From assembly GCF_900156285.1 (NCBI RefSeq), contig NZ_FTNC01000001.1:1-64000 (forward strand): DNA of 64,000 nt. Direction: 5' to 3'. Position 1 is the first letter of the stretch. The number at the start of each line of letters is the position of its first letter. The position numbers and the translations under genes are program-made. Positions 1 to 64,000 of this stretch are shown in pieces. The stretch comes from Halanaerobium kushneri (GTDB taxonomy: Bacteria; Bacillota; Halanaerobiia; Halanaerobiales; Halanaerobiaceae). The notes below the pieces were generated by a model, which saw nothing but the letters and a program-made list of their open reading frames with translations, was not told the DNA's origin and searched no databases.

Positions 1-1
1 A

Positions 2-148
2 AGGATATTTTACAAAATAGCAGGTAATATCTGCGGCAGCGGCTGGTACAAACACATCCGCTTTGCCCCAAATAAACTGCTGGAAAAAACAATTAAATAT
101 CTTAGAAAAGCACTAACAGATTTTAGAAAGAAGGTGGTGCTAAATTAA
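2..148 (+). CDS. C-terminal fragment of an unidentified protein (cut by window edge)
   Basis: An open frame runs from base 2 to a TAA at 146-148 and gives the last 48 residues of a protein whose start lies outside the window. The fragment is basic, with a Gly-Ser-Gly-Trp-Tyr turn near its start, a stretch rich in Lys and Leu, and the end DFRKKVVLN. I do not recognise a family with confidence. The tail of a DDE transposase (for example IS1380-like) is possible from its general look, but no catalytic residue is inside the window. A GGTGGT/ACCACC hairpin (133-138 with 150-155) overlaps the stop codon. Confidence 0.4.
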   Translation, partial: RIFYKIAGNICGSGWYKHIRFAPNKLLEKTIKYLRKALTDFRKKVVLN

Positions 149-501
149 AACCACCAGTACAGTTTAGACTAATTTTTTAAGCTATGAAAACCATAGTTTA
201 GTTAAGTGCGTCTAAAATCTGGAAGCTGGACAATTTATTTAACTGGCTATTTAAATTGAGACTAAATATTTAATTTTAATAGATTGAAATTATTTTTTAA
301 CGGCAAAAATCTAAAAAGAACTATTTTAACTTTTTACTTGCCGAATTCAAGTTAAACAATAGTGAAAGATTTCCCTTTATTTTTTTAAAATTGTTTAATA
401 CTTTAAATTAGCTATTATTGTGATATAATTCAAAGCAGAGAAATCTCAATTGCTCAAGAATTCTAATATTAATAGTCGAGTACAGGAAAGAGAGGGATAA
501 T
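149..501. other. 353-bp gene-free spacer with imperfect hairpins and a weak promoter
   Basis: No convincing reading frame is present. An imperfect inverted repeat lies around 163-215: the outer arms are TTTAGAC and GTCTAAA and the inner arms CTATG and CATAG. A second hairpin pairs CGGCAA (301-306) with TTGCCG (338-343). A TATAAT at 424-429, preceded by TGTGA, is a plausible -10 element for the gene at 502, with no good -35 element. The first repeat could be an end structure of a mobile element belonging to the upstream fragment, but nothing proves this. Confidence 0.35.
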
Positions 502-1260
502 TTGAAGCAGGAAATAGAAAATTTAATTCACGATTTTATTGCTAACTATCAAGAAAAAGATGATATAAAAAGCAGCTGGAAAGAACCGATAATAAAGTAT
601 GCAGCGGCTGATGATCCAATGTTTGGTGAATTAAAAAAAGCAGTTTCCGAGGACCATTTAATGCCTGAGGATTTAATGCCCGGGGCCAGAACAATTATTG
701 CTTATTTTATTCCATTTTCTAAGGGGATTGCAGATTCCAATATTGAAGGAAAATACAGCTCAGATCAGTGGGCAAAAGCATATATAGAAACCAATCAGCT
801 GATTGCAGATTTAAATCAGCATTTAAAAGAAAAACTTTCTAAAAAGGGATATCAGGCCAGTCTAATTGCCGCCACCAATAATTTTGATAAAGAAAGATTG
901 ATCAGCGACTGGTCCCACCGACATGCTGCTTATATAGCCGGGCTCGGAACCTTTGGTCTTAATAATATGCTGATTACTGAAAAGGGCTGTGCCGGTCGAA
1001 TCGGAACTTTAGTTACTGATCTAAATATTGAGGCTTCAGAGCGGAGTGAGCAGGATAAGTGCCTAAATAAGGCTGGTTTTAACTGCAGCAAATGTGTTGA
1101 CCGCTGTGTCAACGGCTCACTGCAGAAAGACTCATTTGACCGTCATCAGTGTTATCAACTGCTTTCAGAAAATGATAAAATTCATCCGGAGTCAGAGTTA
1201 ACTGATGTCTGCGGCAAATGTTCGGTTGATTTACCCTGTTCTTTTAGTTCCCCAGTTTAA
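502..1260 (+). CDS. QueG-like 4Fe-4S protein (epoxyqueuosine reductase family, short form)
   Basis: A 252-residue protein that begins with TTG after a GAGAGGG ribosome site. The segment HAAYIAGLGTFGLNNMLIT and the following GRIGTLVTDL match the pattern before the iron-sulfur domain in epoxyqueuosine reductase relatives. From about residue 187 there is a cysteine-rich part with CLNKAGFNC, SKC and DRC spacing, and a second group near the C terminus (DVCGKC, PCSF), enough for iron-sulfur clusters. True QueG is about 350 residues or longer, so this is a shorter relative and its substrate cannot be stated. It stands alone, followed after 72 bp by a broken SDR gene. The family is likely; a tRNA queuosine role is only one possibility. 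Confidence 0.75.
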   Translation: MKQEIENLIHDFIANYQEKDDIKSSWKEPIIKYAAADDPMFGELKKAVSEDHLMPEDLMPGARTIIAYFIPFSKGIADSNIEGKYSSDQWAKAYIETNQLIADLNQHLKEKLSKKGYQASLIAATNNFDKERLISDWSHRHAAYIAGLGTFGLNNMLITEKGCAGRIGTLVTDLNIEASERSEQDKCLNKAGFNCSKCVDRCVNGSLQKDSFDRHQCYQLLSENDKIHPESELTDVCGKCSVDLPCSFSSPV

Positions 1261-1332
1261 AAAGGAATAATCGTTACTGGTTGAGTATAATATTAATAGA
1301 TTTCTAAATTTATTAGAGGAGGGAATTGGATT

Positions 1333-1960
1333 ATGGATTTAAAAATTAAAGGTAATTCAGCAATTGTTACTGCATCGAGCAGCGGGCTTGGAAAAGCTGC
1401 TGCAGCTGCCCTGGTTAAAGAGGGAGTAAACGTGGTTATTAACGGCAGAGATCAGCAGAAATTGGACAGTGCTTTAAAGGAATTAAATGAGCTAAACGGA
1501 GGCAGGGTAATTTCCTGTCAGGGAGATATAACTAAAAAGGAAGATATTAAAAGGCTGGTTAAAACTGCAGTTGATAACTTTGGCCGGCTCGATCACCTCG
1601 TTACTTCTGCCGGCGGTCCACCAGCTAAGTCTTTTCTGGAAACAACAGAAGCTGACTGGTATGATTCTTACGAGCTGCTGGTGATGAGTGTGGTCAGACT
1701 GATCAAAGAATCAGTAGAATTTTTAAAAAAAGATGGTGGGGGAACAATAGTAAATATTACTTAATTCTCAGGTTGAAAATGGTGAATTCGAAAATTATCA
1801 GGAAGCTTTAAATGCAAAAAGTAAAAGTGTACCCGTCAAAAAAATAGGTACACCGGAAAACCTCGGTGATTTAATAGCTTATTTATCATCACCAAAGTCT
1901 GATTATATTAATGGCAGTTCGATAGTTGTTGATGGAGGAGCAGGGAGCTCAAACTTATAA
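1333..1960 (+). pseudogene. Short-chain dehydrogenase/reductase gene broken by internal deletion
   Basis: The N-terminal half (143 codons, 1333-1764, good ribosome site GAGGAGGG) has the NAD(P) motif ASSSGLGKAAA and the NxAG-type element TSAGGPP, then stops at TAA just after GTIVNIT. A second frame, offset by one base, runs from about 1766 to TAA at 1958-1960 and encodes the C-terminal end of the same family (VPVKKIGTPENLGD, then YINGSSIVVDGGAG). Between the two halves about 60 residues are missing, including the YxxxK catalytic pair. The gene therefore cannot make an active enzyme. Its last bases overlap the end of the convergent gene at 1955-2329. An intact SDR is present at 16239-17063 but is from another subgroup. 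Confidence 0.85.
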
Positions 1961-2329
1961 GCGCGCATAAATACAGTCTTCAACCAATTCTATATTATTT
2001 TCGGCTGCAAAATCTCTAATCTCCTGACTCCTTGTCCCTGGCTGCATCCAGACATATTTAATTCCCAGTTTCTTAATTTCTTCCATAACATTAATCCCAT
2101 GCTTTGGATTAATAACCATATCAACCACATCAATTTTAGCGTCTATTGCGCTCAGGTCATTATAGCATTTTAGCCCGGCAACTTTTTCGAATTTTGGATT
2201 AACGGGAAAAACATTATAGTCATTTTCCTTTATTTTTTTAATAATTTTGTAGCCGAATCTATTTTTCTTTGTAGTGGCACCAACAACTGCCCAATTTTTT
2301 AACTTCATGGTTTTTTCGATTAGACTCAC
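1955..2329 (-). CDS. CoA-binding domain protein (CoA_binding_2, YccU-like)
   Basis: A 124-residue protein with a GTG start after AAGGAGCT. It has a Rossmann pattern at the N terminus (WAVVGATTKKNRFGYKI), a second segment NVFPVNPKFEKVAGLKCY, and VVDMVINPKHG and YVWMQPGTRSQE, all typical of single-domain CoA-binding proteins related to the N terminus of succinyl-CoA synthetase alpha and to E. coli YccU. The molecular role of this family is not settled. It is monocistronic and its 3' end overlaps the tail of the SDR pseudogene by six bases. Confidence 0.85.
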   Translation of the reverse strand: MSLIEKTMKLKNWAVVGATTKKNRFGYKIIKKIKENDYNVFPVNPKFEKVAGLKCYNDLSAIDAKIDVVDMVINPKHGINVMEEIKKLGIKYVWMQPGTRSQEIRDFAAENNIELVEDCIYARL

Positions 2330-2623
2330 AATATCAGCTCCTTTATATTTTGATTAGATGAATCTTATTGTTTGAATAAAGTTTATCAGTTAAGCCTTTA
2401 AAATGTCAAAATCTATATCATCTTTTTTAATCTTATTTTTTTTCATCAAAATTAATTAAATTCGGATGAGCTAGACTTAAAATTTCTGGTTGATGTTTAT
2501 TAAAATTTTGTTAAGTGGTTTTTAGCTTTAGTTTATGCAGGATATTTATTATTTAAATCAAATATATTATATAGTAAGTTAAAATAAATACCTTAATATA
2601 TGAGAAAAAAGAGGAGGATAATG

Positions 2624-2947
2624 ATGATAGATAAAAAATTAAAAGTTTCAATTATTACCGGTGCCCTGCTGGGTGTGATCTGCATTATTGGTGGTGGAAT
2701 CAGAATGGGCTACAGTGGAAATGGACTTTATCTTTTTGCCCTCTGGTATAACAGGCTAATCATGGGTTTTTTAATTGGTTTGACCCAGATGAAACCTGGT
2801 TTAAATGGGCTTTTCAAGGGCGGTTTTCTGGGTTTAATTGTATCTTTAGCTTTTTATCTTTCTACTGGAATGAATGATCATATTTCGTTTTTGGCCGGTA
2901 TTATTTATGGAATTATAATTGTAGCAGTTGCCAGAAAATACGAATAA
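2624..2947 (+). CDS. Small membrane protein of unknown function
   Basis: Predicted 107-residue protein. An in-frame ATG exists at 2600, but GAGGAGG at 2611-2617 lies between the two, so the start at 2624 is preferred (a neighbouring ATG at 2621 is possible). There are about three hydrophobic segments: residues 6-25 (Gly- and Ile-rich), 30-70, and a C-terminal one ending in VARKYE. No known domain is recognised. It has its own ribosome site and lies alone between the divergent CoA-binding gene and the gene at 3014. Confidence 0.7.
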   Translation: MIDKKLKVSIITGALLGVICIIGGGIRMGYSGNGLYLFALWYNRLIMGFLIGLTQMKPGLNGLFKGGFLGLIVSLAFYLSTGMNDHISFLAGIIYGIIIVAVARKYE

Positions 2948-3013
2948 TTTTAAATGTAAGTAATTTAAATGTAATTAATTTAATAGAATACTTAAGAATG
3001 GGAGGTATTTAAA

Positions 3014-3541
3014 ATCGAGACTATAGATTTTGAAAAATATTTAAAAAAATATGATCAGACAACAGGACTCTATCCCGAGAAATTGATGCAGATTGGAGAA
3101 AAATATCATCAAAAAGAATATCTAACAAAAGATGAACTATATCAGCTGGCTCACCTCAATTCTACCCGCAGTTCCTATCATGTAAAAAAGAATCCAGCCA
3201 GACGGGTAGAAAAAGTAACAGAAGCTGCCTACCAGCTCTATGATGATTTTTGTCGTCTGGCCCTTTATACGAGCTTAATGGGGATTGGGACACCAACTGC
3301 TTCGGCTATTTTAACTTCGCTGGACCCTCAAAAACATTGCGTTATTGATACCAGAGTCTGGGCTACTCTGTATAATCTGGGCTATTTTGAAGAAGAGAAG
3401 GAAAGTTTTAAGCCAGATGATTATATTAAAATAATAAGAATTGTGCGGAAGCTGGCTGCAGAATCAGAATATACTACTGCCGAAATTGGTTATGCTTTAT
3501 TTGCCTATGATACAGTTCATCGCAGGGGAAATTTACATTGA
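3014..3541 (+). CDS. Helix-hairpin-helix (DNA glycosylase-like) protein, apparent ATC start
   Basis: The frame stays open upstream of the first canonical start (TTG-ATG at 3083-3088) for 23 more codons, back to an ATC at 3014 that sits 7 bases after a perfect GGAGGT (3001-3006). No ribosome site precedes 3083. The extended protein is about 175 residues. The segment MGIGTPTASAILTSLD followed by CVIDTRVW resembles the helix-hairpin-helix plus aspartate element (VDTHV in endonuclease III relatives) of the HhH-GPD superfamily. There are no iron-sulfur cysteines and the protein is short. An enzymatic role is therefore inference, and a DNA-binding or degenerate glycosylase role is equally possible. 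Confidence 0.65.
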   Translation: METIDFEKYLKKYDQTTGLYPEKLMQIGEKYHQKEYLTKDELYQLAHLNSTRSSYHVKKNPARRVEKVTEAAYQLYDDFCRLALYTSLMGIGTPTASAILTSLDPQKHCVIDTRVWATLYNLGYFEEEKESFKPDDYIKIIRIVRKLAAESEYTTAEIGYALFAYDTVHRRGNLH

Positions 3542-3596
3542 TTTTTTAAATAATTAGCAAATAGTTAAATTATAAATTTGATATGAGGTGTTAAAA

Positions 3597-4274
3597 ATGA
3601 CTGAAAAAAAACAGCTTAAAATAAAGATTATTAAAGATGGACCTTATTGTGTTTTTGGTGCTGTTCCCTTATCTGAAAAGATAATTACTCCAGTAGGAAA
3701 GCATTATGAATACAGGGAAGGTAAAAAACTCCCTCAAAAAGAAAATTACTCTCTCTGCCGCTGTGGAGAGACTAAAACGCCCCCCTTCTGTGATGGCTAC
3801 CACAACCAAATTGATTTTGATGGAAAAGAAACTGCTTCTAAACTTGACTATAAAACAAGAGCAGAACTTTTAGAAGGTAAAGAAATAGACTTAAGAGATG
3901 ATCATCGCTGTGCTTTTCTCCGTTTTTGCCATACGGAAAAAGGGGATACCTGGAATTTAATAAAAGAATCGGATAAAAAAGAAGAAAGAGAGCTGGCGCT
4001 TAAGTCAGCAGAAGAATGTCTGGCAGGTAGATTGACTGCTGTTTCGAAAAGCGGTGAGATTTTAGAAAAAGAATTTGAACCAGCTATAGAAATTCTGCAG
4101 GATCCAGAAAAGAATGTTGGGTCTGCTATTATTGTTAAAGGACAAATAGAAATTGAAGGGGCAGATGGAGAAAGATATGAGCCAAGAAATTCGGTTGCTC
4201 TCTGCAGATGTGGTAAATCAGATAATAAACCCTTTTGTGACTGTAGTCATGTCCATGTCAATTTTCAGGAATAG
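3597..4274 (+). CDS. Double CDGSH iron-sulfur protein
   Basis: Starts at ATG 3597 after GAGGTG (an upstream in-frame GTG at 3588 is part of that ribosome site). The 225-residue protein has two CDGSH-type motifs: CRCGETKTPPFCDGYH near residue 55 and CRCGKSDNKPFCDCSH near the C terminus. Each keeps three Cys and one His, the ligands of the 2Fe-2S cluster in the CDGSH family. In the second, the usual Gly of C-D-G-S-H is Cys. The central part (HRCAFLRFC and nearby acidic residues) is typical of the larger bacterial members. The exact role, probably redox or cluster transfer, is unknown. It is followed by an unrelated c-di-GMP gene. Confidence 0.85.
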   Translation: MTEKKQLKIKIIKDGPYCVFGAVPLSEKIITPVGKHYEYREGKKLPQKENYSLCRCGETKTPPFCDGYHNQIDFDGKETASKLDYKTRAELLEGKEIDLRDDHRCAFLRFCHTEKGDTWNLIKESDKKEERELALKSAEECLAGRLTAVSKSGEILEKEFEPAIEILQDPEKNVGSAIIVKGQIEIEGADGERYEPRNSVALCRCGKSDNKPFCDCSHVHVNFQE

Positions 4275-4344
4275 TAAGCTCTTTCTGAGTTTGAACTTAA
4301 AACAAAAGAAAGTGCTTTTTCTTTTAAACGTTGCTAAAAAATGC

Positions 4345-4350
4345 TATAAT
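4345..4350 (+). promoter_or_regulatory. Extended -10 promoter for the GGDEF/HD-GYP gene
   Basis: TGCTATAAT forms an extended -10 element 51 bases before the ATG at 4401. No strong -35 is seen. A GGGGAGGG purine run about 20 bases before the ATG is rather far away for a ribosome site. Confidence 0.5.
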
Positions 4351-4400
4351 AAAAAGGCATCTCAGACAGTTAAAGGGGAGGGAAGTATTTTAGACCTGGT

Positions 4401-6473
4401 ATGAAAAAATTAGAAGAGGAAATTAAATTTTATCGAAAAATTTTTATTTTGGCGGCAGCTGCTTACTTAATTTTTGCTGTCATCTATAGATTTACGCCAG
4501 AACTTACTGATCCAATGTCCTTAGCTGAAAGATTAATTTCGATATCAGTTTTTTTAATGGTTTTTATATTATCATATAGATCGGACTGGGTTAAAAGGCG
4601 AATTGAGGGGATATCTTATTTGGTCTCTCTGCTGGCTATTTTTCAACTTATTTACTATACATATCTGCAGAATTTTAGAGTAGCACTGGCAATTTTAATT
4701 ATTTTAATTACAGCAATTTTTAATCTTATTTTTAATTTAAATCTGCTAAAATTTTTAACCAATTTACTTTTAATAATAGTAATGATTTTTACACTTTATT
4801 TTTCGGATTCAAAACAGATTGTAGTTCCAATTTATTTCAGCTCTTATCTTATTATTACTGCACTCAGTTTTTATATTAGCTATAGTATTGAACAGGCTCA
4901 GAATAGAATAGAAAAAAACTTAGAAGAATTAAGAGCCCAGTATAAGTTTCAGAAAACCCTGGCAGATGTTTCTTCCAGATTGGTTAATCTGGGGCTTAAT
5001 AATTTTAACTATAAAATAAATGAATCTTTAAAAGTCCTGGGAGAGTTTTTTGATATTGACCGCAGTTATATTTTTAAAGTATCAGACGATAAAAAAACTA
5101 TGTCCAACAAATTTGAATGGACTGCTCCAGGTATAAAATCAGAAAAGGATAAATTACAGAATTTAAGCACCCAAAAATTTAAGTGGTGGTTTGAAAAATT
5201 AAACCAGAAAGAATTAATAATTATAGAAAATCTTGAGGAGCTTGATAATCAGGCTGATCCAGAAAAAATATTACTGAAAGAACAGAACGTAAACTCGCTG
5301 ATTGTAGTTCCTATTTTTATCAGTGATGAACTTTACGGTTTTTTTGGTTTTGATCTGGTAGAATCTGAAATGGATTTTAACCAGGCTAAAATCAATCAGC
5401 TCAAGATTTTTGCAGATGTGATTACCAGAGCTATCTCCAAACATCTTGATAATTTAAAAATTAAAGAATTAAGTTACTATGATTCTCTAACAGGTCTTTA
5501 TAACCGCAGGTTTTTTGAAGTCGAGATGGAAAGACTGGACAGTCAGAGACAGCTACCTCTCTCGATAATTATGGCAGATTTAAACGGCCTGAAAATTATA
5601 AACGACAGCTATGGTCATAAAAAAGGAGATCAAATGCTTAACAAAGCTGCAGAGGTTTTAAAGAGTTCTTTAAGAGAAGAAGATATACTGGCCCGGCAGG
5701 GAGGAGATGAGTTTATAATTTTACTTCCTCAGACTGATCAAAACGGGACTGCTAAGATTATTCAGAGAATTAAAAAGAAAACTGCTGCCGTTAAAAATCT
5801 TGAGCTGCCGCTGTCAATTGCTCTTGGACAGGCAACAAAAACTAATTCTGAAGAAGATATTGAAGAAATTATCAGGCAGGCAGATAATCAGATGTATGAA
5901 AATAAGCTGTCTGAAAGTAGAAGCAGTAAAAGCAATATCGTTCAGGGCTTAATTAATGCACTTGACGCTAAAAGTAGTGAAACTAAAGAACATGCAATGC
6001 GAATGACCAAACTAGCTTTTGATTTTGGCGAAAAAATAGGTCTAACTGAATCTGATCAGAACCGACTTTCTCTGCTGGCTACTCTTCATGATATTGGTAA
6101 AATTAATATTAATGAAGAAATCTTAAATAAAGAGGAAAAACTGACTGATAAAGAATGGAAAATTATCAAAAAACACACCGAACAGGGTTATAAAATTGCT
6201 TCTTCTTCGGAGGAGTTTGCTGCTGTAGCTGAAGAAATATTTTCTCACCATGAAAACTGGGATGGAAGTGGTTATCCTCGTAATTTAAAAGAAAATTCTA
6301 TACCATTTTTAGCTCGAATTATTTCTCTGGTAGATTCTTTTGATGTAATGACACACGAAAGACCTTACAGCAGAGCAATGTCTAAAAAAGAAGCGCTGAC
6401 TGAGATTAGAAGGTGTGCGGGAAGTCAATTTGATCCTAAACTTGCTGCAGAATTTATTGAAATGCTGAAGTGA
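4401..6473 (+). CDS. Membrane GAF-GGDEF-HD-GYP c-di-GMP turnover protein
   Basis: A 690-residue protein. Residues about 10-170 form six or so membrane helices, followed by a coiled segment (about 165-185) and a GAF-like domain (about 190-345). The GGDEF domain follows (DSLTGLYNRRFFE, then GGDEF at 434-438) with an RxxD inhibitory site (REED) five residues before it. The C terminus is an HD-GYP domain with LHDIGKI and HHENWDGSGYP intact. Known family chemistry suggests both synthesis of c-di-GMP from GTP and hydrolysis of c-di-GMP, probably switched by the membrane and GAF sensors. It resembles the protein at 50253-52262 in plan but has GAF in place of PAS. Confidence 0.9.
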   Translation: MKKLEEEIKFYRKIFILAAAAYLIFAVIYRFTPELTDPMSLAERLISISVFLMVFILSYRSDWVKRRIEGISYLVSLLAIFQLIYYTYLQNFRVALAILIILITAIFNLIFNLNLLKFLTNLLLIIVMIFTLYFSDSKQIVVPIYFSSYLIITALSFYISYSIEQAQNRIEKNLEELRAQYKFQKTLADVSSRLVNLGLNNFNYKINESLKVLGEFFDIDRSYIFKVSDDKKTMSNKFEWTAPGIKSEKDKLQNLSTQKFKWWFEKLNQKELIIIENLEELDNQADPEKILLKEQNVNSLIVVPIFISDELYGFFGFDLVESEMDFNQAKINQLKIFADVITRAISKHLDNLKIKELSYYDSLTGLYNRRFFEVEMERLDSQRQLPLSIIMADLNGLKIINDSYGHKKGDQMLNKAAEVLKSSLREEDILARQGGDEFIILLPQTDQNGTAKIIQRIKKKTAAVKNLELPLSIALGQATKTNSEEDIEEIIRQADNQMYENKLSESRSSKSNIVQGLINALDAKSSETKEHAMRMTKLAFDFGEKIGLTESDQNRLSLLATLHDIGKININEEILNKEEKLTDKEWKIIKKHTEQGYKIASSSEEFAAVAEEIFSHHENWDGSGYPRNLKENSIPFLARIISLVDSFDVMTHERPYSRAMSKKEALTEIRRCAGSQFDPKLAAEFIEMLK

Positions 6474-6550
6474 TTTTTTGGTATCAGTTATCAACTGCTG
6501 GTTTTTAACTGGTTATCAGGTTTTAATTTGCAAAGTTGAGGGGGAAGATA

Positions 6551-7660
6551 ATGAGTTTAAAGATTATGCATACAGGTGATCTGCATCTGGGAATGAAATT
6601 TAATCAGTATCCAAATATTAGTACAGAATTGGAAAATGCCCGTTATCAGGCGTTAGAAAATATAATTAGAGAGGCTAACAGGAGAAATACAGATTTACTG
6701 GCTATTGCTGGAGACCTTTTTGATAGAGCAAGTATTAAGAATGTAAAAATAAAGGAAACTATCTCTATCCTAAATGGATTTGCTGGAGATGCAATTTTAA
6801 TCCTGCCTGGAAATCATGATTACAGTGATGGAGTTAGCAATCTCTGGTCTCAATTCAAAACAGAAATTAAGGGAAGAATGTTGATTCTGGATCAGGAAAA
6901 AATTTATCTGCTCAATGATTTTGGAATAAATGCAGCAGTCTATCCAGCCCCCTGTGATAGGAAACTTTCGGCAGAAAACAGGTTAGGCTGGATTAAAAAT
7001 CTAACTGAGCGACCTCAAACAAATTATCATCTGCTGTTGGCACACGGAGCACTGGCAGGTTTTTCGCCGGATTTAAATGATGATTATTTTAAGATGACAG
7101 AAAAAGAACTTTTAAATTTAGAAATGGATCTTTATCTGCTCGGTCACTCTCACCTTCCTTATCCAAAAAAAGAAAAGCTGAGTGGTTATAAGATTTTTAA
7201 TAATGGAACTCCAGAACCAGACGGTATGGACTGCAGTCATCCTGGATCTGCCTGGTATATAGAATTAAATAAAAAAAAGGAAGTTGAAGCATCCCGGATT
7301 AAAACTGGAAATTATCACTTTTCAGACCAGGAAGCTGAGCTTAATTCGCTTAATGATCTGAAAAATCTAATTGATAAAATAATAGATTCTGAAGCTAAAA
7401 CTAAAATTTTACGGTTGAGGCTCAAAGGAGAACTACCTCGAGATGACTTTGCCGAAAAGGATAAACAGCTTGCTCGTCTGAGAGAAAACTGTTTTTATGT
7501 AAAGATAGATCAGAATGATTTAACTATTAAAATTAACCAGGAATTAATTACAGAAGAATTTGCTGAAAACTCTTTTCCTTTTCAGCTTCTAAAAGAACTG
7601 GAAGACAATCATCAGGCTCAATATCTTGCTTATAAAATGCTGAAGGAGGTCCAGCAGTGA
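6551..7660 (+). CDS. SbcD/Mre11-like metallophosphoesterase nuclease subunit
   Basis: Starts at ATG 6551 after GAGGGGG; an in-frame TTG at 6536 lies before that site. The 369-residue protein carries the calcineurin-type metal motifs in order: GDLHLG, GDLFDR, GNHDYSD, AHG and GHSH. It overlaps the next gene by four bases, as expected for a nuclease-ATPase pair that processes DNA ends. Similarity to SbcD is clear, but the C-terminal part is short and divergent, so a relative of SbcD rather than the standard subunit is likely. A second nuclease-ATPase pair lies at 40917-44876. Confidence 0.85.
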   Translation: MSLKIMHTGDLHLGMKFNQYPNISTELENARYQALENIIREANRRNTDLLAIAGDLFDRASIKNVKIKETISILNGFAGDAILILPGNHDYSDGVSNLWSQFKTEIKGRMLILDQEKIYLLNDFGINAAVYPAPCDRKLSAENRLGWIKNLTERPQTNYHLLLAHGALAGFSPDLNDDYFKMTEKELLNLEMDLYLLGHSHLPYPKKEKLSGYKIFNNGTPEPDGMDCSHPGSAWYIELNKKKEVEASRIKTGNYHFSDQEAELNSLNDLKNLIDKIIDSEAKTKILRLRLKGELPRDDFAEKDKQLARLRENCFYVKIDQNDLTIKINQELITEEFAENSFPFQLLKELEDNHQAQYLAYKMLKEVQQ

Positions 7661-10086
7661 AGATTAATAATTTCAGTACTGAAATTTTCGCAGGTATTAA
7701 CAACAGAAACTATCAGTTTAAAGATGGTTTAAATATTCTTTTAGGAGACAATGAGGCGGGTAAGAGTACAGTGATCAATGCTATTTATGCTTCTTTGTTT
7801 GTCAACCCGCAGCTCAAATTGAATACCACAGAGGGGAGAGAGTTTAAAGAAAAATTTCTACCCTATCCAGATGGTGATTTTGCAGAGGCAGAAATTGAAT
7901 TTCAAGCTGGAAATAATAATTATAAATTTTATAAAAAGTGGAGCAATAGTAATTATCGGGGTTTTTTAGAGCTGCCTGATGGTCGCAGAATAGAGAAAGT
8001 TAGTAAGATTAAGGAATATAAAAATGATATTTTTCCCTATGGTAAAAGCACCTATAATAATATAGTTTTTAGCAGTCAGCAGGATATTAAGTCAACTTTA
8101 AAACGGATTAATGCTGAGGAAAACCCAGAATTGATTGATACAATCAATTCTTTTTTGCGGCGAGCAGTGATGGAACTGGATGGCATTTCAATTGATAAGT
8201 TTCGCAGCAAAATTGAAAATGAGCTGGAAGAACTGACCAAAAAGTGGAATCTTAAAGCTGATGCTGTCCAAAACAGCAGCCGTGGAGTTAATAATCCTTA
8301 TAAAGTTGGTACAGGAAAAATTTATGACTCCTATATTGCCAGGGAACAGCTGAGAAGCAGGATTAAGCAGAGTCAGATTAATGAGAGAAAATACGAAGAG
8401 CTGGGACTAGAAATTAAAGAATTAAAAGATAAAGAGGCCCGGATAATTGCAGAAATCAAAAAGCTCTCTGAAATTGAGTCCGAAATAAACCAGCGGGCAG
8501 CAGTTGAACTGGAAATAGATAACTTGAGTGAGAAAGTAAATAAAATGACTCAGATAGCTAAAAAATGGCCTGATTTAAAGTCAGAGCTCAGTAAATTAAA
8601 ACTCAATCAGGAAGCGGAATCTAAAAAGATTGAAAAATTAAAAGAAGAAATAAAAAGAGCTGAAAAATTAAATGAAAAGCAGAAGATTAGCGAGCAGCTA
8701 GAGCTAATTAATACATCGCAAAAGAAGCTTGCTGAACTGGAAAATTTGAAAACTGAATTTACTGTTAGCCCGAGTCAGGTAAAAAATATGGAAAGATATA
8801 AAAATAAAATTGCAGCAGCAGAGGCAAGTCTTAAGGCTGCAAAGTTAAGAGCTCAGCTCAATTATTCTGCAGCAGAATCGATTAAAGTTTCAACTGGTGT
8901 TGAAGGTGAAAAAATTATTTCTGAAGGAGAAATTTTTGAAGCTGATGGCTATTTAAGAATTAAAACAAAAGAGATCGATATAGAAATTGAATCAGCTGAA
9001 ATTGATTTTAAAAGTTTGAAAACAGAATTTAAAGAAAATCAGCAAAAACTTGAAAAATTAAAAACAAAAATGAAAGTCGATAATCTTAGTCAGGCAAGAG
9101 AAAAACTGCAGCAGTTAACGGAAATAAAAGGCAAAATTGAAGTTGAAAATGATAAGATTAGTGAACTACTGGCTGGAAAAAGTATAGAAAAACTAAAAGC
9201 TGAACTTTCCAAATTGGCGGAACTGCAGCCAGCCAGAGAAGCTGATCAGATCAGAGAAGAAATAGACAGGCTTACTTCTAGAAGAGCAGATCTGAAAACA
9301 GAAATTAAAATTAGAGAAAATAAAATAAAGGAATTTAAAGAGGATTATGGTTCTTTAACATTACTCAAATCTGAGTTAAAGCAAAAAGAAAATAAAATAG
9401 ATATCTTAAAACAAAAATTAAAAGATTTAGCTTCCTTACCTCAAAAATATAAAAGTACAGCTGAGTTTATTAGTAATTTAAAAGCTAGAAGAGAAAAAAG
9501 AGAAATGATTAATCAGAAGCTGAGAGAAAAAATGAATAAGCATAAAGAATTAGAAAATGTGCTGCCTGATACTTCCACCCGGGAAATGGAAGCAGAGTTT
9601 AAAGAACTTAAACAAAAATTAGAAAAGCAGAAAAATAAGGCTCAAAATCTACTGAAAATAAAAAGAGTTTTCGAAAATAAATTAGAGGAAATGGACCAGA
9701 ACTCTTTTCAGCCGCTGGTTAATACTTTTAGCAGAAATTTAGAAATTTTAACTGCTGGTAAATATGAGGCTGGTTTTATCGATAGTGATTTTTCGATAAA
9801 AATTAAGTCGTCTCAAAGCCGGGAACTACCAGGAAAATTTGAGCTGCTCTCTTATGGAACCTATGATGCAGCAGCACTTGCCCTGCGTCTGGCAATCTTT
9901 GACAATCTATTCAGTGAATATGGAGGTTTTATTATCCTTGATGACTGTCTGGTTAATTTTGATCCAGAGCGTCGTAAAAAAGCAGTCAAACTGATTAAAG
10001 AATATCAAGAAAAATATCAGATAATTTATACCACCTGTGATCCAGAGCGGGCTGACGAATTTGAAGCAAATATCATAAATATTTAA
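7657..10086 (+). CDS. SbcC/Rad50-like SMC-type ATPase
   Basis: An 809-residue protein with a GTG start, overlapping the nuclease gene by four bases. The Walker A motif GDNEAGKST lies near residue 30, the signature-like LLSYGTYDAAALALRL near 730, and Walker B GGFIILDDCLVNFDP near 755. Between them lie about 500 residues of Lys/Glu-rich coiled coil. I see no CxxC zinc hook at the coil apex, which canonical SbcC and Rad50 have. It should act with the product of 6551-7660 in DNA end processing. No membrane segment is visible, unlike the ATPase of the second pair. Confidence 0.85.
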   Translation: MKINNFSTEIFAGINNRNYQFKDGLNILLGDNEAGKSTVINAIYASLFVNPQLKLNTTEGREFKEKFLPYPDGDFAEAEIEFQAGNNNYKFYKKWSNSNYRGFLELPDGRRIEKVSKIKEYKNDIFPYGKSTYNNIVFSSQQDIKSTLKRINAEENPELIDTINSFLRRAVMELDGISIDKFRSKIENELEELTKKWNLKADAVQNSSRGVNNPYKVGTGKIYDSYIAREQLRSRIKQSQINERKYEELGLEIKELKDKEARIIAEIKKLSEIESEINQRAAVELEIDNLSEKVNKMTQIAKKWPDLKSELSKLKLNQEAESKKIEKLKEEIKRAEKLNEKQKISEQLELINTSQKKLAELENLKTEFTVSPSQVKNMERYKNKIAAAEASLKAAKLRAQLNYSAAESIKVSTGVEGEKIISEGEIFEADGYLRIKTKEIDIEIESAEIDFKSLKTEFKENQQKLEKLKTKMKVDNLSQAREKLQQLTEIKGKIEVENDKISELLAGKSIEKLKAELSKLAELQPAREADQIREEIDRLTSRRADLKTEIKIRENKIKEFKEDYGSLTLLKSELKQKENKIDILKQKLKDLASLPQKYKSTAEFISNLKARREKREMINQKLREKMNKHKELENVLPDTSTREMEAEFKELKQKLEKQKNKAQNLLKIKRVFENKLEEMDQNSFQPLVNTFSRNLEILTAGKYEAGFIDSDFSIKIKSSQSRELPGKFELLSYGTYDAAALALRLAIFDNLFSEYGGFIILDDCLVNFDPERRKKAVKLIKEYQEKYQIIYTTCDPERADEFEANIINI

Positions 10087-10113
10087 CAATTTCATAGCAA
10101 AAAAGGTGATTTG

Positions 10114-10950
10114 ATGTTAAAAGATTTAAGTTTAGAAACAGTACTCAATAATTTAACAATGGGAATAGCAATTTTAGATGAAGAAAGAGATTTTGTCTAT
10201 ATCAATGATTTAACAACCAGGATAACTGGTTATTCACTTTCTGATATAACTAATCTGGAGCAGTGGTTTGAAGCAGCTTTTCCTGATCCTGTTGAGAGGG
10301 GAAAAATTTATTCAGATTTTAAAGGAAAACTGGCAAATGGAGAACACTATAACCGGGTTTCTGAAATCATGACTAAATCAGGAGAGAAGAAATTTGTTGA
10401 ATTTAGAGTAAATCCAATTGAAAAAGATTACTTATTAATAAATTTGGTTGATGTCAGCAGAAGAATAGAGAGGGAAAAAGAAATTAAATATTTATCCTAT
10501 CATGATGAACTGACTGATTTGTATAATCGTCGTTATTTTGAAGAAGAAATGGAACGTCTGGATGATTCACGTCTTTACCCAATCAGTATTATAATTGGAG
10601 ATCTGGATAATTTAAAAGCAGTTAATGATAATTATGGACATCTGCTTGGTGACGAATATCTTCGTAAAGCGGCTCAAATTTTAAAAGAACTGCTGCGGTC
10701 TGAAGATGTTGTTGCCAGAATAGGTGGGGATGAGTTTGCAATTTTGCTTTCGGAAACCGATAAAAAAGCAGCTGCTCATATTTGTGAGCGAATTAAAGCA
10801 GAATTTAATCAATACAATAATGCTGACAGTTTTCCAATTGAATTCAAAATCTCTCTGGGCTGTGCCACTGCCCGAAAAAAAACTAAAAAACTAACAGATA
10901 TTTATAATCAGGCTGATAAAAATATGTATAAAAATAAGGGTAGAAGATAA
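10114..10950 (+). CDS. PAS-GGDEF diguanylate cyclase
   Basis: Starts at ATG 10114 after AAAGGTG; a TTG three bases earlier is too close to the ribosome site. The 278-residue protein has a PAS domain (about 1-115, with FVYINDLTTRITGYS) and a GGDEF domain beginning DELTDLYNRRYFEEE. The catalytic GGDEF is intact and RSED stands five residues before it, giving an RxxD inhibitory site. There are no membrane helices, so this should be a soluble sensor that makes c-di-GMP. It lies 24 bases after the SbcC-like gene and may be cotranscribed with it. Its end faces the minus-strand RNA described at 10984-11306. Confidence 0.9.
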   Translation: MLKDLSLETVLNNLTMGIAILDEERDFVYINDLTTRITGYSLSDITNLEQWFEAAFPDPVERGKIYSDFKGKLANGEHYNRVSEIMTKSGEKKFVEFRVNPIEKDYLLINLVDVSRRIEREKEIKYLSYHDELTDLYNRRYFEEEMERLDDSRLYPISIIIGDLDNLKAVNDNYGHLLGDEYLRKAAQILKELLRSEDVVARIGGDEFAILLSETDKKAAAHICERIKAEFNQYNNADSFPIEFKISLGCATARKKTKKLTDIYNQADKNMYKNKGRR

Positions 10951-10983
10951 AATTTGGATAAAAAAATTTAAAAAATTAGACAT

Positions 10984-11306
10984 AAAAAAATCAAGGTTCT
11001 GACGAATCTTCTTCGATTGCCTGTTTACAGTTGATTTTTTTACTTTTCTTATTTTTTCTTATTATTTTTGATTTAGTCCTCCATTACTATCTTTGATTTG
11101 CTCAAAGATCATTATTAAAGAAGGCTATCCCTTAATAATTTCTTTTTGCTTACCATTAATAGTAACTTCTTCGGAATTGATCTTAATTAACTTTGATCAA
11201 TCTCAATCAACAATCTTACTTCTAAATCTCAAATAATTTTACTTAAATAAGAATTTCAAAATACCACTTATAAACATTTAATCTTAGGACTTCCTCAGAA
11301 CCTTGT
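10984..11306 (-). ncRNA. Candidate structured non-coding RNA, about 320 nt
   Basis: On the minus strand a TTGATT-17-TATAAT promoter would start transcription near 11306. The first 12 bases of the product include CAAGGTTCTGA (11305-11295), which is fully complementary to TCAGAACCTTG (11002-10992) at the far end, directly followed by A and seven T. Inside this closing helix are nested pairings: AGTCCT with AGGACT (closing most of the molecule), ATTGATC with GATCAAT, GTTACTAT with ATAGTAAT, ATTATTAA with TTAATAAT, and ATCTTTGA with TCAAAGAT around a GCAAA loop. An A-rich linker precedes the 3' hairpins. There is no protein-coding frame of useful length. I could not match it to RNase P RNA, tmRNA, SRP RNA or 6S RNA. 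Confidence 0.65.
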
Positions 11307-11312
11307 AACTAT

Positions 11313-11341
11313 ATTATAGTCCTCTAAGTCAAAAAAATCAA
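11313..11341 (-). promoter_or_regulatory. Promoter of the structured RNA
   Basis: The -35 TTGATT (11341-11336) and -10 TATAAT (11318-11313) are separated by 17 bases on the minus strand. The expected start, about seven bases past the -10, coincides with the beginning of the closing helix of the RNA. Confidence 0.65.
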
Positions 11342-11488
11342 AGTCGAAATTTGTCGATTAAAATAAAATATCGTTAAATATCTTCTGTTTTTAAGCAGAA
11401 ACTAAATATCCCATCAATTTTCAGAATACAGGTTCAATTCAAACTACTTTTTAGCCTTATTGTTTTTAAAGCTTAATATGGGAATGAC

Positions 11489-11517
11489 TTGATAATCTGC
11501 AGTTCTACCTGTATTAT
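11489..11517 (+). promoter_or_regulatory. Promoter of the racemase gene
   Basis: TTGATA (11489-11494), a 17-base spacer and TATTAT (11512-11517) precede the GGAGGTAGGG ribosome site and ATG at 11569. It points away from the minus-strand RNA promoter. Confidence 0.6.
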
Positions 11518-11568
11518 TTACATTAAGAAAGATAAAAAAACGAAATCTTTACTACAGGAGGTAGGGAA

Positions 11569-12261
11569 ATGAAAACAATTGGATTAATTGGCGGTATGAG
11601 CTGGGAGTCTACAGTTGACTATTATAAGATATTAAATCAAGAAGTAAAAAATAGCTTAGGTAATCCACATTCTGCTGAAATAATTATGCATTCAGTCGAT
11701 TTTGCAGAAATTGAAAGGCTGCAGGAATTGGGGGACTGGAATAAATTAACTGAAAAGATGATAAAAATCGCCAGAGAATTGGAACAAGCACGAGCAGATA
11801 TGATTTTAATTTGTGCTAACACAATGCATCAAATGGCACCTGCGGTTGAGGCTGAATTGGAAATTCCTCTGCTTCATATAGCTGATGCTGCTGCAGAAAA
11901 AATAAAAGCAGATAATTTAAAAAAAGTTGGTCTGCTGGGAACTAAATATACTATGGAAGCTGATTTTTATAAAAATAGAATAGAAAAAAATTATGGGATT
12001 GAGGTTATAATTCCAGAATCAGATGATCGAAGTTATATCCACCAGGCTATCTATCAGGAATTAGTTGCTGGTATCTTAAAGACTGAAACTAGGGAAAAAT
12101 TTAAGGGAATAATTGATAATCTTAAAATTCATGGTGCCGAGGGAGTAATTCTGGGTTGTACTGAAATTCCAATGTTAATTAAAGCAGAAGACAGTGTTTT
12201 GCCTGTTTATAATACAACTGAATTACATGCCAAAAAGGCAGTAGAACTGGCACTGAATTAA
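11569..12261 (+). CDS. Aspartate/glutamate racemase family protein
   Basis: A 230-residue cofactor-independent amino acid racemase. The N-terminal GLIGGMSWESTVDYYK and the two catalytic-type cysteines, in CANTMH (about residue 83) and LGCTEIPML (about residue 193), define the aspartate racemase / YgeA group. Such enzymes interconvert L- and D-amino acids; YgeA-type members have broad substrates, so naming aspartate would be too exact. The gene has its own promoter and a strong ribosome site, and is followed 80 bases later by the HD-domain gene. Confidence 0.9.
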   Translation: MKTIGLIGGMSWESTVDYYKILNQEVKNSLGNPHSAEIIMHSVDFAEIERLQELGDWNKLTEKMIKIARELEQARADMILICANTMHQMAPAVEAELEIPLLHIADAAAEKIKADNLKKVGLLGTKYTMEADFYKNRIEKNYGIEVIIPESDDRSYIHQAIYQELVAGILKTETREKFKGIIDNLKIHGAEGVILGCTEIPMLIKAEDSVLPVYNTTELHAKKAVELALN

Positions 12262-12341
12262 ATTTAGCTAATATTGATTGCTTAATTTTATTGAATTAAT
12301 TGAATTATATATATCTTAAATTACAGCAGGGGTGAATTTTT

Positions 12342-12899
12342 ATGTTTAGCAATAAATTAGTTGCAAGAGCAATGGAATATGCGGCTCAGGCACATCGTGG
12401 TGATACACGCAAAGGTGGTGAGGTGCCATATATTGTTCATCCATTTGAAGTAGCAATGATCTTAAAAGAAAATGCTTTTGAAGATAAAATAGTGGCAGCT
12501 GGATTACTCCATGATTTACTGGAAGATACAGAAGTTGGAATAGGGGAGTTAAGAGATGAATTTGGAGAAGAAATCCTTGAGCTTGTACTTTCAGCTTCAG
12601 AAAAGCTGGAAGGGAGAGATAAAAGAAGCTGGAACAAAAGAAAAGAAAACACAATTAATTATCTAGAAGAAGATGCAGATTTTATTAATAAAGTGATAGC
12701 CTGTGCTGATAAGCTGAGCAATGCTCGCAGTATTTTGAGAGATTTAAAAACCGAGTCAGGAGATTTTTGGCAGCGATTTAGTGCACCAAAAGATAAACAG
12801 AAATGGTATTACGAATCACTGGTTTACAGTTTAAAAGAGCTTGATGGCTTGAAGATGTATACTGAATTTAAGTCAGTTGTGGCAGAAATTTTCAAATAA
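12342..12899 (+). CDS. HD-domain small alarmone hydrolase-like protein (MESH1/SpoT-HD type)
   Basis: A 185-residue single-domain HD protein. AAQAHRGDTRKGGEVPYIVHP followed by AAGLLHDLLEDT matches the metal-binding His and His-Asp residues of the SpoT hydrolase domain and of MESH1-type small alarmone hydrolases. CADKLSNARSI supplies the later conserved Asp and Asn. There is no synthetase domain. It would remove the 3' pyrophosphate from (p)ppGpp if it follows its family, although some relatives act on other nucleotides. A separate small synthetase lies at 14670-15305. Confidence 0.8.
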   Translation: MFSNKLVARAMEYAAQAHRGDTRKGGEVPYIVHPFEVAMILKENAFEDKIVAAGLLHDLLEDTEVGIGELRDEFGEEILELVLSASEKLEGRDKRSWNKRKENTINYLEEDADFINKVIACADKLSNARSILRDLKTESGDFWQRFSAPKDKQKWYYESLVYSLKELDGLKMYTEFKSVVAEIFK

Positions 12900-12913
12900 A
12901 AATTAAGATAAAT

Positions 12914-12970
12914 AAACCCGATTTGAATAAATTCAATTTTAAAAAGTCAGGTTTCAAACCGGGTTTTTTG
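12914..12970 (+). terminator. Terminator after the HD-domain gene
   Basis: AAACCCG-TTTGAA pairs with TTTCAAACCGGGTTT across a loop of about 25 bases and is followed by a T run. It lies between convergent genes. Confidence 0.6.
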
Positions 12971-12980
12971 ATTATTTATT

Positions 12981-13178
12981 TTATAAATAAACTATATAAA
13001 CCAGCAGACCATGTCCTGCAGCCAGAATAAGGGTAAGATAGGCAAATATTTTGTGTAGTTTTAAATTTAAACGGGGATTAAGATTAAATACCTTTCTAAA
13101 AAATCTGATACCCAGTAAAAAGGTTATTACAAGAGATGTTAGAGCACTAATGCCCGCTGGAATAATCCACTGCCCCAT
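12981..13178 (-). CDS. Small two-helix membrane protein with conserved-looking histidines
   Basis: A 65-residue protein with an excellent AAGGAGGAG ribosome site. Two hydrophobic segments (about 5-25 and 43-64) flank a basic loop. Histidines in LKLHKIFAYLTLILAAGHGLL are spaced 14 residues apart along the second helix, as in small haem-binding membrane proteins, but haem binding is inference. It lies just downstream of a secreted protein on the same strand (53 bases), so the two probably form an operon. Confidence 0.65.
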   Translation of the reverse strand: MGQWIIPAGISALTSLVITFLLGIRFFRKVFNLNPRLNLKLHKIFAYLTLILAAGHGLLVYIVYL

Positions 13179-13231
13179 ATTAATCTCCTCCTTCGCAAAT
13201 AACAGTAAATAAAGAAGCTGGATTAAACTAT

Positions 13232-13576
13232 TTATTCTACATTAATTTCATTTTCTCTACTTCCAAATTTATTACATTCTGCTTTCAGACGAATAGTGTC
13301 TCCAGATTTTGCCCCCGGGATCATATAATGTAAATATTGAACCTCATTGTTAGTCTGCATAATAAAATCTTGTTCAATATGCAGGCTGTCATTTAAATAA
13401 ACTTTTACATTTTTAACAAAATGTTTACTGTTATCATTGGAGTTATGAGGTATTGTAACTTCTAGCATATTATTTTCATTATTAAAAGACATTTCTATAT
13501 TTCCAGGTGGGTGAGCATAAACACTGAGAGATAAGCTGAGAATCAGAGCAATAGTTAAAAACAGAACTCTTTTCAT
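13232..13576 (-). CDS. Secreted protein with a beta-sandwich-like domain, unknown function
   Basis: A 114-residue protein with a signal peptide (MKRVLFLTIALILSLSLSVYA, cut near residue 21) and then HPPGNIEMSF at the mature N terminus. The remaining part alternates short hydrophobic strands (MLEVTIPHN, VKNVKVYLND, TIRLKAECNKFG), consistent with an immunoglobulin-like or superoxide-reductase-like sandwich; His residues in IPHNSNDNSKH and YLHYM could bind a metal. I recall similar AHPP-type secreted proteins in anaerobes but no function. The small membrane protein at 12981 follows on the same strand. Confidence 0.7.
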   Translation of the reverse strand: MKRVLFLTIALILSLSLSVYAHPPGNIEMSFNNENNMLEVTIPHNSNDNSKHFVKNVKVYLNDSLHIEQDFIMQTNNEVQYLHYMIPGAKSGDTIRLKAECNKFGSRENEINVE

Positions 13577-13906
13577 AATTAATGACCCCTTTCATATTTT
13601 ATTTAATAGAACTTTGTTTATATAATTTGTCATAAAAACAATTATTCCTTCCTTAATCAAATTAATTTTTCACAAAATCTGTAAAATATTATAATTAGCT
13701 TTGACTTAAACAAATATATAATTAATTTGCTATATTAAAAATCTAAAATGATATATAGCTTTTGATTTCTTGTTTTAATTGCAAGTGAGGATTTTTCTTT
13801 CTAAAGAGGATTTTTCTTCTGAATGCTGAATTATAGTTAAAGAACTAAATTAATTAGTTATTTAAATTTTGTGCCTGGAAAATCACAAAAAAGGGGAGAA
13901 TTTAAA
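13577..13906. other. 330-bp divergent intergenic region with a short tandem repeat
   Basis: Very AT-rich region between the secreted protein gene and the DUF975 gene. A 13-base unit GAGGATTTTTCTT occurs at 13787-13799 and 13806-13818 (19-base period). No complete promoter with good spacing could be assigned, and there is no reading frame worth reporting. Confidence 0.5.
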
Positions 13907-14581
13907 GTGTGGACAAGAAGCGAACTTAAGAATATCGCAAAGAAAAAGTTAAAAGGTTTTTACTGGCAGGCTTTTTTAGTTAGTTTAATTCTGGTGATTA
14001 GTGGAGGCAGTCATAACAGACTTGATTTGGGTGGTTCCAGCAGCACAGGCTCTACTACTACTGGTGGTGGGGGAAGTGAATTTACCCTGGGTATAGTTTT
14101 GATTGCTGTAATTGGCGTTTTAGTTTTTTTAGCTCTCAGAATTTTTCTGGGATATATTCTGGAAGTTGGTGGTAGAAAATATTTTATTGAGTTAAGCAGA
14201 GGCGAATCTGAGATTTCATATCTGCTTAAATTTTTTGATAAAAAATATTATAAAAATATTATTACGGTTCTTTTATATCGTGGAATTTATATTTTTCTCT
14301 GGTCACTACTTTTAATTATTCCAGGGATTATTAAAATGTATCAATATCGTTTTGTTGCCTATATCATGGCTGAAAATCCTGATTTAGATCATAATCAGGC
14401 TCTGAATTTAAGTCGAGAAATGACTGCGGGACAAAAACTGGATATTTTTATTCTGGATCTTTCTTTTTTAGGTTGGTTTATTTTAGGAGCTTTATTTTTT
14501 GGTATTGGAGTGCTATTTGTGCAACCCTATTATGATGCAGTTAATGCTGAACTTTATCAGAAAGTTAAAGCAGAGGCATGA
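13907..14581 (+). CDS. DUF975 family membrane protein
   Basis: Start chosen at GTG 13907, eight bases after GGGGAG, because DUF975 proteins typically begin with a short MWTR-ELK type segment as here (WTRSELKNIAKKKLKGFYW). The 224-residue protein has five or so hydrophobic segments; a Gly/Ser/Thr-rich loop (GGSSSTGSTTTGGGGSEF) separates the first two. IPGIIKMYQYRFVAYIMAENP is the typical family core, with a Pro-Gly in the membrane and a polar segment after. The function of DUF975 is unknown. It is followed by the alarmone synthetase gene on the same strand. Confidence 0.85.
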   Translation: MWTRSELKNIAKKKLKGFYWQAFLVSLILVISGGSHNRLDLGGSSSTGSTTTGGGGSEFTLGIVLIAVIGVLVFLALRIFLGYILEVGGRKYFIELSRGESEISYLLKFFDKKYYKNIITVLLYRGIYIFLWSLLLIIPGIIKMYQYRFVAYIMAENPDLDHNQALNLSREMTAGQKLDIFILDLSFLGWFILGALFFGIGVLFVQPYYDAVNAELYQKVKAEA

Positions 14582-14669
14582 TCTTCGAAATATTTGATTT
14601 TTGACAGGCGATTTATTAACTGATTGTTTAAATGACATTTTATTTTGCAGTCAATTGGGGGAAACTATT

Positions 14670-15305
14670 ATGGCCAGCAGAAAAAAAGTTAGCCAGGCAG
14701 TTCAGTGGTATAAAAAGGAGAGAAGTAAATATATAGAGCTAAGAGCAGAAGTCGAAATAATATTGAGGGAAGCTTTAAATCAAAATGAGATTGTTTTTCA
14801 CAGTATAGAAAGTCGGGTCAAGTCAATAGAAAGTTTCAGAGAGAAAGCGGAGCGCGATAAATATAGTGATCCGGTAAATGAAATAACAGATTTAACTGGT
14901 ATTAGAATTATTACACTCTTTGAAAAAGAAATTCATCAGATTAGTGATATTATTAAAAAATTATTTGAAATTGATTATCAGCGCAGTGAGGATAAGTCTG
15001 ATCTGCTGGAAGCTGATAAAATGGGATATAAATCAATTCATTATATTGCGGAGCTGAGTCCTGATAAAATAGACCAAACAGAGCTGGGTAAATTTTCTGG
15101 TTTGAAATTTGAAATTCAGATTCGAAGTATCCTGCAGCATGCCTGGGCTGAGATTGAGCATGACCGTAATTATAAATTTAAAGGTGAGCTGCCTAAAAAT
15201 CTGCAGCGTCGTTTCTATGCTCTGGCCGGGATGCTGGAAATAGCAGACAGGGAATTTAACACACTTTCAGAAGAAGTTGAAAAATATCGCCAGCAAAATA
15301 ATTAA
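14670..15305 (+). CDS. Small alarmone synthetase (RelA/SpoT-like, RelQ/YjbM type)
   Basis: Start at ATG 14670 after GGGGGAAA; an in-frame upstream ATG has no ribosome site. The 211-residue protein contains only the RelA_SpoT synthetase domain: RVKSIESFREKAERDKY, EITDLTGIRIIT, the G-loop element MGYKSIHYI, and FEIQIRSILQHAWAEIEHD with the conserved catalytic Glu. No HD, TGS or ACT domain is present. It should transfer pyrophosphate from ATP to GDP or GTP, giving (p)ppGpp. A stand-alone HD protein of the alarmone hydrolase type is encoded at 12342-12899. Confidence 0.88.
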   Translation: MASRKKVSQAVQWYKKERSKYIELRAEVEIILREALNQNEIVFHSIESRVKSIESFREKAERDKYSDPVNEITDLTGIRIITLFEKEIHQISDIIKKLFEIDYQRSEDKSDLLEADKMGYKSIHYIAELSPDKIDQTELGKFSGLKFEIQIRSILQHAWAEIEHDRNYKFKGELPKNLQRRFYALAGMLEIADREFNTLSEEVEKYRQQNN

Positions 15306-15325
15306 TTTAAAGCGAGGTAATTAGA

Positions 15326-16213
15326 ATGTATAGAAAAGTAAAAAGTTATTTTGAAGGTAGAGAAACTCAGGATGGGGCAGGGGTTAAACTCAGACGCTGT
15401 TTTGGTTATCATCAGATTCCAGACTTTGATCCCTTCTTAATGATGGATTTTTTTGATTCGAAAGACCCTGCAGATTACAGACGCGGGTTTCCCTGGCATC
15501 CCCACCGTGGTATTGAAACTGTAACTTATCTGATCAAAGGAGAAATCGAACATGGTGACAGCATTGGCAATAGTGGAGTTATAAGGGATGGTCAGTGTCA
15601 GTGGATGACTGCGGGTTCGGGTATTTTGCACCAGGAACTACCCCAGCCCTCAGAAGAAATGTTGGGAGTTCAGATCTGGTTAAACCTAGCTGCGGTTAAT
15701 AAAATGACTGAGCCGCAATATGGTGACATTACCCAAGATATGATTCCAGTCTATCAAGATGAAGACAAAAAAGTCCATATTATAGCTGGTGAATATGGAG
15801 GCTTAAGTGGTGAGATACAGAGAAATGATACCAGACCAATATTTTTTGATGTCGAATTAAAAGCAGATAGTGAAATTATCTTTGAACTACCGACAGATTT
15901 TAATGCCTATGCTTTTTTAATTAGAGGCGAGGCCAATTTTGATCCACAAAAGAAAAATTTAAAAAAATATCCTCAGGGAGTATTATACGAAAATGGGAGT
16001 AAAATTAAAGTTGATACAGCTAAGAATCCAGCTCGATTTCTCTTTCTAGCAGGCAAAAAATTAGAGGAGCCGATTGCCTGGGGTGGTCCAATTGTAATGA
16101 ACAGCAGAAAAGAACTGGCAGCAGCCTCACAAGAATTAGACAGAGGAACTTTTATTAAAAATAAAAAGGAGAAAAATGTAAGTCAGATCAATGAATTTTA
16201 TCAGGATGATTAA
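15326..16213 (+). CDS. Pirin family protein
   Basis: A 295-residue bicupin protein. The first cupin has the metal ligands in HPHRGIETVTY, then IEHGDS, and the His-Gln-Glu of GSGILHQELP, as in pirins. Pirins bind Fe and some are quercetin 2,3-dioxygenases or regulators; the role here is not predictable. It follows the alarmone synthetase by 20 bases and precedes an SDR gene by 25 bases, so a common transcript is likely. Confidence 0.9.
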   Translation: MYRKVKSYFEGRETQDGAGVKLRRCFGYHQIPDFDPFLMMDFFDSKDPADYRRGFPWHPHRGIETVTYLIKGEIEHGDSIGNSGVIRDGQCQWMTAGSGILHQELPQPSEEMLGVQIWLNLAAVNKMTEPQYGDITQDMIPVYQDEDKKVHIIAGEYGGLSGEIQRNDTRPIFFDVELKADSEIIFELPTDFNAYAFLIRGEANFDPQKKNLKKYPQGVLYENGSKIKVDTAKNPARFLFLAGKKLEEPIAWGGPIVMNSRKELAAASQELDRGTFIKNKKEKNVSQINEFYQDD

Positions 16214-16238
16214 ATATTAAAAATCAGGAGAGTTAAAA

Positions 16239-17063
16239 ATGAGTAAAAAAGTAGTTTTAATAACTGGAGCTTCAAGTGGTATCGGAAGAGCTGCGGCAGT
16301 AAAGTTTCTTGAACAGGGTTATATAGTTTATGGAGCAGCCAGAACCGAAGCAGATCTTAAATATTTAAATGATTATCAAAATGGACATTATATATTGATG
16401 GATATTACTGAGGAAGAAATGCGAAATAATTGTATAAATCAGATACTAAAAAAAGAGACAAAAATTGATATCTTGATAAATAACGCTGGCTATGGTGCTT
16501 ATGGAGCTGTAGAAGAGGTTCCACTGAAAGATGCTAAAAGACAGTTTGAAGTTAATTTATTTGGCCTTTCTGAATTAACTAAACTTGTAATACCAGTTAT
16601 GCGCCAAAATGGTTCCGGCAGGATTATTAATATTTCTTCTATAGCCGGTAAAATTTGGACTCCACTTGGTGGCTGGTATCATGCCAGTAAGTTTGCACTG
16701 GAAGGTCTGAGTGATTGTCTGAGAAATGAATTGAGAGAATTTGGAATTAAAGTAATATTAATTGAACCTGGAGCAATTGAAACTAACTGGGCCAGTACAG
16801 CCGGGAAAAATTTAATTAAAAATTCAGGTGAGGGTGTTTATCAAAAACAGGCCGAAAAAAAGGCAGTTAAATATGAAGAAATGTATGGTGAAAATGGTAT
16901 AGCAGCTGACCCTGGAGTTGTTGCCCGAGCAATTTTTAAAGCAGCAGAGGCTGGTCATCCAAAAGCGAGATATGCAGTTCCCTTCCACGCAAAATTAATA
17001 TTATTTTTTCGCTGGCTGCTTCCAGATAGACTCTATGATTTTTTTACTAATAAATTTTTTTGA
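16239..17063 (+). CDS. Short-chain dehydrogenase/reductase
   Basis: A 274-residue intact SDR with TGASSGIGRA for NAD(P) binding, NNAGYG, and the catalytic set Ser in NISSIAG and Tyr/Lys in WYHASKFALEG. The C-terminal end (FHAKLILFFRWLLPDRLYDFF) is hydrophobic, as in membrane-associated SDRs that act on lipids or retinol-like substrates. Substrate unknown. It lies in the same direction as the pirin gene with 25 bases between them. Confidence 0.9.
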   Translation: MSKKVVLITGASSGIGRAAAVKFLEQGYIVYGAARTEADLKYLNDYQNGHYILMDITEEEMRNNCINQILKKETKIDILINNAGYGAYGAVEEVPLKDAKRQFEVNLFGLSELTKLVIPVMRQNGSGRIINISSIAGKIWTPLGGWYHASKFALEGLSDCLRNELREFGIKVILIEPGAIETNWASTAGKNLIKNSGEGVYQKQAEKKAVKYEEMYGENGIAADPGVVARAIFKAAEAGHPKARYAVPFHAKLILFFRWLLPDRLYDFFTNKFF

Positions 17064-17123
17064 TAATTTTTTCATAAGTGATATAATAAGTAAGTGAGAG
17101 AATTCATAGAAGGAGCTGTTTTT

Positions 17124-18293
17124 ATGGACGAAGACAATATTCAAAGACTTGAGTATGCAGGAAAAGAAATAATTTTAATTCCAACTGCTCATATTTCTAA
17201 AAAGAGTGCAGAACAAGTTAAAGAAGTTATAGAAACTGAAAAACCAGATAGTGTTTGTGTTGAACTGGACGAGGAAAGATACAGTTCAATTAATGATGAA
17301 GATAAGTGGAGTGAAATGAATATTTTTCAGGTGATTAAGCAGAAAAAATCTTTATTATTACTGGTTAATTTAATTATAAGTTCTTTTCAGAGTCGGATGG
17401 CCGAAAAATTAGGAATTAATGCAGGTCAGGAAATGCGGCAGGGAATTGAGTCTGCTAAAGAAATTGGAGCAGACCTGGTGCTTGCTGATCGAAACATCCA
17501 GATTACTTTTAAAAGAGTCTGGCGTGGACTTGGTCTCTGGGAAAAAATGAAACTCATTTTTCAAATTATTTCAATGCTTTTTGTAGACGAAGAGATTACT
17601 GAAGAAGAGATGGATGAACTAAAAAACGGAGATGCTTTAAGTATGATGCTGGAAGAGATGGGTAAGTCTTTTCCGGGAATTAAAAAACATTTACTTGATG
17701 AGCGAGATCAGTATCTGGCTAATAAAATTAAAAATGCTTCTGGTGAAAAAATTGTTGCTGTTTTAGGAGCAGCACATGTTCCAGGAGTAAAAAAAGAAAT
17801 TTATAAAGAACAAAATTTAAAAAAAATAACAAAACTTCCACCTAAACCAAAGTGGGGTAAAATATTTTCCTGGGGAATCCCAGCAGTAATTTTAGTAATT
17901 ATAATTTCCAGTTTTATCAAAAATATTGGTACCGGAATTGAGGTAACAAAAGCCTGGTTTATCTGGAATGGTTCCTTATCAGCTCTGGGAGTACTTTTAG
18001 GCAGAGGTCATATTTTGACCATTCTGACTGCTTTTTTTGTAGCTCCATTAAGTTCCTTAAATCCTGCACTGGCAGCTGGTTGGTTTGCAGGGCTTACGGA
18101 AGCCTATCTTAAAAAGCCCCAGGTTAAGGATTTTCAGAAACTTTCGGAAGGGATTTCTATTAAAGAAATTTATACAAATAAGGTTACCCATATACTTTTA
18201 ATTGTAATTCTTGCTAATTTAGGGAGTGTTATTGGTACAGCTGTGGGTGGAGCAAGTGTAATCAGGACTTTTTTAGAATTCTTTAATTTTTAA
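17124..18293 (+). CDS. TraB-family membrane protein
   Basis: Start at ATG 17124 behind AAGGAGCTG. The 389-residue protein begins with a TraB/GumN domain: PTAHISKKSAEQVKEVIE and VCVELDEERY near the N terminus and a later AVLGAAHVPG containing the second conserved His. The last 150 residues carry about four membrane helices, as in the PrgY/TraB subgroup. Members are thought to be metal-dependent proteases or pheromone inhibitors, but for free-living anaerobes the role is unknown. A strong bidirectional terminator follows. Confidence 0.85.
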   Translation: MDEDNIQRLEYAGKEIILIPTAHISKKSAEQVKEVIETEKPDSVCVELDEERYSSINDEDKWSEMNIFQVIKQKKSLLLLVNLIISSFQSRMAEKLGINAGQEMRQGIESAKEIGADLVLADRNIQITFKRVWRGLGLWEKMKLIFQIISMLFVDEEITEEEMDELKNGDALSMMLEEMGKSFPGIKKHLLDERDQYLANKIKNASGEKIVAVLGAAHVPGVKKEIYKEQNLKKITKLPPKPKWGKIFSWGIPAVILVIIISSFIKNIGTGIEVTKAWFIWNGSLSALGVLLGRGHILTILTAFFVAPLSSLNPALAAGWFAGLTEAYLKKPQVKDFQKLSEGISIKEIYTNKVTHILLIVILANLGSVIGTAVGGASVIRTFLEFFNF

Positions 18294-18338
18294 AATATGT
18301 TTTGTTATTTACTTAAAAAATTAATATTAATTTATAAA

Positions 18339-18374
18339 AAAACTCTTCTCAAATTTTCGAGAAGAGTTTTTTAG
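18339..18374. terminator. Bidirectional terminator between convergent genes
   Basis: AACTCTTCTC (18341-18350) pairs with GAGAAGAGTT (18359-18368) around a short loop, with an A run on the left and a T run on the right. It serves the TraB gene on the plus strand and the fasciclin gene on the minus strand. Confidence 0.9.
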
Positions 18375-18399
18375 CTATATTACTTATATTTAAATAAAT

Positions 18400-18918
18400 T
18401 TAAGGTACCAAAACAGTATCGATTACATGAATGACACCATTACTTGCTTCAATGTCTGTTGTTATAACACGGGCATCATTTATATAAACCATACCATCTT
18501 TAATTGAGATTTTAATATCTTTACCCAGCAGAGTTTCCACCATCGCTCCATCCATAGTTAATACATCTTCTGCCATTACTTTACCGGCGACTACATGATA
18601 TAATAAAACATTTGCCAGCTGCTCTTTGTCAGCAAGCAGACTGTCTAGTGTGCCTTCCGGTAGTGCCGCAAAAGCAGCATCAGTTGGTGCAAAAACTGTA
18701 AATGGTCCATCGCCTTTTAGGGCTGAAACTAAATCAGCCTCAATTATTGCTGTTGTCAAGGTGTTAAAATCATCAGCTTCTAAAGCAACATCAAGAACAT
18801 CGGGACCACTTTCAACATGTCCAGCCGCCAGCACCATTACATTCAGAGAAAACATAAAAGCCAGAACCATTAGCAGAGAAACAATAATTTTTTTGGAATT
18901 ACTTAAAGACTTTTTCAT
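18400..18918 (-). CDS. Secreted fasciclin (FAS1) domain protein
   Basis: A 172-residue protein with a signal peptide (hydrophobic core about 11-31, cut near VLAAG) and one FAS1 domain. The H1 box [16 protein letters not shown], the central YHVVAGKV and the H2 box [13 protein letters not shown] are all present and the domain is complete. FAS1 proteins are surface or matrix adhesins; single-domain secreted forms like this are common in bacteria. It has a near-consensus promoter of its own and is monocistronic. Confidence 0.93.
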
Positions 18919-18961
18919 TTAAATTTCCTCCTTATATTTTGAGTTAAGTTTTGTTAAATTT

Positions 18962-18990
18962 AATATAGCACAACTTATTTTAGATGTCAA
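18962..18990 (-). promoter_or_regulatory. Strong promoter of the fasciclin gene
   Basis: On the minus strand TTGACA (18990-18985), 17 bases, and TATATT (18967-18962) preceded by TGC. Just upstream, GATAAT-T-ATTTTC (18998-19010) resembles a Fur-type 6-1-6 site with one mismatch, which is weak evidence. Confidence 0.75.
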
Positions 18991-19065
18991 TAGTATTGAT
19001 AATTATTTTCAAAAAGTGTATTTCAGGTAACATTATATTTTTCTCTATAAATTTATCTCAAAGTG

Positions 19066-19094
19066 TCGACAAGTTAACAACTCCTTGATATAAT
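19066..19094 (+). promoter_or_regulatory. Promoter of homoserine dehydrogenase
   Basis: TCGACA (19066-19071), a 17-base spacer and a perfect TATAAT (19089-19094) lie about 55 bases before the TTG start at 19151. Confidence 0.65.
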
Positions 19095-19150
19095 GTTTAA
19101 TAATAGAGTAGTTAGAAGTAAGCGATATAAGATTACAGGAGGTTATAATT

Positions 19151-20434
19151 TTGCTTAGAATAGGGATTTTAGGACTTGGTACAGTCGGTAGTGGAGTAGT
19201 TAAGATTCTGGAGAAAAATTCGGAGAATATAAAAAATAAGGTTGGAACTGAGGTTACAATAGAAAAAATTCTGGTTAATAACCTGAAAAAAGAAAGAGAT
19301 GTTGAAATTAAAAAGGAATTATTAACAGATAAAGTTGAAGATATAATTAATAATTCGAATATAGATATTGTAGTCGAATTAATTGGTGGAGAACAGCCTG
19401 CCTATGACTATATAATTAAGGCTATAGAAAATGGAAAGAGTATTGTTACAGCAAATAAACTGGTGATTGCTAAATATGGGAAAAGAATATTTAGAAAGGC
19501 AGATGAAAATGACGTTCAGGTCTGTTATGAGGGAAGTGTAGCAGGAGGTTTGCCAATTATTCGTCCCCTGCAAAATTCTCTTGCCGCCAATAGAATTGAA
19601 AAAATTTATGGTATATTAAATGGGACTACCAATTATATTTTAACTGATATGAGTAAAGAGAAAAAAGATTTTGCTGATTCTTTAAAAAATGCTCAGGCAC
19701 TTGGGTTTGCAGAGGCTGATCCTAGTTCTGATATTGAGGGCTATGATGCAGCTTATAAAATTACAATTTTATCATCACTGGCTTTTGAGCGTTTTGTTGA
19801 TGTAAATGAAGTTTATGTTGAAGGCATAAAAGATATTGATATCGAGGATATAGAATTGGCACATGAAATGGGTTATGTGATTAAACTTCTCGCAATTGCT
19901 AAGAATTCATCTGAAGGTCTTGATGTTAGAGTTCACCCTGCATTTGTTCCAGAAGATCATCCCCTGGCTATGATAAATGGCACCTATAACTGTGTTTACC
20001 TCCATGGTGATGCAGTTGGTCAGGTAATGTCTACAGCTCGTGGAGCAGGTCAAATGCCTACTGGTAGTGCAGTAACTGCGGATATTATTCAAGTAGCTAA
20101 GGATATTAATCATAATCAGCGCGAAGTTCAGCGTATGGATTCTTTTTTAGAAAGTAATGTAATTAAAATTGATGAAATCGAAAATAGCTTTTATCTGCGC
20201 TTTGAAGTTAAGGATGAACCAGGTGTGATGGCTCATATTGCCAAAATATTTGGAGATAATAATGTCAGTCTGGCTTCAGTGCTGCAGAAACAGAAAGAGA
20301 ATCCTGTTGTACCACTGGTATTTATTACTCATTCAGTTAGGGAAAAAGATCTAAATCAGTCTCTAGCTAAGATTAAAAAGCTTGATGATGTAATAGAAAT
20401 TAAAAGTGTTATTCGAGTTGAAAATAACATTTAA
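19151..20434 (+). CDS. hom: Homoserine dehydrogenase
   Basis: A 427-residue enzyme, usual length for the form with a C-terminal ACT domain. It begins with TTG, seven bases after AGGAGGT. GILGLGTVGSGVVKIL is the NAD(P) site, TANKLVIAKYG and YEGSVAGGLPIIRPLQ are family motifs, and NGTTNYIL and DPSSDIEGYDAAYKI form the substrate region. Residues about 350-427 are the ACT domain (DEPGVMAHIAKIFGDNNVS), which usually gives threonine feedback. It reduces aspartate semialdehyde to homoserine in the threonine/methionine pathway. No other gene of the pathway is adjacent; a terminator follows directly. Confidence 0.95.
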   Translation: MLRIGILGLGTVGSGVVKILEKNSENIKNKVGTEVTIEKILVNNLKKERDVEIKKELLTDKVEDIINNSNIDIVVELIGGEQPAYDYIIKAIENGKSIVTANKLVIAKYGKRIFRKADENDVQVCYEGSVAGGLPIIRPLQNSLAANRIEKIYGILNGTTNYILTDMSKEKKDFADSLKNAQALGFAEADPSSDIEGYDAAYKITILSSLAFERFVDVNEVYVEGIKDIDIEDIELAHEMGYVIKLLAIAKNSSEGLDVRVHPAFVPEDHPLAMINGTYNCVYLHGDAVGQVMSTARGAGQMPTGSAVTADIIQVAKDINHNQREVQRMDSFLESNVIKIDEIENSFYLRFEVKDEPGVMAHIAKIFGDNNVSLASVLQKQKENPVVPLVFITHSVREKDLNQSLAKIKKLDDVIEIKSVIRVENNI

Positions 20435-20446
20435 TTCAAATCCCAG

Positions 20447-20477
20447 GATAAATTCCGTTATTAAAACGGTTTTTATC
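20447..20477 (+). terminator. Terminator after hom
   Basis: GATAAA-TT-CCGTT pairs with AACGG-TT-TTTATC around a short loop; Ts in the right arm and after it serve as the U tract. Confidence 0.6.
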
Positions 20478-20536
20478 TTTTGAATAGATTGTGATAATTT
20501 TATCATAAATATTATTTTAATTGTGGAGGAGATTTG

Positions 20537-21790
20537 ATGCGAAAAATATTTTTGTTCATTTCAATTTTTTTGCTATTCAGCAGTAATCTGGTAATGGCAG
20601 CTGAAATTTCAGAAGCAGACTGGTTAAGTGATCTCAATTATCTGGAAAATGAACTGCCGGCAGAGCATTATAATTTGTTTTTTAAGCTTGAAAAAGAAGA
20701 ATTTATGAAAGAGATGGACAAATTGAAAAATGATCTGCCAGAACTTTCAAATCTGGATACAACTTTAAGGCTGGCTGAAATTTTTGCTAAAATTGGTGAC
20801 ACTCATACAGCTATTGATAATACTCGTTTTTTAACTGAATATTATCCACTTTTTTTAAAAAAATTTGAAGATGGTTATCGAGTAATTATGACCGATAATC
20901 AATATAAAAAAATTCTGGGAGCAAAATTAATAGCTATTAATAATTATTCCATCGAAGAATTAAAAGACCATTTTAATAAAATTATTACTGCTGATAATCA
21001 GATTTCTATAGATTACAGGATCAGTTCATTTCTTAAATTAAATGAGGTGCTCAAATATTTAGGAATAGTTGATTCTAAAAATGAATTTTTATTTGAAAAA
21101 GACGGTGAGAAAATCAGAATTAATTTTGAACCTTTAAAAATAAAGAATATGGCTTCCAGTAATAACAGTTTAAGCAAATTAGATTATCAGACTGGTTATG
21201 TACGGTCTAATGCCAATCAACTTTTCTGGTCAGATTATATTGCAGCAGAAAAGATGGTTTATTTTCAATACAATAGCTGCTGGAGTAGGGAACTGGCCCA
21301 AAAACATGGGAAGCCTAATTCTGAACTCCCCTCATTTGCTGCAGAAGAATCTGAAATTTTAAATTATATCAAAAATAAGGAAATAGATAAGTTGGTAATT
21401 GATCTTCGTTTTAATTCTGGAGGTGACTCAAGTCAGGGGACAGAACTGGCTGAAAAATTGAGTAAATATCAAGATCAATTTGAAACTTATATTATTATTG
21501 GAGCTGATACTTTTTCTTCTGCAATAATTAATGCTCTTGATTTTAAAAAACAACTAGATGGCTATTTAATTGGTACAGCAACTATGGGCAAACCAAATCA
21601 TTATGGAGAAGTCAGGACTTTTAATCTTCCAAATACAGGTTTAAGAGTAAGTTATTCTACTAATTATTTTAAACTGCTTGAAAACAGTGATCCTGATTCC
21701 CTATACCCGGATATTACAGTAGAAACAAAATTTGAGGATTTTTTAAGTGGAAGAGATAGCATTTTAGAAATAATTAAAAATATTGATTGA
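20537..21790 (+). CDS. Secreted S41-family peptidase-like protein
   Basis: Start at ATG 20537 after GGAGGAG (TTG three bases before is less likely). The 417-residue protein has a signal peptide (cut near VMAAE, residue 21). The C-terminal half matches the tail-specific protease / S41 fold: VIDLRFNSGGDSSQGTELA, then GADTFSSAIINALDF with the likely nucleophile Ser, and TMGKPNHYGEVRTFNLPNTG. The residues around the Ser are looser than in C-terminal processing peptidases, and no PDZ domain is evident. The substrate is unknown. It stands alone between hom and a LuxR-type regulator. Confidence 0.8.
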   Translation: MRKIFLFISIFLLFSSNLVMAAEISEADWLSDLNYLENELPAEHYNLFFKLEKEEFMKEMDKLKNDLPELSNLDTTLRLAEIFAKIGDTHTAIDNTRFLTEYYPLFLKKFEDGYRVIMTDNQYKKILGAKLIAINNYSIEELKDHFNKIITADNQISIDYRISSFLKLNEVLKYLGIVDSKNEFLFEKDGEKIRINFEPLKIKNMASSNNSLSKLDYQTGYVRSNANQLFWSDYIAAEKMVYFQYNSCWSRELAQKHGKPNSELPSFAAEESEILNYIKNKEIDKLVIDLRFNSGGDSSQGTELAEKLSKYQDQFETYIIIGADTFSSAIINALDFKKQLDGYLIGTATMGKPNHYGEVRTFNLPNTGLRVSYSTNYFKLLENSDPDSLYPDITVETKFEDFLSGRDSILEIIKNID

Positions 21791-21875
21791 AATGTATAAT
21801 GTAGTTTAATAGTTAATAGTTAGTAAAATATTTGATGGTCTAATAAATTTAGTTAATAAAAAAGGAATTGATTAA

Positions 21876-24503
21876 ATGGAGTTATTAATGGAATTTCAAA
21901 CTCGGATACCAGAACTAAATAATGTTTACAGACGCAAAAGATTACTTAAAGCTCTGGATAGGCTGAGTAGAGAAAAGAAAGGATCACTGGCATTAATTAC
22001 AGCTCCGGCAGGTTTCGGCAAAACAACTCTGGCTGCCGACTGGATTGAGATCAGCAGCGAGTCTGCCTCCTGGCTTAGTATTGACAATAATTTTAAAGAT
22101 GAATTTATATTTATTAGGGGAATTATTACTGCTTTAAAAAAATCAACCAAAAGAGATTTTTTAAATACTGAAGCAATTTTAAGGATTCCGCTTAAATTAA
22201 ATGCAAAAAAAATAGTTTTTAGTCTGCTTAAAGACCTTAAAAGTGTAGAAAATAAAATAAATTTAGTTATAGATAATTTAAATTTAATTGAGCAACAGCC
22301 CGTATTTGATATTTTAAAATACTTAATTGGATTAATGCCTGATAATTTAAATCTTATTTTAATTAGTAGAAAAGAAATTCCTTTTTTAATTGAAAGACAG
22401 AAAATTAAGGGCCAAATTGTTAGAATTAAAAAAGATGATTTGAAATTTAACTATCTTGAATTGAAAAAAATTATCCAGAGAGAAAAAAATCTTAGTTTGA
22501 ATGATAATAAAATTAAAAAGCTTTATCAAATTACTGAAGGATGGCCTCTGGTGATAGAATTTTTTCTATTTAAACTTTTAAATGAACCGGAATATGATCT
22601 TAATAATTTAAAAAATGAACTTGAATTAACCAACAATAACTTGTTTCAGTATCTAAATCAAGAAGTTTATTCTAAACTTAAGTTAGAAGAAAAAGAATTT
22701 CTTTTAAAAACATCAATTGTAGAAAGCTTTTCCGTAGAGCTTGCTGATCAGCTGGCTTCATCTCAGGAAAGCAAAGTTTTAATTGATAATTTACTTAAAA
22801 AAAAGATTTTTATAGAGGCTGTTGATTTAAAAAATAATATTTTTAGATATTTTAATCCTTTTAGAAATTTTTTGCTCAGTCAGTTGAGTTTTCTACAAAA
22901 ACGCAGGCTTTATTTAAAAGCTGCAGCCTGGTTTGCAGAAAATAGTTATTTTCAGGAGGCTATTTTTTATTCACTACAAATAGATGATTATTATTCTGCA
23001 GTAAACTATTTAGAAGATTCCATTCCAGAATATTTAAAAACTGGGGAATTAAAAGAATTTTTAAATTTGTCAAATTCAATTCCCGGTGATTTTTTAAAAA
23101 ATCATCCTCTAATTCTAATGATAAAAGCCTGGTCTCTTTTTATTCTGGGGCAGTCTGGAGAGGCTGCTTATTATCTTAATTTAATAAATAATAAAAAGAA
23201 CTTAAGTCCAGAAAATAGAGGACGTCTTTTAACATTAAGTTGTTTGATGGATAAATATCAAGATGCTGAAGAGCACTGTAGTTTAACTGCAGAGGCTTTG
23301 AATTTAATCTCAAATACTGATTATATTTTTAAAATTAATGCTTTAATGAGTCTGGGACAGATTCAATCATCTTATTTAAAAATTGAAGAGTCAATCGAAT
23401 CGTTTCGCAGTGCTGCTTTTATGGCGAGAGAAAAAGAACAGTATTTAATGGAAATTAATTCACTGATGAATTTGATTTTAAAACTGACACAAAAGGGCAG
23501 TTTAAATAAGGCTTTTAATCTTAATTTGGAAAGTATAAATCGGTTTAAAAAAAGTAAAAAAGTTGCAGCTGAGTTGATTAATCTTCTTTCTATTCCGATG
23601 GGTATAATCTATTTTTTAAAGGGAAATTATTCGAAATCAAAAGATTATTTAATTAAAGGAATTGAAGCAGGTCAATTTTATGAATTAATTCATGTGTATT
23701 GGCTGCCAATGATTTATTATGCCCGCAGTTCTTTTTATCTAGGGCAAATAGAAGAGGCAGAAAATATAATTTTAGAGACTTTAGAATTATGTAATAAATA
23801 TAATTTAAAAGTTAATTACCAGCTGGTAGAAATGGAAAAATTAAAATTCGAGCTAATTAATGCTCAGAAAAACAATAAAATAAGTATCCTTTTGAGAAAA
23901 AAGATAAAAGCTAAGGAGGAACTTATAGATAAGCAGACATTTTTTGGAGTCAGAGTAAAAGCAGTTTTTTTAATTACAGAGCTTCTGATAGTAGAAACTA
24001 ATTATCAGCAAGCATTAAATTATCTGCAGAAAATTGATTATCAAAATTTTGACTTTCTTGATCGAATAAAGAGACAAATTTTAATGTCTTTTATTTTTTT
24101 AAAATTAGAAAATCGCACTCAAAGTAGAAAATTACTTTTAGATACACTGATTTTGCTGGAAAAGGAAAGTTATTTAACTGTTTTAGAGGAATATAAAGAA
24201 TATTTAGCAGAATTACTTCTAGAATTTAAGCAGCTGCAACAGGAAGTAATAGTAAAATTTAATTTCAAATCTGAAACTAAAAGAAAACGGCAAAATAATT
24301 CAGAGCTTATTGATCCTCTAACTGAAAGAGAAAAAGAGATTATTGTTCTGCTGGCGGAAGGACTAAGCAACAAAAAAATAGCCGAAAAATTATTTATTAC
24401 CGAAGGAACAACTAAATGGCATTTAAGCAATATTTATTCTAAACTGGCTGTTAAAAATAGAACTAAGGCTGCTGCCAAAGCCAGAAAACTTAATATAATC
24501 TAA
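21876..24503 (+). CDS. MalT-type LuxR-family ATP-dependent transcription regulator
   Basis: An 875-residue STAND protein. ALITAPAGFGKTTLAADW is the Walker A region near residue 45, KINLVIDNLNLI near 125 resembles Walker B, and the middle 400 residues are helical repeats of TPR type. Residues about 810-875 form a LuxR helix-turn-helix (LTEREKEIIVLLAEGLSNKK, ending with NRTKAAAKARKLNII). MalT relatives bind a small inducer and ATP and activate genes for sugar uptake or secondary metabolism; the ligand is unknown. The gene is monocistronic, with a terminator after it. No obvious target lies next to it apart from the S41 gene. Confidence 0.9.
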   Translation: MELLMEFQTRIPELNNVYRRKRLLKALDRLSREKKGSLALITAPAGFGKTTLAADWIEISSESASWLSIDNNFKDEFIFIRGIITALKKSTKRDFLNTEAILRIPLKLNAKKIVFSLLKDLKSVENKINLVIDNLNLIEQQPVFDILKYLIGLMPDNLNLILISRKEIPFLIERQKIKGQIVRIKKDDLKFNYLELKKIIQREKNLSLNDNKIKKLYQITEGWPLVIEFFLFKLLNEPEYDLNNLKNELELTNNNLFQYLNQEVYSKLKLEEKEFLLKTSIVESFSVELADQLASSQESKVLIDNLLKKKIFIEAVDLKNNIFRYFNPFRNFLLSQLSFLQKRRLYLKAAAWFAENSYFQEAIFYSLQIDDYYSAVNYLEDSIPEYLKTGELKEFLNLSNSIPGDFLKNHPLILMIKAWSLFILGQSGEAAYYLNLINNKKNLSPENRGRLLTLSCLMDKYQDAEEHCSLTAEALNLISNTDYIFKINALMSLGQIQSSYLKIEESIESFRSAAFMAREKEQYLMEINSLMNLILKLTQKGSLNKAFNLNLESINRFKKSKKVAAELINLLSIPMGIIYFLKGNYSKSKDYLIKGIEAGQFYELIHVYWLPMIYYARSSFYLGQIEEAENIILETLELCNKYNLKVNYQLVEMEKLKFELINAQKNNKISILLRKKIKAKEELIDKQTFFGVRVKAVFLITELLIVETNYQQALNYLQKIDYQNFDFLDRIKRQILMSFIFLKLENRTQSRKLLLDTLILLEKESYLTVLEEYKEYLAELLLEFKQLQQEVIVKFNFKSETKRKRQNNSELIDPLTEREKEIIVLLAEGLSNKKIAEKLFITEGTTKWHLSNIYSKLAVKNRTKAAAKARKLNII

Positions 24504-24519
24504 TGATTTTTGGCCTCAC

Positions 24520-24566
24520 CACCTATCAGGTACAGCAAAACCTAACTTTTGATAGGTGTTTTTTTA
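24520..24566 (+). terminator. Terminator after the MalT-type regulator
   Basis: CACCTATCA (24520-24528) pairs with TGATAGGTG (24550-24558), followed by eight T. Confidence 0.88.
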
Positions 24567-24615
24567 TTTCAACCAGGTTATTATTGTACTATCAGAATTG
24601 AGTGAGGTGGAAGAA

Positions 24616-24675
24616 TTGGATTATTTAAAAATATTTGTGATTTTAAATCTGCTTTTTAAGAAAAGAAAATATTGA
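24616..24675 (+). CDS. Possible 19-residue small protein
   Basis: TTG at 24616 stands seven bases after GAGGTGG and opens a 19-codon frame ending at TGA 24673-24675: a hydrophobic core (YLKIFVILNLLF) with a basic tail (KKRKY). This is the profile of a small membrane peptide, or it is the remains of a longer gene. Nothing but the ribosome site and composition supports it. The remainder of the 302-base gap between 24503 and 24806 holds only the terminator and the promoter listed. Confidence 0.25.
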   Translation: MDYLKIFVILNLLFKKRKY

Positions 24676-24735
24676 TTAAAATAAAATATGATATCAATTA
24701 AAGCAATTTGATTTTATTAAAAGCCAAAATTCTGT

Positions 24736-24741
24736 TATAAT
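24736..24741 (+). promoter_or_regulatory. Extended -10 element for citrate synthase
   Basis: TGTTATAAT gives an extended -10 about 65 bases before the GTG start; the -35 region is poor. An AGATATATCT palindrome follows immediately. Confidence 0.5.
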
Positions 24742-24805
24742 AGATATATCTACGAAATTTTTATTTTATCAGTCCACAATAAGTAGAGAATAGAGGAGTG
24801 AGAAT

Positions 24806-26161
24806 GTGGAAACTAAAGACTGGTTAATTAAGGATTTAAAGGAAAATTGGCTTGAAGATAGAGCTAAAAAAGTTGAAAAGGTTAATAAGATTGATAAAGA
24901 ATATTACAGACAGTATGATATTAAACAGGGATTGAGAAATTCTGATGGGACAGGTGTAGTAGTTGGTTTTACAAAAATTGGTTCTGTTCATGGTTATACT
25001 TACTGTGATGGAGTTAAAACTTCAATTGAAGGTAAATTATTCTATAGAGATATAGAAGTAGACGAACTGGTAAAAAACACTGGCGAATTTGGTTTTGAAA
25101 GTATTGTTTACCTTCTGCTATTTGGAGAACTCCCTCAGCAGGAGGAATTGAGAAAGTTTAATGCTATTTTAGATGGATTTAGAAAACTGCCAACTCATTT
25201 TACTGAAAATACAATTTTGAAAAGTCCCAGCAGAGATGTAATGAATAAACTTCAGCGGGCAATACTCGTTCTTTATTCTTATGATGAAAAACCTGATTCG
25301 CTTGATATTGATCGGATTTTAATTCAAAGTTTAAAATTAATTGCTAGATTTCCTACAATTATTTCTTATGGATTTCAGGCTAAAGCACATTATTTTGATG
25401 ATCAAAGCCTCTACCTTCACAATCCTAAGGAGGGACTGGGGACTGCTGCCAATATATTACATATGATTAGAGCAAATAACAAGTATACCCAGCTGGAAAA
25501 GGATACTCTGGATTTATTATTAATTCTTCATGCTGAGCATGGGGGTGGAAATAATTCCGCTTTTACAACTCATGTAGTCTCCTCCAGTGGAACAGATACT
25601 TATTCTGCTGTGGGAGCAGCTGTGGGGAGTCTTAAAGGGCCAAAACATGGTGGTGCCAACTTAAGAGTTAAAGCAATGGTTGATGATATTAAAGAAAACC
25701 TGGCTGATTATTCTGATCGCCGTAGTCTAAAAGAATATCTAAAGAAAATTTTAAAAGGCGAAGTTTTTGATCAAAAAGGGTTAATTTATGGAATGGGGCA
25801 TGCAGTATATACCAAAAGTGATCCGCGAGCTGTTATTTTAAAAAAGAAGTCTAAAGAGCTAGCTGCAGCCAAGGATAGACTTGATGAATATGAACTTTAT
25901 GATAATATTGAAAGTCTAACCAAAGAAATATTTAAAGAAGAGCGGGGAGAAGATATAGAAATCTGTGCTAATGTGGATCTTTATTCTGGTTTTGTCTATC
26001 AGCTTTTAAATATCCCCCAGGAATTATTTACCCCTTTATTTGCTACAGCGAGAGTTGCCAGTTGGTGTGCACATCGTATCGAACAGCTTGTTAGTGATCA
26101 TAAGATTATTCGTCCAGCATATAAATCTCTAAAAAATGAAGAAAAATGTACAATCAGATGA
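24806..26161 (+). CDS. gltA: Citrate synthase
   Basis: A 451-residue protein, GTG start after GAGGAG. Key elements: VHGYTYCDGVKTSIEGKLFYRD near the N terminus, LHAEHGGGNNSAF with the first catalytic-type His, GPKHGGANLRVKAM with the second His, GMGHAVYTKSDPRA, and CANVDLYSGFVY. It condenses acetyl-CoA and oxaloacetate to citrate. The N-terminal extension and length are as in the long citrate synthases of Clostridia. No aconitase or isocitrate dehydrogenase is nearby, though pyruvate carboxylase, which makes oxaloacetate, is encoded 10 kb downstream. Citrate rather than 2-methylcitrate synthase is likely but not proven. Confidence 0.88.
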   Translation: METKDWLIKDLKENWLEDRAKKVEKVNKIDKEYYRQYDIKQGLRNSDGTGVVVGFTKIGSVHGYTYCDGVKTSIEGKLFYRDIEVDELVKNTGEFGFESIVYLLLFGELPQQEELRKFNAILDGFRKLPTHFTENTILKSPSRDVMNKLQRAILVLYSYDEKPDSLDIDRILIQSLKLIARFPTIISYGFQAKAHYFDDQSLYLHNPKEGLGTAANILHMIRANNKYTQLEKDTLDLLLILHAEHGGGNNSAFTTHVVSSSGTDTYSAVGAAVGSLKGPKHGGANLRVKAMVDDIKENLADYSDRRSLKEYLKKILKGEVFDQKGLIYGMGHAVYTKSDPRAVILKKKSKELAAAKDRLDEYELYDNIESLTKEIFKEERGEDIEICANVDLYSGFVYQLLNIPQELFTPLFATARVASWCAHRIEQLVSDHKIIRPAYKSLKNEEKCTIR

Positions 26162-26234
26162 TCTTCAATGCAAAAAAATCAGGCTTTTTATGTATTGTTA
26201 TAAATTAAGTCGATAAATAAAGGGAGGCTTTTAA

Positions 26235-27581
26235 ATGAACAGACAGATAATTGATCAGCCTAAATTGGAGATGTTTCAAAAGAAATTTAAACAAAGAAAA
26301 AATAATGATATTATTGCTAATGCTGTAATAAAAAACGGAATCAATAATACGGCCTTAAATAACAATTCGATTAAAAATATGCACTATGATTTTTCGGTAG
26401 AAATTGATGTTGGCCGGGTAACAAACCAGAAAAAAAGTGGGCGCTGCTGGATGTTTGCAGCCTTAAATAATATTCGCTACAGTATTTCAAAAGATTTAGA
26501 GATTAAAGACCATGATTTTGAGCTTTCTCAGGCTTATACAATGTTCTGGGATAAGCTGGAAAAAGCAAATTATTTTTTAGAAAATATTATTGCAACAGCT
26601 GAGCTTGATCTTGACAGCCGTCGAGTAATGTGGCTTTTAAATGAGCCTACCAATGATGGCGGTCAGTGGGATATGTTTACTGCTTTAATCGAAAAATATG
26701 GTATTGTACCCAAATATGTGATGCCCGAAAGCTACCACAGCAGTAATTCTCGCTATATGAATAAAATTTTAAGTTTAAAATTAAGAGATCTGGCACATAC
26801 TCTGCGGAAAGATTATAAGCTGGGTGCAGATAAAGAAAGTTTAAGAGAAGAAAAAGAAACTATGCTGGCTGAAATTTATTCAATTCTGGCATATTTTTTA
26901 GGTGAACCGGCTCAGAAATTTGATTTTGAGTATAGAAATAAAAATGGTGAATTTTATAGAGATGCTGATTTAACACCACAGGAATTTTATCATAAATACT
27001 CGAAAGTAAAAATGACAGATTATGTAAGCATAATCAATGCTCCTACTTCTGATAAGCCTTTTGATCAGACTTATACAGTAGAATTTTTGGGTAATGTAAA
27101 AGAAGGCCCCCAGATTCATTATTTAAATCTCCCGATTGATAAGTTAATTGATTACAGCAAAGAACAGCTAAAAGATGGAGAACCCGTCTGGTTTGGCTGT
27201 GATGTTGGTCAGTGGTCAAATAGAGATTTAGGTATAATGGATACTAAACTATTTAATTATGCAGAGGTGCTGGATACTAAATTTTCTCTGGACAAAGGTC
27301 AGCGCCTGCAGTATGGCGAAAGTATCTTAACTCATGCTATGGCTTTTACCGGAGTTAACCTAAAAAATGAAGAGCCACTTAGCTGGAAAGTTCAAAATAG
27401 CTGGGGAGAAAAGGTTGGTGATGATGGATTTTTTATTATGAGTAATGACTGGTTTAAAGAATTTAATTATGAAGTAGTTATTAATAAAAAATACCTATCT
27501 GAGAGTGATCTTGAATCATATCAAAAAGACCCCGTTGTTTTAAAACCATGGGACCCAATGGGTTCACTGGCAATTAAATAA
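26235..27581 (+). CDS. pepC: Aminopeptidase C (bleomycin hydrolase family, C1B)
   Basis: A 448-residue cysteine peptidase of standard length. The catalytic triad is visible: Cys in KSGRCWMFAALN (about residue 71), His in ILTHAMAFTGV (about 371), and Asn in KVQNSWGEKVGDDG (about 393). PepC is a cytosolic hexamer that removes N-terminal residues from peptides. No signal peptide is seen. Start ATG follows GGGAGG. It is alone, with a strong terminator after it. Confidence 0.95.
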   Translation: MNRQIIDQPKLEMFQKKFKQRKNNDIIANAVIKNGINNTALNNNSIKNMHYDFSVEIDVGRVTNQKKSGRCWMFAALNNIRYSISKDLEIKDHDFELSQAYTMFWDKLEKANYFLENIIATAELDLDSRRVMWLLNEPTNDGGQWDMFTALIEKYGIVPKYVMPESYHSSNSRYMNKILSLKLRDLAHTLRKDYKLGADKESLREEKETMLAEIYSILAYFLGEPAQKFDFEYRNKNGEFYRDADLTPQEFYHKYSKVKMTDYVSIINAPTSDKPFDQTYTVEFLGNVKEGPQIHYLNLPIDKLIDYSKEQLKDGEPVWFGCDVGQWSNRDLGIMDTKLFNYAEVLDTKFSLDKGQRLQYGESILTHAMAFTGVNLKNEEPLSWKVQNSWGEKVGDDGFFIMSNDWFKEFNYEVVINKKYLSESDLESYQKDPVVLKPWDPMGSLAIK

Positions 27582-27600
27582 AAAATAAATTTTGGAACAG

Positions 27601-27640
27601 AGCTGCTGTATGAATACAGCAGCTTAAGCTTTTTAATTTT
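27601..27640 (+). terminator. Terminator after pepC
   Basis: AGCTGCTGTAT (27601-27611) pairs perfectly with ATACAGCAGCT (27614-27624) around two bases, followed by T-rich sequence. Confidence 0.85.
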
Positions 27641-27680
27641 ATTTTAATAGCCGAAAGTCTAAATCGGAGGGATAGTTTAA

Positions 27681-28922
27681 ATGAAAATTAGAGAATTTTC
27701 AAACAAATTTGATTTAAGTTATGATACCATTCGTTATTATATGAAATTAAAACTGATTAATCCCCATAAAAACGGAGGACATTATGAATTTAATAATGAA
27801 GATCAGGAGGATATGGAAGAAATATTAAAACTAAAAGAAATGGAGTTTTCTTTAGAAGAAATCAAGGAAATTTTAAGCTTTAAAAGGATTGGCAGATTGA
27901 GTAATTATCAAAAAAACAGCTATTATCAAAATCTATATCATCGAAAACTTGACAGTTTAGAAAGAAGAATTATAGAGTTAAAAGATGCCAAAAATGCTTT
28001 GCACTCTCATTTAAAAAAATTAAAATCAGCAAACAATGACAGGCGTAATGATCTCAGTTTAAATTTGAATTTGCTGAGTCTTTTTGCCTGCCCGGCCTGT
28101 GGGTCCGATCTAACTTTAACTGCAGAAAAAATTGAAAATAATAGAATTCATCTGGGAAGTCTCAACTGCAGTTGTGGCGAAAAAATTTTAATTGAAGATG
28201 GTATTATATATACTAAAGATGTTTATGAGAGAAAAAAAGGTGACGAAGTAATTGAAATAGATCCAATTTATCATGTAACAGATTATATTAAACAGACTGA
28301 TTCTGAATTTATTGATCAATCATATCAGAGTCTGGAATGGTTGAAAAATAGACTTGATTATTCTAAACTGGAAAATCAAGTTATTTTAGAACCCGGTTCT
28401 GGTTATGGACTCTTATTAAGAAACATCTATGATCAGCTGCCTTCTAATTTAACCTATATTTGTGTTGAACATGATGCTGAGCTGAACAGATATCTTAAAA
28501 CCTTATTGGAGTTATCCCCCTCTGGTCCGGAAGTTATTTTTTTAACAGCTGAGCTGCCAGATTTGCCACTTAAAGAAAGCAGTCTTGATTATTTGATTGA
28601 CTATTCCGGAATTTCTAATTTTTCATTTCATAACAGAGGATTTTTACCAGAGCTGCTGCTCAAATATTTTAAAGATCATTTTACAATGACAGCAGTCTTT
28701 ATTATTTATCATAAATTTGGTGCTAAGAACATAGTTGAAAGAGAGTACAGAGATTATTTTATTTATTCGAATATTAGAACTAAATTAAAGGAAATAGGTT
28801 TTGAATTTTTAACTGAGAATAAATCAGAGCCTAAAAAGATTAATAGTTCTTTTGGTAAATACGAAGAGTTTGCTCAAATTGGAGATCAGATTTATTCTTA
28901 TCAGCTGCAGGCAAAAAAATAA
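27681..28922 (+). CDS. MerR regulator fused to zinc ribbon and SAM methyltransferase
   Basis: A 413-residue three-part protein. Residues 1-70 are a MerR winged helix (EFSNKFDLSYDTIRYYMKLKLI, then FSLEEIKEILSF), followed by a coiled coil to about 120. At about 136 CPACGSDL and later NCSCGEKILIEDGIIY form a four-Cys zinc ribbon similar in plan to Trm112 or the RlmA N terminus. From about 225 there is a Rossmann methyltransferase with ILEPGSGYGLLL (SAM loop) and an acidic residue after VEHD. The C-terminal domain thus replaces the usual drug-binding domain of MerR proteins. The next gene, an MFS pump, has a MerR-type promoter. Whether the methyltransferase is active or only senses a ligand is unknown. 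Confidence 0.85.
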   Translation: MKIREFSNKFDLSYDTIRYYMKLKLINPHKNGGHYEFNNEDQEDMEEILKLKEMEFSLEEIKEILSFKRIGRLSNYQKNSYYQNLYHRKLDSLERRIIELKDAKNALHSHLKKLKSANNDRRNDLSLNLNLLSLFACPACGSDLTLTAEKIENNRIHLGSLNCSCGEKILIEDGIIYTKDVYERKKGDEVIEIDPIYHVTDYIKQTDSEFIDQSYQSLEWLKNRLDYSKLENQVILEPGSGYGLLLRNIYDQLPSNLTYICVEHDAELNRYLKTLLELSPSGPEVIFLTAELPDLPLKESSLDYLIDYSGISNFSFHNRGFLPELLLKYFKDHFTMTAVFIIYHKFGAKNIVEREYRDYFIYSNIRTKLKEIGFEFLTENKSEPKKINSSFGKYEEFAQIGDQIYSYQLQAKK

Positions 28923-28926
28923 ATTT

Positions 28927-28952
28927 TAAAAGTAGAGTTGGCTCTACTTTTA
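28927..28952. terminator. Hairpin after the MerR-fusion gene
   Basis: TAAAAGTAGAG pairs perfectly with CTCTACTTTTA over an 11-bp stem with a four-base loop. The T tract is short and inside the stem; probably a terminator separating it from the MFS gene. Confidence 0.6.
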
Positions 28953-28986
28953 CGAAAAAATCTTCTAAAAAAATTTTTAAGAACTC

Positions 28987-29017
28987 TTGCACTTGAGTTA
29001 CCTCCATTTTTTATAAT
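28987..29017 (+). promoter_or_regulatory. MerR-type promoter with 19-bp spacer before the MFS gene
   Basis: TTGCAC (28987-28992) and a perfect TATAAT (29012-29017) are separated by 19 bases, the overlong spacer typical of MerR-activated promoters. The spacer contains the short dyad GAGTTACCTC (GAG and CTC arms). The MerR-fusion protein encoded just upstream is the obvious candidate regulator. Confidence 0.75.
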
Positions 29018-29044
29018 TGATTTAGAAAAGAGGAGGTAGTTAAA

Positions 29045-30370
29045 ATGTTAAATTATCAAGAAGACCAAGCTGAAATTAATCAGGAATTAAAAAGTGACAG
29101 ACAGGAAAAATTAAATTTGCTGCTATTTTTATCAGGAAAGACAATTTCTTTATTCGGATCAGCAATTTATGCGTTTGTGATTGGACTTTATCTTTTAAGG
29201 ACAACATCTTCTGCATTCTCTTTTGCTTTGAATCTTGCTCTATATACTTTGCCAGTTGTTTTATTTAATCCAATTGCCGGTGTTATGGCAGATAAATTTA
29301 ATAAAAAAATTCTGGTAGTTGGTTCTGATCTGATTAATGGTTTATTTCTTTTTCTGATCTATTTGGTGATCACAAATTTTAATTTTAATCTTTATATTCT
29401 ATATCTCAGTACTTTTGTAATGACAACTTTAACAGTCTTTTTTGATATTGCTCTAGAAGCTGCCAAACCAGGGCTGGTAAAAGAATCTGGGCTGGTTAAA
29501 ATTAATTCTCAGGCCAGAGTTATAGAGTCATTATCTCAAATTTTAGGACCACTGCTTGGTGGATTAATTTATGGTTTTATTAATTTGGAAGGTTTTATCT
29601 TAATTAACGCAATTTCTTTTTTGATCTCTGCTTTGATAGAATATTATATTGATTACCAATATAATCAGCAAATACAAATGGAAACTGGCAGCAATAAAGA
29701 TTCAGATGATTTTGTTTATAGATTAAAAGAGGGGTTTTATTATATTTTTAGATCAGAAAATTTAAGAGCCTTAGTTTATATTTTTGTGGCTTTAAATTTC
29801 TTTTTTAATTTTACTTTAATTGTGCCTTTACCTTATCTATTAAATACTGTCTGGAAAATAGATCCTAATAATTATGGTATAATTCAGGCAGCTTTTCCGG
29901 TAGGTATGATATTGGGAGCCATATTAACTGAAAAGATAATGAATAAAATAAGCTATAACCTTTTAATAAAGAATATTACTTTTGTCGCTGCAGTTGGAGT
30001 AACGACTTTTGCTCTGCCTATTATTATTTTTCAAAATACTCCGGCCTCAAATTTTGTTTTAACTTATTATAGTCTGCTGATGTTTTTAAGTGGTATTTCA
30101 GTTGCCTGGATAGATGTACCCGCAAATGTAATAATTCAAAAAAGTGTACCTCAAAATATACTGGGACGAGTTTTGAGTGTTAAAATGAGTATTATTAAAA
30201 TTGTTGTACCAATTTCACTTTTAATTTCATCTCTAACAATTAAGTTGCTTGAGGTGGAATATGTTATATTTGTTGGGGCTTTAATTTTTTTTGTTTTCAA
30301 TATTATTTTTTTTAATTCCAGTACCGGGAGAAAATTTATTCAGCAGAAAGCAGATCAAAAAAATTTATAA
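29045..30370 (+). CDS. MFS transporter (MFS_3/EntS-like efflux type)
   Basis: A 441-residue integral membrane protein with about 12 helices and a 25-residue polar N terminus. The motif GVMADKFNKKILVVGSD after helix 2 is the classical MFS loop (GxxxDxxxRK type), and SGISVAWIDVPANVIIQKSVP in helix 10 region is typical of the MFS_3 group to which macrolide and enterobactin exporters belong. An export role for a drug or metabolite is likely. Strong AGGAGGT ribosome site; expression probably controlled by the MerR-fusion protein upstream. Confidence 0.88.
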   Translation: MLNYQEDQAEINQELKSDRQEKLNLLLFLSGKTISLFGSAIYAFVIGLYLLRTTSSAFSFALNLALYTLPVVLFNPIAGVMADKFNKKILVVGSDLINGLFLFLIYLVITNFNFNLYILYLSTFVMTTLTVFFDIALEAAKPGLVKESGLVKINSQARVIESLSQILGPLLGGLIYGFINLEGFILINAISFLISALIEYYIDYQYNQQIQMETGSNKDSDDFVYRLKEGFYYIFRSENLRALVYIFVALNFFFNFTLIVPLPYLLNTVWKIDPNNYGIIQAAFPVGMILGAILTEKIMNKISYNLLIKNITFVAAVGVTTFALPIIIFQNTPASNFVLTYYSLLMFLSGISVAWIDVPANVIIQKSVPQNILGRVLSVKMSIIKIVVPISLLISSLTIKLLEVEYVIFVGALIFFVFNIIFFNSSTGRKFIQQKADQKNL

Positions 30371-30397
30371 ATTATAAATAAAACAAATTTAAAACAC

Positions 30398-30453
30398 TTG
30401 ACTTTATGAACAATATTCATTATAATATTTATAGTGAACGATATTCATAAAGT
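30398..30453 (+). promoter_or_regulatory. Promoter with two TetR-type operators before the MATE gene
   Basis: TTGACT (30398-30403), 17 bases and TATAAT (30421-30426). TGAACAATATTCA (30407-30419) fills the spacer and TGAACGATATTCA (30435-30447) covers the start region, their centres 28 bases apart. The whole block is bounded by ACTTTATGAA and TTCATAAAGT, an inverted repeat of 10 bases. This arrangement suits repression by two dimers of the TetR-like protein encoded at 31948-32547. Confidence 0.85.
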
Positions 30454-30505
30454 CTTTTTTTAGATTAAAATGAACATAATTCATAAAAATAAATGGAGGG
30501 AAAAA

Positions 30506-31900
30506 ATGTATAAAGATGAAAAGACAAAAAAACTGGCAACGACTCCAATTCCTCAACTTTTGACGCAGATGTCAATACCTGCAATTATTGGTATGCTTGT
30601 TTCAGCGGTTTACAATATAGTTGATACAATTTTTGTAGGAAGAATTGGTACCGAAGCCATTGGAGCAGTGACCATAGCTTTTCCACTTTTTATGGTTATT
30701 TCGGCAATCGGCTTAACTTTCGGTATTGGTTCAGCCTCCTATATTTCGCGACTTTTAGGAGAAGAGAACAGAGAAATGGCTAATCGAGTTTCGACAACTT
30801 CAATTGTAACTACCTTTATTTTAGCTGTAGTTCTGGCTGCAGGAGGTCTTTATTTTCTCAAACCTTTACTCAGGTTATTTGGAGCAACTGAAGTGATAAT
30901 GCCCTATGCAGTTAATTATACGGCTATTATTATTATCGGTTCAATTTTTACAATGAGTAATATGAATATGAATAATATGGTGAGAGCAGAAGGTAGTGCA
31001 AAGATGAGCATGATTGCTTTAAGTACTGGAGCTATATTAAACATAATTCTAGACCCGTTATTAATTTTCACTTTTAAGATGGGAATTGCTGGAGCTTCAA
31101 CTGCCACTGTAATTGCTCAGGCTGTATCGACGGTAATGTTGATTGGTTTTTATAAGTCAGATAATAGTGTTCTTGATTTAAAACTAAGAGAATTTAGACC
31201 TTCTCTTTCTATCTATACAGAAATTATGAAAATAGGTATTCCTACTTTGATTAGACAGCTTTTAAGCAGTGTAGCAATGACTTTACTCAATAATATGGCT
31301 GCAACTTATGGGGCGGTTGTTGTGGCTTCAGTCGGGATAATTAACCGAGTTTTTTCTTTTGGCTTTTTTATAACAGCAGGCTTTACTCAGGGATTTCAGC
31401 CGGTAGCTGGTTTTAACTTTGGAGCCAGAAAAATTGAAAGGCTTAAGGAATCAATAAAAGTCACTGTTAAGAGAACAACTTTATTTGGCTTAATACTTTT
31501 TGCAGTTTTCTTTTTCTTTAACCGGGAGGTCATTGGTGTTTTTAGTCAGGATCCGGAAGTTATAAAAATTGCTGCAATGGGATTAAGACTTTACGCAGTT
31601 GTTCTACCACTTATGGGATTTTCTATAACCACCAATACTCTTTTTCAGGCATTGGGGCATGGAATCCCGGCAACTATTCTTTCCTTATCCAGACAGGGTA
31701 TTTTCTTTATACCAGCAATCTTTCTGCTGCCAAATTATTTCGATTTAAAAGGGCTATTTATGGCTCAACCAGTTGCGGATGGTTTTACCTTTCTCCTGAC
31801 AGTAATATTGTTTGGATTTGTTTATAAAGAAATTAAAGAACTGGAAGGAGAGGCAGGAATCCGTAATTTAAATCTAGAATATGATAGTGAGGGTGCTTAA
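30506..31900 (+). CDS. MATE family multidrug efflux transporter
   Basis: Start at ATG 30506 after GGAGGG; an in-frame ATG at 30470 lacks a ribosome site. The 464-residue protein has 12 predicted helices in two halves. TPIPQLLTQMSIPAIIGMLV and the following NIVDTIFVGRIGTEA are the N-terminal MATE signature, and LRQLLSSVAMTLLNNMAA and the C-terminal half repeat the pattern. MATE proteins export cationic drugs using a sodium or proton gradient; a sodium-driven form would suit a halophile, but that is inference. It is cotranscribed with the TetR gene 47 bases downstream. Confidence 0.92.
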   Translation: MYKDEKTKKLATTPIPQLLTQMSIPAIIGMLVSAVYNIVDTIFVGRIGTEAIGAVTIAFPLFMVISAIGLTFGIGSASYISRLLGEENREMANRVSTTSIVTTFILAVVLAAGGLYFLKPLLRLFGATEVIMPYAVNYTAIIIIGSIFTMSNMNMNNMVRAEGSAKMSMIALSTGAILNIILDPLLIFTFKMGIAGASTATVIAQAVSTVMLIGFYKSDNSVLDLKLREFRPSLSIYTEIMKIGIPTLIRQLLSSVAMTLLNNMAATYGAVVVASVGIINRVFSFGFFITAGFTQGFQPVAGFNFGARKIERLKESIKVTVKRTTLFGLILFAVFFFFNREVIGVFSQDPEVIKIAAMGLRLYAVVLPLMGFSITTNTLFQALGHGIPATILSLSRQGIFFIPAIFLLPNYFDLKGLFMAQPVADGFTFLLTVILFGFVYKEIKELEGEAGIRNLNLEYDSEGA

Positions 31901-31947
31901 ATAAGATTAATAAGTTTTCTGTAATATTTTAATAAAGGGAGTATAAT

Positions 31948-32547
31948 ATGCCTAAAATAATTGAAAATCTGGAAGAAGAAATAGCCAGAAGTTCTTTAAA
32001 ACTATTTAAAGAAAATCCATATCAGAATGTAAGTATGCGTAGAATTGCATCAGAAGCCGGGATAGCTGTAGGTACTTTATATAATTATTATCCAAATAAA
32101 TGGGAATTATATATTGGGGTTTTTGAAGAAAGCTGGAAGGAGACCTATCAGATTTTGAGCGCTAACTGCAAAAATACTGATAATGATTATTTAAAAAATT
32201 ATATTGAAGTTCTTTATTCTGAAATGAAAGAAAAAAAATCGATTGTGCGAGAACTTTTTCGTTATATAATGAATGATTTAGAAATTGGTGAAGAAGAGCA
32301 GAAAGAGAAATTTAAGCGAATTAGATTTCCCAATGTAGTGATTAATCAGATATATGAACTTTTTATTATTATCTTAGAAAAAGAGTTTAAGGTTAAGTTA
32401 GAAAAAGATGATGAGGATCTATATCGACTTTTTGCTATGCTCCAGACTAATATTCCGCTGCTACAGCAGAACTTTAAAAAAGAAAAGCAGAACATTGATT
32501 TTCTTTATGATTTGATTTGTTCTTTTGTAGAAAAGAAAATAGTATAA
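31948..32547 (+). CDS. TetR family transcriptional regulator
   Basis: A 199-residue protein with the N-terminal TetR helix-turn-helix (VSMRRIASEAGIAVGTLYNY, then PNKWELYIGVFEE). The C-terminal ligand domain is helical and variable, as is usual. It is encoded directly after the MATE pump and probably represses the pump and itself at the double operator 30407-30447. The inducing ligand is unknown. Confidence 0.92.
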   Translation: MPKIIENLEEEIARSSLKLFKENPYQNVSMRRIASEAGIAVGTLYNYYPNKWELYIGVFEESWKETYQILSANCKNTDNDYLKNYIEVLYSEMKEKKSIVRELFRYIMNDLEIGEEEQKEKFKRIRFPNVVINQIYELFIIILEKEFKVKLEKDDEDLYRLFAMLQTNIPLLQQNFKKEKQNIDFLYDLICSFVEKKIV

Positions 32548-32560
32548 AAGATAAAAAAAG

Positions 32561-32604
32561 AGGCTGAACTACTCCTGAAAAGAGTAATTCAGCCTTTAAT
32601 TATT
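32561..32604. terminator. Terminator between the TetR and sigma genes
   Basis: AGGCTGAA-TACTC pairs with GAGTA-TTCAGCCT around a seven-base loop, followed by TTTAATTATTTTT; an A run precedes it, so it can serve both strands. Confidence 0.75.
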
Positions 32605-32624
32605 TTTGCCCAATAATTTTTAGC

Positions 32625-33554
32625 TTAGTTATTTAAATATCCCCTTAATTCTTTACTCCGGGTAGGGTGTCTTAACTTTCTTAAAGCTTTGGCCTGAATC
32701 TGTCTGATTCTTTCGCGGGTAACACCAAACTGACTTCCAACTTCTTTTAAAGTTCTCTGTCGCCCATCCTCAAGTCCAAATCTTAATTTAATAATTCTTT
32801 TTTCTCTATCAGTTAGAGTATCCAGAACTGTTTCCAGTTGATCCTTTAAAAGTTCAGAAGAGGCAAGCATTTCAGGAGCCGGAGCATCCTGATCTTCGAT
32901 AAAATCCTTTAAATGGCTGTCTTTTTCTTCACCAATTGGAGTATCTAAAGAAGTAGGCTGCTGGTTCATGGCCAGTTTCTGAATTTCTAAGACCTTTTCT
33001 GGTTCCATATTCATTTCTTCACCAATTTCTTCCAGGGTTGGTTCTCTTTCTAAATCTTTTTTAAGTCTTTTTTCAATTCTTCGTAATTTGTTCATCGTCT
33101 CTACCATGTGTACCGGAATTCTAATAGTTCTTGCCTGATCAGCAAGAGCTCGGGTAATAGACTGCCTGATCCACCAGGTGGCATAAGTACTAAATTTATA
33201 CCCCTTGGTATAATCAAATTTTTCAACTGCTTTCATTAAACCTTTATTACCTTCCTGAATTAAATCCAGAAAAGACATACCCTGTCCTATATATTTTTTA
33301 GCAATACTGACAACAAGTCTTAAATTAGCTTCAGTTAGTTTTTCACGAGCTTCCTGGTCACCCTGTTCAATTCTTTTAGCCAGTTCAACTTCTTCTTCCT
33401 TGTCAAGCAGATCTACTTTTCCCATTTCTTTTAAATAAACACGTACGGAATCATCAATACCTGCTCCATCAGGTATGGAAAGATCTAGATCATTTTCTTC
33501 TTCAGTACTATCATTCTGGTTATCATTATTTTCATTATTAGCTTTTTTAACCAT
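32625..33554 (-). CDS. RpoD-like sigma-70 factor lacking region 1.1
   Basis: A 309-residue sigma factor. After a 30-residue acidic Asn-rich N terminus comes region 1.2 ([16 protein letters not shown]), region 2 ([36 protein letters not shown]), region 3, and region 4 with the helix-turn-helix [20 protein letters not shown]. All core- and promoter-binding parts of a primary sigma factor are present, but region 1.1 is absent and no dnaG lies next to it. It can be the housekeeping factor in an unusual place or a second RpoD-type paralogue. An upstream gene on the same strand (YihY) is 83 bases away. Confidence 0.9.
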
Positions 33555-33595
33555 TTAAATTCCTCCTCAATGCATAATGCCTGACACAATCATTA

Positions 33596-33624
33596 ATTGT
33601 AGCATAAATTTGATTAGATTTAAA
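33596..33624 (-). promoter_or_regulatory. Promoter directly before the sigma gene
   Basis: On the minus strand TTTAAA (33624-33619), 17 bases, and TGC-TACAAT (33601-33596). It would allow the sigma gene to be expressed without the upstream YihY gene. Confidence 0.5.
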
Positions 33625-33637
33625 GCTATTGTTCAAA

Positions 33638-34912
33638 TTAATTCAAAAAATCGACAAATTTCATTTTTTTAAAGCTGTTTTTTTCTAAATTCTTTATTTC
33701 TTTGTAAAGTTCCTGCATTTCCTCATCTTTAAAAATATTTTTTATTTCAAATTCTTCATCAAAAAAATTGGTCTGATAACTTTCCCAGATAGAAATTTTA
33801 TCTGCTTCACTTAAAGGTAAATAACTGCCATTTTCAGTTTCAGCAATAATATTTTTTTCTTTCAAATTCTTAAGCTCAGTTTTGATATCCTCGGCTGGAA
33901 GATTAATTTTTTTAATCAACTCGGCAAAGGAGAGAGGCTGGTTGTTTTTGCTTTTATAATTTTTAAAAAGTGTCAATAAAATTGCTGTCGGAATTAAATC
34001 TCTTAAACCCTGGTTGATTTTTTGTCGGTTAAGCATATATTTAAGTCCTGATCGATGTTGAAAAACATAAGAAATCACAGCTCCTAAAAGTATAATTAGC
34101 CAGATTAAATAAAGCCAGAGTAAAAAAATAGGGATAATTGAAAGTGGACCATAAATCTGATTATAGGTTATTAAGTTAGCAGTATAAATATTGTAGAGGT
34201 TTTTGGATAAAATAAATAACAGTCCACTAAACAGCCCGGCAAAAACTGCTGCTGTAGGTTTTACCTCAGTATTGGGAACAAAATAATACGCAATAATAAA
34301 AATTAAAAAATTAAAAGAAAATAGAATATAGTTAAAAAAATTGCTTTCACTTATCTGTTCTCCGCTCAACCATAGCCCCAAATATTTTTGAGCAAATAAA
34401 AGGCTAAGAGTTAGAAATAAAGTGATAGAAAAAGTACCGAGAGTGATAAAAGTCCAGAAAGAAACAAATCTTTTAAACAAATCACGATGTTCTTTTAGAT
34501 TCCAGATTTTGTTAAAGGTAATTTCGACTCGGGCCAGCATAAACACAATAATAAAAATTAAAGTTACAAAACTTATTATTCCCAGCTGTTCAATATCAAC
34601 ATTAAGAATATATACTTCCAGATAGTTAATTAAATTTTCTCCAGTACCGGCCGCCAGATTGTTTAAAATTAGAGTTTTAATTTCCTCTACAATGGTATCA
34701 ATTTTGCCAAAAAAATTGAAAAGAGTCATAATATAAAATGAAAATATCAAAAAAGGTACAATAGAAAGAGTGGTGATATATACCATTCCCATTGCGTGCA
34801 TAAAAATATCATTTTCCCTGGCTTTCTGGTAGACTCTTTTTATAAAAAGTATTATCAGGTCTAAAGAGATCAGCGTTTTAATTTCTTCTAGAAGTTTATT
34901 TTTATTATTCAT
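33638..34912 (-). CDS. YihY/BrkB family membrane protein
   Basis: Start at the ATG of MNNKNK (34912); a GTG nine bases earlier is part of the GAGGTGG ribosome site. The 424-residue protein has six or so membrane helices in the first 300 residues (MHAMGMVYITTLSIVPFLIF; YGPLSIIPIFLLWLYLIWLI), as in the YihY family once wrongly called ribonuclease BN. The last 120 residues are soluble and contain a winged-helix-like segment (LSFAELIKKINLPAEDIKTE), present in many members. Function unknown. It precedes the sigma gene on the same strand. Confidence 0.88.
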   Translation of the reverse strand: MNNKNKLLEEIKTLISLDLIILFIKRVYQKARENDIFMHAMGMVYITTLSIVPFLIFSFYIMTLFNFFGKIDTIVEEIKTLILNNLAAGTGENLINYLEVYILNVDIEQLGIISFVTLIFIIVFMLARVEITFNKIWNLKEHRDLFKRFVSFWTFITLGTFSITLFLTLSLLFAQKYLGLWLSGEQISESNFFNYILFSFNFLIFIIAYYFVPNTEVKPTAAVFAGLFSGLLFILSKNLYNIYTANLITYNQIYGPLSIIPIFLLWLYLIWLIILLGAVISYVFQHRSGLKYMLNRQKINQGLRDLIPTAILLTLFKNYKSKNNQPLSFAELIKKINLPAEDIKTELKNLKEKNIIAETENGSYLPLSEADKISIWESYQTNFFDEEFEIKNIFKDEEMQELYKEIKNLEKNSFKKMKFVDFLN

Positions 34913-35016
34913 CTGCGCCACCTCTTATGAAAAATTAATTTATCTCTTCTAATTAATATATTCTTTAAATAAAAAAATTCTCCTTCACCGAATTAAAAAA
35001 TATCGACTTCTAAACT

Positions 35017-35044
35017 TTGCTGTTTATTTAAATTTTGTTATAAT
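35017..35044 (+). promoter_or_regulatory. Promoter of the membrane protein gene at 35079
   Basis: TTGCTG (35017-35022), 16 bases, and TATAAT (35039-35044) with an upstream TG. Confidence 0.55.
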
Positions 35045-35078
35045 TAAAATATCAAATACATAAATGGGGGTTTTAATA

Positions 35079-35567
35079 ATGGACAAAAGAAAACTTGGTA
35101 TTTTATTGATAACAGTTGGACTGTTTATTCTGCTTAATACTTTAAATTTAATCAGCGATGATATTTTTCTTTATCTGCTGAGCGCAGGTTTTATTTTTAC
35201 TTATTTTATGCTGGGGGCCAGAAAACATTATAGAAATATCGGTTTTTTAATTCCAGGTTCAATTTTGCTGGCCATTGCTCTTTTTTCTGATCTAGAGAGA
35301 TTAGACTTTGTAGATAAACTTGGCGGAGGCTTTTTCTTTATTATGCTTGGATTGGCATTTTTAATTGTTCTAATTCATACCAGCGCTTTTAAAAAGTGGG
35401 ACTGGCCGATTTATCCGGCAGCAGCTCTGATTGTTTTTGGATTATTTGTAATTTTTGTTGATAATAATGATTTTATTCAGAAAATGGAATATTTAAATTA
35501 TATAACCCCCCTTGTTCTAATTGGTCTGGGAGTATTTTTTCTTTATCAAAATAAGCAAAATAAATGA
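35079..35567 (+). CDS. Membrane protein with about six helices, unknown function
   Basis: ATG at 35079 follows GGGGGT; an in-frame ATG at 35064 lies before this site. The 162-residue protein consists of three repeats of a helix pair (KLGILLITVGLFILLNTLNL, then FLIPGSILLAIALFSD, then YPAAALIVFGLFVIFVDNND), ending with a basic tail. It resembles the membrane part of cell-envelope sensor proteins related to LiaF and DUF5668, but no C-terminal domain follows. Monocistronic. Confidence 0.7.
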   Translation: MDKRKLGILLITVGLFILLNTLNLISDDIFLYLLSAGFIFTYFMLGARKHYRNIGFLIPGSILLAIALFSDLERLDFVDKLGGGFFFIMLGLAFLIVLIHTSAFKKWDWPIYPAAALIVFGLFVIFVDNNDFIQKMEYLNYITPLVLIGLGVFFLYQNKQNK

Positions 35568-35620
35568 TAATTCAAAAAATTAATAATATATTCTGTGATT
35601 AGATATTATCCAGTAATTGT

Positions 35621-35780
35621 GGTATACTAAAAAAGAATATAAATAAATATGAGAGTTTTAACAGTTTTCGTGTAGTTTTTGGTGACTGAAAATACTTTAT
35701 TAATAACTTCTACCTCATTTGGGGTAGAATTTTATTAAATATAAATACTTTAAACTATTAAAGAATTAAAGAAGGGAGAT
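35621..35780 (+). promoter_or_regulatory. Long leader of pycA with extended -10 promoter and a terminator-like hairpin
   Basis: TGGTATACT at about 35621-35629 is an extended -10 element about 150 bases before the start codon. Near 35708-35730 TTCTACC pairs with GGTAGAA and is followed by TTTTATT, which looks like a leader terminator. Upstream, AGTTTTC and GAAAATACT could form an alternative pairing. The arrangement suggests attenuation, but I recognise no known riboswitch. Confidence 0.4.
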
Positions 35781-35786
35781 TTGAGA

Positions 35787-38700
35787 ATGTCGAAAAATTT
35801 TAAAAGAGTTTTAGTGGCCAATCGGGGAGAAATAGCAATTAGAGTAATTAGAGCCTGTAAGGAGTTGGGCATTAGAACTGTAGCAATTTATTCCGAGGAG
35901 GATAGAACCGCCTTATTTAGGACTAAAGCAGATGAAGCTTATCAGATTGGCAATAACAAGGGGCCAATTGAAGCTTATCTTGCTATTGATGAAATTATTG
36001 ATTTAGCAGTAAAAAAAGATGTGGATGCTATCCATCCTGGTTATGGTTTTTTATCAGAAAACCCAGAATTTGTCCGTCAGTGTGAGGAAGCCGGAATCAA
36101 GTTTATTGGACCTGATGCAGAAGTAATGGAGAAGTTAGGAGATAAGATTAAATCTAAAATTCTGGCTCAAAAATTTGATGTACCTACAATTCCGGGTTTG
36201 GAAAAACCTATCAAAAAAGAAGAAGAAATTAAGAACTTTGCCAAAAAACATGGTTATCCGCTGATGCTTAAGGCGGCAGCTGGTGGTGGTGGCCGGGGAA
36301 TGAGAATAGTTCGTTCTGATGAAGAATTGATCTCTCAATTTAGAGATGCAAAAGAAGAAGCTCGTAAAGCTTTTGGTGTAGACGATATTTTTGTAGAACG
36401 TTATTTAGAAGATCCAAAACATATTGAGGTACAAATTTTAGGTGATGAACATGGTAATCTTGTACACTTATTTGAAAGAGATTGCTCAATTCAGCGACGT
36501 CATCAAAAAATTGTAGAATTTACCCCTGCAGTTGCCCTCAGTGATCAGAAAAGAGAAGAGATTCTGCAGGATGCCCTTAAATTATGTAAGGGAGCAGGTT
36601 ATAAAAATGCAGGTACAGTAGAATTTTTGGTTGATAAGTACAATAATCACTATTTTATTGAAGTTAATCCAAGAATTCAGGTTGAACATACAGTTAGTGA
36701 AATGGTAACTGGAATCGACATTGTTCAGAGTCAGGTTTTAGTTGCTGAGGGATACAGACTTGATTCAGAAGAGATTAATATTCCCTCTCAGGAATCAATT
36801 AAGATGAATGGATATTCTATCCAGTGTAGGGTGACAACAGAGGATCCGGCAAATAATTTTATCCCTGATACCGGTCGCCTTGACCATTATCGTACTGGTT
36901 CTGGTTATGGTATTAGACTTGATGGGGGTAATGGATATACTGGTGCAGTAATTAATCCTTACTATGATAGTCTGCTGGTTAAAACTATTTCCTGGTCAAG
37001 AACCTTTTCGGATGCGATTAGAAAAGCCATGCGTTCAGTTGAAGAAATGAAGGTGCGAGGAGTTAAAACCAATGCTTCCTTTTTAATTAATGTTTTAAAT
37101 CACGAAGAGTTTAAAAAGGGAACCTGTGATACAGGTTTTATTGCCAATAATCCAGAACTTCTAGATATTAAACCAGGTTCAGATCAGGAACAGAAGATTT
37201 TAAGTTATCTGGGTGAAAAAATTGTCAATGAAACTCGGGGAAATAAACCTGATTTTGATGTACCAAAGGTGCCTAAGTTTGAAAAAATAGAGAGCCTTGA
37301 GGGTACAAAACAGATTTTAGATCAGGGTGGTCCAGATGCTGTAGTCGAATGGATTAAAGATAAGGAAGAGATTCTTTTAACTGATACAACATATAGAGAT
37401 GCCCATCAGTCGCTGATGGCGACCAGAATGAGAACTGTGGATATGGAAAAAATTGCAGAAGCAACTTCTCATCTGGCCAAGGATTTATTCTCACTTGAGA
37501 TGTGGGGAGGCGCAACCTTTGATGTTTCCTACAGATTCTTAAAGGAATCACCCTGGGAGAGAATTGAGCGCCTGCGTGATAAAATACCCAATATTTTATT
37601 CCAGATGCTTTTAAGAGGATCCAATGGGGTAGGATATAAAAATTATCCTGACAATGTAATTCGCAGTCTGGTTGCAGAAGCAGCTGAAGCTGGAATTGAT
37701 GTCTTCAGAATCTTTGACTCTCTAAACTGGCTGCCGGGAATGGAAGTTTCAGTAGATGAGGTTGTCAAACAGGGTAAAATTGCTGAGGTATCGATGTGCT
37801 ATACAGGTGATATCTTAGACGATAAACGTGAAAAATATGATTTAGATTATTACGTGGAATTAGCAAAGGGAATTGAAGAAATGGGAGCTCATATCCTGGG
37901 AATTAAGGATATGGCCGGTTTATTAAAACCTTATGCTGCCTATGAGCTGGTCAAGGCTCTTAAAGCTGAAATCTCAATTCCAATTCATCTGCATACTCAC
38001 GATACAAGCGGAAATGGTGCGGCTACTTTATTGATGGCTGCTGAGGCTGGTGTTGATATTGTGGATACTGCCTTTAATACTATGGCAGGTTTAACAAGTC
38101 AGCCACCTTTAAACTCAATTGTAGCAGCACTTACAAATACCTATCGTGATCCAGAAATGGATATTGAAAATATTCAGAAGATCTCAAATTACTGGGGAGC
38201 AGTTAGACCTGTCTATTCCCAGTTTGAATCTGAACTTAAATCTGGAACAGCAGAAATCTATAAATATGAAATTCCTGGAGGTCAGTATTCTAACTTAAAA
38301 CCACAGGTAGAAAGTGTTGGTCTCGGCCACCGCTTTAAAGAGTTTAAGGAAATGTATCGCAAGGTTAACTTTATGCTCGGTGATATTCCAAAAGTTACAC
38401 CCTCCTCCAAAGTAGTAGGAGATCTGGCAATATTTATGGTGAAAAATGATCTGACACCTGATAATATCTGTCAGGAAGCTAAAAACATGGCTTTCCCGGA
38501 TTCAGTCGAAGCTTACTTTAAAGGTATGCTCGGTCAGCCTCCTGGAGGTTTTCCTAAAGAACTCCAACAGCTGGTCTTAAAAGGTGAAGAGTCCATAACT
38601 GTTAGACCTGGAACTCTGCTGGAAGATTATGATTTTGAAAAAGCTGAAGCAGAGTTAAAAGAGAAATATGATTTTGAACCGACTCAAAAGGATCTCTTAG

Positions 38701-39218
38701 CTTATGCTCTTTATCCTAAAGTTTATACAGACTACCTTGACTATCTGGCAGAGTATGGTGATTTAAGCCATATGGGAAGTGATGTTTATTTTCATGCTTT
38801 ACGTGAGGGAGAAACCAGTGAAATAAAAGTTGAGGAAGGTAAAACTCTGGTGGTTAAACTATTAGAGATTGGAAAGGTGGATGATCAGGGTTACCGCAGA
38901 TTGGCCTTTGAGGTTAATGGTTTCAGAAGAGAAATTAAAGTTTATGATGAGGCAAGTACTGCTGCCTCTGATGTAAGCTCCAAGCAGATGGCTGATCCTA
39001 AAAATGAATTGGAAATTGGAGCCAGTCTTCCCGGTAATATTGTTGAAATCTTAGTTGAAGAAGGGGAAGAAGTTGAGAAAAATCAGAGTCTTGTAATTAT
39101 GGAAGCCATGAAGATGGAGACTAATATTACTGCTCCAACTAATGGTACTGTGGCTGCAATCCATGCTGCAGCGGGACAGCAGCTTGAATCTGGAGAATTA
39201 ATTCTGGAATTAGAGTAA
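35787..39218 (+). CDS. pycA: Pyruvate carboxylase
   Basis: A 1143-residue single-chain enzyme, start at ATG 35787 after GGGAG. Residues 1-450 are biotin carboxylase (LVANRGEIAIRVIRA, ATP loop GGGGRGMRIV, VQVEHTVSEMVTGIDIV with the catalytic region). Residues about 530-800 are the carboxyltransferase barrel (TYRDAHQSLMATRMRT). The C terminus is the biotinyl domain with EAMKMET, biotin lysine at about 1109. It carboxylates pyruvate to oxaloacetate with ATP and bicarbonate, feeding aspartate-family amino acids and the citrate synthase seen at 24806. Complete and in frame. A strong terminator follows. Confidence 0.97.
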   Translation: MSKNFKRVLVANRGEIAIRVIRACKELGIRTVAIYSEEDRTALFRTKADEAYQIGNNKGPIEAYLAIDEIIDLAVKKDVDAIHPGYGFLSENPEFVRQCEEAGIKFIGPDAEVMEKLGDKIKSKILAQKFDVPTIPGLEKPIKKEEEIKNFAKKHGYPLMLKAAAGGGGRGMRIVRSDEELISQFRDAKEEARKAFGVDDIFVERYLEDPKHIEVQILGDEHGNLVHLFERDCSIQRRHQKIVEFTPAVALSDQKREEILQDALKLCKGAGYKNAGTVEFLVDKYNNHYFIEVNPRIQVEHTVSEMVTGIDIVQSQVLVAEGYRLDSEEINIPSQESIKMNGYSIQCRVTTEDPANNFIPDTGRLDHYRTGSGYGIRLDGGNGYTGAVINPYYDSLLVKTISWSRTFSDAIRKAMRSVEEMKVRGVKTNASFLINVLNHEEFKKGTCDTGFIANNPELLDIKPGSDQEQKILSYLGEKIVNETRGNKPDFDVPKVPKFEKIESLEGTKQILDQGGPDAVVEWIKDKEEILLTDTTYRDAHQSLMATRMRTVDMEKIAEATSHLAKDLFSLEMWGGATFDVSYRFLKESPWERIERLRDKIPNILFQMLLRGSNGVGYKNYPDNVIRSLVAEAAEAGIDVFRIFDSLNWLPGMEVSVDEVVKQGKIAEVSMCYTGDILDDKREKYDLDYYVELAKGIEEMGAHILGIKDMAGLLKPYAAYELVKALKAEISIPIHLHTHDTSGNGAATLLMAAEAGVDIVDTAFNTMAGLTSQPPLNSIVAALTNTYRDPEMDIENIQKISNYWGAVRPVYSQFESELKSGTAEIYKYEIPGGQYSNLKPQVESVGLGHRFKEFKEMYRKVNFMLGDIPKVTPSSKVVGDLAIFMVKNDLTPDNICQEAKNMAFPDSVEAYFKGMLGQPPGGFPKELQQLVLKGEESITVRPGTLLEDYDFEKAEAELKEKYDFEPTQKDLLAYALYPKVYTDYLDYLAEYGDLSHMGSDVYFHALREGETSEIKVEEGKTLVVKLLEIGKVDDQGYRRLAFEVNGFRREIKVYDEASTAASDVSSKQMADPKNELEIGASLPGNIVEILVEEGEEVEKNQSLVIMEAMKMETNITAPTNGTVAAIHAAAGQQLESGELILELE

Positions 39219-39257
39219 ACTAAAAGTTATCATCTAAATGGAATATAAAATTAGCGG

Positions 39258-39290
39258 CCGCCTCTTTTAAGAAATTTGAGGCGGTTTTTT
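39258..39290 (+). terminator. Terminator after pycA
   Basis: CCGCCTC (39258-39264) pairs with GAGGCGG (39278-39284) and is followed by six T. Confidence 0.92.
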
Positions 39291-39436
39291 AACCTGCTAA
39301 ACTGCTTTTTAATTTTTATATTTTGTGTTAAAATATAAATATAAGAAATAATTAAATTTTCTGAATAAAAATTATAGAAAAAAGGGGGATAGAGATTTTA
39401 TCTAGTATTTTTTGAAAGATAATAATCTCAAATATT

Positions 39437-39796
39437 ATGTATCATAAAAAAACCAGTCTCGGTCTTGATGAAAATGTAGAAGCCATTCTGGCTTATGCCG
39501 GTATCTGGGTAACAGGTTTAATCTTTCTATTTATAGAAAAAGACAATAATCATGTTCGTTTTCATGCAATGCAGTCACTGATTACCTTTTTTTCTTTATT
39601 TATTGCTTCATCACTGGTGCTTGTAATTCCATTAATTGGAATTCTGATTTCTTCATTAATAACATTTGTGGGTACAATTCTCTGGCTTTTATTAATGTAT
39701 AAGGCTTATAATGGAGAAATATTTAAACTTCCTTATGTCGGTGATCTGGCTGAGGAATTAACCTTTGGTGAAAGTTTTGAGGACAAGAGTAAATAA
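39437..39796 (+). CDS. DUF4870 family membrane protein
   Basis: A 119-residue protein with three hydrophobic segments. LDENVEAILAYAGIWVTGLI, VRFHAMQSLITFF and the C-terminal AYNGEIFKLPYVGDLAEEL are the typical features of DUF4870, a small widespread membrane protein family of unknown function. The ribosome site is weak (GGGGGAT lies too far upstream), so the exact start is the least sure part. It ends at a hairpin shared with the convergent gene. Confidence 0.82.
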   Translation: MYHKKTSLGLDENVEAILAYAGIWVTGLIFLFIEKDNNHVRFHAMQSLITFFSLFIASSLVLVIPLIGILISSLITFVGTILWLLLMYKAYNGEIFKLPYVGDLAEELTFGESFEDKSK

Positions 39797-39871
39797 TTAA
39801 GAGAATTATTTACTGATTATAGTATTTATTGATTATAATTTATTAAGTTTAAATAGCCTGCTTCTAAAAAG

Positions 39872-39899
39872 AGCCTGTAGAATTAAAACTCTACAGGCT
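39872..39899. terminator. Bidirectional hairpin between convergent genes
   Basis: AGCCTGTAGA pairs perfectly with TCTACAGGCT around eight bases; AT-rich tracts lie on both sides. Confidence 0.75.
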
Positions 39900-39908
39900 A
39901 ATTAAATT

Positions 39909-40154
39909 TTATTTAATTTTTTTTAACTGACCTGGAGGTAAATTACTTTCATCTGTATCATTTTCTTTGGGATCTCCAGGTGGTTGAGGATCAATACCAT
40001 TTCCAATTCCATTATTCCCTTTGTCTTTGGAAGGTGGTTCTGGTTCTTCAGGATCATCAGGAGGATTGACAACAACAGCCAGAGCGGTTAAAGTGATACT
40101 AAAGATTAGAACTAAAATCAAAAAAACTGCCAGCACACGATTCCAATTTTTCAT
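39909..40154 (-). CDS. Small secreted Pro/Asp-rich protein under GEMM-I riboswitch control
   Basis: An 81-residue protein with a signal peptide or N-terminal membrane anchor (WNRVLAVFLILVLIFSITLTA) and then an unstructured, Pro-, Asp- and Asn-rich tail with GIGNGIDPQPPGDPKEN and the basic end LKKIK. The tail recalls small secreted proteins with NGIGNGxDPQPPG repeats of unknown role. Its ribosome site AAGGAGGT is six bases before the ATG and belongs to the switching region of the riboswitch upstream. A cell-surface or matrix role under second-messenger control is inference. Confidence 0.8.
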   Translation of the reverse strand: MKNWNRVLAVFLILVLIFSITLTALAVVVNPPDDPEEPEPPSKDKGNNGIGNGIDPQPPGDPKENDTDESNLPPGQLKKIK

Positions 40155-40160
40155 GAGCTT

Positions 40161-40282
40161 ACCTCCTTTTAAAAGACCTTACTCCAGGGAGGAGATCTGG
40201 CAGCCTGGCGGCCCTGAATGGGTCCATGGCTTTGCGCCGCATTTTTACAAATGCTTAGCTATTTTTGCTTCTCCTTAATTAT
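40161..40282 (-). promoter_or_regulatory. GEMM-I (cyclic dinucleotide, c-di-GMP-I class) riboswitch
   Basis: The aptamer spans about 40190-40275 on the minus strand. It shows GCTAA, a hairpin GCATTT-GTAA-AAATGC with a GNRA tetraloop, then the core GCGCAAAGCC, a short third stem, and GGCCGCCAGGCTGCC matching the GEMM-I pattern at its 3' side. The outer stem pairs AGGAGA (40275-40270) with TCTCCT (40195-40190). The same TCTCCT/CTCC segment can instead pair with the ribosome site AAGGAGGT (40168-40161). Ligand binding should stabilise the outer stem and free the ribosome site, so an ON switch for translation is predicted. In my alignment the base matching the guanine-contacting G20 of the Vc2 aptamer is A. 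Confidence 0.82.
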
Positions 40283-40288
40283 AAACTA

Positions 40289-40317
40289 ATTATATTCCTA
40301 AAATTTGGACAAGTCAA
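40289..40317 (-). promoter_or_regulatory. Promoter of the riboswitch transcript
   Basis: On the minus strand TTGACT (40317-40312), 17 bases and a perfect TATAAT (40294-40289) put the start a few bases before the riboswitch outer stem. Confidence 0.8.
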
Positions 40318-40433
40318 TGTAACTGCTTTACATATAAAATAATTTACAGGATTTAATTCTTTTATATAGAATTAATATTAAGAGACTAGTTTTTCTATTA
40401 TATTCAAAAATATTTAAGAAAAAGGGGAATAAG

Positions 40434-40901
40434 ATGTTAAAACCTTCTAAGAGATTTGTATATTTTACAATTCGTTTTATACTGGTCCATGTTATAACAT
40501 ATGTTTTTATCAGTGTAGTATTTAAAAATCTTCAGAATTATGCCAGTGCTTTTATTACGATGGATGCATTTTCTAATTTTCGTTCACCCGATTCCACAAT
40601 TGTCAGGCTGGCACCTGTTTTTCAAATTTTTAGAGGAGCTTTTTTTGCTTTTATTTTATACCCTTTTTATAATACTTTAATTAAAAGTGATTATGCCTGG
40701 GTGAAAATGTTTTTTTTGATCTGGGGATTTTCTCTAATTGGCTCAGTAGCGCCAATCCCGGGTTCAATAGAAGGAATGATTTATACAAAGATGTCTCTGG
40801 TCGAACATTTAATTGGACTGCCGGAAATTACAGTACAGATTTTTGTTTTTAGTTGGTTTTTTGTAAAATGGGAAAACAGAACTGAAAGAGACTACAGCTA
40901 A
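40434..40901 (+). CDS. Membrane protein of unknown function
   Basis: A 155-residue protein with about four helices (starting FVYFTIRFILVHVITYVFISVVF, FFAFILYPFYNTL, MFFLIWGFSLIGSVAPIPGS, and a C-terminal one). The start ATG is supported by AAAGGGGAA. No family is recognised. It lies 15 bases before the nuclease gene and may be cotranscribed with the second nuclease-ATPase pair. Confidence 0.7.
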   Translation: MLKPSKRFVYFTIRFILVHVITYVFISVVFKNLQNYASAFITMDAFSNFRSPDSTIVRLAPVFQIFRGAFFAFILYPFYNTLIKSDYAWVKMFFLIWGFSLIGSVAPIPGSIEGMIYTKMSLVEHLIGLPEITVQIFVFSWFFVKWENRTERDYS

Positions 40902-40916
40902 GACTGGAGGAGTGTA

Positions 40917-42233
40917 ATGCCGAAACCAATTAAATTTATACATACAGCAGATGTTCATCTTGGAAAAGAATTAAGCTGTAATGGAATAAATAATTCTAAT
41001 CATAAAAATTTATTTTCTAATGCCGGCAAAATAGCTTTTGAGAACTTAGTTGAATTGGCCGTTAATGAAGAAGTTGATTTTATTGTAGTTGCTGGTGATC
41101 TCTATGATCGGGAGGCACGTTCAGTTAAGGCCAGCCGATTTTTTTTAAATCAGACTCAGTTTTTAAAAGAAAAAGGAATAGATATTTACTTGATTTCTGG
41201 TAATCATGATCCCGCTGGTATGGAAAACGAGGTTTTTGAACTTCCAGAAAATGTACATTATTTTTCTAGCGAAGAAGTAGAAGTAAAAGAATATCAAAAA
41301 GAAGGAATAACAGCTGCCAGAATTATAGGTCAATCATACAGACAAAAATTTGAGTCAAGAACAATGTACAATTTTTATACTGCTCCTGATAGTTCTATTT
41401 TTAATATTGGGCTACTGCACACAGCACTGAGCAAGGATAATAACCACTATGTTCCAGTTAATAAAGGTGAACTACTTACAAAAGATGATATTGATTACTG
41501 GGCTCTCGGACATTTACATCAGTATCAAAAAATAAATCAGCAACCTGCCATTTATTTTTCGGGAACTCTGCAGGCTCATAACATCAGCGAGGAAGGTAAT
41601 AAAGGAGTAATTCTGGTTGAGGTTGATAAAAATTTAAATAGTAAAGAAAAGTTTATTTCGCTGGCGCCTGTTATCTATCTAAAACTTAAAATTAATTTAG
41701 AAAAAGAAGGATTAAAAAATATAAGTCAACTTCAAAATTTAATTACTGATGAAATTAACAAAATGAGAGATAAAATAACAAACCAAAACAGAAATAAAAA
41801 TTTTCAGATTAAAGCAGTTATTATTCGTCTGCTGATTGAAGGGCGGACAGAACTGCATCAGCATGTTGAAAATAACAGAGAAGAGCTCGAAGCAAGTTTA
41901 GTCAATTATTTTCGTCAGCAAAATTACAGACATTATCCTGTTGTTTGGATCCATTCTCTTATTTTTAGAACTGCTAAAACATTACCTGATCTGAAAAGTT
42001 TAAAAAATAATAACCCACTTTACCAAAATATAAAAGAATTAATTGAGGAAAGCCTTACTGATGCAGAACTTAATCAGGAACTGCTAGCAGAATGGGGACA
42101 GATCTGGCAGGGAAATCAGGATAATGAAGATAGAGAAAACTATAAATTTTATCCAGAGAAAAAGCTGCAGCGTGAAATTTTATCCGAAGTAGAAAGAATT
42201 ATAATTTCAGAGTTAATTGAGGATGGCGATTAA
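40917..42233 (+). CDS. YhaO-like metallophosphoesterase (Mre11/SbcD family)
   Basis: A 438-residue protein with the nuclease motifs TADVHLGKEL, GDLYDRE, SGNHDPAGM, GLLHTAL and LGHLHQYQ. The long C-terminal half and the partner gene that follows match the Bacillus YhaO/YhaN pair better than canonical SbcD. Its stop codon is directly followed by the start of the ATPase gene (no spacer), so translation is probably coupled. The pair is expected to act on DNA ends. A second pair of related design lies at 6551-10086. Confidence 0.85.
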   Translation: MPKPIKFIHTADVHLGKELSCNGINNSNHKNLFSNAGKIAFENLVELAVNEEVDFIVVAGDLYDREARSVKASRFFLNQTQFLKEKGIDIYLISGNHDPAGMENEVFELPENVHYFSSEEVEVKEYQKEGITAARIIGQSYRQKFESRTMYNFYTAPDSSIFNIGLLHTALSKDNNHYVPVNKGELLTKDDIDYWALGHLHQYQKINQQPAIYFSGTLQAHNISEEGNKGVILVEVDKNLNSKEKFISLAPVIYLKLKINLEKEGLKNISQLQNLITDEINKMRDKITNQNRNKNFQIKAVIIRLLIEGRTELHQHVENNREELEASLVNYFRQQNYRHYPVVWIHSLIFRTAKTLPDLKSLKNNNPLYQNIKELIEESLTDAELNQELLAEWGQIWQGNQDNEDRENYKFYPEKKLQREILSEVERIIISELIEDGD

Positions 42234-44876
42234 ATGTATTATAAGAAAATATATATTAGAGATTTTGGTATTTTTAATAACCAGAATTTAGAGGGGATTT
42301 CAAAAAATTTAGTGGTAATTGGCGGTAAAAATAGAGCCGGGAAAAGTACTTTTTTAAAATTACTTCGCTACTTACCTTTTGGTCTGCCAAAAGATAATTC
42401 TATTCCTCCAGCAGTAGATAATTATTATATAGAAGCAGAACTAAAAAAAGCAGATAAAAAATTTAGCCTTTTTATAGATGGATATGCAGCTCCGAAAGTT
42501 ATAGATGATGATCAGCAGGAAAAGAGTGCTTCGGAATTATTTAATAATCTTGATCAGTTGAGTTATCAACATCTTTTTAGTATCAGTTTGAATGAATTAC
42601 AGGATTTAGCTAAAATTGCCAAAGGAAAAAAGAAAGAAAAACGTCTTTATTCAATTTTGCTTGGAGCAGGATTTTCAGAATTGGTAAAAGTTCCAGAAAT
42701 TGCGGATAAATATTTTAATTATGCTAAAAGTATAGGCGGTAAATTAGGAGATCCTACTGTAGCATCTTTTAAACCTTATTATAATCAGATTAGAGAAGCA
42801 GAAGAAAAAAGGGATCAGGCTCTATTAGAAGTTGATGAGTTTAGACAAAAAAATAAAGATTTAAGTCAGTTTCAGAATAAGTTAAATAGTAAAAGGCGGG
42901 AAATAGAAAAACTGGAAAACCATTATATTTTAATAGACTTATTAAAAAATAATTACTCTGAATTGAAAGAAATAGTTAATTTGAGTCAAAAATTGAATAA
43001 AGTCATAAACAAAAATTCTCTCCAAACTTCTTCTCAGTTAAATAATTCAGAAATTAATGCAGAAAATACCGGTCTGCAAACAAATCTGGATCAATTTTTA
43101 ATTTTTATGGAGCATGAAAGTAAAAAAATAAGAAAATTTCAGCAAAAAGAGGAGAGTCTTAAAGAAAGAATAAAAAATTATCTTCTGCAGGAGGATAAAA
43201 TAGAAAAATCAAAACAGCAATTGCTGTCAGAATTAGAAAATTTAGATACCAGCTGGAATAATGGCCTGCAGCAGCTGGAGAATATTAAAGTTGATTTAAT
43301 TAAAGAAAAAGATATAAATCAGAAACTCAAAAAATACCGAGATCTTAATTACGATATTGAAAAAATTGAATCAGAACTTAAAAATTTAAGCTATAAACTC
43401 GAAGAAAACAGACAGGAACTGGAAGAAATAGATTTCAAAAAACCTTCTTTGATTTTAAAACAGAGCTATTTTGTTCTGGCCCTGTCTTTTTTGACTCTGG
43501 GGTCTTCTTTTTGGATAAATATTGAGCAATTAAAATATTTTTCTTTAGTGCTGGCTCTGACAGCCTTTATTTACTACAGCTCAAATTATAGAAGTTCTAA
43601 ACTGGAAAAACAGAGATTATCGAAGTTAGAAAAAGAAGAACAGTTAAATAAAAACCAGCTGCAGAATAAAGAGCTCGAATTAAAGAAAAAAACTTCTTAT
43701 TTAGAGCAGGTTAGAGCTGATTTAAATAAATATGCAAAAATTTTAGGGATTTCAGAAGCTGATTATCTGTCTTTTATAGATTCATATTTAAGAGAAGTTC
43801 GTGATAAAAAAAGAAGATATAGAGAACTTAAAATAAAAAAAGAAGAAAACCAAACTGAAAAACAGAAATTAAAAATGAATTTGACCGGAATAAAAAATTT
43901 AATCAAAGAAAGCTCATCCTACTGCAGTCTGGATTTTAATACTTTTGCTGGAATAGATTTAATAGAAAATTATCAGATTTTATTTAGTGAGTTTGATAAA
44001 ATTAAGGAATTAAAGGATCTGACTGAAGAATATAGGAAAATTAAATCTCAGCTAAAACATACTCTAAATGCCTCTGATACAGTAAAAACAGCTCTTTTTG
44101 AATTAAAACAGGATAGAGATTATTATCAGACATTTATTGGCTTTTATCATAAATTTACATCTCAATCTGCTGTAGAAAAAAAGAAAGAATCATTATCTGT
44201 TCAAATAAATAATTTAAAGCAGGAGAAAGAATCACTGGAAGAAAAAATAACTACTGTAAAAAATAGAATTAATGCTTTATCTACTTCCACAAAATTAGAA
44301 TCGGCTCAGCAAAAAATTGATCTGGCTCAGACCGGGCTGGAAAAACAGGCTCAAAGTTATGCGGTAAATAAAAGTGTTAGTTTTATTCTTAAAAAGTTAC
44401 GTTCCCGAATGATTGAAAAAGCTGAAACAGAATTGTTAAAGCCTGCTTCTGACATTTTAAGCAGAATTACCAGTCATCATTACTGTGATCTCAAAACAGC
44501 TGCGGAGCTTGATCAACAGGATTTCAGGGTTGTTACAGAAAATGGCAGGCAGTTTAATAGTACAAAAGAGTTAAGTCGCGGCAGTCTTGAGCAGCTATTC
44601 CTGGCAGTAAGGTTGAGCAGAATAAAAGAAATTAAACCGCCCTTACCACTGGTGCTGGATGATTCCCTTGTTAATTTTGATCAGAATCATTTATATAATA
44701 CTGCTAAATTACTTGTTGAACTCGCCAGCAGACATCAGATATTTATTTTGACCTGTCATCCACAGTTAATTTCTTTTATTAGTCAACTATCTAATGCTGC
44801 TCAATACTGGAAATTAGATTCGGGACAATTCGAAACAGCTTCTCCCAAAAAATTAGCAGCTTATTTAAAAGAGTAA
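42234..44876 (+). CDS. YhaN-like SMC-type ATPase with two membrane helices
   Basis: An 880-residue protein. Walker A GGKNRAGKST lies near residue 33, a signature-like LSRGSLEQLFLAVRL near 780 and Walker B PLVLDDSLVNFD near 805. The two coiled-coil arms flank a hydrophobic pair of segments at about 408-448 (FVLALSFLTLGSSFWI and FSLVLALTAFIYYSS), a feature of YhaN-type proteins that canonical SbcC and Rad50 lack. It should anchor the nuclease-ATPase complex at the membrane. Start ATG abuts the nuclease stop. Confidence 0.85.
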   Translation: MYYKKIYIRDFGIFNNQNLEGISKNLVVIGGKNRAGKSTFLKLLRYLPFGLPKDNSIPPAVDNYYIEAELKKADKKFSLFIDGYAAPKVIDDDQQEKSASELFNNLDQLSYQHLFSISLNELQDLAKIAKGKKKEKRLYSILLGAGFSELVKVPEIADKYFNYAKSIGGKLGDPTVASFKPYYNQIREAEEKRDQALLEVDEFRQKNKDLSQFQNKLNSKRREIEKLENHYILIDLLKNNYSELKEIVNLSQKLNKVINKNSLQTSSQLNNSEINAENTGLQTNLDQFLIFMEHESKKIRKFQQKEESLKERIKNYLLQEDKIEKSKQQLLSELENLDTSWNNGLQQLENIKVDLIKEKDINQKLKKYRDLNYDIEKIESELKNLSYKLEENRQELEEIDFKKPSLILKQSYFVLALSFLTLGSSFWINIEQLKYFSLVLALTAFIYYSSNYRSSKLEKQRLSKLEKEEQLNKNQLQNKELELKKKTSYLEQVRADLNKYAKILGISEADYLSFIDSYLREVRDKKRRYRELKIKKEENQTEKQKLKMNLTGIKNLIKESSSYCSLDFNTFAGIDLIENYQILFSEFDKIKELKDLTEEYRKIKSQLKHTLNASDTVKTALFELKQDRDYYQTFIGFYHKFTSQSAVEKKKESLSVQINNLKQEKESLEEKITTVKNRINALSTSTKLESAQQKIDLAQTGLEKQAQSYAVNKSVSFILKKLRSRMIEKAETELLKPASDILSRITSHHYCDLKTAAELDQQDFRVVTENGRQFNSTKELSRGSLEQLFLAVRLSRIKEIKPPLPLVLDDSLVNFDQNHLYNTAKLLVELASRHQIFILTCHPQLISFISQLSNAAQYWKLDSGQFETASPKKLAAYLKE

Positions 44877-44924
44877 TTTTAAGTCGAAAAAACCTGTGGG
44901 TAAAATTCTCTTTGTCTTTGATAG

Positions 44925-46109
44925 TTAATTATTTACTTCTCTAATTTTTAAAAATAGATCTTTGGCTTTGTTTCGGTGTCTGATATTAACTTTATTATCT
45001 CTAATCAGTTCATCCAGCAGTGGTAATGCTTTGTGATTCTGGTTGTGCTTGTAGTATAAAACCGAAAGTAATAAACTTAATTTATTAGTTTCTTTTTTAG
45101 GATGATTATCTGTTGCTTTAAAATAAAATTCTTCCAGATTATTTAAAGCTTTTAATGATGCTTTTTCTGAAAGTTGATTTTCACCAAGGTCTTCGTAGAT
45201 CCAGCTTAATTCACGCCAGAGAAAGGCTTTTCTGTCTGCATTAAGGTCTATATAATTATAAAGTTTTAAAGCAAGATAATGGGCATCGAGGACCTGGTTG
45301 ATACTCCTGGGTTCGGAAAATTCTATTTTAAAATCATTACTTAATGTATTTTTTATCAAATCCTTAAAATTTTCTTTTATAATTTGTTTTTTGCTTTTAG
45401 AAATGTTATTAAAATCTTTCCTTCTGGCTGTAAATAAACAATTAGAACAGGAGAGGATACTGTAATTATAAAGATTGAAATCTTTATATAAGGGGCGTAA
45501 ATCTTCTCGGATTTTTTTAATACGAAGTCGAGAGTTTCTGATTTTCTTAACGGACATTTTCTTAGAACAGACCGGACATTCAATTTCTTTATCATAAAGG
45601 TAATATTCATCTTTAGAATCTGTTTTTTTCTCATAAGTTTTGTGTCCCTCTAAATAAAAACCAGATCTATCTTTTATCTCTTTTTTAATTTCCTTTTTTT
45701 TATTAATTTTATTTATTGGAGGCAGATTAATTTTATTTTTGTTTTCTAATTTTTCAATATAACTGGAGAGGTTATTGATCATTTTACTGGCAAAAGAAAC
45801 ATTTTTCTGCATAATAAATTTTAAATCAGAAACCTTAAACTCCAGTATTTTTGTATTCAAATATGCTTCTGCTCGAGAACTGTAGTGATCTGCAGTAAAA
45901 GCACTTTCACCAACAAAACTGCCGTTTTTTTGACGCTGGATTTCTAATTCCTGATCATTATCCCTGATAAATACTCGAACTAAACCATTTAAAATAAAAT
46001 AAATTTTATCTGCATTTTGACCATAACTGTAAATATTTTTGCCTGATTTAATCTCAATCATAGTGCTGTGATTTGCTAATAAATCTTTTAGGCTGGTTTT
46101 TTCTAACAC
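44925..46109 (-). CDS. Cyclic nucleotide-binding domain fused to DUF2225
   Basis: A 394-residue protein. Residues about 10-120 form a Crp-type cNMP-binding barrel (IYFILNGLVRVFIRDNDQEL, GSFVGESAF), without a Crp DNA-binding helix-turn-helix. A Lys-rich linker follows. From about 175 CPVCSKKM and the later SCSNC give a zinc ribbon, and the C-terminal part is helical and TPR-like, the DUF2225 plan. What the barrel senses (cyclic nucleotide or other) and what DUF2225 does are unknown. It is monocistronic, convergent with the ATPase gene. Confidence 0.8.
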   Translation of the reverse strand: MLEKTSLKDLLANHSTMIEIKSGKNIYSYGQNADKIYFILNGLVRVFIRDNDQELEIQRQKNGSFVGESAFTADHYSSRAEAYLNTKILEFKVSDLKFIMQKNVSFASKMINNLSSYIEKLENKNKINLPPINKINKKKEIKKEIKDRSGFYLEGHKTYEKKTDSKDEYYLYDKEIECPVCSKKMSVKKIRNSRLRIKKIREDLRPLYKDFNLYNYSILSCSNCLFTARRKDFNNISKSKKQIIKENFKDLIKNTLSNDFKIEFSEPRSINQVLDAHYLALKLYNYIDLNADRKAFLWRELSWIYEDLGENQLSEKASLKALNNLEEFYFKATDNHPKKETNKLSLLLSVLYYKHNQNHKALPLLDELIRDNKVNIRHRNKAKDLFLKIREVNN

Positions 46110-46287
46110 TGATAAACAATCCTTTCTAAAGTTTAATTATTTGAAAGTCAAAGCAATTATATTATAACACAGATTCCATTATTTTCATAATAACAGTTTA
46201 AGATTATGTTTTAAGCTTCTGTTGGAAGATGTTAACTGTTTAAAAATATTTTATTTTCAATTACTTTTATCTATCCATAATTACTGT

Positions 46288-46293
46288 TATAAT
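46288..46293 (+). promoter_or_regulatory. Extended -10 promoter of mgtE
   Basis: TGTTATAAT, 63 bases before the ATG; the -35 is poor. No magnesium (M-box) riboswitch pattern could be seen in the 246-base upstream region. Confidence 0.5.
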
Positions 46294-46355
46294 TAAAAAT
46301 AGAATTAAAATTACTGGTTAGAGCTTAATATTATTTTTTTAATAGGGGTGATTTA

Positions 46356-47705
46356 ATGGTAGAAAAAATTGATCACATCAAAGATGAAATTAATAACTAT
46401 CTAAACAAAGAGGAAAATGTAAAAGAAGATTGGATAGAAGATAATCATCCTATTGATATTGCAGAAGCTCTTTCTGAACTTGAGGCTTCTAAAATAAATA
46501 GTTTTACAAAATTGCTGGAAACAGAAGACCTTGCAGATATCTTTGAAGAATCGGAAAAAGATTTGCAGATTGATATTTTGAAATGTAAAAACTCAGAAGA
46601 AATTATTGAGATTTTCTCTCATATGGCAGCGGATGATATTACTGATATTTTAGGTTTACTGCCAATACAAAAAAGAAAAGAACTGCTGAGACATATGAAG
46701 CAGGATGATGCTCTAGTAGTAAAAAATCTGCTGGGATATGATAGAGAATCTGCTGGTGGTATTATGACCACCGAATATCTTTTACTAAATAAGAATTTAA
46801 AAACTATAGAAGCTCTGCAAAAATTAAAGAAAATTGCTCCTGATACAGAAATAATTGATACTATTTTTGTTTCTGATGATAACAAAAAGCTGGTGGGAAG
46901 TGTTGATTTAAGAGATATATTGAGTTCCGATGATGAAAAAAAACTGGAAGATTTAATGGATGATAATATCATTAAAGTTTCTGCTGATGTAGACCAGGAA
47001 ATTGTTGCTCAGCAGGTAGCAAAATATGATCTAACAGTAATCCCTGTAATCAATAAAAGTGGAATCTTAATTGGAATAATTACAGTTGATGATATTATTG
47101 ATGTAATTGAGGCTGAAAACACTGAGGATTTATATAAAATGCATGGAGTGGATGAAGAGGAAAGCTCAGATGCAACTCTGTTTCAGTCTGTTAAAAGTAG
47201 ATTGCCCTGGATGTTTATAAATCTGGCAACAGCTTTTTTAGCAACCTTTACAGTTGCTATATTTGAAGATGTTATTTCTCAGGTTGTTGCTCTGGCAGCT
47301 GCGATGCCAATAGTTGCAGGTATGGGTGGAAATGCAGGAACTCAGACACTTTCTATAGTTATTAGAGGAATTGCTCTGGGAGAAATTGATTTTAAAGATA
47401 ACTGGAAACTCTTACTTAAGGAAGCGATGGTTGGAATTATCAATGGGGCTGCTACCGGTCTGGTTACAGGTTTGATTCTGTATTTAATGTATGGAAATTA
47501 TTATCTGGGAATAATTATCTTTATGGCTATGATTCTTAATTTATTGATTGCAGGTATGTTTGGTTTCTTAATTCCCCTTTCATTACAGTCACTGGGAATT
47601 GATCCGGCACTGGCCTCAGCAATATTCTTGACAACTGTTACTGATGTCTTTGGTTTCTTTGTTTTTCTTGGCCTGGCCAGAACATTTTTAATCTATTTAG
47701 TTTAA
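46356..47705 (+). CDS. mgtE: Magnesium transporter MgtE
   Basis: A 449-residue protein of standard length. Residues about 25-130 are the MgtE N domain (ADDITDILGLLPIQKRKELL), 135-255 a CBS pair (ESAGGIMTTEYLL; DLTVIPVINKSGILIGIITV), and 275-449 five membrane helices with MPIVAGMGGNAGTQTLSIVI and LLIAGMFGFLIPL. It is a dimeric Mg2+-gated channel in the cytoplasmic membrane. Start ATG follows AGGGGTG. Confidence 0.95.
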   Translation: MVEKIDHIKDEINNYLNKEENVKEDWIEDNHPIDIAEALSELEASKINSFTKLLETEDLADIFEESEKDLQIDILKCKNSEEIIEIFSHMAADDITDILGLLPIQKRKELLRHMKQDDALVVKNLLGYDRESAGGIMTTEYLLLNKNLKTIEALQKLKKIAPDTEIIDTIFVSDDNKKLVGSVDLRDILSSDDEKKLEDLMDDNIIKVSADVDQEIVAQQVAKYDLTVIPVINKSGILIGIITVDDIIDVIEAENTEDLYKMHGVDEEESSDATLFQSVKSRLPWMFINLATAFLATFTVAIFEDVISQVVALAAAMPIVAGMGGNAGTQTLSIVIRGIALGEIDFKDNWKLLLKEAMVGIINGAATGLVTGLILYLMYGNYYLGIIIFMAMILNLLIAGMFGFLIPLSLQSLGIDPALASAIFLTTVTDVFGFFVFLGLARTFLIYLV

Positions 47706-47863
47706 GTAAAAATTTAAAAAAATGGCAGAATATATCATTGTGAGAATATAATTAATATATAGACTTTCATTAATTAAGAAAGAGAAAAAGGATATTCAAA
47801 TTAAATCTTGAAATATTATTAGGGGATAAGAAAATAATATATAAATGAGGTGCTAAAACAAAA

Positions 47864-49015
47864 GTGGAAGAACAAAAAATCACAAAGATACCATTTGGGC
47901 AACTGGGAATTATTGTACATGATAGCTGTAAGGGGCTGGGTAAAAAAGTAGATGATTATATTGTTAACCGAAGAAGAGAAGAATTTGCCAGCAGCTGTAG
48001 CGAATATCATGTAGATGAAATTAAAGATTCCTACATTATTGATAGTAAAATTGTTCGATTTGCTAATGGAGAAGCAAAAGCACAGCTTAAAGAATCAATT
48101 AGAGGAAAAGATATTTATATTTTAGCTGACATTGGCAACTATAATGTGACGTATAATATGTTTGGGATTGAAAATAGGATGAGTCCTGATGATCATTTTC
48201 AGGATATTAAGCGACTTATTTCTGCAATTGCAGGTAAAGCCAGAAGAATCCATGTTATTATGCCGCTTTTATATGAAGGGAGACAGGACAAAAGAAATAG
48301 TAGAGAGTCTTTAGACTGTGCGATGGCCCTACAGGAGCTAGAAAATTTGGGTGTTGAAAACATTTTCACCTTTGATGCTCATGAGACCAGAGTCCAGAAT
48401 GCTATTCCTCAGACTGGTTTTGAAAGTTTACATTCTACCTATCAGATTATTAAAGCAATGCATAGGGTTGATGACCAAATTTGTTTTGATAAAGATGAAA
48501 TGATGGTTATTTCTCCCGATACTGGAGCAATGGATAGAGCAATCTACTATGCAAGTGTACTTGGACTTGATGTAGGTTTATTTTATAAGCGAAGAGATTA
48601 CAAAAAAATTGTTGATGGTAGAAATCCGATTATTCAACACGAATATATGGGAGCAGAAGTAGCAGGTAAGGATATATTGATTGTAGATGATATGATTGCT
48701 TCTGGGGGTTCTGTTTTTGAAATTGCCAGGGAGCTCAAAAAGAAAAATGCACGTAATATATATGTTGTAGTTTCTTTTACTTTCTTTACCAATGGTATAG
48801 AAAAAATGAATGAATACTATGAGAAAGGTTATATAACCAAGTTATTTTCAACTAATATGACCTATATTCCACAGAAATTTAAAGATGCAGATTGGTTTGA
48901 AGAGGTTGACATGTCTAAATTAATTTCACTGCTAATTGACACAGTAAATTATGATGATTCGGTCAGTCCATTATTAGATGCTACCAATAAAATCAAAAAA
49001 ATTGTAGGTAAATAA
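47864..49015 (+). CDS. prs: Ribose-phosphate pyrophosphokinase, long form
   Basis: A 383-residue PRPP synthetase, GTG start after GAGGTG. FANGEAKAQLKESIRGKDIYI, then MPLLYEGRQDKRNSRES (the flexible ATP/ribose segment), FDAHETRVQNA and the PRPP loop ILIVDDMIASGGSV are all present. It makes PRPP from ribose 5-phosphate and ATP. It is about 65 residues longer than the usual bacterial enzyme, both at the N terminus and in the middle; a similar long form is known in several Clostridia and Halanaerobiales, often as a second copy. A perfect-palindrome terminator follows. Confidence 0.92.
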   Translation: MEEQKITKIPFGQLGIIVHDSCKGLGKKVDDYIVNRRREEFASSCSEYHVDEIKDSYIIDSKIVRFANGEAKAQLKESIRGKDIYILADIGNYNVTYNMFGIENRMSPDDHFQDIKRLISAIAGKARRIHVIMPLLYEGRQDKRNSRESLDCAMALQELENLGVENIFTFDAHETRVQNAIPQTGFESLHSTYQIIKAMHRVDDQICFDKDEMMVISPDTGAMDRAIYYASVLGLDVGLFYKRRDYKKIVDGRNPIIQHEYMGAEVAGKDILIVDDMIASGGSVFEIARELKKKNARNIYVVVSFTFFTNGIEKMNEYYEKGYITKLFSTNMTYIPQKFKDADWFEEVDMSKLISLLIDTVNYDDSVSPLLDATNKIKKIVGK

Positions 49016-49020
49016 GATTT

Positions 49021-49054
49021 AAAGAGAATAATCAGCTGATTATTCTCTTTTTTT
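49021..49054 (+). terminator. Terminator after prs
   Basis: AAAGAGAATAATCAG pairs perfectly with CTGATTATTCTCTTT with no spare loop bases beyond the centre, followed by a T run. Confidence 0.92.
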
Positions 49055-49083
49055 GAAGGAAAATTAATGGAAGGGTGATTTTA

Positions 49084-50031
49084 GTGGCTCAGACTCCATC
49101 TGATAATCAGAAACTGATGCAAAAAATAGAAATGAAAAGAAAAAATAATGCTGCTGGAGCTTTTTTTGGTCTTATAGTCGGTGATGCCCTGGGAGCTGCA
49201 GTAGAATTTAAAAAAAGAGATAGTTTTAAAAAAATTACTGATATGAGGTCTGATGGTCCCCACGGACTTGAGGCAGGATATTGGACAGATGATAGTTCTA
49301 TGGCTCTCTGTCTGGCAGAAAGTTTGAGTAAAAAAGGGTTTAACCAACAAGATCAGCTGTTGAGGTATTTAGACTGGTATAGAAATGGTTATTTAAGTTC
49401 TACCGGAAGTTGTTTTGATATTGGAGCCAATACAGCACATTCTCTGGAATTTTTTGAAGAAAATGAAAAGCTGCCCCCGGTAAAAGATAGAGCGGCAGGT
49501 AATGGTTCTTTAATGAGATTAGCTCCTGTTCCAATTTTTTTTCGGGATGATTTTATGGATGCTGTAAAATATTCAGGTGAAAGTTCATTAACAACCCATA
49601 ATAATCAAATGGCGATTGATAGCTGTCGTTATTTTGGTGGTTTATTACAGCAGTTTATCAATGCTCGAATTGAGATGGATGCATTTAAGGTAAAAGTAAT
49701 TAAAGATACAGCTGTAGATCTTAATTTAAATGACAGAGTAATTCTGGCAGTTAAGGGAGCTTTCCAAAAAAATAGAAGTGAGATTAAATCTGATGGTTTT
49801 GTAATCAATACTCTGGAAGCAAGTATCTGGTCTTTTTTAAAAACTGATTCATTTAAAGAGGCTCTTATTTTGGCTGCTAATTTAGGTGATGATGCAGATA
49901 CAGTGGCAGCTGTAACCGGTCAGCTGGCTGGAGCTTATTATGGTTATGACTCAATTCCTAAAAAATGGACTGCTAAACTTGCTAAACCTGATTTATTAGA
50001 AAAAATTTTTAAAAATTTATATAACCACTAA
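49084..50031 (+). CDS. ADP-ribosylglycohydrolase family protein
   Basis: Start at GTG 49084, eight bases after GGAAGGG; a GTG at 49075 overlaps that site. The 315-residue protein carries the Mg-binding motifs in order: GLIVGDALGAAVEF, GYWTDDSSMALC, and near the C terminus GDDADTVAAVTGQLAGA. Such enzymes remove ADP-ribose from arginine on proteins (DraG type) or act on related ADP-ribosyl compounds. No ADP-ribosyltransferase is adjacent. Complete and without signal peptide. Confidence 0.9.
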   Translation: MAQTPSDNQKLMQKIEMKRKNNAAGAFFGLIVGDALGAAVEFKKRDSFKKITDMRSDGPHGLEAGYWTDDSSMALCLAESLSKKGFNQQDQLLRYLDWYRNGYLSSTGSCFDIGANTAHSLEFFEENEKLPPVKDRAAGNGSLMRLAPVPIFFRDDFMDAVKYSGESSLTTHNNQMAIDSCRYFGGLLQQFINARIEMDAFKVKVIKDTAVDLNLNDRVILAVKGAFQKNRSEIKSDGFVINTLEASIWSFLKTDSFKEALILAANLGDDADTVAAVTGQLAGAYYGYDSIPKKWTAKLAKPDLLEKIFKNLYNH

Positions 50032-50060
50032 ACTTAAGATTTTAATTTAAAATCAGGAGG

Positions 50061-50126
50061 CCCCCCTTTTTACGGTTTTAAGCAGATAAGATTATCAATT
50101 CTGCTTTATCGGAAAGGGGTTTTTAA
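50061..50126 (+). terminator. Long hairpin terminator
   Basis: CCCCTTT pairs with AAAGGGG, enclosing AAGCAGA/TCTGCTT, followed by TTTTT. Confidence 0.75.
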
Positions 50127-50252
50127 ATATAAAAGATATTATTTTGATAAAAGAAGGGCAGAGCAAATTTTTGGCGAATATTATAAATATAACAATTTTT
50201 ATAATAAATATGTAGTATAATTTGATCATAATTTTTATTGAGGTGTTTATAA

Positions 50253-52262
50253 TTGAATTTTTTGAGTCTTTTAGAACTTGGTTTTACATATATTTATTCA
50301 GCCGGGTTTATCATCTTTGCCCTGGGAATTTTTTTATTGTATCAGAGAAACCAAAATAGATATTTGTTGTATTTTACAGTCTTTGCGATTTTGAGTTTTC
50401 TGGCCAATGCTGTAGATATACTATATTATTATTTTGATTTTGAAATTTTATATACTTTCTATGCAGTTTTTATAATTTTTGAAGCCTATTACCTGTTAAA
50501 AGCTGTTCATAGGTATTTTCAGCTGGAGTTAAATTCAGTTTATCTTAAAATTTTAAAATTATTGGTTTTAGTTGTGGTTTTTAGTTCTTTTACTTTTAAT
50601 CGTTTTATTATTTTTGCACCTGCCCTGATTTATCTAGCTGCTGCTTTTTTTAAAAGTGCAGATGTTTTTTTTAATCAGGCATTTAATAACTATTTTAATT
50701 TTTTGGGTTTTAATAGTCTGGCTCTGGGGTTAACTGTGCTTTTTTTGCCCTATCTTCGTTTTAACTCTTATTTTGAAAAATACGGTATTTTTTTCAAGGG
50801 ACTTTTTTCGCTATTGTTTATGCTGGGAATATTTGCGATCTATTATGAAGATTTGCATTACCGCTTAAAAATTAGAGAAGAGCAGTATCAAAAATTATTC
50901 AATCAATCCCCGGCTGGAATGCTTTTACTTAATAAGGACGGAAAAATAATTACTGTTAATGATGCAATCTGCCAGTATACAGGTTACAGCAGAGAAGAAT
51001 TAGAAGGAGAAATGATGTTTAAGAATTTAGTTCCGATTGAGTATAAAATAAGAGCACAGGAAAATATTCGTGATATATTAAATGGAGAAGACAAAGAGTA
51101 TATCATGAAAACATATAATAAAAACGGTAGTTTAAGATATTTTTTGATGAAAGAAACTAAATTTGTACAGGCAGATTTTAGTACAGCAATTTTGAGTATG
51201 AGAATTGATTATACTGATTATAAAACTAAAGAAGAAGAAATCAAATATTTAAGTTATCACGATAATCTAACAGATTTGTATAATAGGACTTTTCTGGAAG
51301 AAGAAATGACAAGATTAAATTCGTCCAGAAAACTACCTGTCTCAATAATTATGATTGATGTCAATGGACTTAAACTCTTTAATGATACTTTCGGTCATCA
51401 AAAAGGAGATCAGCTTTTAATTAAAACTGCCAGAATTCTTAAAGAATCAACAAGATCTTCTGATTTAGTTGGGCGCTGGGCCGGAGATGAATTTGTTATT
51501 ATATTACCGGATACGAGTGAAGCAGATATGAAAAAAATAGTTCAAAGAATCAAGGAAAAATGTAATAAAACAAATAAAGAAGAAATTATGATTTCACTTG
51601 CTGTCGGTTCAGCAGTTAAAAATAAAGAGAGTGAAGATTTATTTGAGATCTTTAATCAGGCTGATAAGAAGATGTATCAGGAAAAGATCAGCCAGAGCAA
51701 AGAAGCTAAAAAGAAGTTGATTTCTAATATTTTAAGCTCACTTGAAGCAAAAAGTTATGAAGACAGCTTACATCTTCAGCGGATGAAAAAAATAGCAGCT
51801 GGTTTTGCAGATTATCTGGAACTAGAAAACACAGAAAAAAGTAAGTTGATTGAACTGGCTGAACTGCATGATATCGGCAAAATTTCAATACCAGAACAAA
51901 TATTAACTAAAAAAGATAAGTTGAATTCTAAAGAGTGGGAGAAAATAAAAGAACATTCAGAAGTTGGTTATAAAATTGCTGCAGCTTCGAAAGAATTTGC
52001 ATCACTGGCAAAAGCAATTTTATATCACCATGAAAGATGGGATGGAAATGGCTATCCTGAGGGCTTAGCAAAAGAGGAGATTCCATATTTATCAAGAATA
52101 ATTTTGATTATAGATGCTTATGATGCTATGTTAAATAAAAATTATTATTCTAGAAAAATGAATAAAAAAGAAGTGATGACAGAGCTGGAAAGAAAAGCAG
52201 GCAGTCAGTTTGATCCAACTTTAACTGCCAGATTTATTGAATTTATTACTGCTAAAAATTAA
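50253..52262 (+). CDS. Membrane PAS-GGDEF-HD-GYP c-di-GMP turnover protein (AGDEF variant)
   Basis: A 669-residue protein, TTG start seven bases after GAGGTG. The first 200 residues form about seven membrane helices, then a PAS domain (about 215-325, NQSPAGMLLLNKDGKIITV), a GGDEF domain (DNLTDLYNRTFLEEE) and an HD-GYP domain (LHDIGKI; HHERWDGNGYP, both intact). The catalytic GGDEF reads AGDEF (GRWAGDEFVII), a change some active cyclases tolerate. The RxxD inhibitory site is kept (RSSD, five residues before). Either cyclase plus phosphodiesterase or mainly phosphodiesterase activity is possible. Its stop overlaps the convergent gene by four bases. Confidence 0.9.
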   Translation: MNFLSLLELGFTYIYSAGFIIFALGIFLLYQRNQNRYLLYFTVFAILSFLANAVDILYYYFDFEILYTFYAVFIIFEAYYLLKAVHRYFQLELNSVYLKILKLLVLVVVFSSFTFNRFIIFAPALIYLAAAFFKSADVFFNQAFNNYFNFLGFNSLALGLTVLFLPYLRFNSYFEKYGIFFKGLFSLLFMLGIFAIYYEDLHYRLKIREEQYQKLFNQSPAGMLLLNKDGKIITVNDAICQYTGYSREELEGEMMFKNLVPIEYKIRAQENIRDILNGEDKEYIMKTYNKNGSLRYFLMKETKFVQADFSTAILSMRIDYTDYKTKEEEIKYLSYHDNLTDLYNRTFLEEEMTRLNSSRKLPVSIIMIDVNGLKLFNDTFGHQKGDQLLIKTARILKESTRSSDLVGRWAGDEFVIILPDTSEADMKKIVQRIKEKCNKTNKEEIMISLAVGSAVKNKESEDLFEIFNQADKKMYQEKISQSKEAKKKLISNILSSLEAKSYEDSLHLQRMKKIAAGFADYLELENTEKSKLIELAELHDIGKISIPEQILTKKDKLNSKEWEKIKEHSEVGYKIAAASKEFASLAKAILYHHERWDGNGYPEGLAKEEIPYLSRIILIIDAYDAMLNKNYYSRKMNKKEVMTELERKAGSQFDPTLTARFIEFITAKN

Positions 52263-52684
52263 ATATTATAGTTTATTTTATCTGCATAAATCTTCCCCAG
52301 ATAAGGTAAAAGTATAATCTGAGCTCCAATTAATCCGGTGCCCTTTTTGTGTTGATCCATTGCCAGGAGTAAAAGGAAATGTTCTATAAAACCATAACCT
52401 ATTAAACCTACAATAACTCCTCCTAAATATACAAAAATATTTAAAAAATACCAGAGGTATTCAGGCATGCGATAACGATATTTATTGAACCACATTTTTA
52501 AATTATGTATTCCCCAGAAAGCGGAAGTAAAAAAGAAAGAGAAAATAATAGCAGTAAAAGCTATTGCTATTATAGAAAAAGAAAGTAAAAAAGCAGCAAT
52601 AAGTCCGCAAAGAAATCCAATTAAACCACTTATTGTTGCTTTTCTGCCAAGTTTTATTATAAATTGATCCTGATTATACATCAT
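52259..52684 (-). CDS. Membrane protein of unknown function
   Basis: The start is placed at the ATG-ATG pair (52684), ten bases after GGGGTG; an in-frame ATG at 52711 lacks a ribosome site. The 141-residue protein has four hydrophobic segments (ATISGLIGFLCGLIAAFLL, AFTAIIFSFFFTSAFWGI, YFLNIFVYLGGVIVGLIGYG, and GLIGAQIILLPYLG). No family recognised. The gene is convergent with, and overlaps by four bases, the c-di-GMP gene. Confidence 0.65.
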   Translation of the reverse strand: MMYNQDQFIIKLGRKATISGLIGFLCGLIAAFLLSFSIIAIAFTAIIFSFFFTSAFWGIHNLKMWFNKYRYRMPEYLWYFLNIFVYLGGVIVGLIGYGFIEHFLLLLAMDQHKKGTGLIGAQIILLPYLGKIYADKINYNI

Positions 52685-52759
52685 TATTGAACTACACCCC
52701 GTAATATACAATTTTAATATTTGAAGTATGTTTAACTTAATTGTTAGATAGATTTTAAT

Positions 52760-53665
52760 TTAACTGTAAATAAGTCTGACATAAATGCTTTGATTATAAT
52801 TTCCAAAATTCTCTCCAAAAATGGTTAAACCACCTTTATTTTCAGCTTTTTCCGGTACAGCCAGTTTAAATTTAAAATTACTTTTATGATCAAGCTCAAG
52901 GTCATCAATTGTAACTTCCGAAATTTTAGAGCCATCAATAAAAGTTCCATATTTACTTACAGATAGTAATTTTAAAAGGCCGTACTGATTCCAATTAGGA
53001 TACCACCAGGAAGGTGTGAAAATCCCCTTAGTTTCACCAAAATCTCCCGGACTTGTCCAGCTGCCAAGTTCATGATCATTTAAATAAAAGAATATATCGG
53101 AAGGCCAGTCATTACAGACACCTGGCGCCTCAGAACTTATTTCCATTGAAATTTGTATTTCGGTAAGTTTTTGTCCTGGTTTTAAATAATTAGGCAATCG
53201 ATATTCTATAAAACCTTTAGTAAACCATAAAATTTGACTATTTATTCTTTCTGGATCGGCAAAAAAGCTGGGATCATCAACTTCTCCAATGATGTGGTCT
53301 TTATTAGCAAGACCACAGGTAGGATAGACATCATAGTCAGAAAAATGACCAACTGCAATTTCAGACTCATAAAATTTTTCTTTTCTTTTCTTTTTTAAAT
53401 CAAAAATAAGTTTATCTTCATGTAAATAACAAAGCTTTTGATTACCTCTGGCGGCGGATTCTGTTGAAACCTTGATCAATCCACATTCTTCAAGTTTTTT
53501 GACATGAGAGGTAATGGCACCATTTGTTAACTCAAGCTTTTCAGCAAGCTCATTCATATTAAGCCTGTTGTATTCAGACAGCAGTTCTAAAATTTTAATT
53601 CTAGATTCAGAACTCAGGGCTTTAAAAGTATTTAACCCGTCTCTTAAATTATCTATTAAAATCAA
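52760..53665 (-). CDS. ArsR-family-like regulator with a large C-terminal domain, likely of arabinoside genes
   Basis: A 301-residue protein, TTG start after GGAGGG. Residues about 10-85 are a winged helix of ArsR type (FKALSSESRIKILELLSEYN; LTNGAITSHVKKLEECGLIKV). The metal-binding cysteines of true ArsR are absent. The remaining 200 residues form a domain rich in aromatic residues (SWTSPGDFGETKGIFTPSWW), which looks like a carbohydrate-sensing beta domain, though I cannot name it. The gene is divergent from the arabinofuranosidase operon, and its own promoter and that operon share a 14-base motif. A repressor relieved by an arabinoside is the best guess. Confidence 0.8.
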   Translation of the reverse strand: MILIDNLRDGLNTFKALSSESRIKILELLSEYNRLNMNELAEKLELTNGAITSHVKKLEECGLIKVSTESAARGNQKLCYLHEDKLIFDLKKKRKEKFYESEIAVGHFSDYDVYPTCGLANKDHIIGEVDDPSFFADPERINSQILWFTKGFIEYRLPNYLKPGQKLTEIQISMEISSEAPGVCNDWPSDIFFYLNDHELGSWTSPGDFGETKGIFTPSWWYPNWNQYGLLKLLSVSKYGTFIDGSKISEVTIDDLELDHKSNFKFKLAVPEKAENKGGLTIFGENFGNYNQSIYVRLIYS

Positions 53666-53698
53666 ATTCTTCCCTCCAAACTTTATTTATTTTAGTCA

Positions 53699-53727
53699 AT
53701 TATAAAACACTTTTAATGAAAAATCAA
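53699..53727 (-). promoter_or_regulatory. Promoter of the ArsR-like gene containing a shared operator motif
   Basis: Minus-strand TTGATT (53727-53722), 17 bases and TATAAT (53704-53699). The plus-strand sequence ACTTTTAATGAAAA (53709-53722) fills the spacer and recurs identically at 53907-53920. Confidence 0.65.
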
Positions 53728-53794
53728 ATTTAAGTTATTTTTTAAAATTAACAAGGCAAATTATTTTGATTTAAATTTAATTAAAACAAAATAT

Positions 53795-53810
53795 AGTTTA
53801 ATATTAAACT
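53795..53810. promoter_or_regulatory. 16-bp perfect palindrome in the divergent region
   Basis: AGTTTAATATTAAACT is a perfect palindrome between the ArsR-like gene and the GH51 operon and could be a further operator. It is very AT-rich, so chance cannot be ruled out. Confidence 0.4.
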
Positions 53811-53879
53811 TTTGAATACTGATATAGCAGTTATTTTGAAGCAATTATAAAAATTATTTGATTATTTAGCAAAAGTGAT

Positions 53880-53920
53880 TTGACATCAATCTAAAGCATA
53901 TGCTATACTTTTAATGAAAA
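53880..53920 (+). promoter_or_regulatory. Promoter and operator of the arabinofuranosidase operon
   Basis: TTGACA (53880-53885), 18 bases and TGC-TATACT (53904-53909). ACTTTTAATGAAAA (53907-53920) overlaps the end of the -10 and the start region, well placed for repression by the divergent ArsR-like protein. The leader to the ATG at 54131 is about 215 bases long and contains no frame I would call. Confidence 0.75.
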
Positions 53921-54082
53921 CTAAATAACTAAACTAATCATTCAACTTTTAAACCAATTTTAGAAGCTCATAAAATCTTTATTTGCTTATAATAAGCCGT
54001 TTTTTAGAAATGTTCTTTAGTTAATACTAAAACAAAAGCAATTAAGTTAACAATTGGATAGTGAGGGTAATTAATTTTGTAG

Positions 54083-55639
<1,557 letters not shown>

Positions 55640-55666
55640 AAAATTGATGATGTTAGGAGTGTAGTT

Positions 55667-57151
55667 ATGAATAAATTAAATATTAATTTAGATGAAAAGA
55701 AAGAAAAAATAAATAAAAATATTTATGGACATTTTGCCGAACATTTAGGCAGATGCATTTATGAGGGTTTCTGGGTTGGAGAAGATTCCGATATTCCCAA
55801 TCAAAATGGGATTAGAACAGATGTAGTAGAAGCCCTGAAAAATATTGATATTCCTGTTTTAAGATGGCCGGGAGGCTGTTTTGCAGATGAATATCACTGG
55901 AAAGATGGTGTTGGCCCCAGAGAAGAAAGGGCAACAATTGTAAATACTCACTGGGGTAATGTAACTGAAAACAATCATTTTGGAACTCACGAATTTATGA
56001 AATTATGTGATCTGCTGGGAGCAGAGCCATATATTTCAGGCAATGTTGGCAGTGGAACTATTAGAGAAATGCAGGAATGGGTTGATTATATTACTCATGA
56101 CGGAGAATCTCCAATGTCCGACTGGAGAAAAGAAAATGGCCGCGAAGAGCCCTGGCATTTAAAATATTTTGGAGTTGGAAATGAAAATTGGGGCTGTGGT
56201 GGTAATATGAGACCTGAATATTATGCAGATCAGTATCGTAATTATCAGACTTATGTCCGCGACCATGGTGATAATGAAATTTTTAAGATTGCCTGTGGTG
56301 CTAATATAGATGATTATAACTGGACGGAAGTCTTAATGGAAAATGCAGCCAGCCAGATGGATGGCTTAAGTCTTCATTATTACACAATTCCTGGTGATTT
56401 CTGGGAAGGTAAAGGGTCTGCAACTGACTTTAAAGAAGATGAGTGGTTTATAACTTTAAAGAAAGCTCTCAAAATGGATGAATTGATTTCCAAACATGGT
56501 GCAATTATGGATCGTTATGATCCAGAAAAAAGAATCGCAATGATTGTTGATGAGTGGGGAGCCTGGTATGATGTTAAGCCAGGAACAAATCCTGGGTTTT
56601 TGTATCAGCAGAATACTTTAAGAGATGCACTGATTGCTGGAGTAACTTTAAATATCTTTAATCAGCATGCTGATCGAGTTAGAATGGCTAATATAGCTCA
56701 GACTAATAATGTACTCCAGGCTATGATATTAACTGATAAAGAGGATATGATTTTAACCCCAAGTTATCATGTGTTTGAAATGTATAAAGTACATCAAAAT
56801 GCAGAGCTTCTTCATTTTGATCTTGAGAGTGAAGCTTATAAATTTGATGATCAGGAAATTCCGGCATTAAATGCATCTGCTTCAGTAAATAAAGAGGGAG
56901 AAGTAAATATTACTGTTTGTAATTTAGATCCAAATAAAGAAATAGAATTAAAAACTAACTTATTAGCAGAAAACTTAAATTTGTCTGAAGTAAAGGCTAG
57001 AGTTCTAACAGCATCTCAGTTAAATGCTCATAATAGTTTTGATAATCCTGATAATCTTAAGCCTGTAGAATTTAATAAAATAGAATTCGCTGAGGCTCAG
57101 CTTAAAGCTAAGCTGCCTGCAGCTTCGGTAACTTTAATTACATTGAGTTAG
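55667..57151 (+). CDS. GH51 alpha-L-arabinofuranosidase (second copy, divergent)
   Basis: A 494-residue enzyme in the same family but only distantly similar to the first. [20 protein letters not shown] and [16 protein letters not shown] mark the N-terminal half. Acid/base E173 is in [10 protein letters not shown], nucleophile E296 in [10 protein letters not shown]. The lineage with [12 protein letters not shown] corresponds to intracellular arabinofuranosidases of the AbfA type in Firmicutes. It is cytosolic. Two copies in one operon suggest different preferences, for example for linkage or backbone. Confidence 0.95.
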
Positions 57152-57162
57152 GTGGGATAAAA

Positions 57163-58335
57163 ATGAATAATTATACTGAAGAAATTACAAAAATTGAAGC
57201 AATAGCAATTGTCAGCTCTGATCCAGCTGCAATTGAACTACCAGAAAAGATTAAAATTTTTCTGGATGATAAATATAGCTACAGGGGTGTTCAGTGGGAG
57301 AATATAGATCTGGATGAACTGAAAGCAAAAGGGGAATTGGTAGTTAAAGGTAAACTAAGCGAGATTAATTATCCTGAGCCGTTGGTAGAGAAGAGAGCTG
57401 ATCCCTATATCTATAAACATAGTGATGGTTATTATTACTTTACAGGTTCTTATCCTGATTACGATCGGATTGTTCTAAGAAGAGCAAAAAATATAAGTGA
57501 TTTAAAAAACGCAGAAGAATATGTGCTCTGGGAAAAATATGACCAGGGTGAAATGAGTAAACATATCTGGGCACCTGAAATTCATTATATTAATGGCAAA
57601 TGGTATATTTATTTTGCTGCAGGTAAAAAAGATGATATCTGGGCTATTCGCCCTTATGTTCTGGAATGTCAGGATGAAAATCCTCTTACTGGCGAATGGA
57701 TTGAAAAAGGTGAAATTAATATTGAATTTGAAAGTTTCAGTCTTGATGCAACTACCTTTAAACATCAGGGTAAAAGGTATTTAATCTGGGCGCAAAAAGT
57801 AGCTGATAATACAATTTCAAATCTCTATATTGCAGAAATGGAAAATCCCTGGACAATTAAGAGCCAGCACTTACTTTCAGAACCAGAATATGACTGGGAA
57901 GTAATTGGTTTTGATGTAAATGAAGGTCCGGCTGTAATCAAACGAAATGGGAAAATATTTGTTACATTTTCTGCCAGTGAAACAGGAGCTCCTTATTGTA
58001 TGGGGCTTTTGAGTGCTGATCAGAACAGTAATCTTCTGGACCGCAGTTCCTGGACTAAAAGTAAAAAGCCTGTTTTAAAAACCAGTGAGGTGACTTCACT
58101 TTATGGACCGGGTCATAATTCTTTTACAAAGTCCGAAGATGAGGTTACGGATTTATTGGTCTACCATGCCAGACCATATAAAGAGATTGAAGGAAATCCA
58201 CTTTATGATCCCAACCGCCATGGAAGAATACAGGAAATTTTCTGGCAGGAGAATGGAAAACCATATTTTGCTTATCCAGGACTTAAAATTAATGATAGGA
58301 TTGAAGTTGAAGCTAAAATAAAATTAAAAAAATAA
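57163..58335 (+). CDS. GH43 family glycosidase with N-terminal beta domain
   Basis: A 390-residue protein 11 bases after the second GH51 gene. Residues about 1-65 form a small bacterial Ig-like domain (LPEKIKIFLDDKYSYRGVQW). The five-bladed propeller follows, with base D80 in RADPYIYKH, D195 in SLDATTFKH and general acid E254 in NEGPAVIKRNG. GH43 enzymes cleave arabinofuranosides or beta-xylosides. Together with two GH51 enzymes this suggests arabinoxylan or arabinan side-chain oligosaccharides. No signal peptide. The Ig-like domain at the N terminus is unusual for an intracellular form. Confidence 0.9.
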   Translation: MNNYTEEITKIEAIAIVSSDPAAIELPEKIKIFLDDKYSYRGVQWENIDLDELKAKGELVVKGKLSEINYPEPLVEKRADPYIYKHSDGYYYFTGSYPDYDRIVLRRAKNISDLKNAEEYVLWEKYDQGEMSKHIWAPEIHYINGKWYIYFAAGKKDDIWAIRPYVLECQDENPLTGEWIEKGEINIEFESFSLDATTFKHQGKRYLIWAQKVADNTISNLYIAEMENPWTIKSQHLLSEPEYDWEVIGFDVNEGPAVIKRNGKIFVTFSASETGAPYCMGLLSADQNSNLLDRSSWTKSKKPVLKTSEVTSLYGPGHNSFTKSEDEVTDLLVYHARPYKEIEGNPLYDPNRHGRIQEIFWQENGKPYFAYPGLKINDRIEVEAKIKLKK

Positions 58336-58347
58336 GATCAAAATTCG

Positions 58348-58394
58348 AGGGAGTTTAGCTGTCTATCTGGTGAGCTCCCTTGCTATTTTTTATT
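58348..58394 (+). terminator. Terminator after the GH51-GH43 operon
   Basis: AGGGAGTTT pairs with GAGCTCCCT (two wobble pairs), loop about 15 bases, followed by T-rich sequence (TATTTTTTATT). Confidence 0.6.
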
Positions 58395-58451
58395 AGATAT
58401 ATTATTATTGCATATAGAGAAAACTTCAAATAAATCGAGGAGGTACAAATA

Positions 58452-59318
58452 ATGAAATATCGAAAACTCGGCAAAACTGATTTGAACGTATCAGAAATCA
58501 CTTTTGGTGGAATAATGTTAATGAATACGCCCCAAAAAGAGGCCGATCAGATAGTTGAAGCTGCTGTTAAAAAAGGTATAAACTTCTTTGATGTAGGTCC
58601 AACCTATGGTAATGCACAGAATATTCTGGGTCCTGCCCTTAAACCTTATCGTGATAAAGTCTATCTGGCCAATAAAACAGAACCTGGTCAGACAAAAGAA
58701 CAGGTAAAAAAAGATATAGAAAAGTCGCTAAAATTACTGGGAACAGATTATTTTGACCTCTACCAGCTGCACGAGGTTACAGATGAAGATGCACTAAATA
58801 AAGCACTTGGTTCTGGTGGTGCCCTGGAAGCAATTATTGAGGCTAAAGAAGAGGGATTGATAAAACATATTGGATTTTCAGCTCATAAAGAATGGGCTGC
58901 TTTAAAATTAATTAAAAGTTTTGATTTTGATACCATAATGTTTCCTGTGAACTGGAACTATTGGTTTAACTTTAATCAGGGACCAGAAGTAATTAAGCAG
59001 GCTAGAAAAAAAGGAATGGGAATCATTGCAATTAAAGCTCTAGCTCAAAAACGCTGGCAGGATGGTCGTCAAAAAAATTATAATACCTGGTATAAACCAA
59101 TTTATGATAATGATCGTCTGGCTGAACTGGCACTTAAGTTTACCCTATCTCAGGATGTAGATACAGCTGTCAGTCCTGGAGATAATCGAATGCTAGATCT
59201 GACATTAAAAATATATCAGGAAAATAATCAGGACTTAAAAATATCTGGAACTGAATTGGAAGAATTAAAAGGATTTTTAGATAGTCACGGTGGTAAATTA
59301 TATCCAATACCAAAATAA
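58452..59318 (+). CDS. Aldo/keto reductase
   Basis: A 288-residue barrel enzyme, ATG after GGAGGT. The start MKYRKLGKTDLNVSEITFGG, catalytic Asp and Tyr in FFDVGPTYGNAQ, Lys in YLANKTEP and the His of LYQLHEVTD form the standard active site. The C terminus lacks the CxxxC iron-sulfur group of some relatives. An NAD(P)H-linked reduction of a sugar aldehyde is possible given the location after the pentose operon, but it has its own ribosome site and follows a terminator. Confidence 0.9.
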   Translation: MKYRKLGKTDLNVSEITFGGIMLMNTPQKEADQIVEAAVKKGINFFDVGPTYGNAQNILGPALKPYRDKVYLANKTEPGQTKEQVKKDIEKSLKLLGTDYFDLYQLHEVTDEDALNKALGSGGALEAIIEAKEEGLIKHIGFSAHKEWAALKLIKSFDFDTIMFPVNWNYWFNFNQGPEVIKQARKKGMGIIAIKALAQKRWQDGRQKNYNTWYKPIYDNDRLAELALKFTLSQDVDTAVSPGDNRMLDLTLKIYQENNQDLKISGTELEELKGFLDSHGGKLYPIPK

Positions 59319-59336
59319 AAATAAGTTAAAATTATC

Positions 59337-59399
59337 AATACCGTTCTTTTAAAGTTAGATGGTTATAAATCAACTGTCTTAGCTTTAAAGAACGGTATT
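59337..59399. terminator. 63-bp long hairpin between convergent genes
   Basis: AATACCGTTCTTT pairs with AAAGAACGGTATT at the base, with an imperfect continuation towards a short AT loop. It lies between the aldo/keto reductase and DUF815 genes and probably stops transcription from both sides. Confidence 0.65.
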
Positions 59400-59414
59400 A
59401 AATTTAGATTATTA

Positions 59415-60692
59415 TTATCTTGATTTTTGAAAATGATTTTCTTTTAACAGTTGATCTATAAACTGTCTGGCTGAACGTCCGGAACGACCATTATTCCATC
59501 TGCTCCACTGCAGTGCTCTTTTTTCTAATTCATCTTTTTTAAGATTAATATTCTCCTGAGCAGCCAGACCTTTGACTATTTTTAAATACTCATCCTGGGC
59601 TGGATTAGAAAACATTAAAGTCAGACCAAATCTTTCCGAAAGCGATAATTTTTCATTTAAAATATCATTTTCATGGATTTCCGATTCTCGATCCTGCCAC
59701 TTTTCTCTAACCAGATGTCTGCGATTACTTGTGGCATAAAATAGAACATTATCTGGTCGGGATTCAATTCCGCCCTCCATAACTGCTTTTAAATATTTAT
59801 AATCTGTTTCGAACTCTTCAAAAGAAAGATCATCCATAAAAATTATAAAATAAAGTCCTCGTTCATTTAAGTATTCAAGAATTGAGGGTAATTCTTTAAT
59901 TTGAGAGCTATTTATTTCTATTAAACGAAGTCCCTGCTGATAAAATTTGTTAACCAGGGCCTTAACAGAAGATGATTTGCCTGTACCACTATCTCCATAG
60001 AGCAGTACATTATGAGCCTGAAATCCATTTAAAAAACTTTTAGTGTTTTCTATTAATTTTTGCTGTGTTTTTTGATAAGAAATTAGATTCGCAAAAGTAA
60101 TTGGATCAGAATTATTGACTCGAGTTAATTTGTTATCCTGCCAGAAAAAAGCTCGGCTTTCATTTAAAATAGAAGCACCATGATTATAATAAAAATTTAT
60201 TAACGCTTTTAAATTATCATCAATAGAAGCAGAGACAAAGAGTTTTTTAAATAAATTTTCTTTCTCAAGATTTCGATCTGTTTCAGCTAGTTTAAAATTA
60301 CCTAGATGTTCAAAATCCTCAAAATCAAGGTTAATAAGCAGATCATTAAAAGAAAATGAAAATAAAGTGGTGATAATTTTAATATCATTTTTTGCCAGCA
60401 GGTAGAGGCTGGAATCTTGATCTATTGTACCTTTTTCAGCTTTTAAAGAAAAGATATTTTCAGAATCAGTGACAATTTTTTTGAGATAGTTATGCCAGAT
60501 ATCCCCCTGCAGACCTTCTTTGATATTTAACTCAATAAGCTCATAAATTAAATTAGTTAGAGTTTGATCAGAATTATCTAATTGATCTGCAATTTCTTTT
60601 AAACTACTAATAATTTTATTTTCTTTAACTTCTCTAAATAGAATTATTTTTTCAGTAGATTTTAAAATATTTAGTAATTGATTATCATGCAA
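59415..60692 (-). CDS. DUF815 AAA+ ATPase
   Basis: A 425-residue ATP-binding protein. The N-terminal 190 residues are helical and variable. Walker A is NVLLYGDSGTGKSSSVKALV (near residue 230), Walker B FIIFMDDLSFEEFE, then NVLFYATSNRRHLV (sensor 1 type) and LSERFGLTLMF (arginine finger region), and ARQFIDQLL at the end. This is the plan of DUF815 ATPases, whose cellular role is unknown. GGGGGG is the ribosome site. Monocistronic and divergent from the GH31 gene. Confidence 0.88.
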   Translation of the reverse strand: MHDNQLLNILKSTEKIILFREVKENKIISSLKEIADQLDNSDQTLTNLIYELIELNIKEGLQGDIWHNYLKKIVTDSENIFSLKAEKGTIDQDSSLYLLAKNDIKIITTLFSFSFNDLLINLDFEDFEHLGNFKLAETDRNLEKENLFKKLFVSASIDDNLKALINFYYNHGASILNESRAFFWQDNKLTRVNNSDPITFANLISYQKTQQKLIENTKSFLNGFQAHNVLLYGDSGTGKSSSVKALVNKFYQQGLRLIEINSSQIKELPSILEYLNERGLYFIIFMDDLSFEEFETDYKYLKAVMEGGIESRPDNVLFYATSNRRHLVREKWQDRESEIHENDILNEKLSLSERFGLTLMFSNPAQDEYLKIVKGLAAQENINLKKDELEKRALQWSRWNNGRSGRSARQFIDQLLKENHFQKSR

Positions 60693-60786
60693 GCTATTTC
60701 CCCCCTGTATTATCTTAATATTATTAGTTATTATAACAGATTTGACCTAATTTTTACATGAGAGATAAAAAATTTCTAAAAAATCC

Positions 60787-60815
60787 TTGCAAAATTTTTT
60801 GATATATATTAATAT
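60787..60815 (+). promoter_or_regulatory. Promoter of the GH31 gene
   Basis: TTGCAA (60787-60792), 17 bases and TAATAT (60810-60815). Confidence 0.55.
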
Positions 60816-60853
60816 ATAAATTGAGAAAAGCACTAAATAATATTTTTTTGTCG

Positions 60854-60877
60854 AATTGTGCAAACGATTGCGCAATT
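60854..60877. promoter_or_regulatory. LacI-family operator (or cre) before the GH31 gene
   Basis: A 24-bp dyad with centre GCAAACGATTGC and outer arms AATTG and CAATT; only two symmetric positions mismatch. The central CG flanked by GCAA and TTGC is the LacI/GalR-family pattern. It sits about 35 bases after the predicted start, a position that suits repression. No LacI-family gene lies in the window. Confidence 0.8.
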
Positions 60878-60916
60878 AATTTATTGTTTGATTTGAAGTT
60901 TGAAAGGAGTTTTTTA

Positions 60917-63325
60917 ATGGATAATAGTGAAGCTCTACTGCAGGGTAAAAGCAGAGATGACAGCAGTGATTATAATAAACTGCAGGGTATTTTAAATTAT
61001 AGGATAAGGAATAACAAAATTATATTTGAGTTTAAACATGCAGAGGCTGTTATAAAATTTTTAAGTGCTGACAGTTTTAGGCTGATTATGGCTCATTCCA
61101 ATCAATCTATAAATTACCGGAGTACCCCAGCAGTAATTAAACATAATTTAAGCTATGATAATTTTGATATTAAAGAAAAGGATAATCAAATTATTATTGA
61201 AACTGAAAAACTTTTGCTTAAAGTAAAAAAAGATAAGTTTTTACTTAAAGTTTATGATAAAAAAGGCAATTTAATCCATCAAGATTATTCTAATCATGCT
61301 CTGGGCTGGAAAAAGCAGAAAGTAAGAGCCTGGAAATCTTTTAAAAATAACGAAAGGTTTTATGGTCTGGGTGAGAAAACAGGCTGGCTTGATAAAAAGG
61401 GCAGACGTTATGAAATGTGGAATCATGATACTTTTGTGCCCCATGTTGATGATACTGATCCCTTATATCAATCGATTCCCTTTTTGATTTCTTACAGCCC
61501 TGAAAATAGTTATGGTATTTATTTTGATAATTCCTATAGAAGCTTTTTTGATCTTGGAAGTGAGGGGCAGGATTATTATTCTTTCTGGGCTGAAGGTGGA
61601 GATCTGGATTACTATTTTTTAAATGGTCCCTCCATAAAAGAAGTAATTCAGAAATACTCAAATATAACCGGCAGAATGCCTTTGCCACCCAAATGGTCAC
61701 TTGGCTATCACCAGTCACGCTATAGCTATTATCCTCAGGCTGAGGTTGAACAGCTGGTAAAGACCTTTAGAGACAAAGAAATTCCCTGTGATGCTTTTCA
61801 TTTTGATATCCATTATATGGACGAATATAAGATTTACACCTGGGATGAAGATCGTTTTCCTGACCCAGAGGCTATGTTTACTAATATGGCTGACAATGGA
61901 ATCAAAGGAGTTACAATAATAGACCCGGGGGTAAAAAGAGATCCTGAATATAAGCTTTATCAGGAAGGTATGGAAAATGACTATTTCTGTAAATATCTTG
62001 ATGGTAAGGTTTTTATAGATAAGGTCTGGCCGGGAAAATGTGCTTTTCCAGATTTTACTCAGTCAGAGGTAAGAGACTGGTGGGCCGGTCTGCAGAAAGA
62101 TTATGTGGAATTAGGAATTAAGGGTATCTGGAATGACATGAATGAGCCAGCTGTCTTTAATAAAACTGATACTATGGATGTAAATGTAATGCATCAGAAT
62201 GATGGAGATCCTGGAACTCACCGCAGGTTTCATAATCTTTATGGCTTTTTAGAGGATAAGGCTACTTTTGAAGGTTTAAAAGAAAGCCTTGAAAATGAAA
62301 GACCATTTGTGCTAACCAGGTCAGGTTTTGCTGGTATTCAGCGTTATTCAGCTGTCTGGACTGGAGATAACCGAAGTTTCTGGGATCATATAAAAATTGC
62401 GATGCCAATGCTGATGAATCTGGGCATGTCAGGGGTAAGTTTTTGTGGAACAGATGTTGGAGGTTTTACAGGCAACAGTAATGGGGAACTCTTAACCCGC
62501 TGGACTCAGATGGGAGCTTTTGTTCCTTTCTTTAGAAATCATTGTGAGGTTAGAGCAATTTCTCAGGAGCCCTGGTCTTTTGGAGCAAAGCATGAAAAAA
62601 TAATTAAAAAATATATTGAGCTGAGATATAAATTAATTACTCATCTTTATAATCTTTTCTATCAGGCTTCTCAAACTGGTATTCCTGTTATGAGACCTCT
62701 AATAATGGAATTTCCAGAAGATCAAAAATGTGAAAATTTATCTGATCAGTTTATGATTGGAGAGAGTTTATTGGTAGCTCCAGTATATCAGCCGGATCAG
62801 AAAAAAAGAATGCTTTATCTGCCGGAAGGAAAATGGATTGATTTCTGGACAAAGGAAATTTATCAGGGTGGAGACCATATTATAGTTGATGCACCATTAG
62901 ATACTCTACCACTTTTTGTTAGAGCAGGAAGTATTATTCCGCTTAATAAAAAATTAAACTATGTTGAAGAAGAAAAAATTGAATCACTGAAATTAAATAT
63001 TTTCTTAACTGAAGATAATAATTTAGGTAATTACAGTCTATACGATGATGATGGTATCTCATATAACTATCAGGATGGTATCTATAATTTGACAGATTTT
63101 AATTATCAATATACTGATAATCAGATAATTTTTAATATAGAAAGAACAGAAGAAAACTATCAGCAGGAATTTAAAGATTATAAGTTGATTTTCAATAATT
63201 TAAATAAGGATCCTCAAAATATCTATGTTGATGGTAATAATTTAAATGAGTTTATTTACTCTGATAACACACTGGAATTTAAAGTTCCAGTTGTTATAAA
63301 TAAAATTACCATAGGATTAAGTTAA
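60917..63325 (+). CDS. GH31 alpha-glucosidase-type glycosidase
   Basis: Start ATG 60917 after AAAGGAGT; the frame is open 32 codons further up, but those codons cross the operator. The 802-residue protein has the GH31 N-terminal beta domain, PLPPKWSLGYHQSRYSYY at the barrel start, nucleophile D407 in GIWNDMNEPAVF, and acid/base D484 in WTGDNRSFWDH, plus RSGFAGIQRYSAVW. GH31 includes alpha-glucosidases and alpha-xylosidases; the sequence around the active site favours alpha-glucosidase. Intracellular. A sugar-binding protein gene follows 25 bases later, so the operon couples uptake with hydrolysis. Confidence 0.93.
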   Translation: MDNSEALLQGKSRDDSSDYNKLQGILNYRIRNNKIIFEFKHAEAVIKFLSADSFRLIMAHSNQSINYRSTPAVIKHNLSYDNFDIKEKDNQIIIETEKLLLKVKKDKFLLKVYDKKGNLIHQDYSNHALGWKKQKVRAWKSFKNNERFYGLGEKTGWLDKKGRRYEMWNHDTFVPHVDDTDPLYQSIPFLISYSPENSYGIYFDNSYRSFFDLGSEGQDYYSFWAEGGDLDYYFLNGPSIKEVIQKYSNITGRMPLPPKWSLGYHQSRYSYYPQAEVEQLVKTFRDKEIPCDAFHFDIHYMDEYKIYTWDEDRFPDPEAMFTNMADNGIKGVTIIDPGVKRDPEYKLYQEGMENDYFCKYLDGKVFIDKVWPGKCAFPDFTQSEVRDWWAGLQKDYVELGIKGIWNDMNEPAVFNKTDTMDVNVMHQNDGDPGTHRRFHNLYGFLEDKATFEGLKESLENERPFVLTRSGFAGIQRYSAVWTGDNRSFWDHIKIAMPMLMNLGMSGVSFCGTDVGGFTGNSNGELLTRWTQMGAFVPFFRNHCEVRAISQEPWSFGAKHEKIIKKYIELRYKLITHLYNLFYQASQTGIPVMRPLIMEFPEDQKCENLSDQFMIGESLLVAPVYQPDQKKRMLYLPEGKWIDFWTKEIYQGGDHIIVDAPLDTLPLFVRAGSIIPLNKKLNYVEEEKIESLKLNIFLTEDNNLGNYSLYDDDGISYNYQDGIYNLTDFNYQYTDNQIIFNIERTEENYQQEFKDYKLIFNNLNKDPQNIYVDGNNLNEFIYSDNTLEFKVPVVINKITIGLS

Positions 63326-63350
63326 AACAAATTAAAAGGAGGAATTATTA

Positions 63351-64000
63351 ATGAGAAAGTCAATTATCAAAGTTTCAATTTTAGTTTTAGCTTTAGCACT
63401 TATTTTTTCTGGAGGTGTTGCTGCTCAGCAGAATCTAGATAAAAAGGAAATTACTGATCAGGTAACACTAAAATTATGGGAAGCCGATGAAGAAAGAATT
63501 GATAATGAAATTTTAGATCCCTTAATCAAAAAATTTGAAAACAAATATCCAAATGTTACTGTAGAAAGAACTCATGCAGGTAGTGTTGAGGATCTCAGAC
63601 AGAACACCCAAACTGCTTATATGGGTGGACAGGGACCAGATCTTGTATTAAGCCCTTTTGATCATATTGGTCCATTTTCAATTATGGGACTTGCTCAGCC
63701 ATTAGATAAACTGATGAGTCAGGATATGAAAGATAAGTATATTGATGCTGCTCTGCCAGGTATGAGTTTACATGGTAAAACTTATGGTGTTCCTGTAACT
63801 ATGGGAAATCATTTAATGTTAATGTATAATAAAAAGATTGTAGATCAAGCCCCAGAAACCTGGTCTGAGTTAATTAAAGTTGCAAAAGCAAATACAGTTG
63901 ATGAAGATGGTGATGGTCTAGTTGATAAATATGGCTTAGCATATAATTTAAATGAGCCCTTCTGGTGGGCTGCTTTCCACGGTGGCTTTGGCGGCTGGGT
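63351..64000 (+). CDS. Carbohydrate ABC transporter substrate-binding protein (cut by window edge)
   Basis: The frame is open from ATG 63351 (AAAAGGAGG site) to the window end, giving the first 216 residues. A signal peptide (SIIKVSILVLALALIFSGG, cut near VAAQQ) is followed by VTLKLWEADEE, PLIKKFENKYPNVTVE, GPDLVLSPFDHIGPF and YGVPVTMGNHLMLMYNKK, the pattern of maltose-type extracellular binding proteins. There is no lipobox Cys, so the mature protein should be free in a periplasm, as in diderm bacteria. With the GH31 gene it suggests import of an alpha-glucoside such as maltose, trehalose or sucrose; permease genes are expected just outside. Confidence 0.9.
   Translation, partial: MRKSIIKVSILVLALALIFSGGVAAQQNLDKKEITDQVTLKLWEADEERIDNEILDPLIKKFENKYPNVTVERTHAGSVEDLRQNTQTAYMGGQGPDLVLSPFDHIGPFSIMGLAQPLDKLMSQDMKDKYIDAALPGMSLHGKTYGVPVTMGNHLMLMYNKKIVDQAPETWSELIKVAKANTVDEDGDGLVDKYGLAYNLNEPFWWAAFHGGFGGW

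Follow-up and report, generated by a model that had tools for sequence, protein, structure and literature searches.

The window analysed here comprises 64,000 nucleotides of the Halanaerobium kushneri genome (contig NZ_FTNC01000001.1, positions 1 to 64,000), and all coordinates refer to it unless another locus is named. Between a PAS-GGDEF gene (10111-10950, plus strand; Pfam GGDEF at 2.7e-41, and PAS_3) and an Asp/Glu racemase gene (11569-12261, plus strand) lies a gap of 618 bases (10951-11568), in which the ORF list contains no gene-sized open reading frame, as the initial annotation of this DNA had stated. A predicted RNA gene occupies the minus strand of this gap (10984-11306), with a transcript of about 320 nt from an A at 11306 to a U run. 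All the elements on which the initial annotation had based a new structured RNA gene are present: the -35 box TTGATT (11336-11341) and, 17 nt from it, the -10 box TATAAT (11313-11318), both on the minus strand, a predicted start at ~11306 that is 7 nt past TATAAT, the sequence CAAGGTTCTGA (11305-11295) that is perfectly complementary to TCAGAACCTTG (11002-10992) about 300 bases further on, and one A plus seven T (10991-10984) directly behind TCAGAACCTTG. In the transcript the complementary segments would form a closing helix, H1, with CAAGGUUCUGA as its 5' strand (11295-11305) and UCAGAACCUUG as its 3' strand (10992-11002), followed by the U run (10984-10990). Since the U run sits directly behind H1, this helix probably also serves as the stem of the terminator. 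The G+C content of the RNA gene is 26%, versus 32% for the window.

Homologs were searched with blastn in 41 related genomes and with two sequence-only models (R1 and R2) in 38 genomes of Halanaerobiales. We identified 18 copies, 17 of them full-length, in 13 of the 38 Halanaerobiales genomes, including single copies in G000-G005, G008, G009, G013 (Halanaerobium sp. MA284_MarDTE_T2) and G014, three copies each in G006 and G010 (Halanaerobium polyolivorans) and two in G032 (a Halanaerobiaceae MAG); the G002 copy runs into a contig end and is incomplete. The 17 full-length copies can be aligned over their entire length, and full copies share the -10 box (TATAAT or close to it in every copy with this stretch), the paired 5' and 3' ends (11 of 11 H1 positions paired in all 17) and a T-rich run directly behind that helix. 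The TTG of the -35 box is also conserved, with TTGCTT, TTGCGT and TTGACT as variants in other copies. The conservation profile of copies from different loci showed that similarity begins at the -10 box or the start, stops just past the U run and is at background level outside, which implies that the conserved thing is a promoter together with an RNA and a terminator. Orthologs at the window's own locus (L003-L008) also have a direct repeat of the form TCGAC-N5-TCGAC, or nearly so, upstream of the -35 box (window 11340-11360, minus strand); it is not kept at other loci and might be the site of a regulator.

The RNA gene was not found by blastn, R1 or R2 in G007 (a single contig), G011 and G012, and its absence from some relatives implies that it is not essential. 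Among the other families of the order, R1 and R2 detected no copies except those in G014 and G032, a search that more diverged copies could escape. Weaker R2-type matches (E 0.006-0.05; G002, G007, G029, G030, G036 and G039) were partial and were left out of the count, and one R2 match in G020 was rejected as coding sequence. When the closing-helix pattern was searched in 84,980 species, it was present only in Halanaerobium/Halanaerobiaceae plus one match in Ruegeria, which looks accidental (GC-rich and with no rod). The same pattern had two matches in viral contigs, both inside a coding gene and attributed to chance. The RNA was found neither in plasmid records nor in phage records, the latter giving only 36-base matches in an unrelated gene.

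Such patchy presence, up to three copies per genome and the perfect 11-bp complementarity of the ends would also be expected of a small MITE-type mobile element that has CAAGGTTCTGA and TCAGAACCTTG as its terminal inverted repeats. However, most of the genus has one RNA copy per genome in a syntenic place, the window's own genome has one copy only, and conservation exceeds the repeats, taking in the -10 box on the upstream side and the U run on the downstream side. Considering also the internal compensatory changes and the wobble bias to one strand described below, a MITE is extremely improbable. Genes for CoA-binding, DUF975 and TraB proteins (the window members identified by Pfam, the others recognised by sequence) recur near the RNA in G002, G006, G010, G013 and G014, which argues for vertical descent as part of an inherited block of the chromosome. 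Judged from these comparisons, the predicted RNA gene is vertically inherited within the order.

The minus strand is predicted to fold with a minimum free energy of -90.0 kcal/mol (z = -8.8; none of 100 shuffles was as good), and the plus strand yields a less stable fold (-65.7, z = -7.1). Similar z values were obtained for the copies of G014 (-8.3) and G032b (-9.2). The initial annotation had considered the agreement of promoter, start, closing helix and U run hard to get by chance. The folding z score and the occurrence of the unit in 17 other places bear this out, whereas the promoter alone is at chance level (13 promoter-like sites found versus 11.6 +/- 3.1 expected).

RNAalifold on a plain sequence-only alignment of 15 copies gave a single long rod of 84 pairs, 24 of which have changes on both sides. 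Among the 82 rod pairs counted, 97.7% of the cells are paired, a percentage that leans towards the fold because this alignment also served to derive it; the count of two-sided changes is the stronger measure. These amounted to 24 pairs versus 8.9 +/- 2.1 in shuffles and 58 cells versus 15.7 +/- 3.6, and none of 500 shuffles reached any of these measures. In slid controls, where the partner was moved by 1-3 columns, 40-51% of the cells were paired and 1-5 pairs changed. The compensatory changes that the initial annotation had proposed to look for in homologs were thus found, and in all parts of the rod. Rod pairs contain 100 G-U cells and 9 A-C cells, an excess which implies that the RNA is the minus strand. 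Both G032 copies lay outside the 15-copy alignment; folded alone, they also form a rod of this kind, at -84 and -96 kcal/mol.

Individual parts of the rod, all on the minus strand, differ in how they vary. H1 shows compensatory changes in G014 and G032b, and in a hand-anchored comparison the closing helix of G032 is replaced as a block by CAAGGUUCCAG/UUGGAACCUUG. The 5' strand of H3, UGUUUA (11271-11276, partner 11022-11027), has two-sided changes in several copies, and hand anchoring gave UGACCA/UGGUCA in G032a and UGUUCU/AGGACA in G032b. Covariation also supports H6 and H7 (5' strands within 11222-11237, partners 11061-11066 and 11070-11076), with four of the six H6 pairs changed on both sides, as well as the terminal arm H8-H9 (11083-11166), where this applies to 10 of 31 pairs. 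A variable extra arm (11173-11215) is absent or short in the aligned copies at other loci. At the junction, GGAGGA (11077-11082) is unpaired in the consensus; its candidacy as an anti-Shine-Dalgarno element was dropped, as it is not kept in G014.

The consensus rod revises part of the helices first proposed. Two of the five inner helices, GTTACTAT/ATAGTAAT and ATTATTAA/TTAATAAT, are conserved and correspond to H8 and H9, but the other three did not stand in the same way: ATTGATC/GATCAAT lies inside the variable arm and is confined to copies at the window's own locus; AGTCCT/AGGACT and the conserved H7 compete with each other, and the former is disrupted in G014 and in one copy pair of G006/G010; the hairpin ATCTTTGA-GCAAA-TCAAAGAT is not retained in distant copies and conflicts with H9. 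What had been described as an A-rich linker is actually the paired 3' strand of H4-H6.

The best-kept inner feature of the rod is a module in which, on both strands, GAAA stands before H5 and AAGUAA behind it, namely GAAA-UUCUUAUUU-AAGUAA at 11239-11257 and GAAA-AAAUAAGAA-AAGUAA at 11040-11058 (minus strand). The 18-nt pattern GAAA-N10-AGUA is present on both strands of nearly every copy, with single-base deviations in L005 (G001), G013 and G032b. In family-level relatives GAAA/AGUAA is kept while H5 changes from UCUUAUU/AAUAAGA to CACUGUU/AACAGUG. AGUA opposite GAA is a signature of the bulged-G (loop E, sarcin-ricin) motif, and we infer that the GAAA...AGUAA pairs may form two inverted motifs of this type around H5.

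This segment overlaps a short frame (11277-11239), open in most copies, which would encode a 12-residue peptide (MFISGILKFLFK here), so that a dual-function RNA analogous to staphylococcal RNAIII might be imagined. However, the start codon is replaced by TTG or CTG, the frame is interrupted in G013 and not retained in G032, positions 1 and 2 of codon 3 vary while position 3 is fixed, and the region in question is base-paired and contains the inner module. A coding function of this kind is very unlikely.

Between H3 and H4 there is an inner loop of ~9 by 10-12 nt. This loop, a strong consensus promoter and the presence of several copies per genome could suggest a 6S-like RNA resembling an open promoter and bound by RNA polymerase, as a second and longer one beside the true 6S RNA. 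Ms1 in mycobacteria is a precedent for a longer polymerase-binding RNA. Nevertheless, the canonical 6S RNA is encoded elsewhere in the same genomes, the 6S model (RF00013) has no match here, and G032a has almost no inner loop, which together leave such a function unlikely.

The genes next to the RNA differ between loci. Besides the PAS-GGDEF and racemase genes of the window, neighbors were carB-like and PAS-GGDEF genes (G006/G010), a nitroreductase-like gene (G006c), a FeoB-like gene (G014) and an RND pump (G032b), which implies that the RNA is not a leader belonging to a single gene. None of the genes is found with every copy, and no ORF is shared among the aligned copies. The PAS domain family has only one to three members per genome, yet a member lies directly beside the RNA in six genomes (G000, G003, G004, G009, G006 and G010) and 1.8-4 kb away at two loci (in G013 and at the third G006 copy). 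One could therefore regard the RNA as a cis element of the PAS-GGDEF gene, as an antisense RNA, a 3' end regulator or a shared two-way terminator controlling c-di-GMP synthesis. On the other hand, no PAS-GGDEF gene adjoins the RNA in G001, G002, G005, G008, G014 or at either G032 copy, G007 and G011 have retained the gene but not the RNA, and the block of CoA-binding, DUF975 and TraB genes indicates an old neighborhood instead. We regard control in cis as quite improbable, and the link between the RNA and PAS-GGDEF looks positional from the gene orders compared.

Several additional arrangements were observed at these loci. Two direct RNA copies flank one PAS-GGDEF gene of 832-842 aa in G006 (L036, 7927-11262) and G010 (L035, 8000-11367), and in both genomes the third copy is elsewhere. 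In G004 the PAS-GGDEF gene next to the RNA is truncated, and in G001, G005 and G008 the same locus lacks it (G004:C31, 12232-12396; L032, 9750-10268); the RNA is intact in all of them. G007 keeps the SbcD-SbcC-GGDEF order of the window, and both the RNA and the racemase gene are gone. Elsewhere in the window, a c-di-GMP-I riboswitch (RF01051, 53.3 bits) is located at 40196-40270 on the minus strand, just upstream of a minus-strand ORF (39909-40154) of 81 aa with a signal-peptide-like start and a Pro/Asp-rich sequence.

Comparison with known RNA classes was negative at each level. At gathering threshold no Rfam family was present at the RNA gene; with E values up to 10 the region gave only two matches, far below the gathering scores and not credible, and the distant copies with E values up to 2 gave only a neighboring tRNA. 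The minus strand thus matches no family even at lax thresholds. The previous view that RNase P RNA, tmRNA and 6S RNA do not fit is upheld, and the true genes are located elsewhere in the same genome. Like the RNA described here, 6S RNA is a rod-like, single-gene transcript with paired ends, but it is ~180 nt long and has its own locus (C21:148798-148971). tmRNA (RF00023) and RNase P RNA (RF00010) are of similar length, but they also have their own loci (C45:52536-52892 and C21:126560-126923, respectively); neither RF00023, the model of tmRNA with its tRNA-like domain and tag frame, nor RF00010 has a match here. RNase P RNA contains a loosely similar GAGGAAAGUCC.

The initial reading, that this is a new structured RNA gene equipped with a promoter, a closing helix and a terminator of its own, is supported by compensatory changes along the whole rod, the edges of conservation, the strand bias of wobble pairs, homologs in other families and the lack of an Rfam match; no decayed gene was recognised in the region. 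That a structured RNA gene is present is almost certain from the comparative sequence data. The best explanation of the whole, to which we assign a probability of about 0.6, is a stand-alone rod-shaped non-coding RNA of ~320 nt that acts in trans via its inner module. It would be transcribed, probably constitutively, from ~11306 to a length of ~320 nt (~280 nt in most other copies) and fold into one long interrupted rod with paired 5' and 3' ends, and the closing helix plus the U run would end transcription. Such a blunt-ended rod may be stable and abundant, its paired ends protecting the RNA. In trans it could hold or sequester a protein, or a second RNA copy, at the inner module; a mode of action as protein scaffold or decoy has, in our opinion, about an even chance. 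A more speculative and rather doubtful extension is that the palindromic double loop E module is the core of a new RNA class, which would hold a symmetric protein dimer or pair two rods, in a stress or signalling RNP of halophilic anaerobes that in part of the lineage is possibly linked to a PAS-GGDEF enzyme of c-di-GMP.

Bacteria have few large structured RNAs with genes of their own, and those whose function was solved have opened fields. Our literature search revealed neither a mention of a Halanaerobium RNA of this sort nor RNA-seq data, and the main text of three structured-RNA surveys does not name Halanaerobium. Two of these surveys select long, G+C-rich gaps (PMC11109978, PMC8632094). 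Surveys based on such a choice would miss this RNA because it is A+T-rich, which suggests that part of the RNAs of this kind encoded in A+T-rich genomes has so far escaped notice. As the RNA is small, occurs in cultured Halanaerobium and is missing from some close relatives, experimental tests could be easily planned.

The closest comparison is with the large orphan bacterial RNAs OLE, ROOL and GOLLD, which have 577, about 659 and over 800 nt, respectively, and elaborate folds; OLE forms an RNA dimer with long co-axial helices, and ROOL and GOLLD occur in phages and prophages near tRNA islands (PMC12286853). The RNA described here differs from all three in its size (280-330 nt), its single rod and the lack of any Rfam match, and from ROOL and GOLLD in occurring in no phage or plasmid record. 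Like them, it is stand-alone, large, highly structured and patchily distributed among related bacteria, and its function is obscure. It has a fold supported by covariation, a predicted promoter and terminator and no fixed downstream gene, as is general for large stand-alone structured non-coding RNAs of bacteria, and on these comparisons the predicted RNA is a new family of the large orphan bacterial kind.
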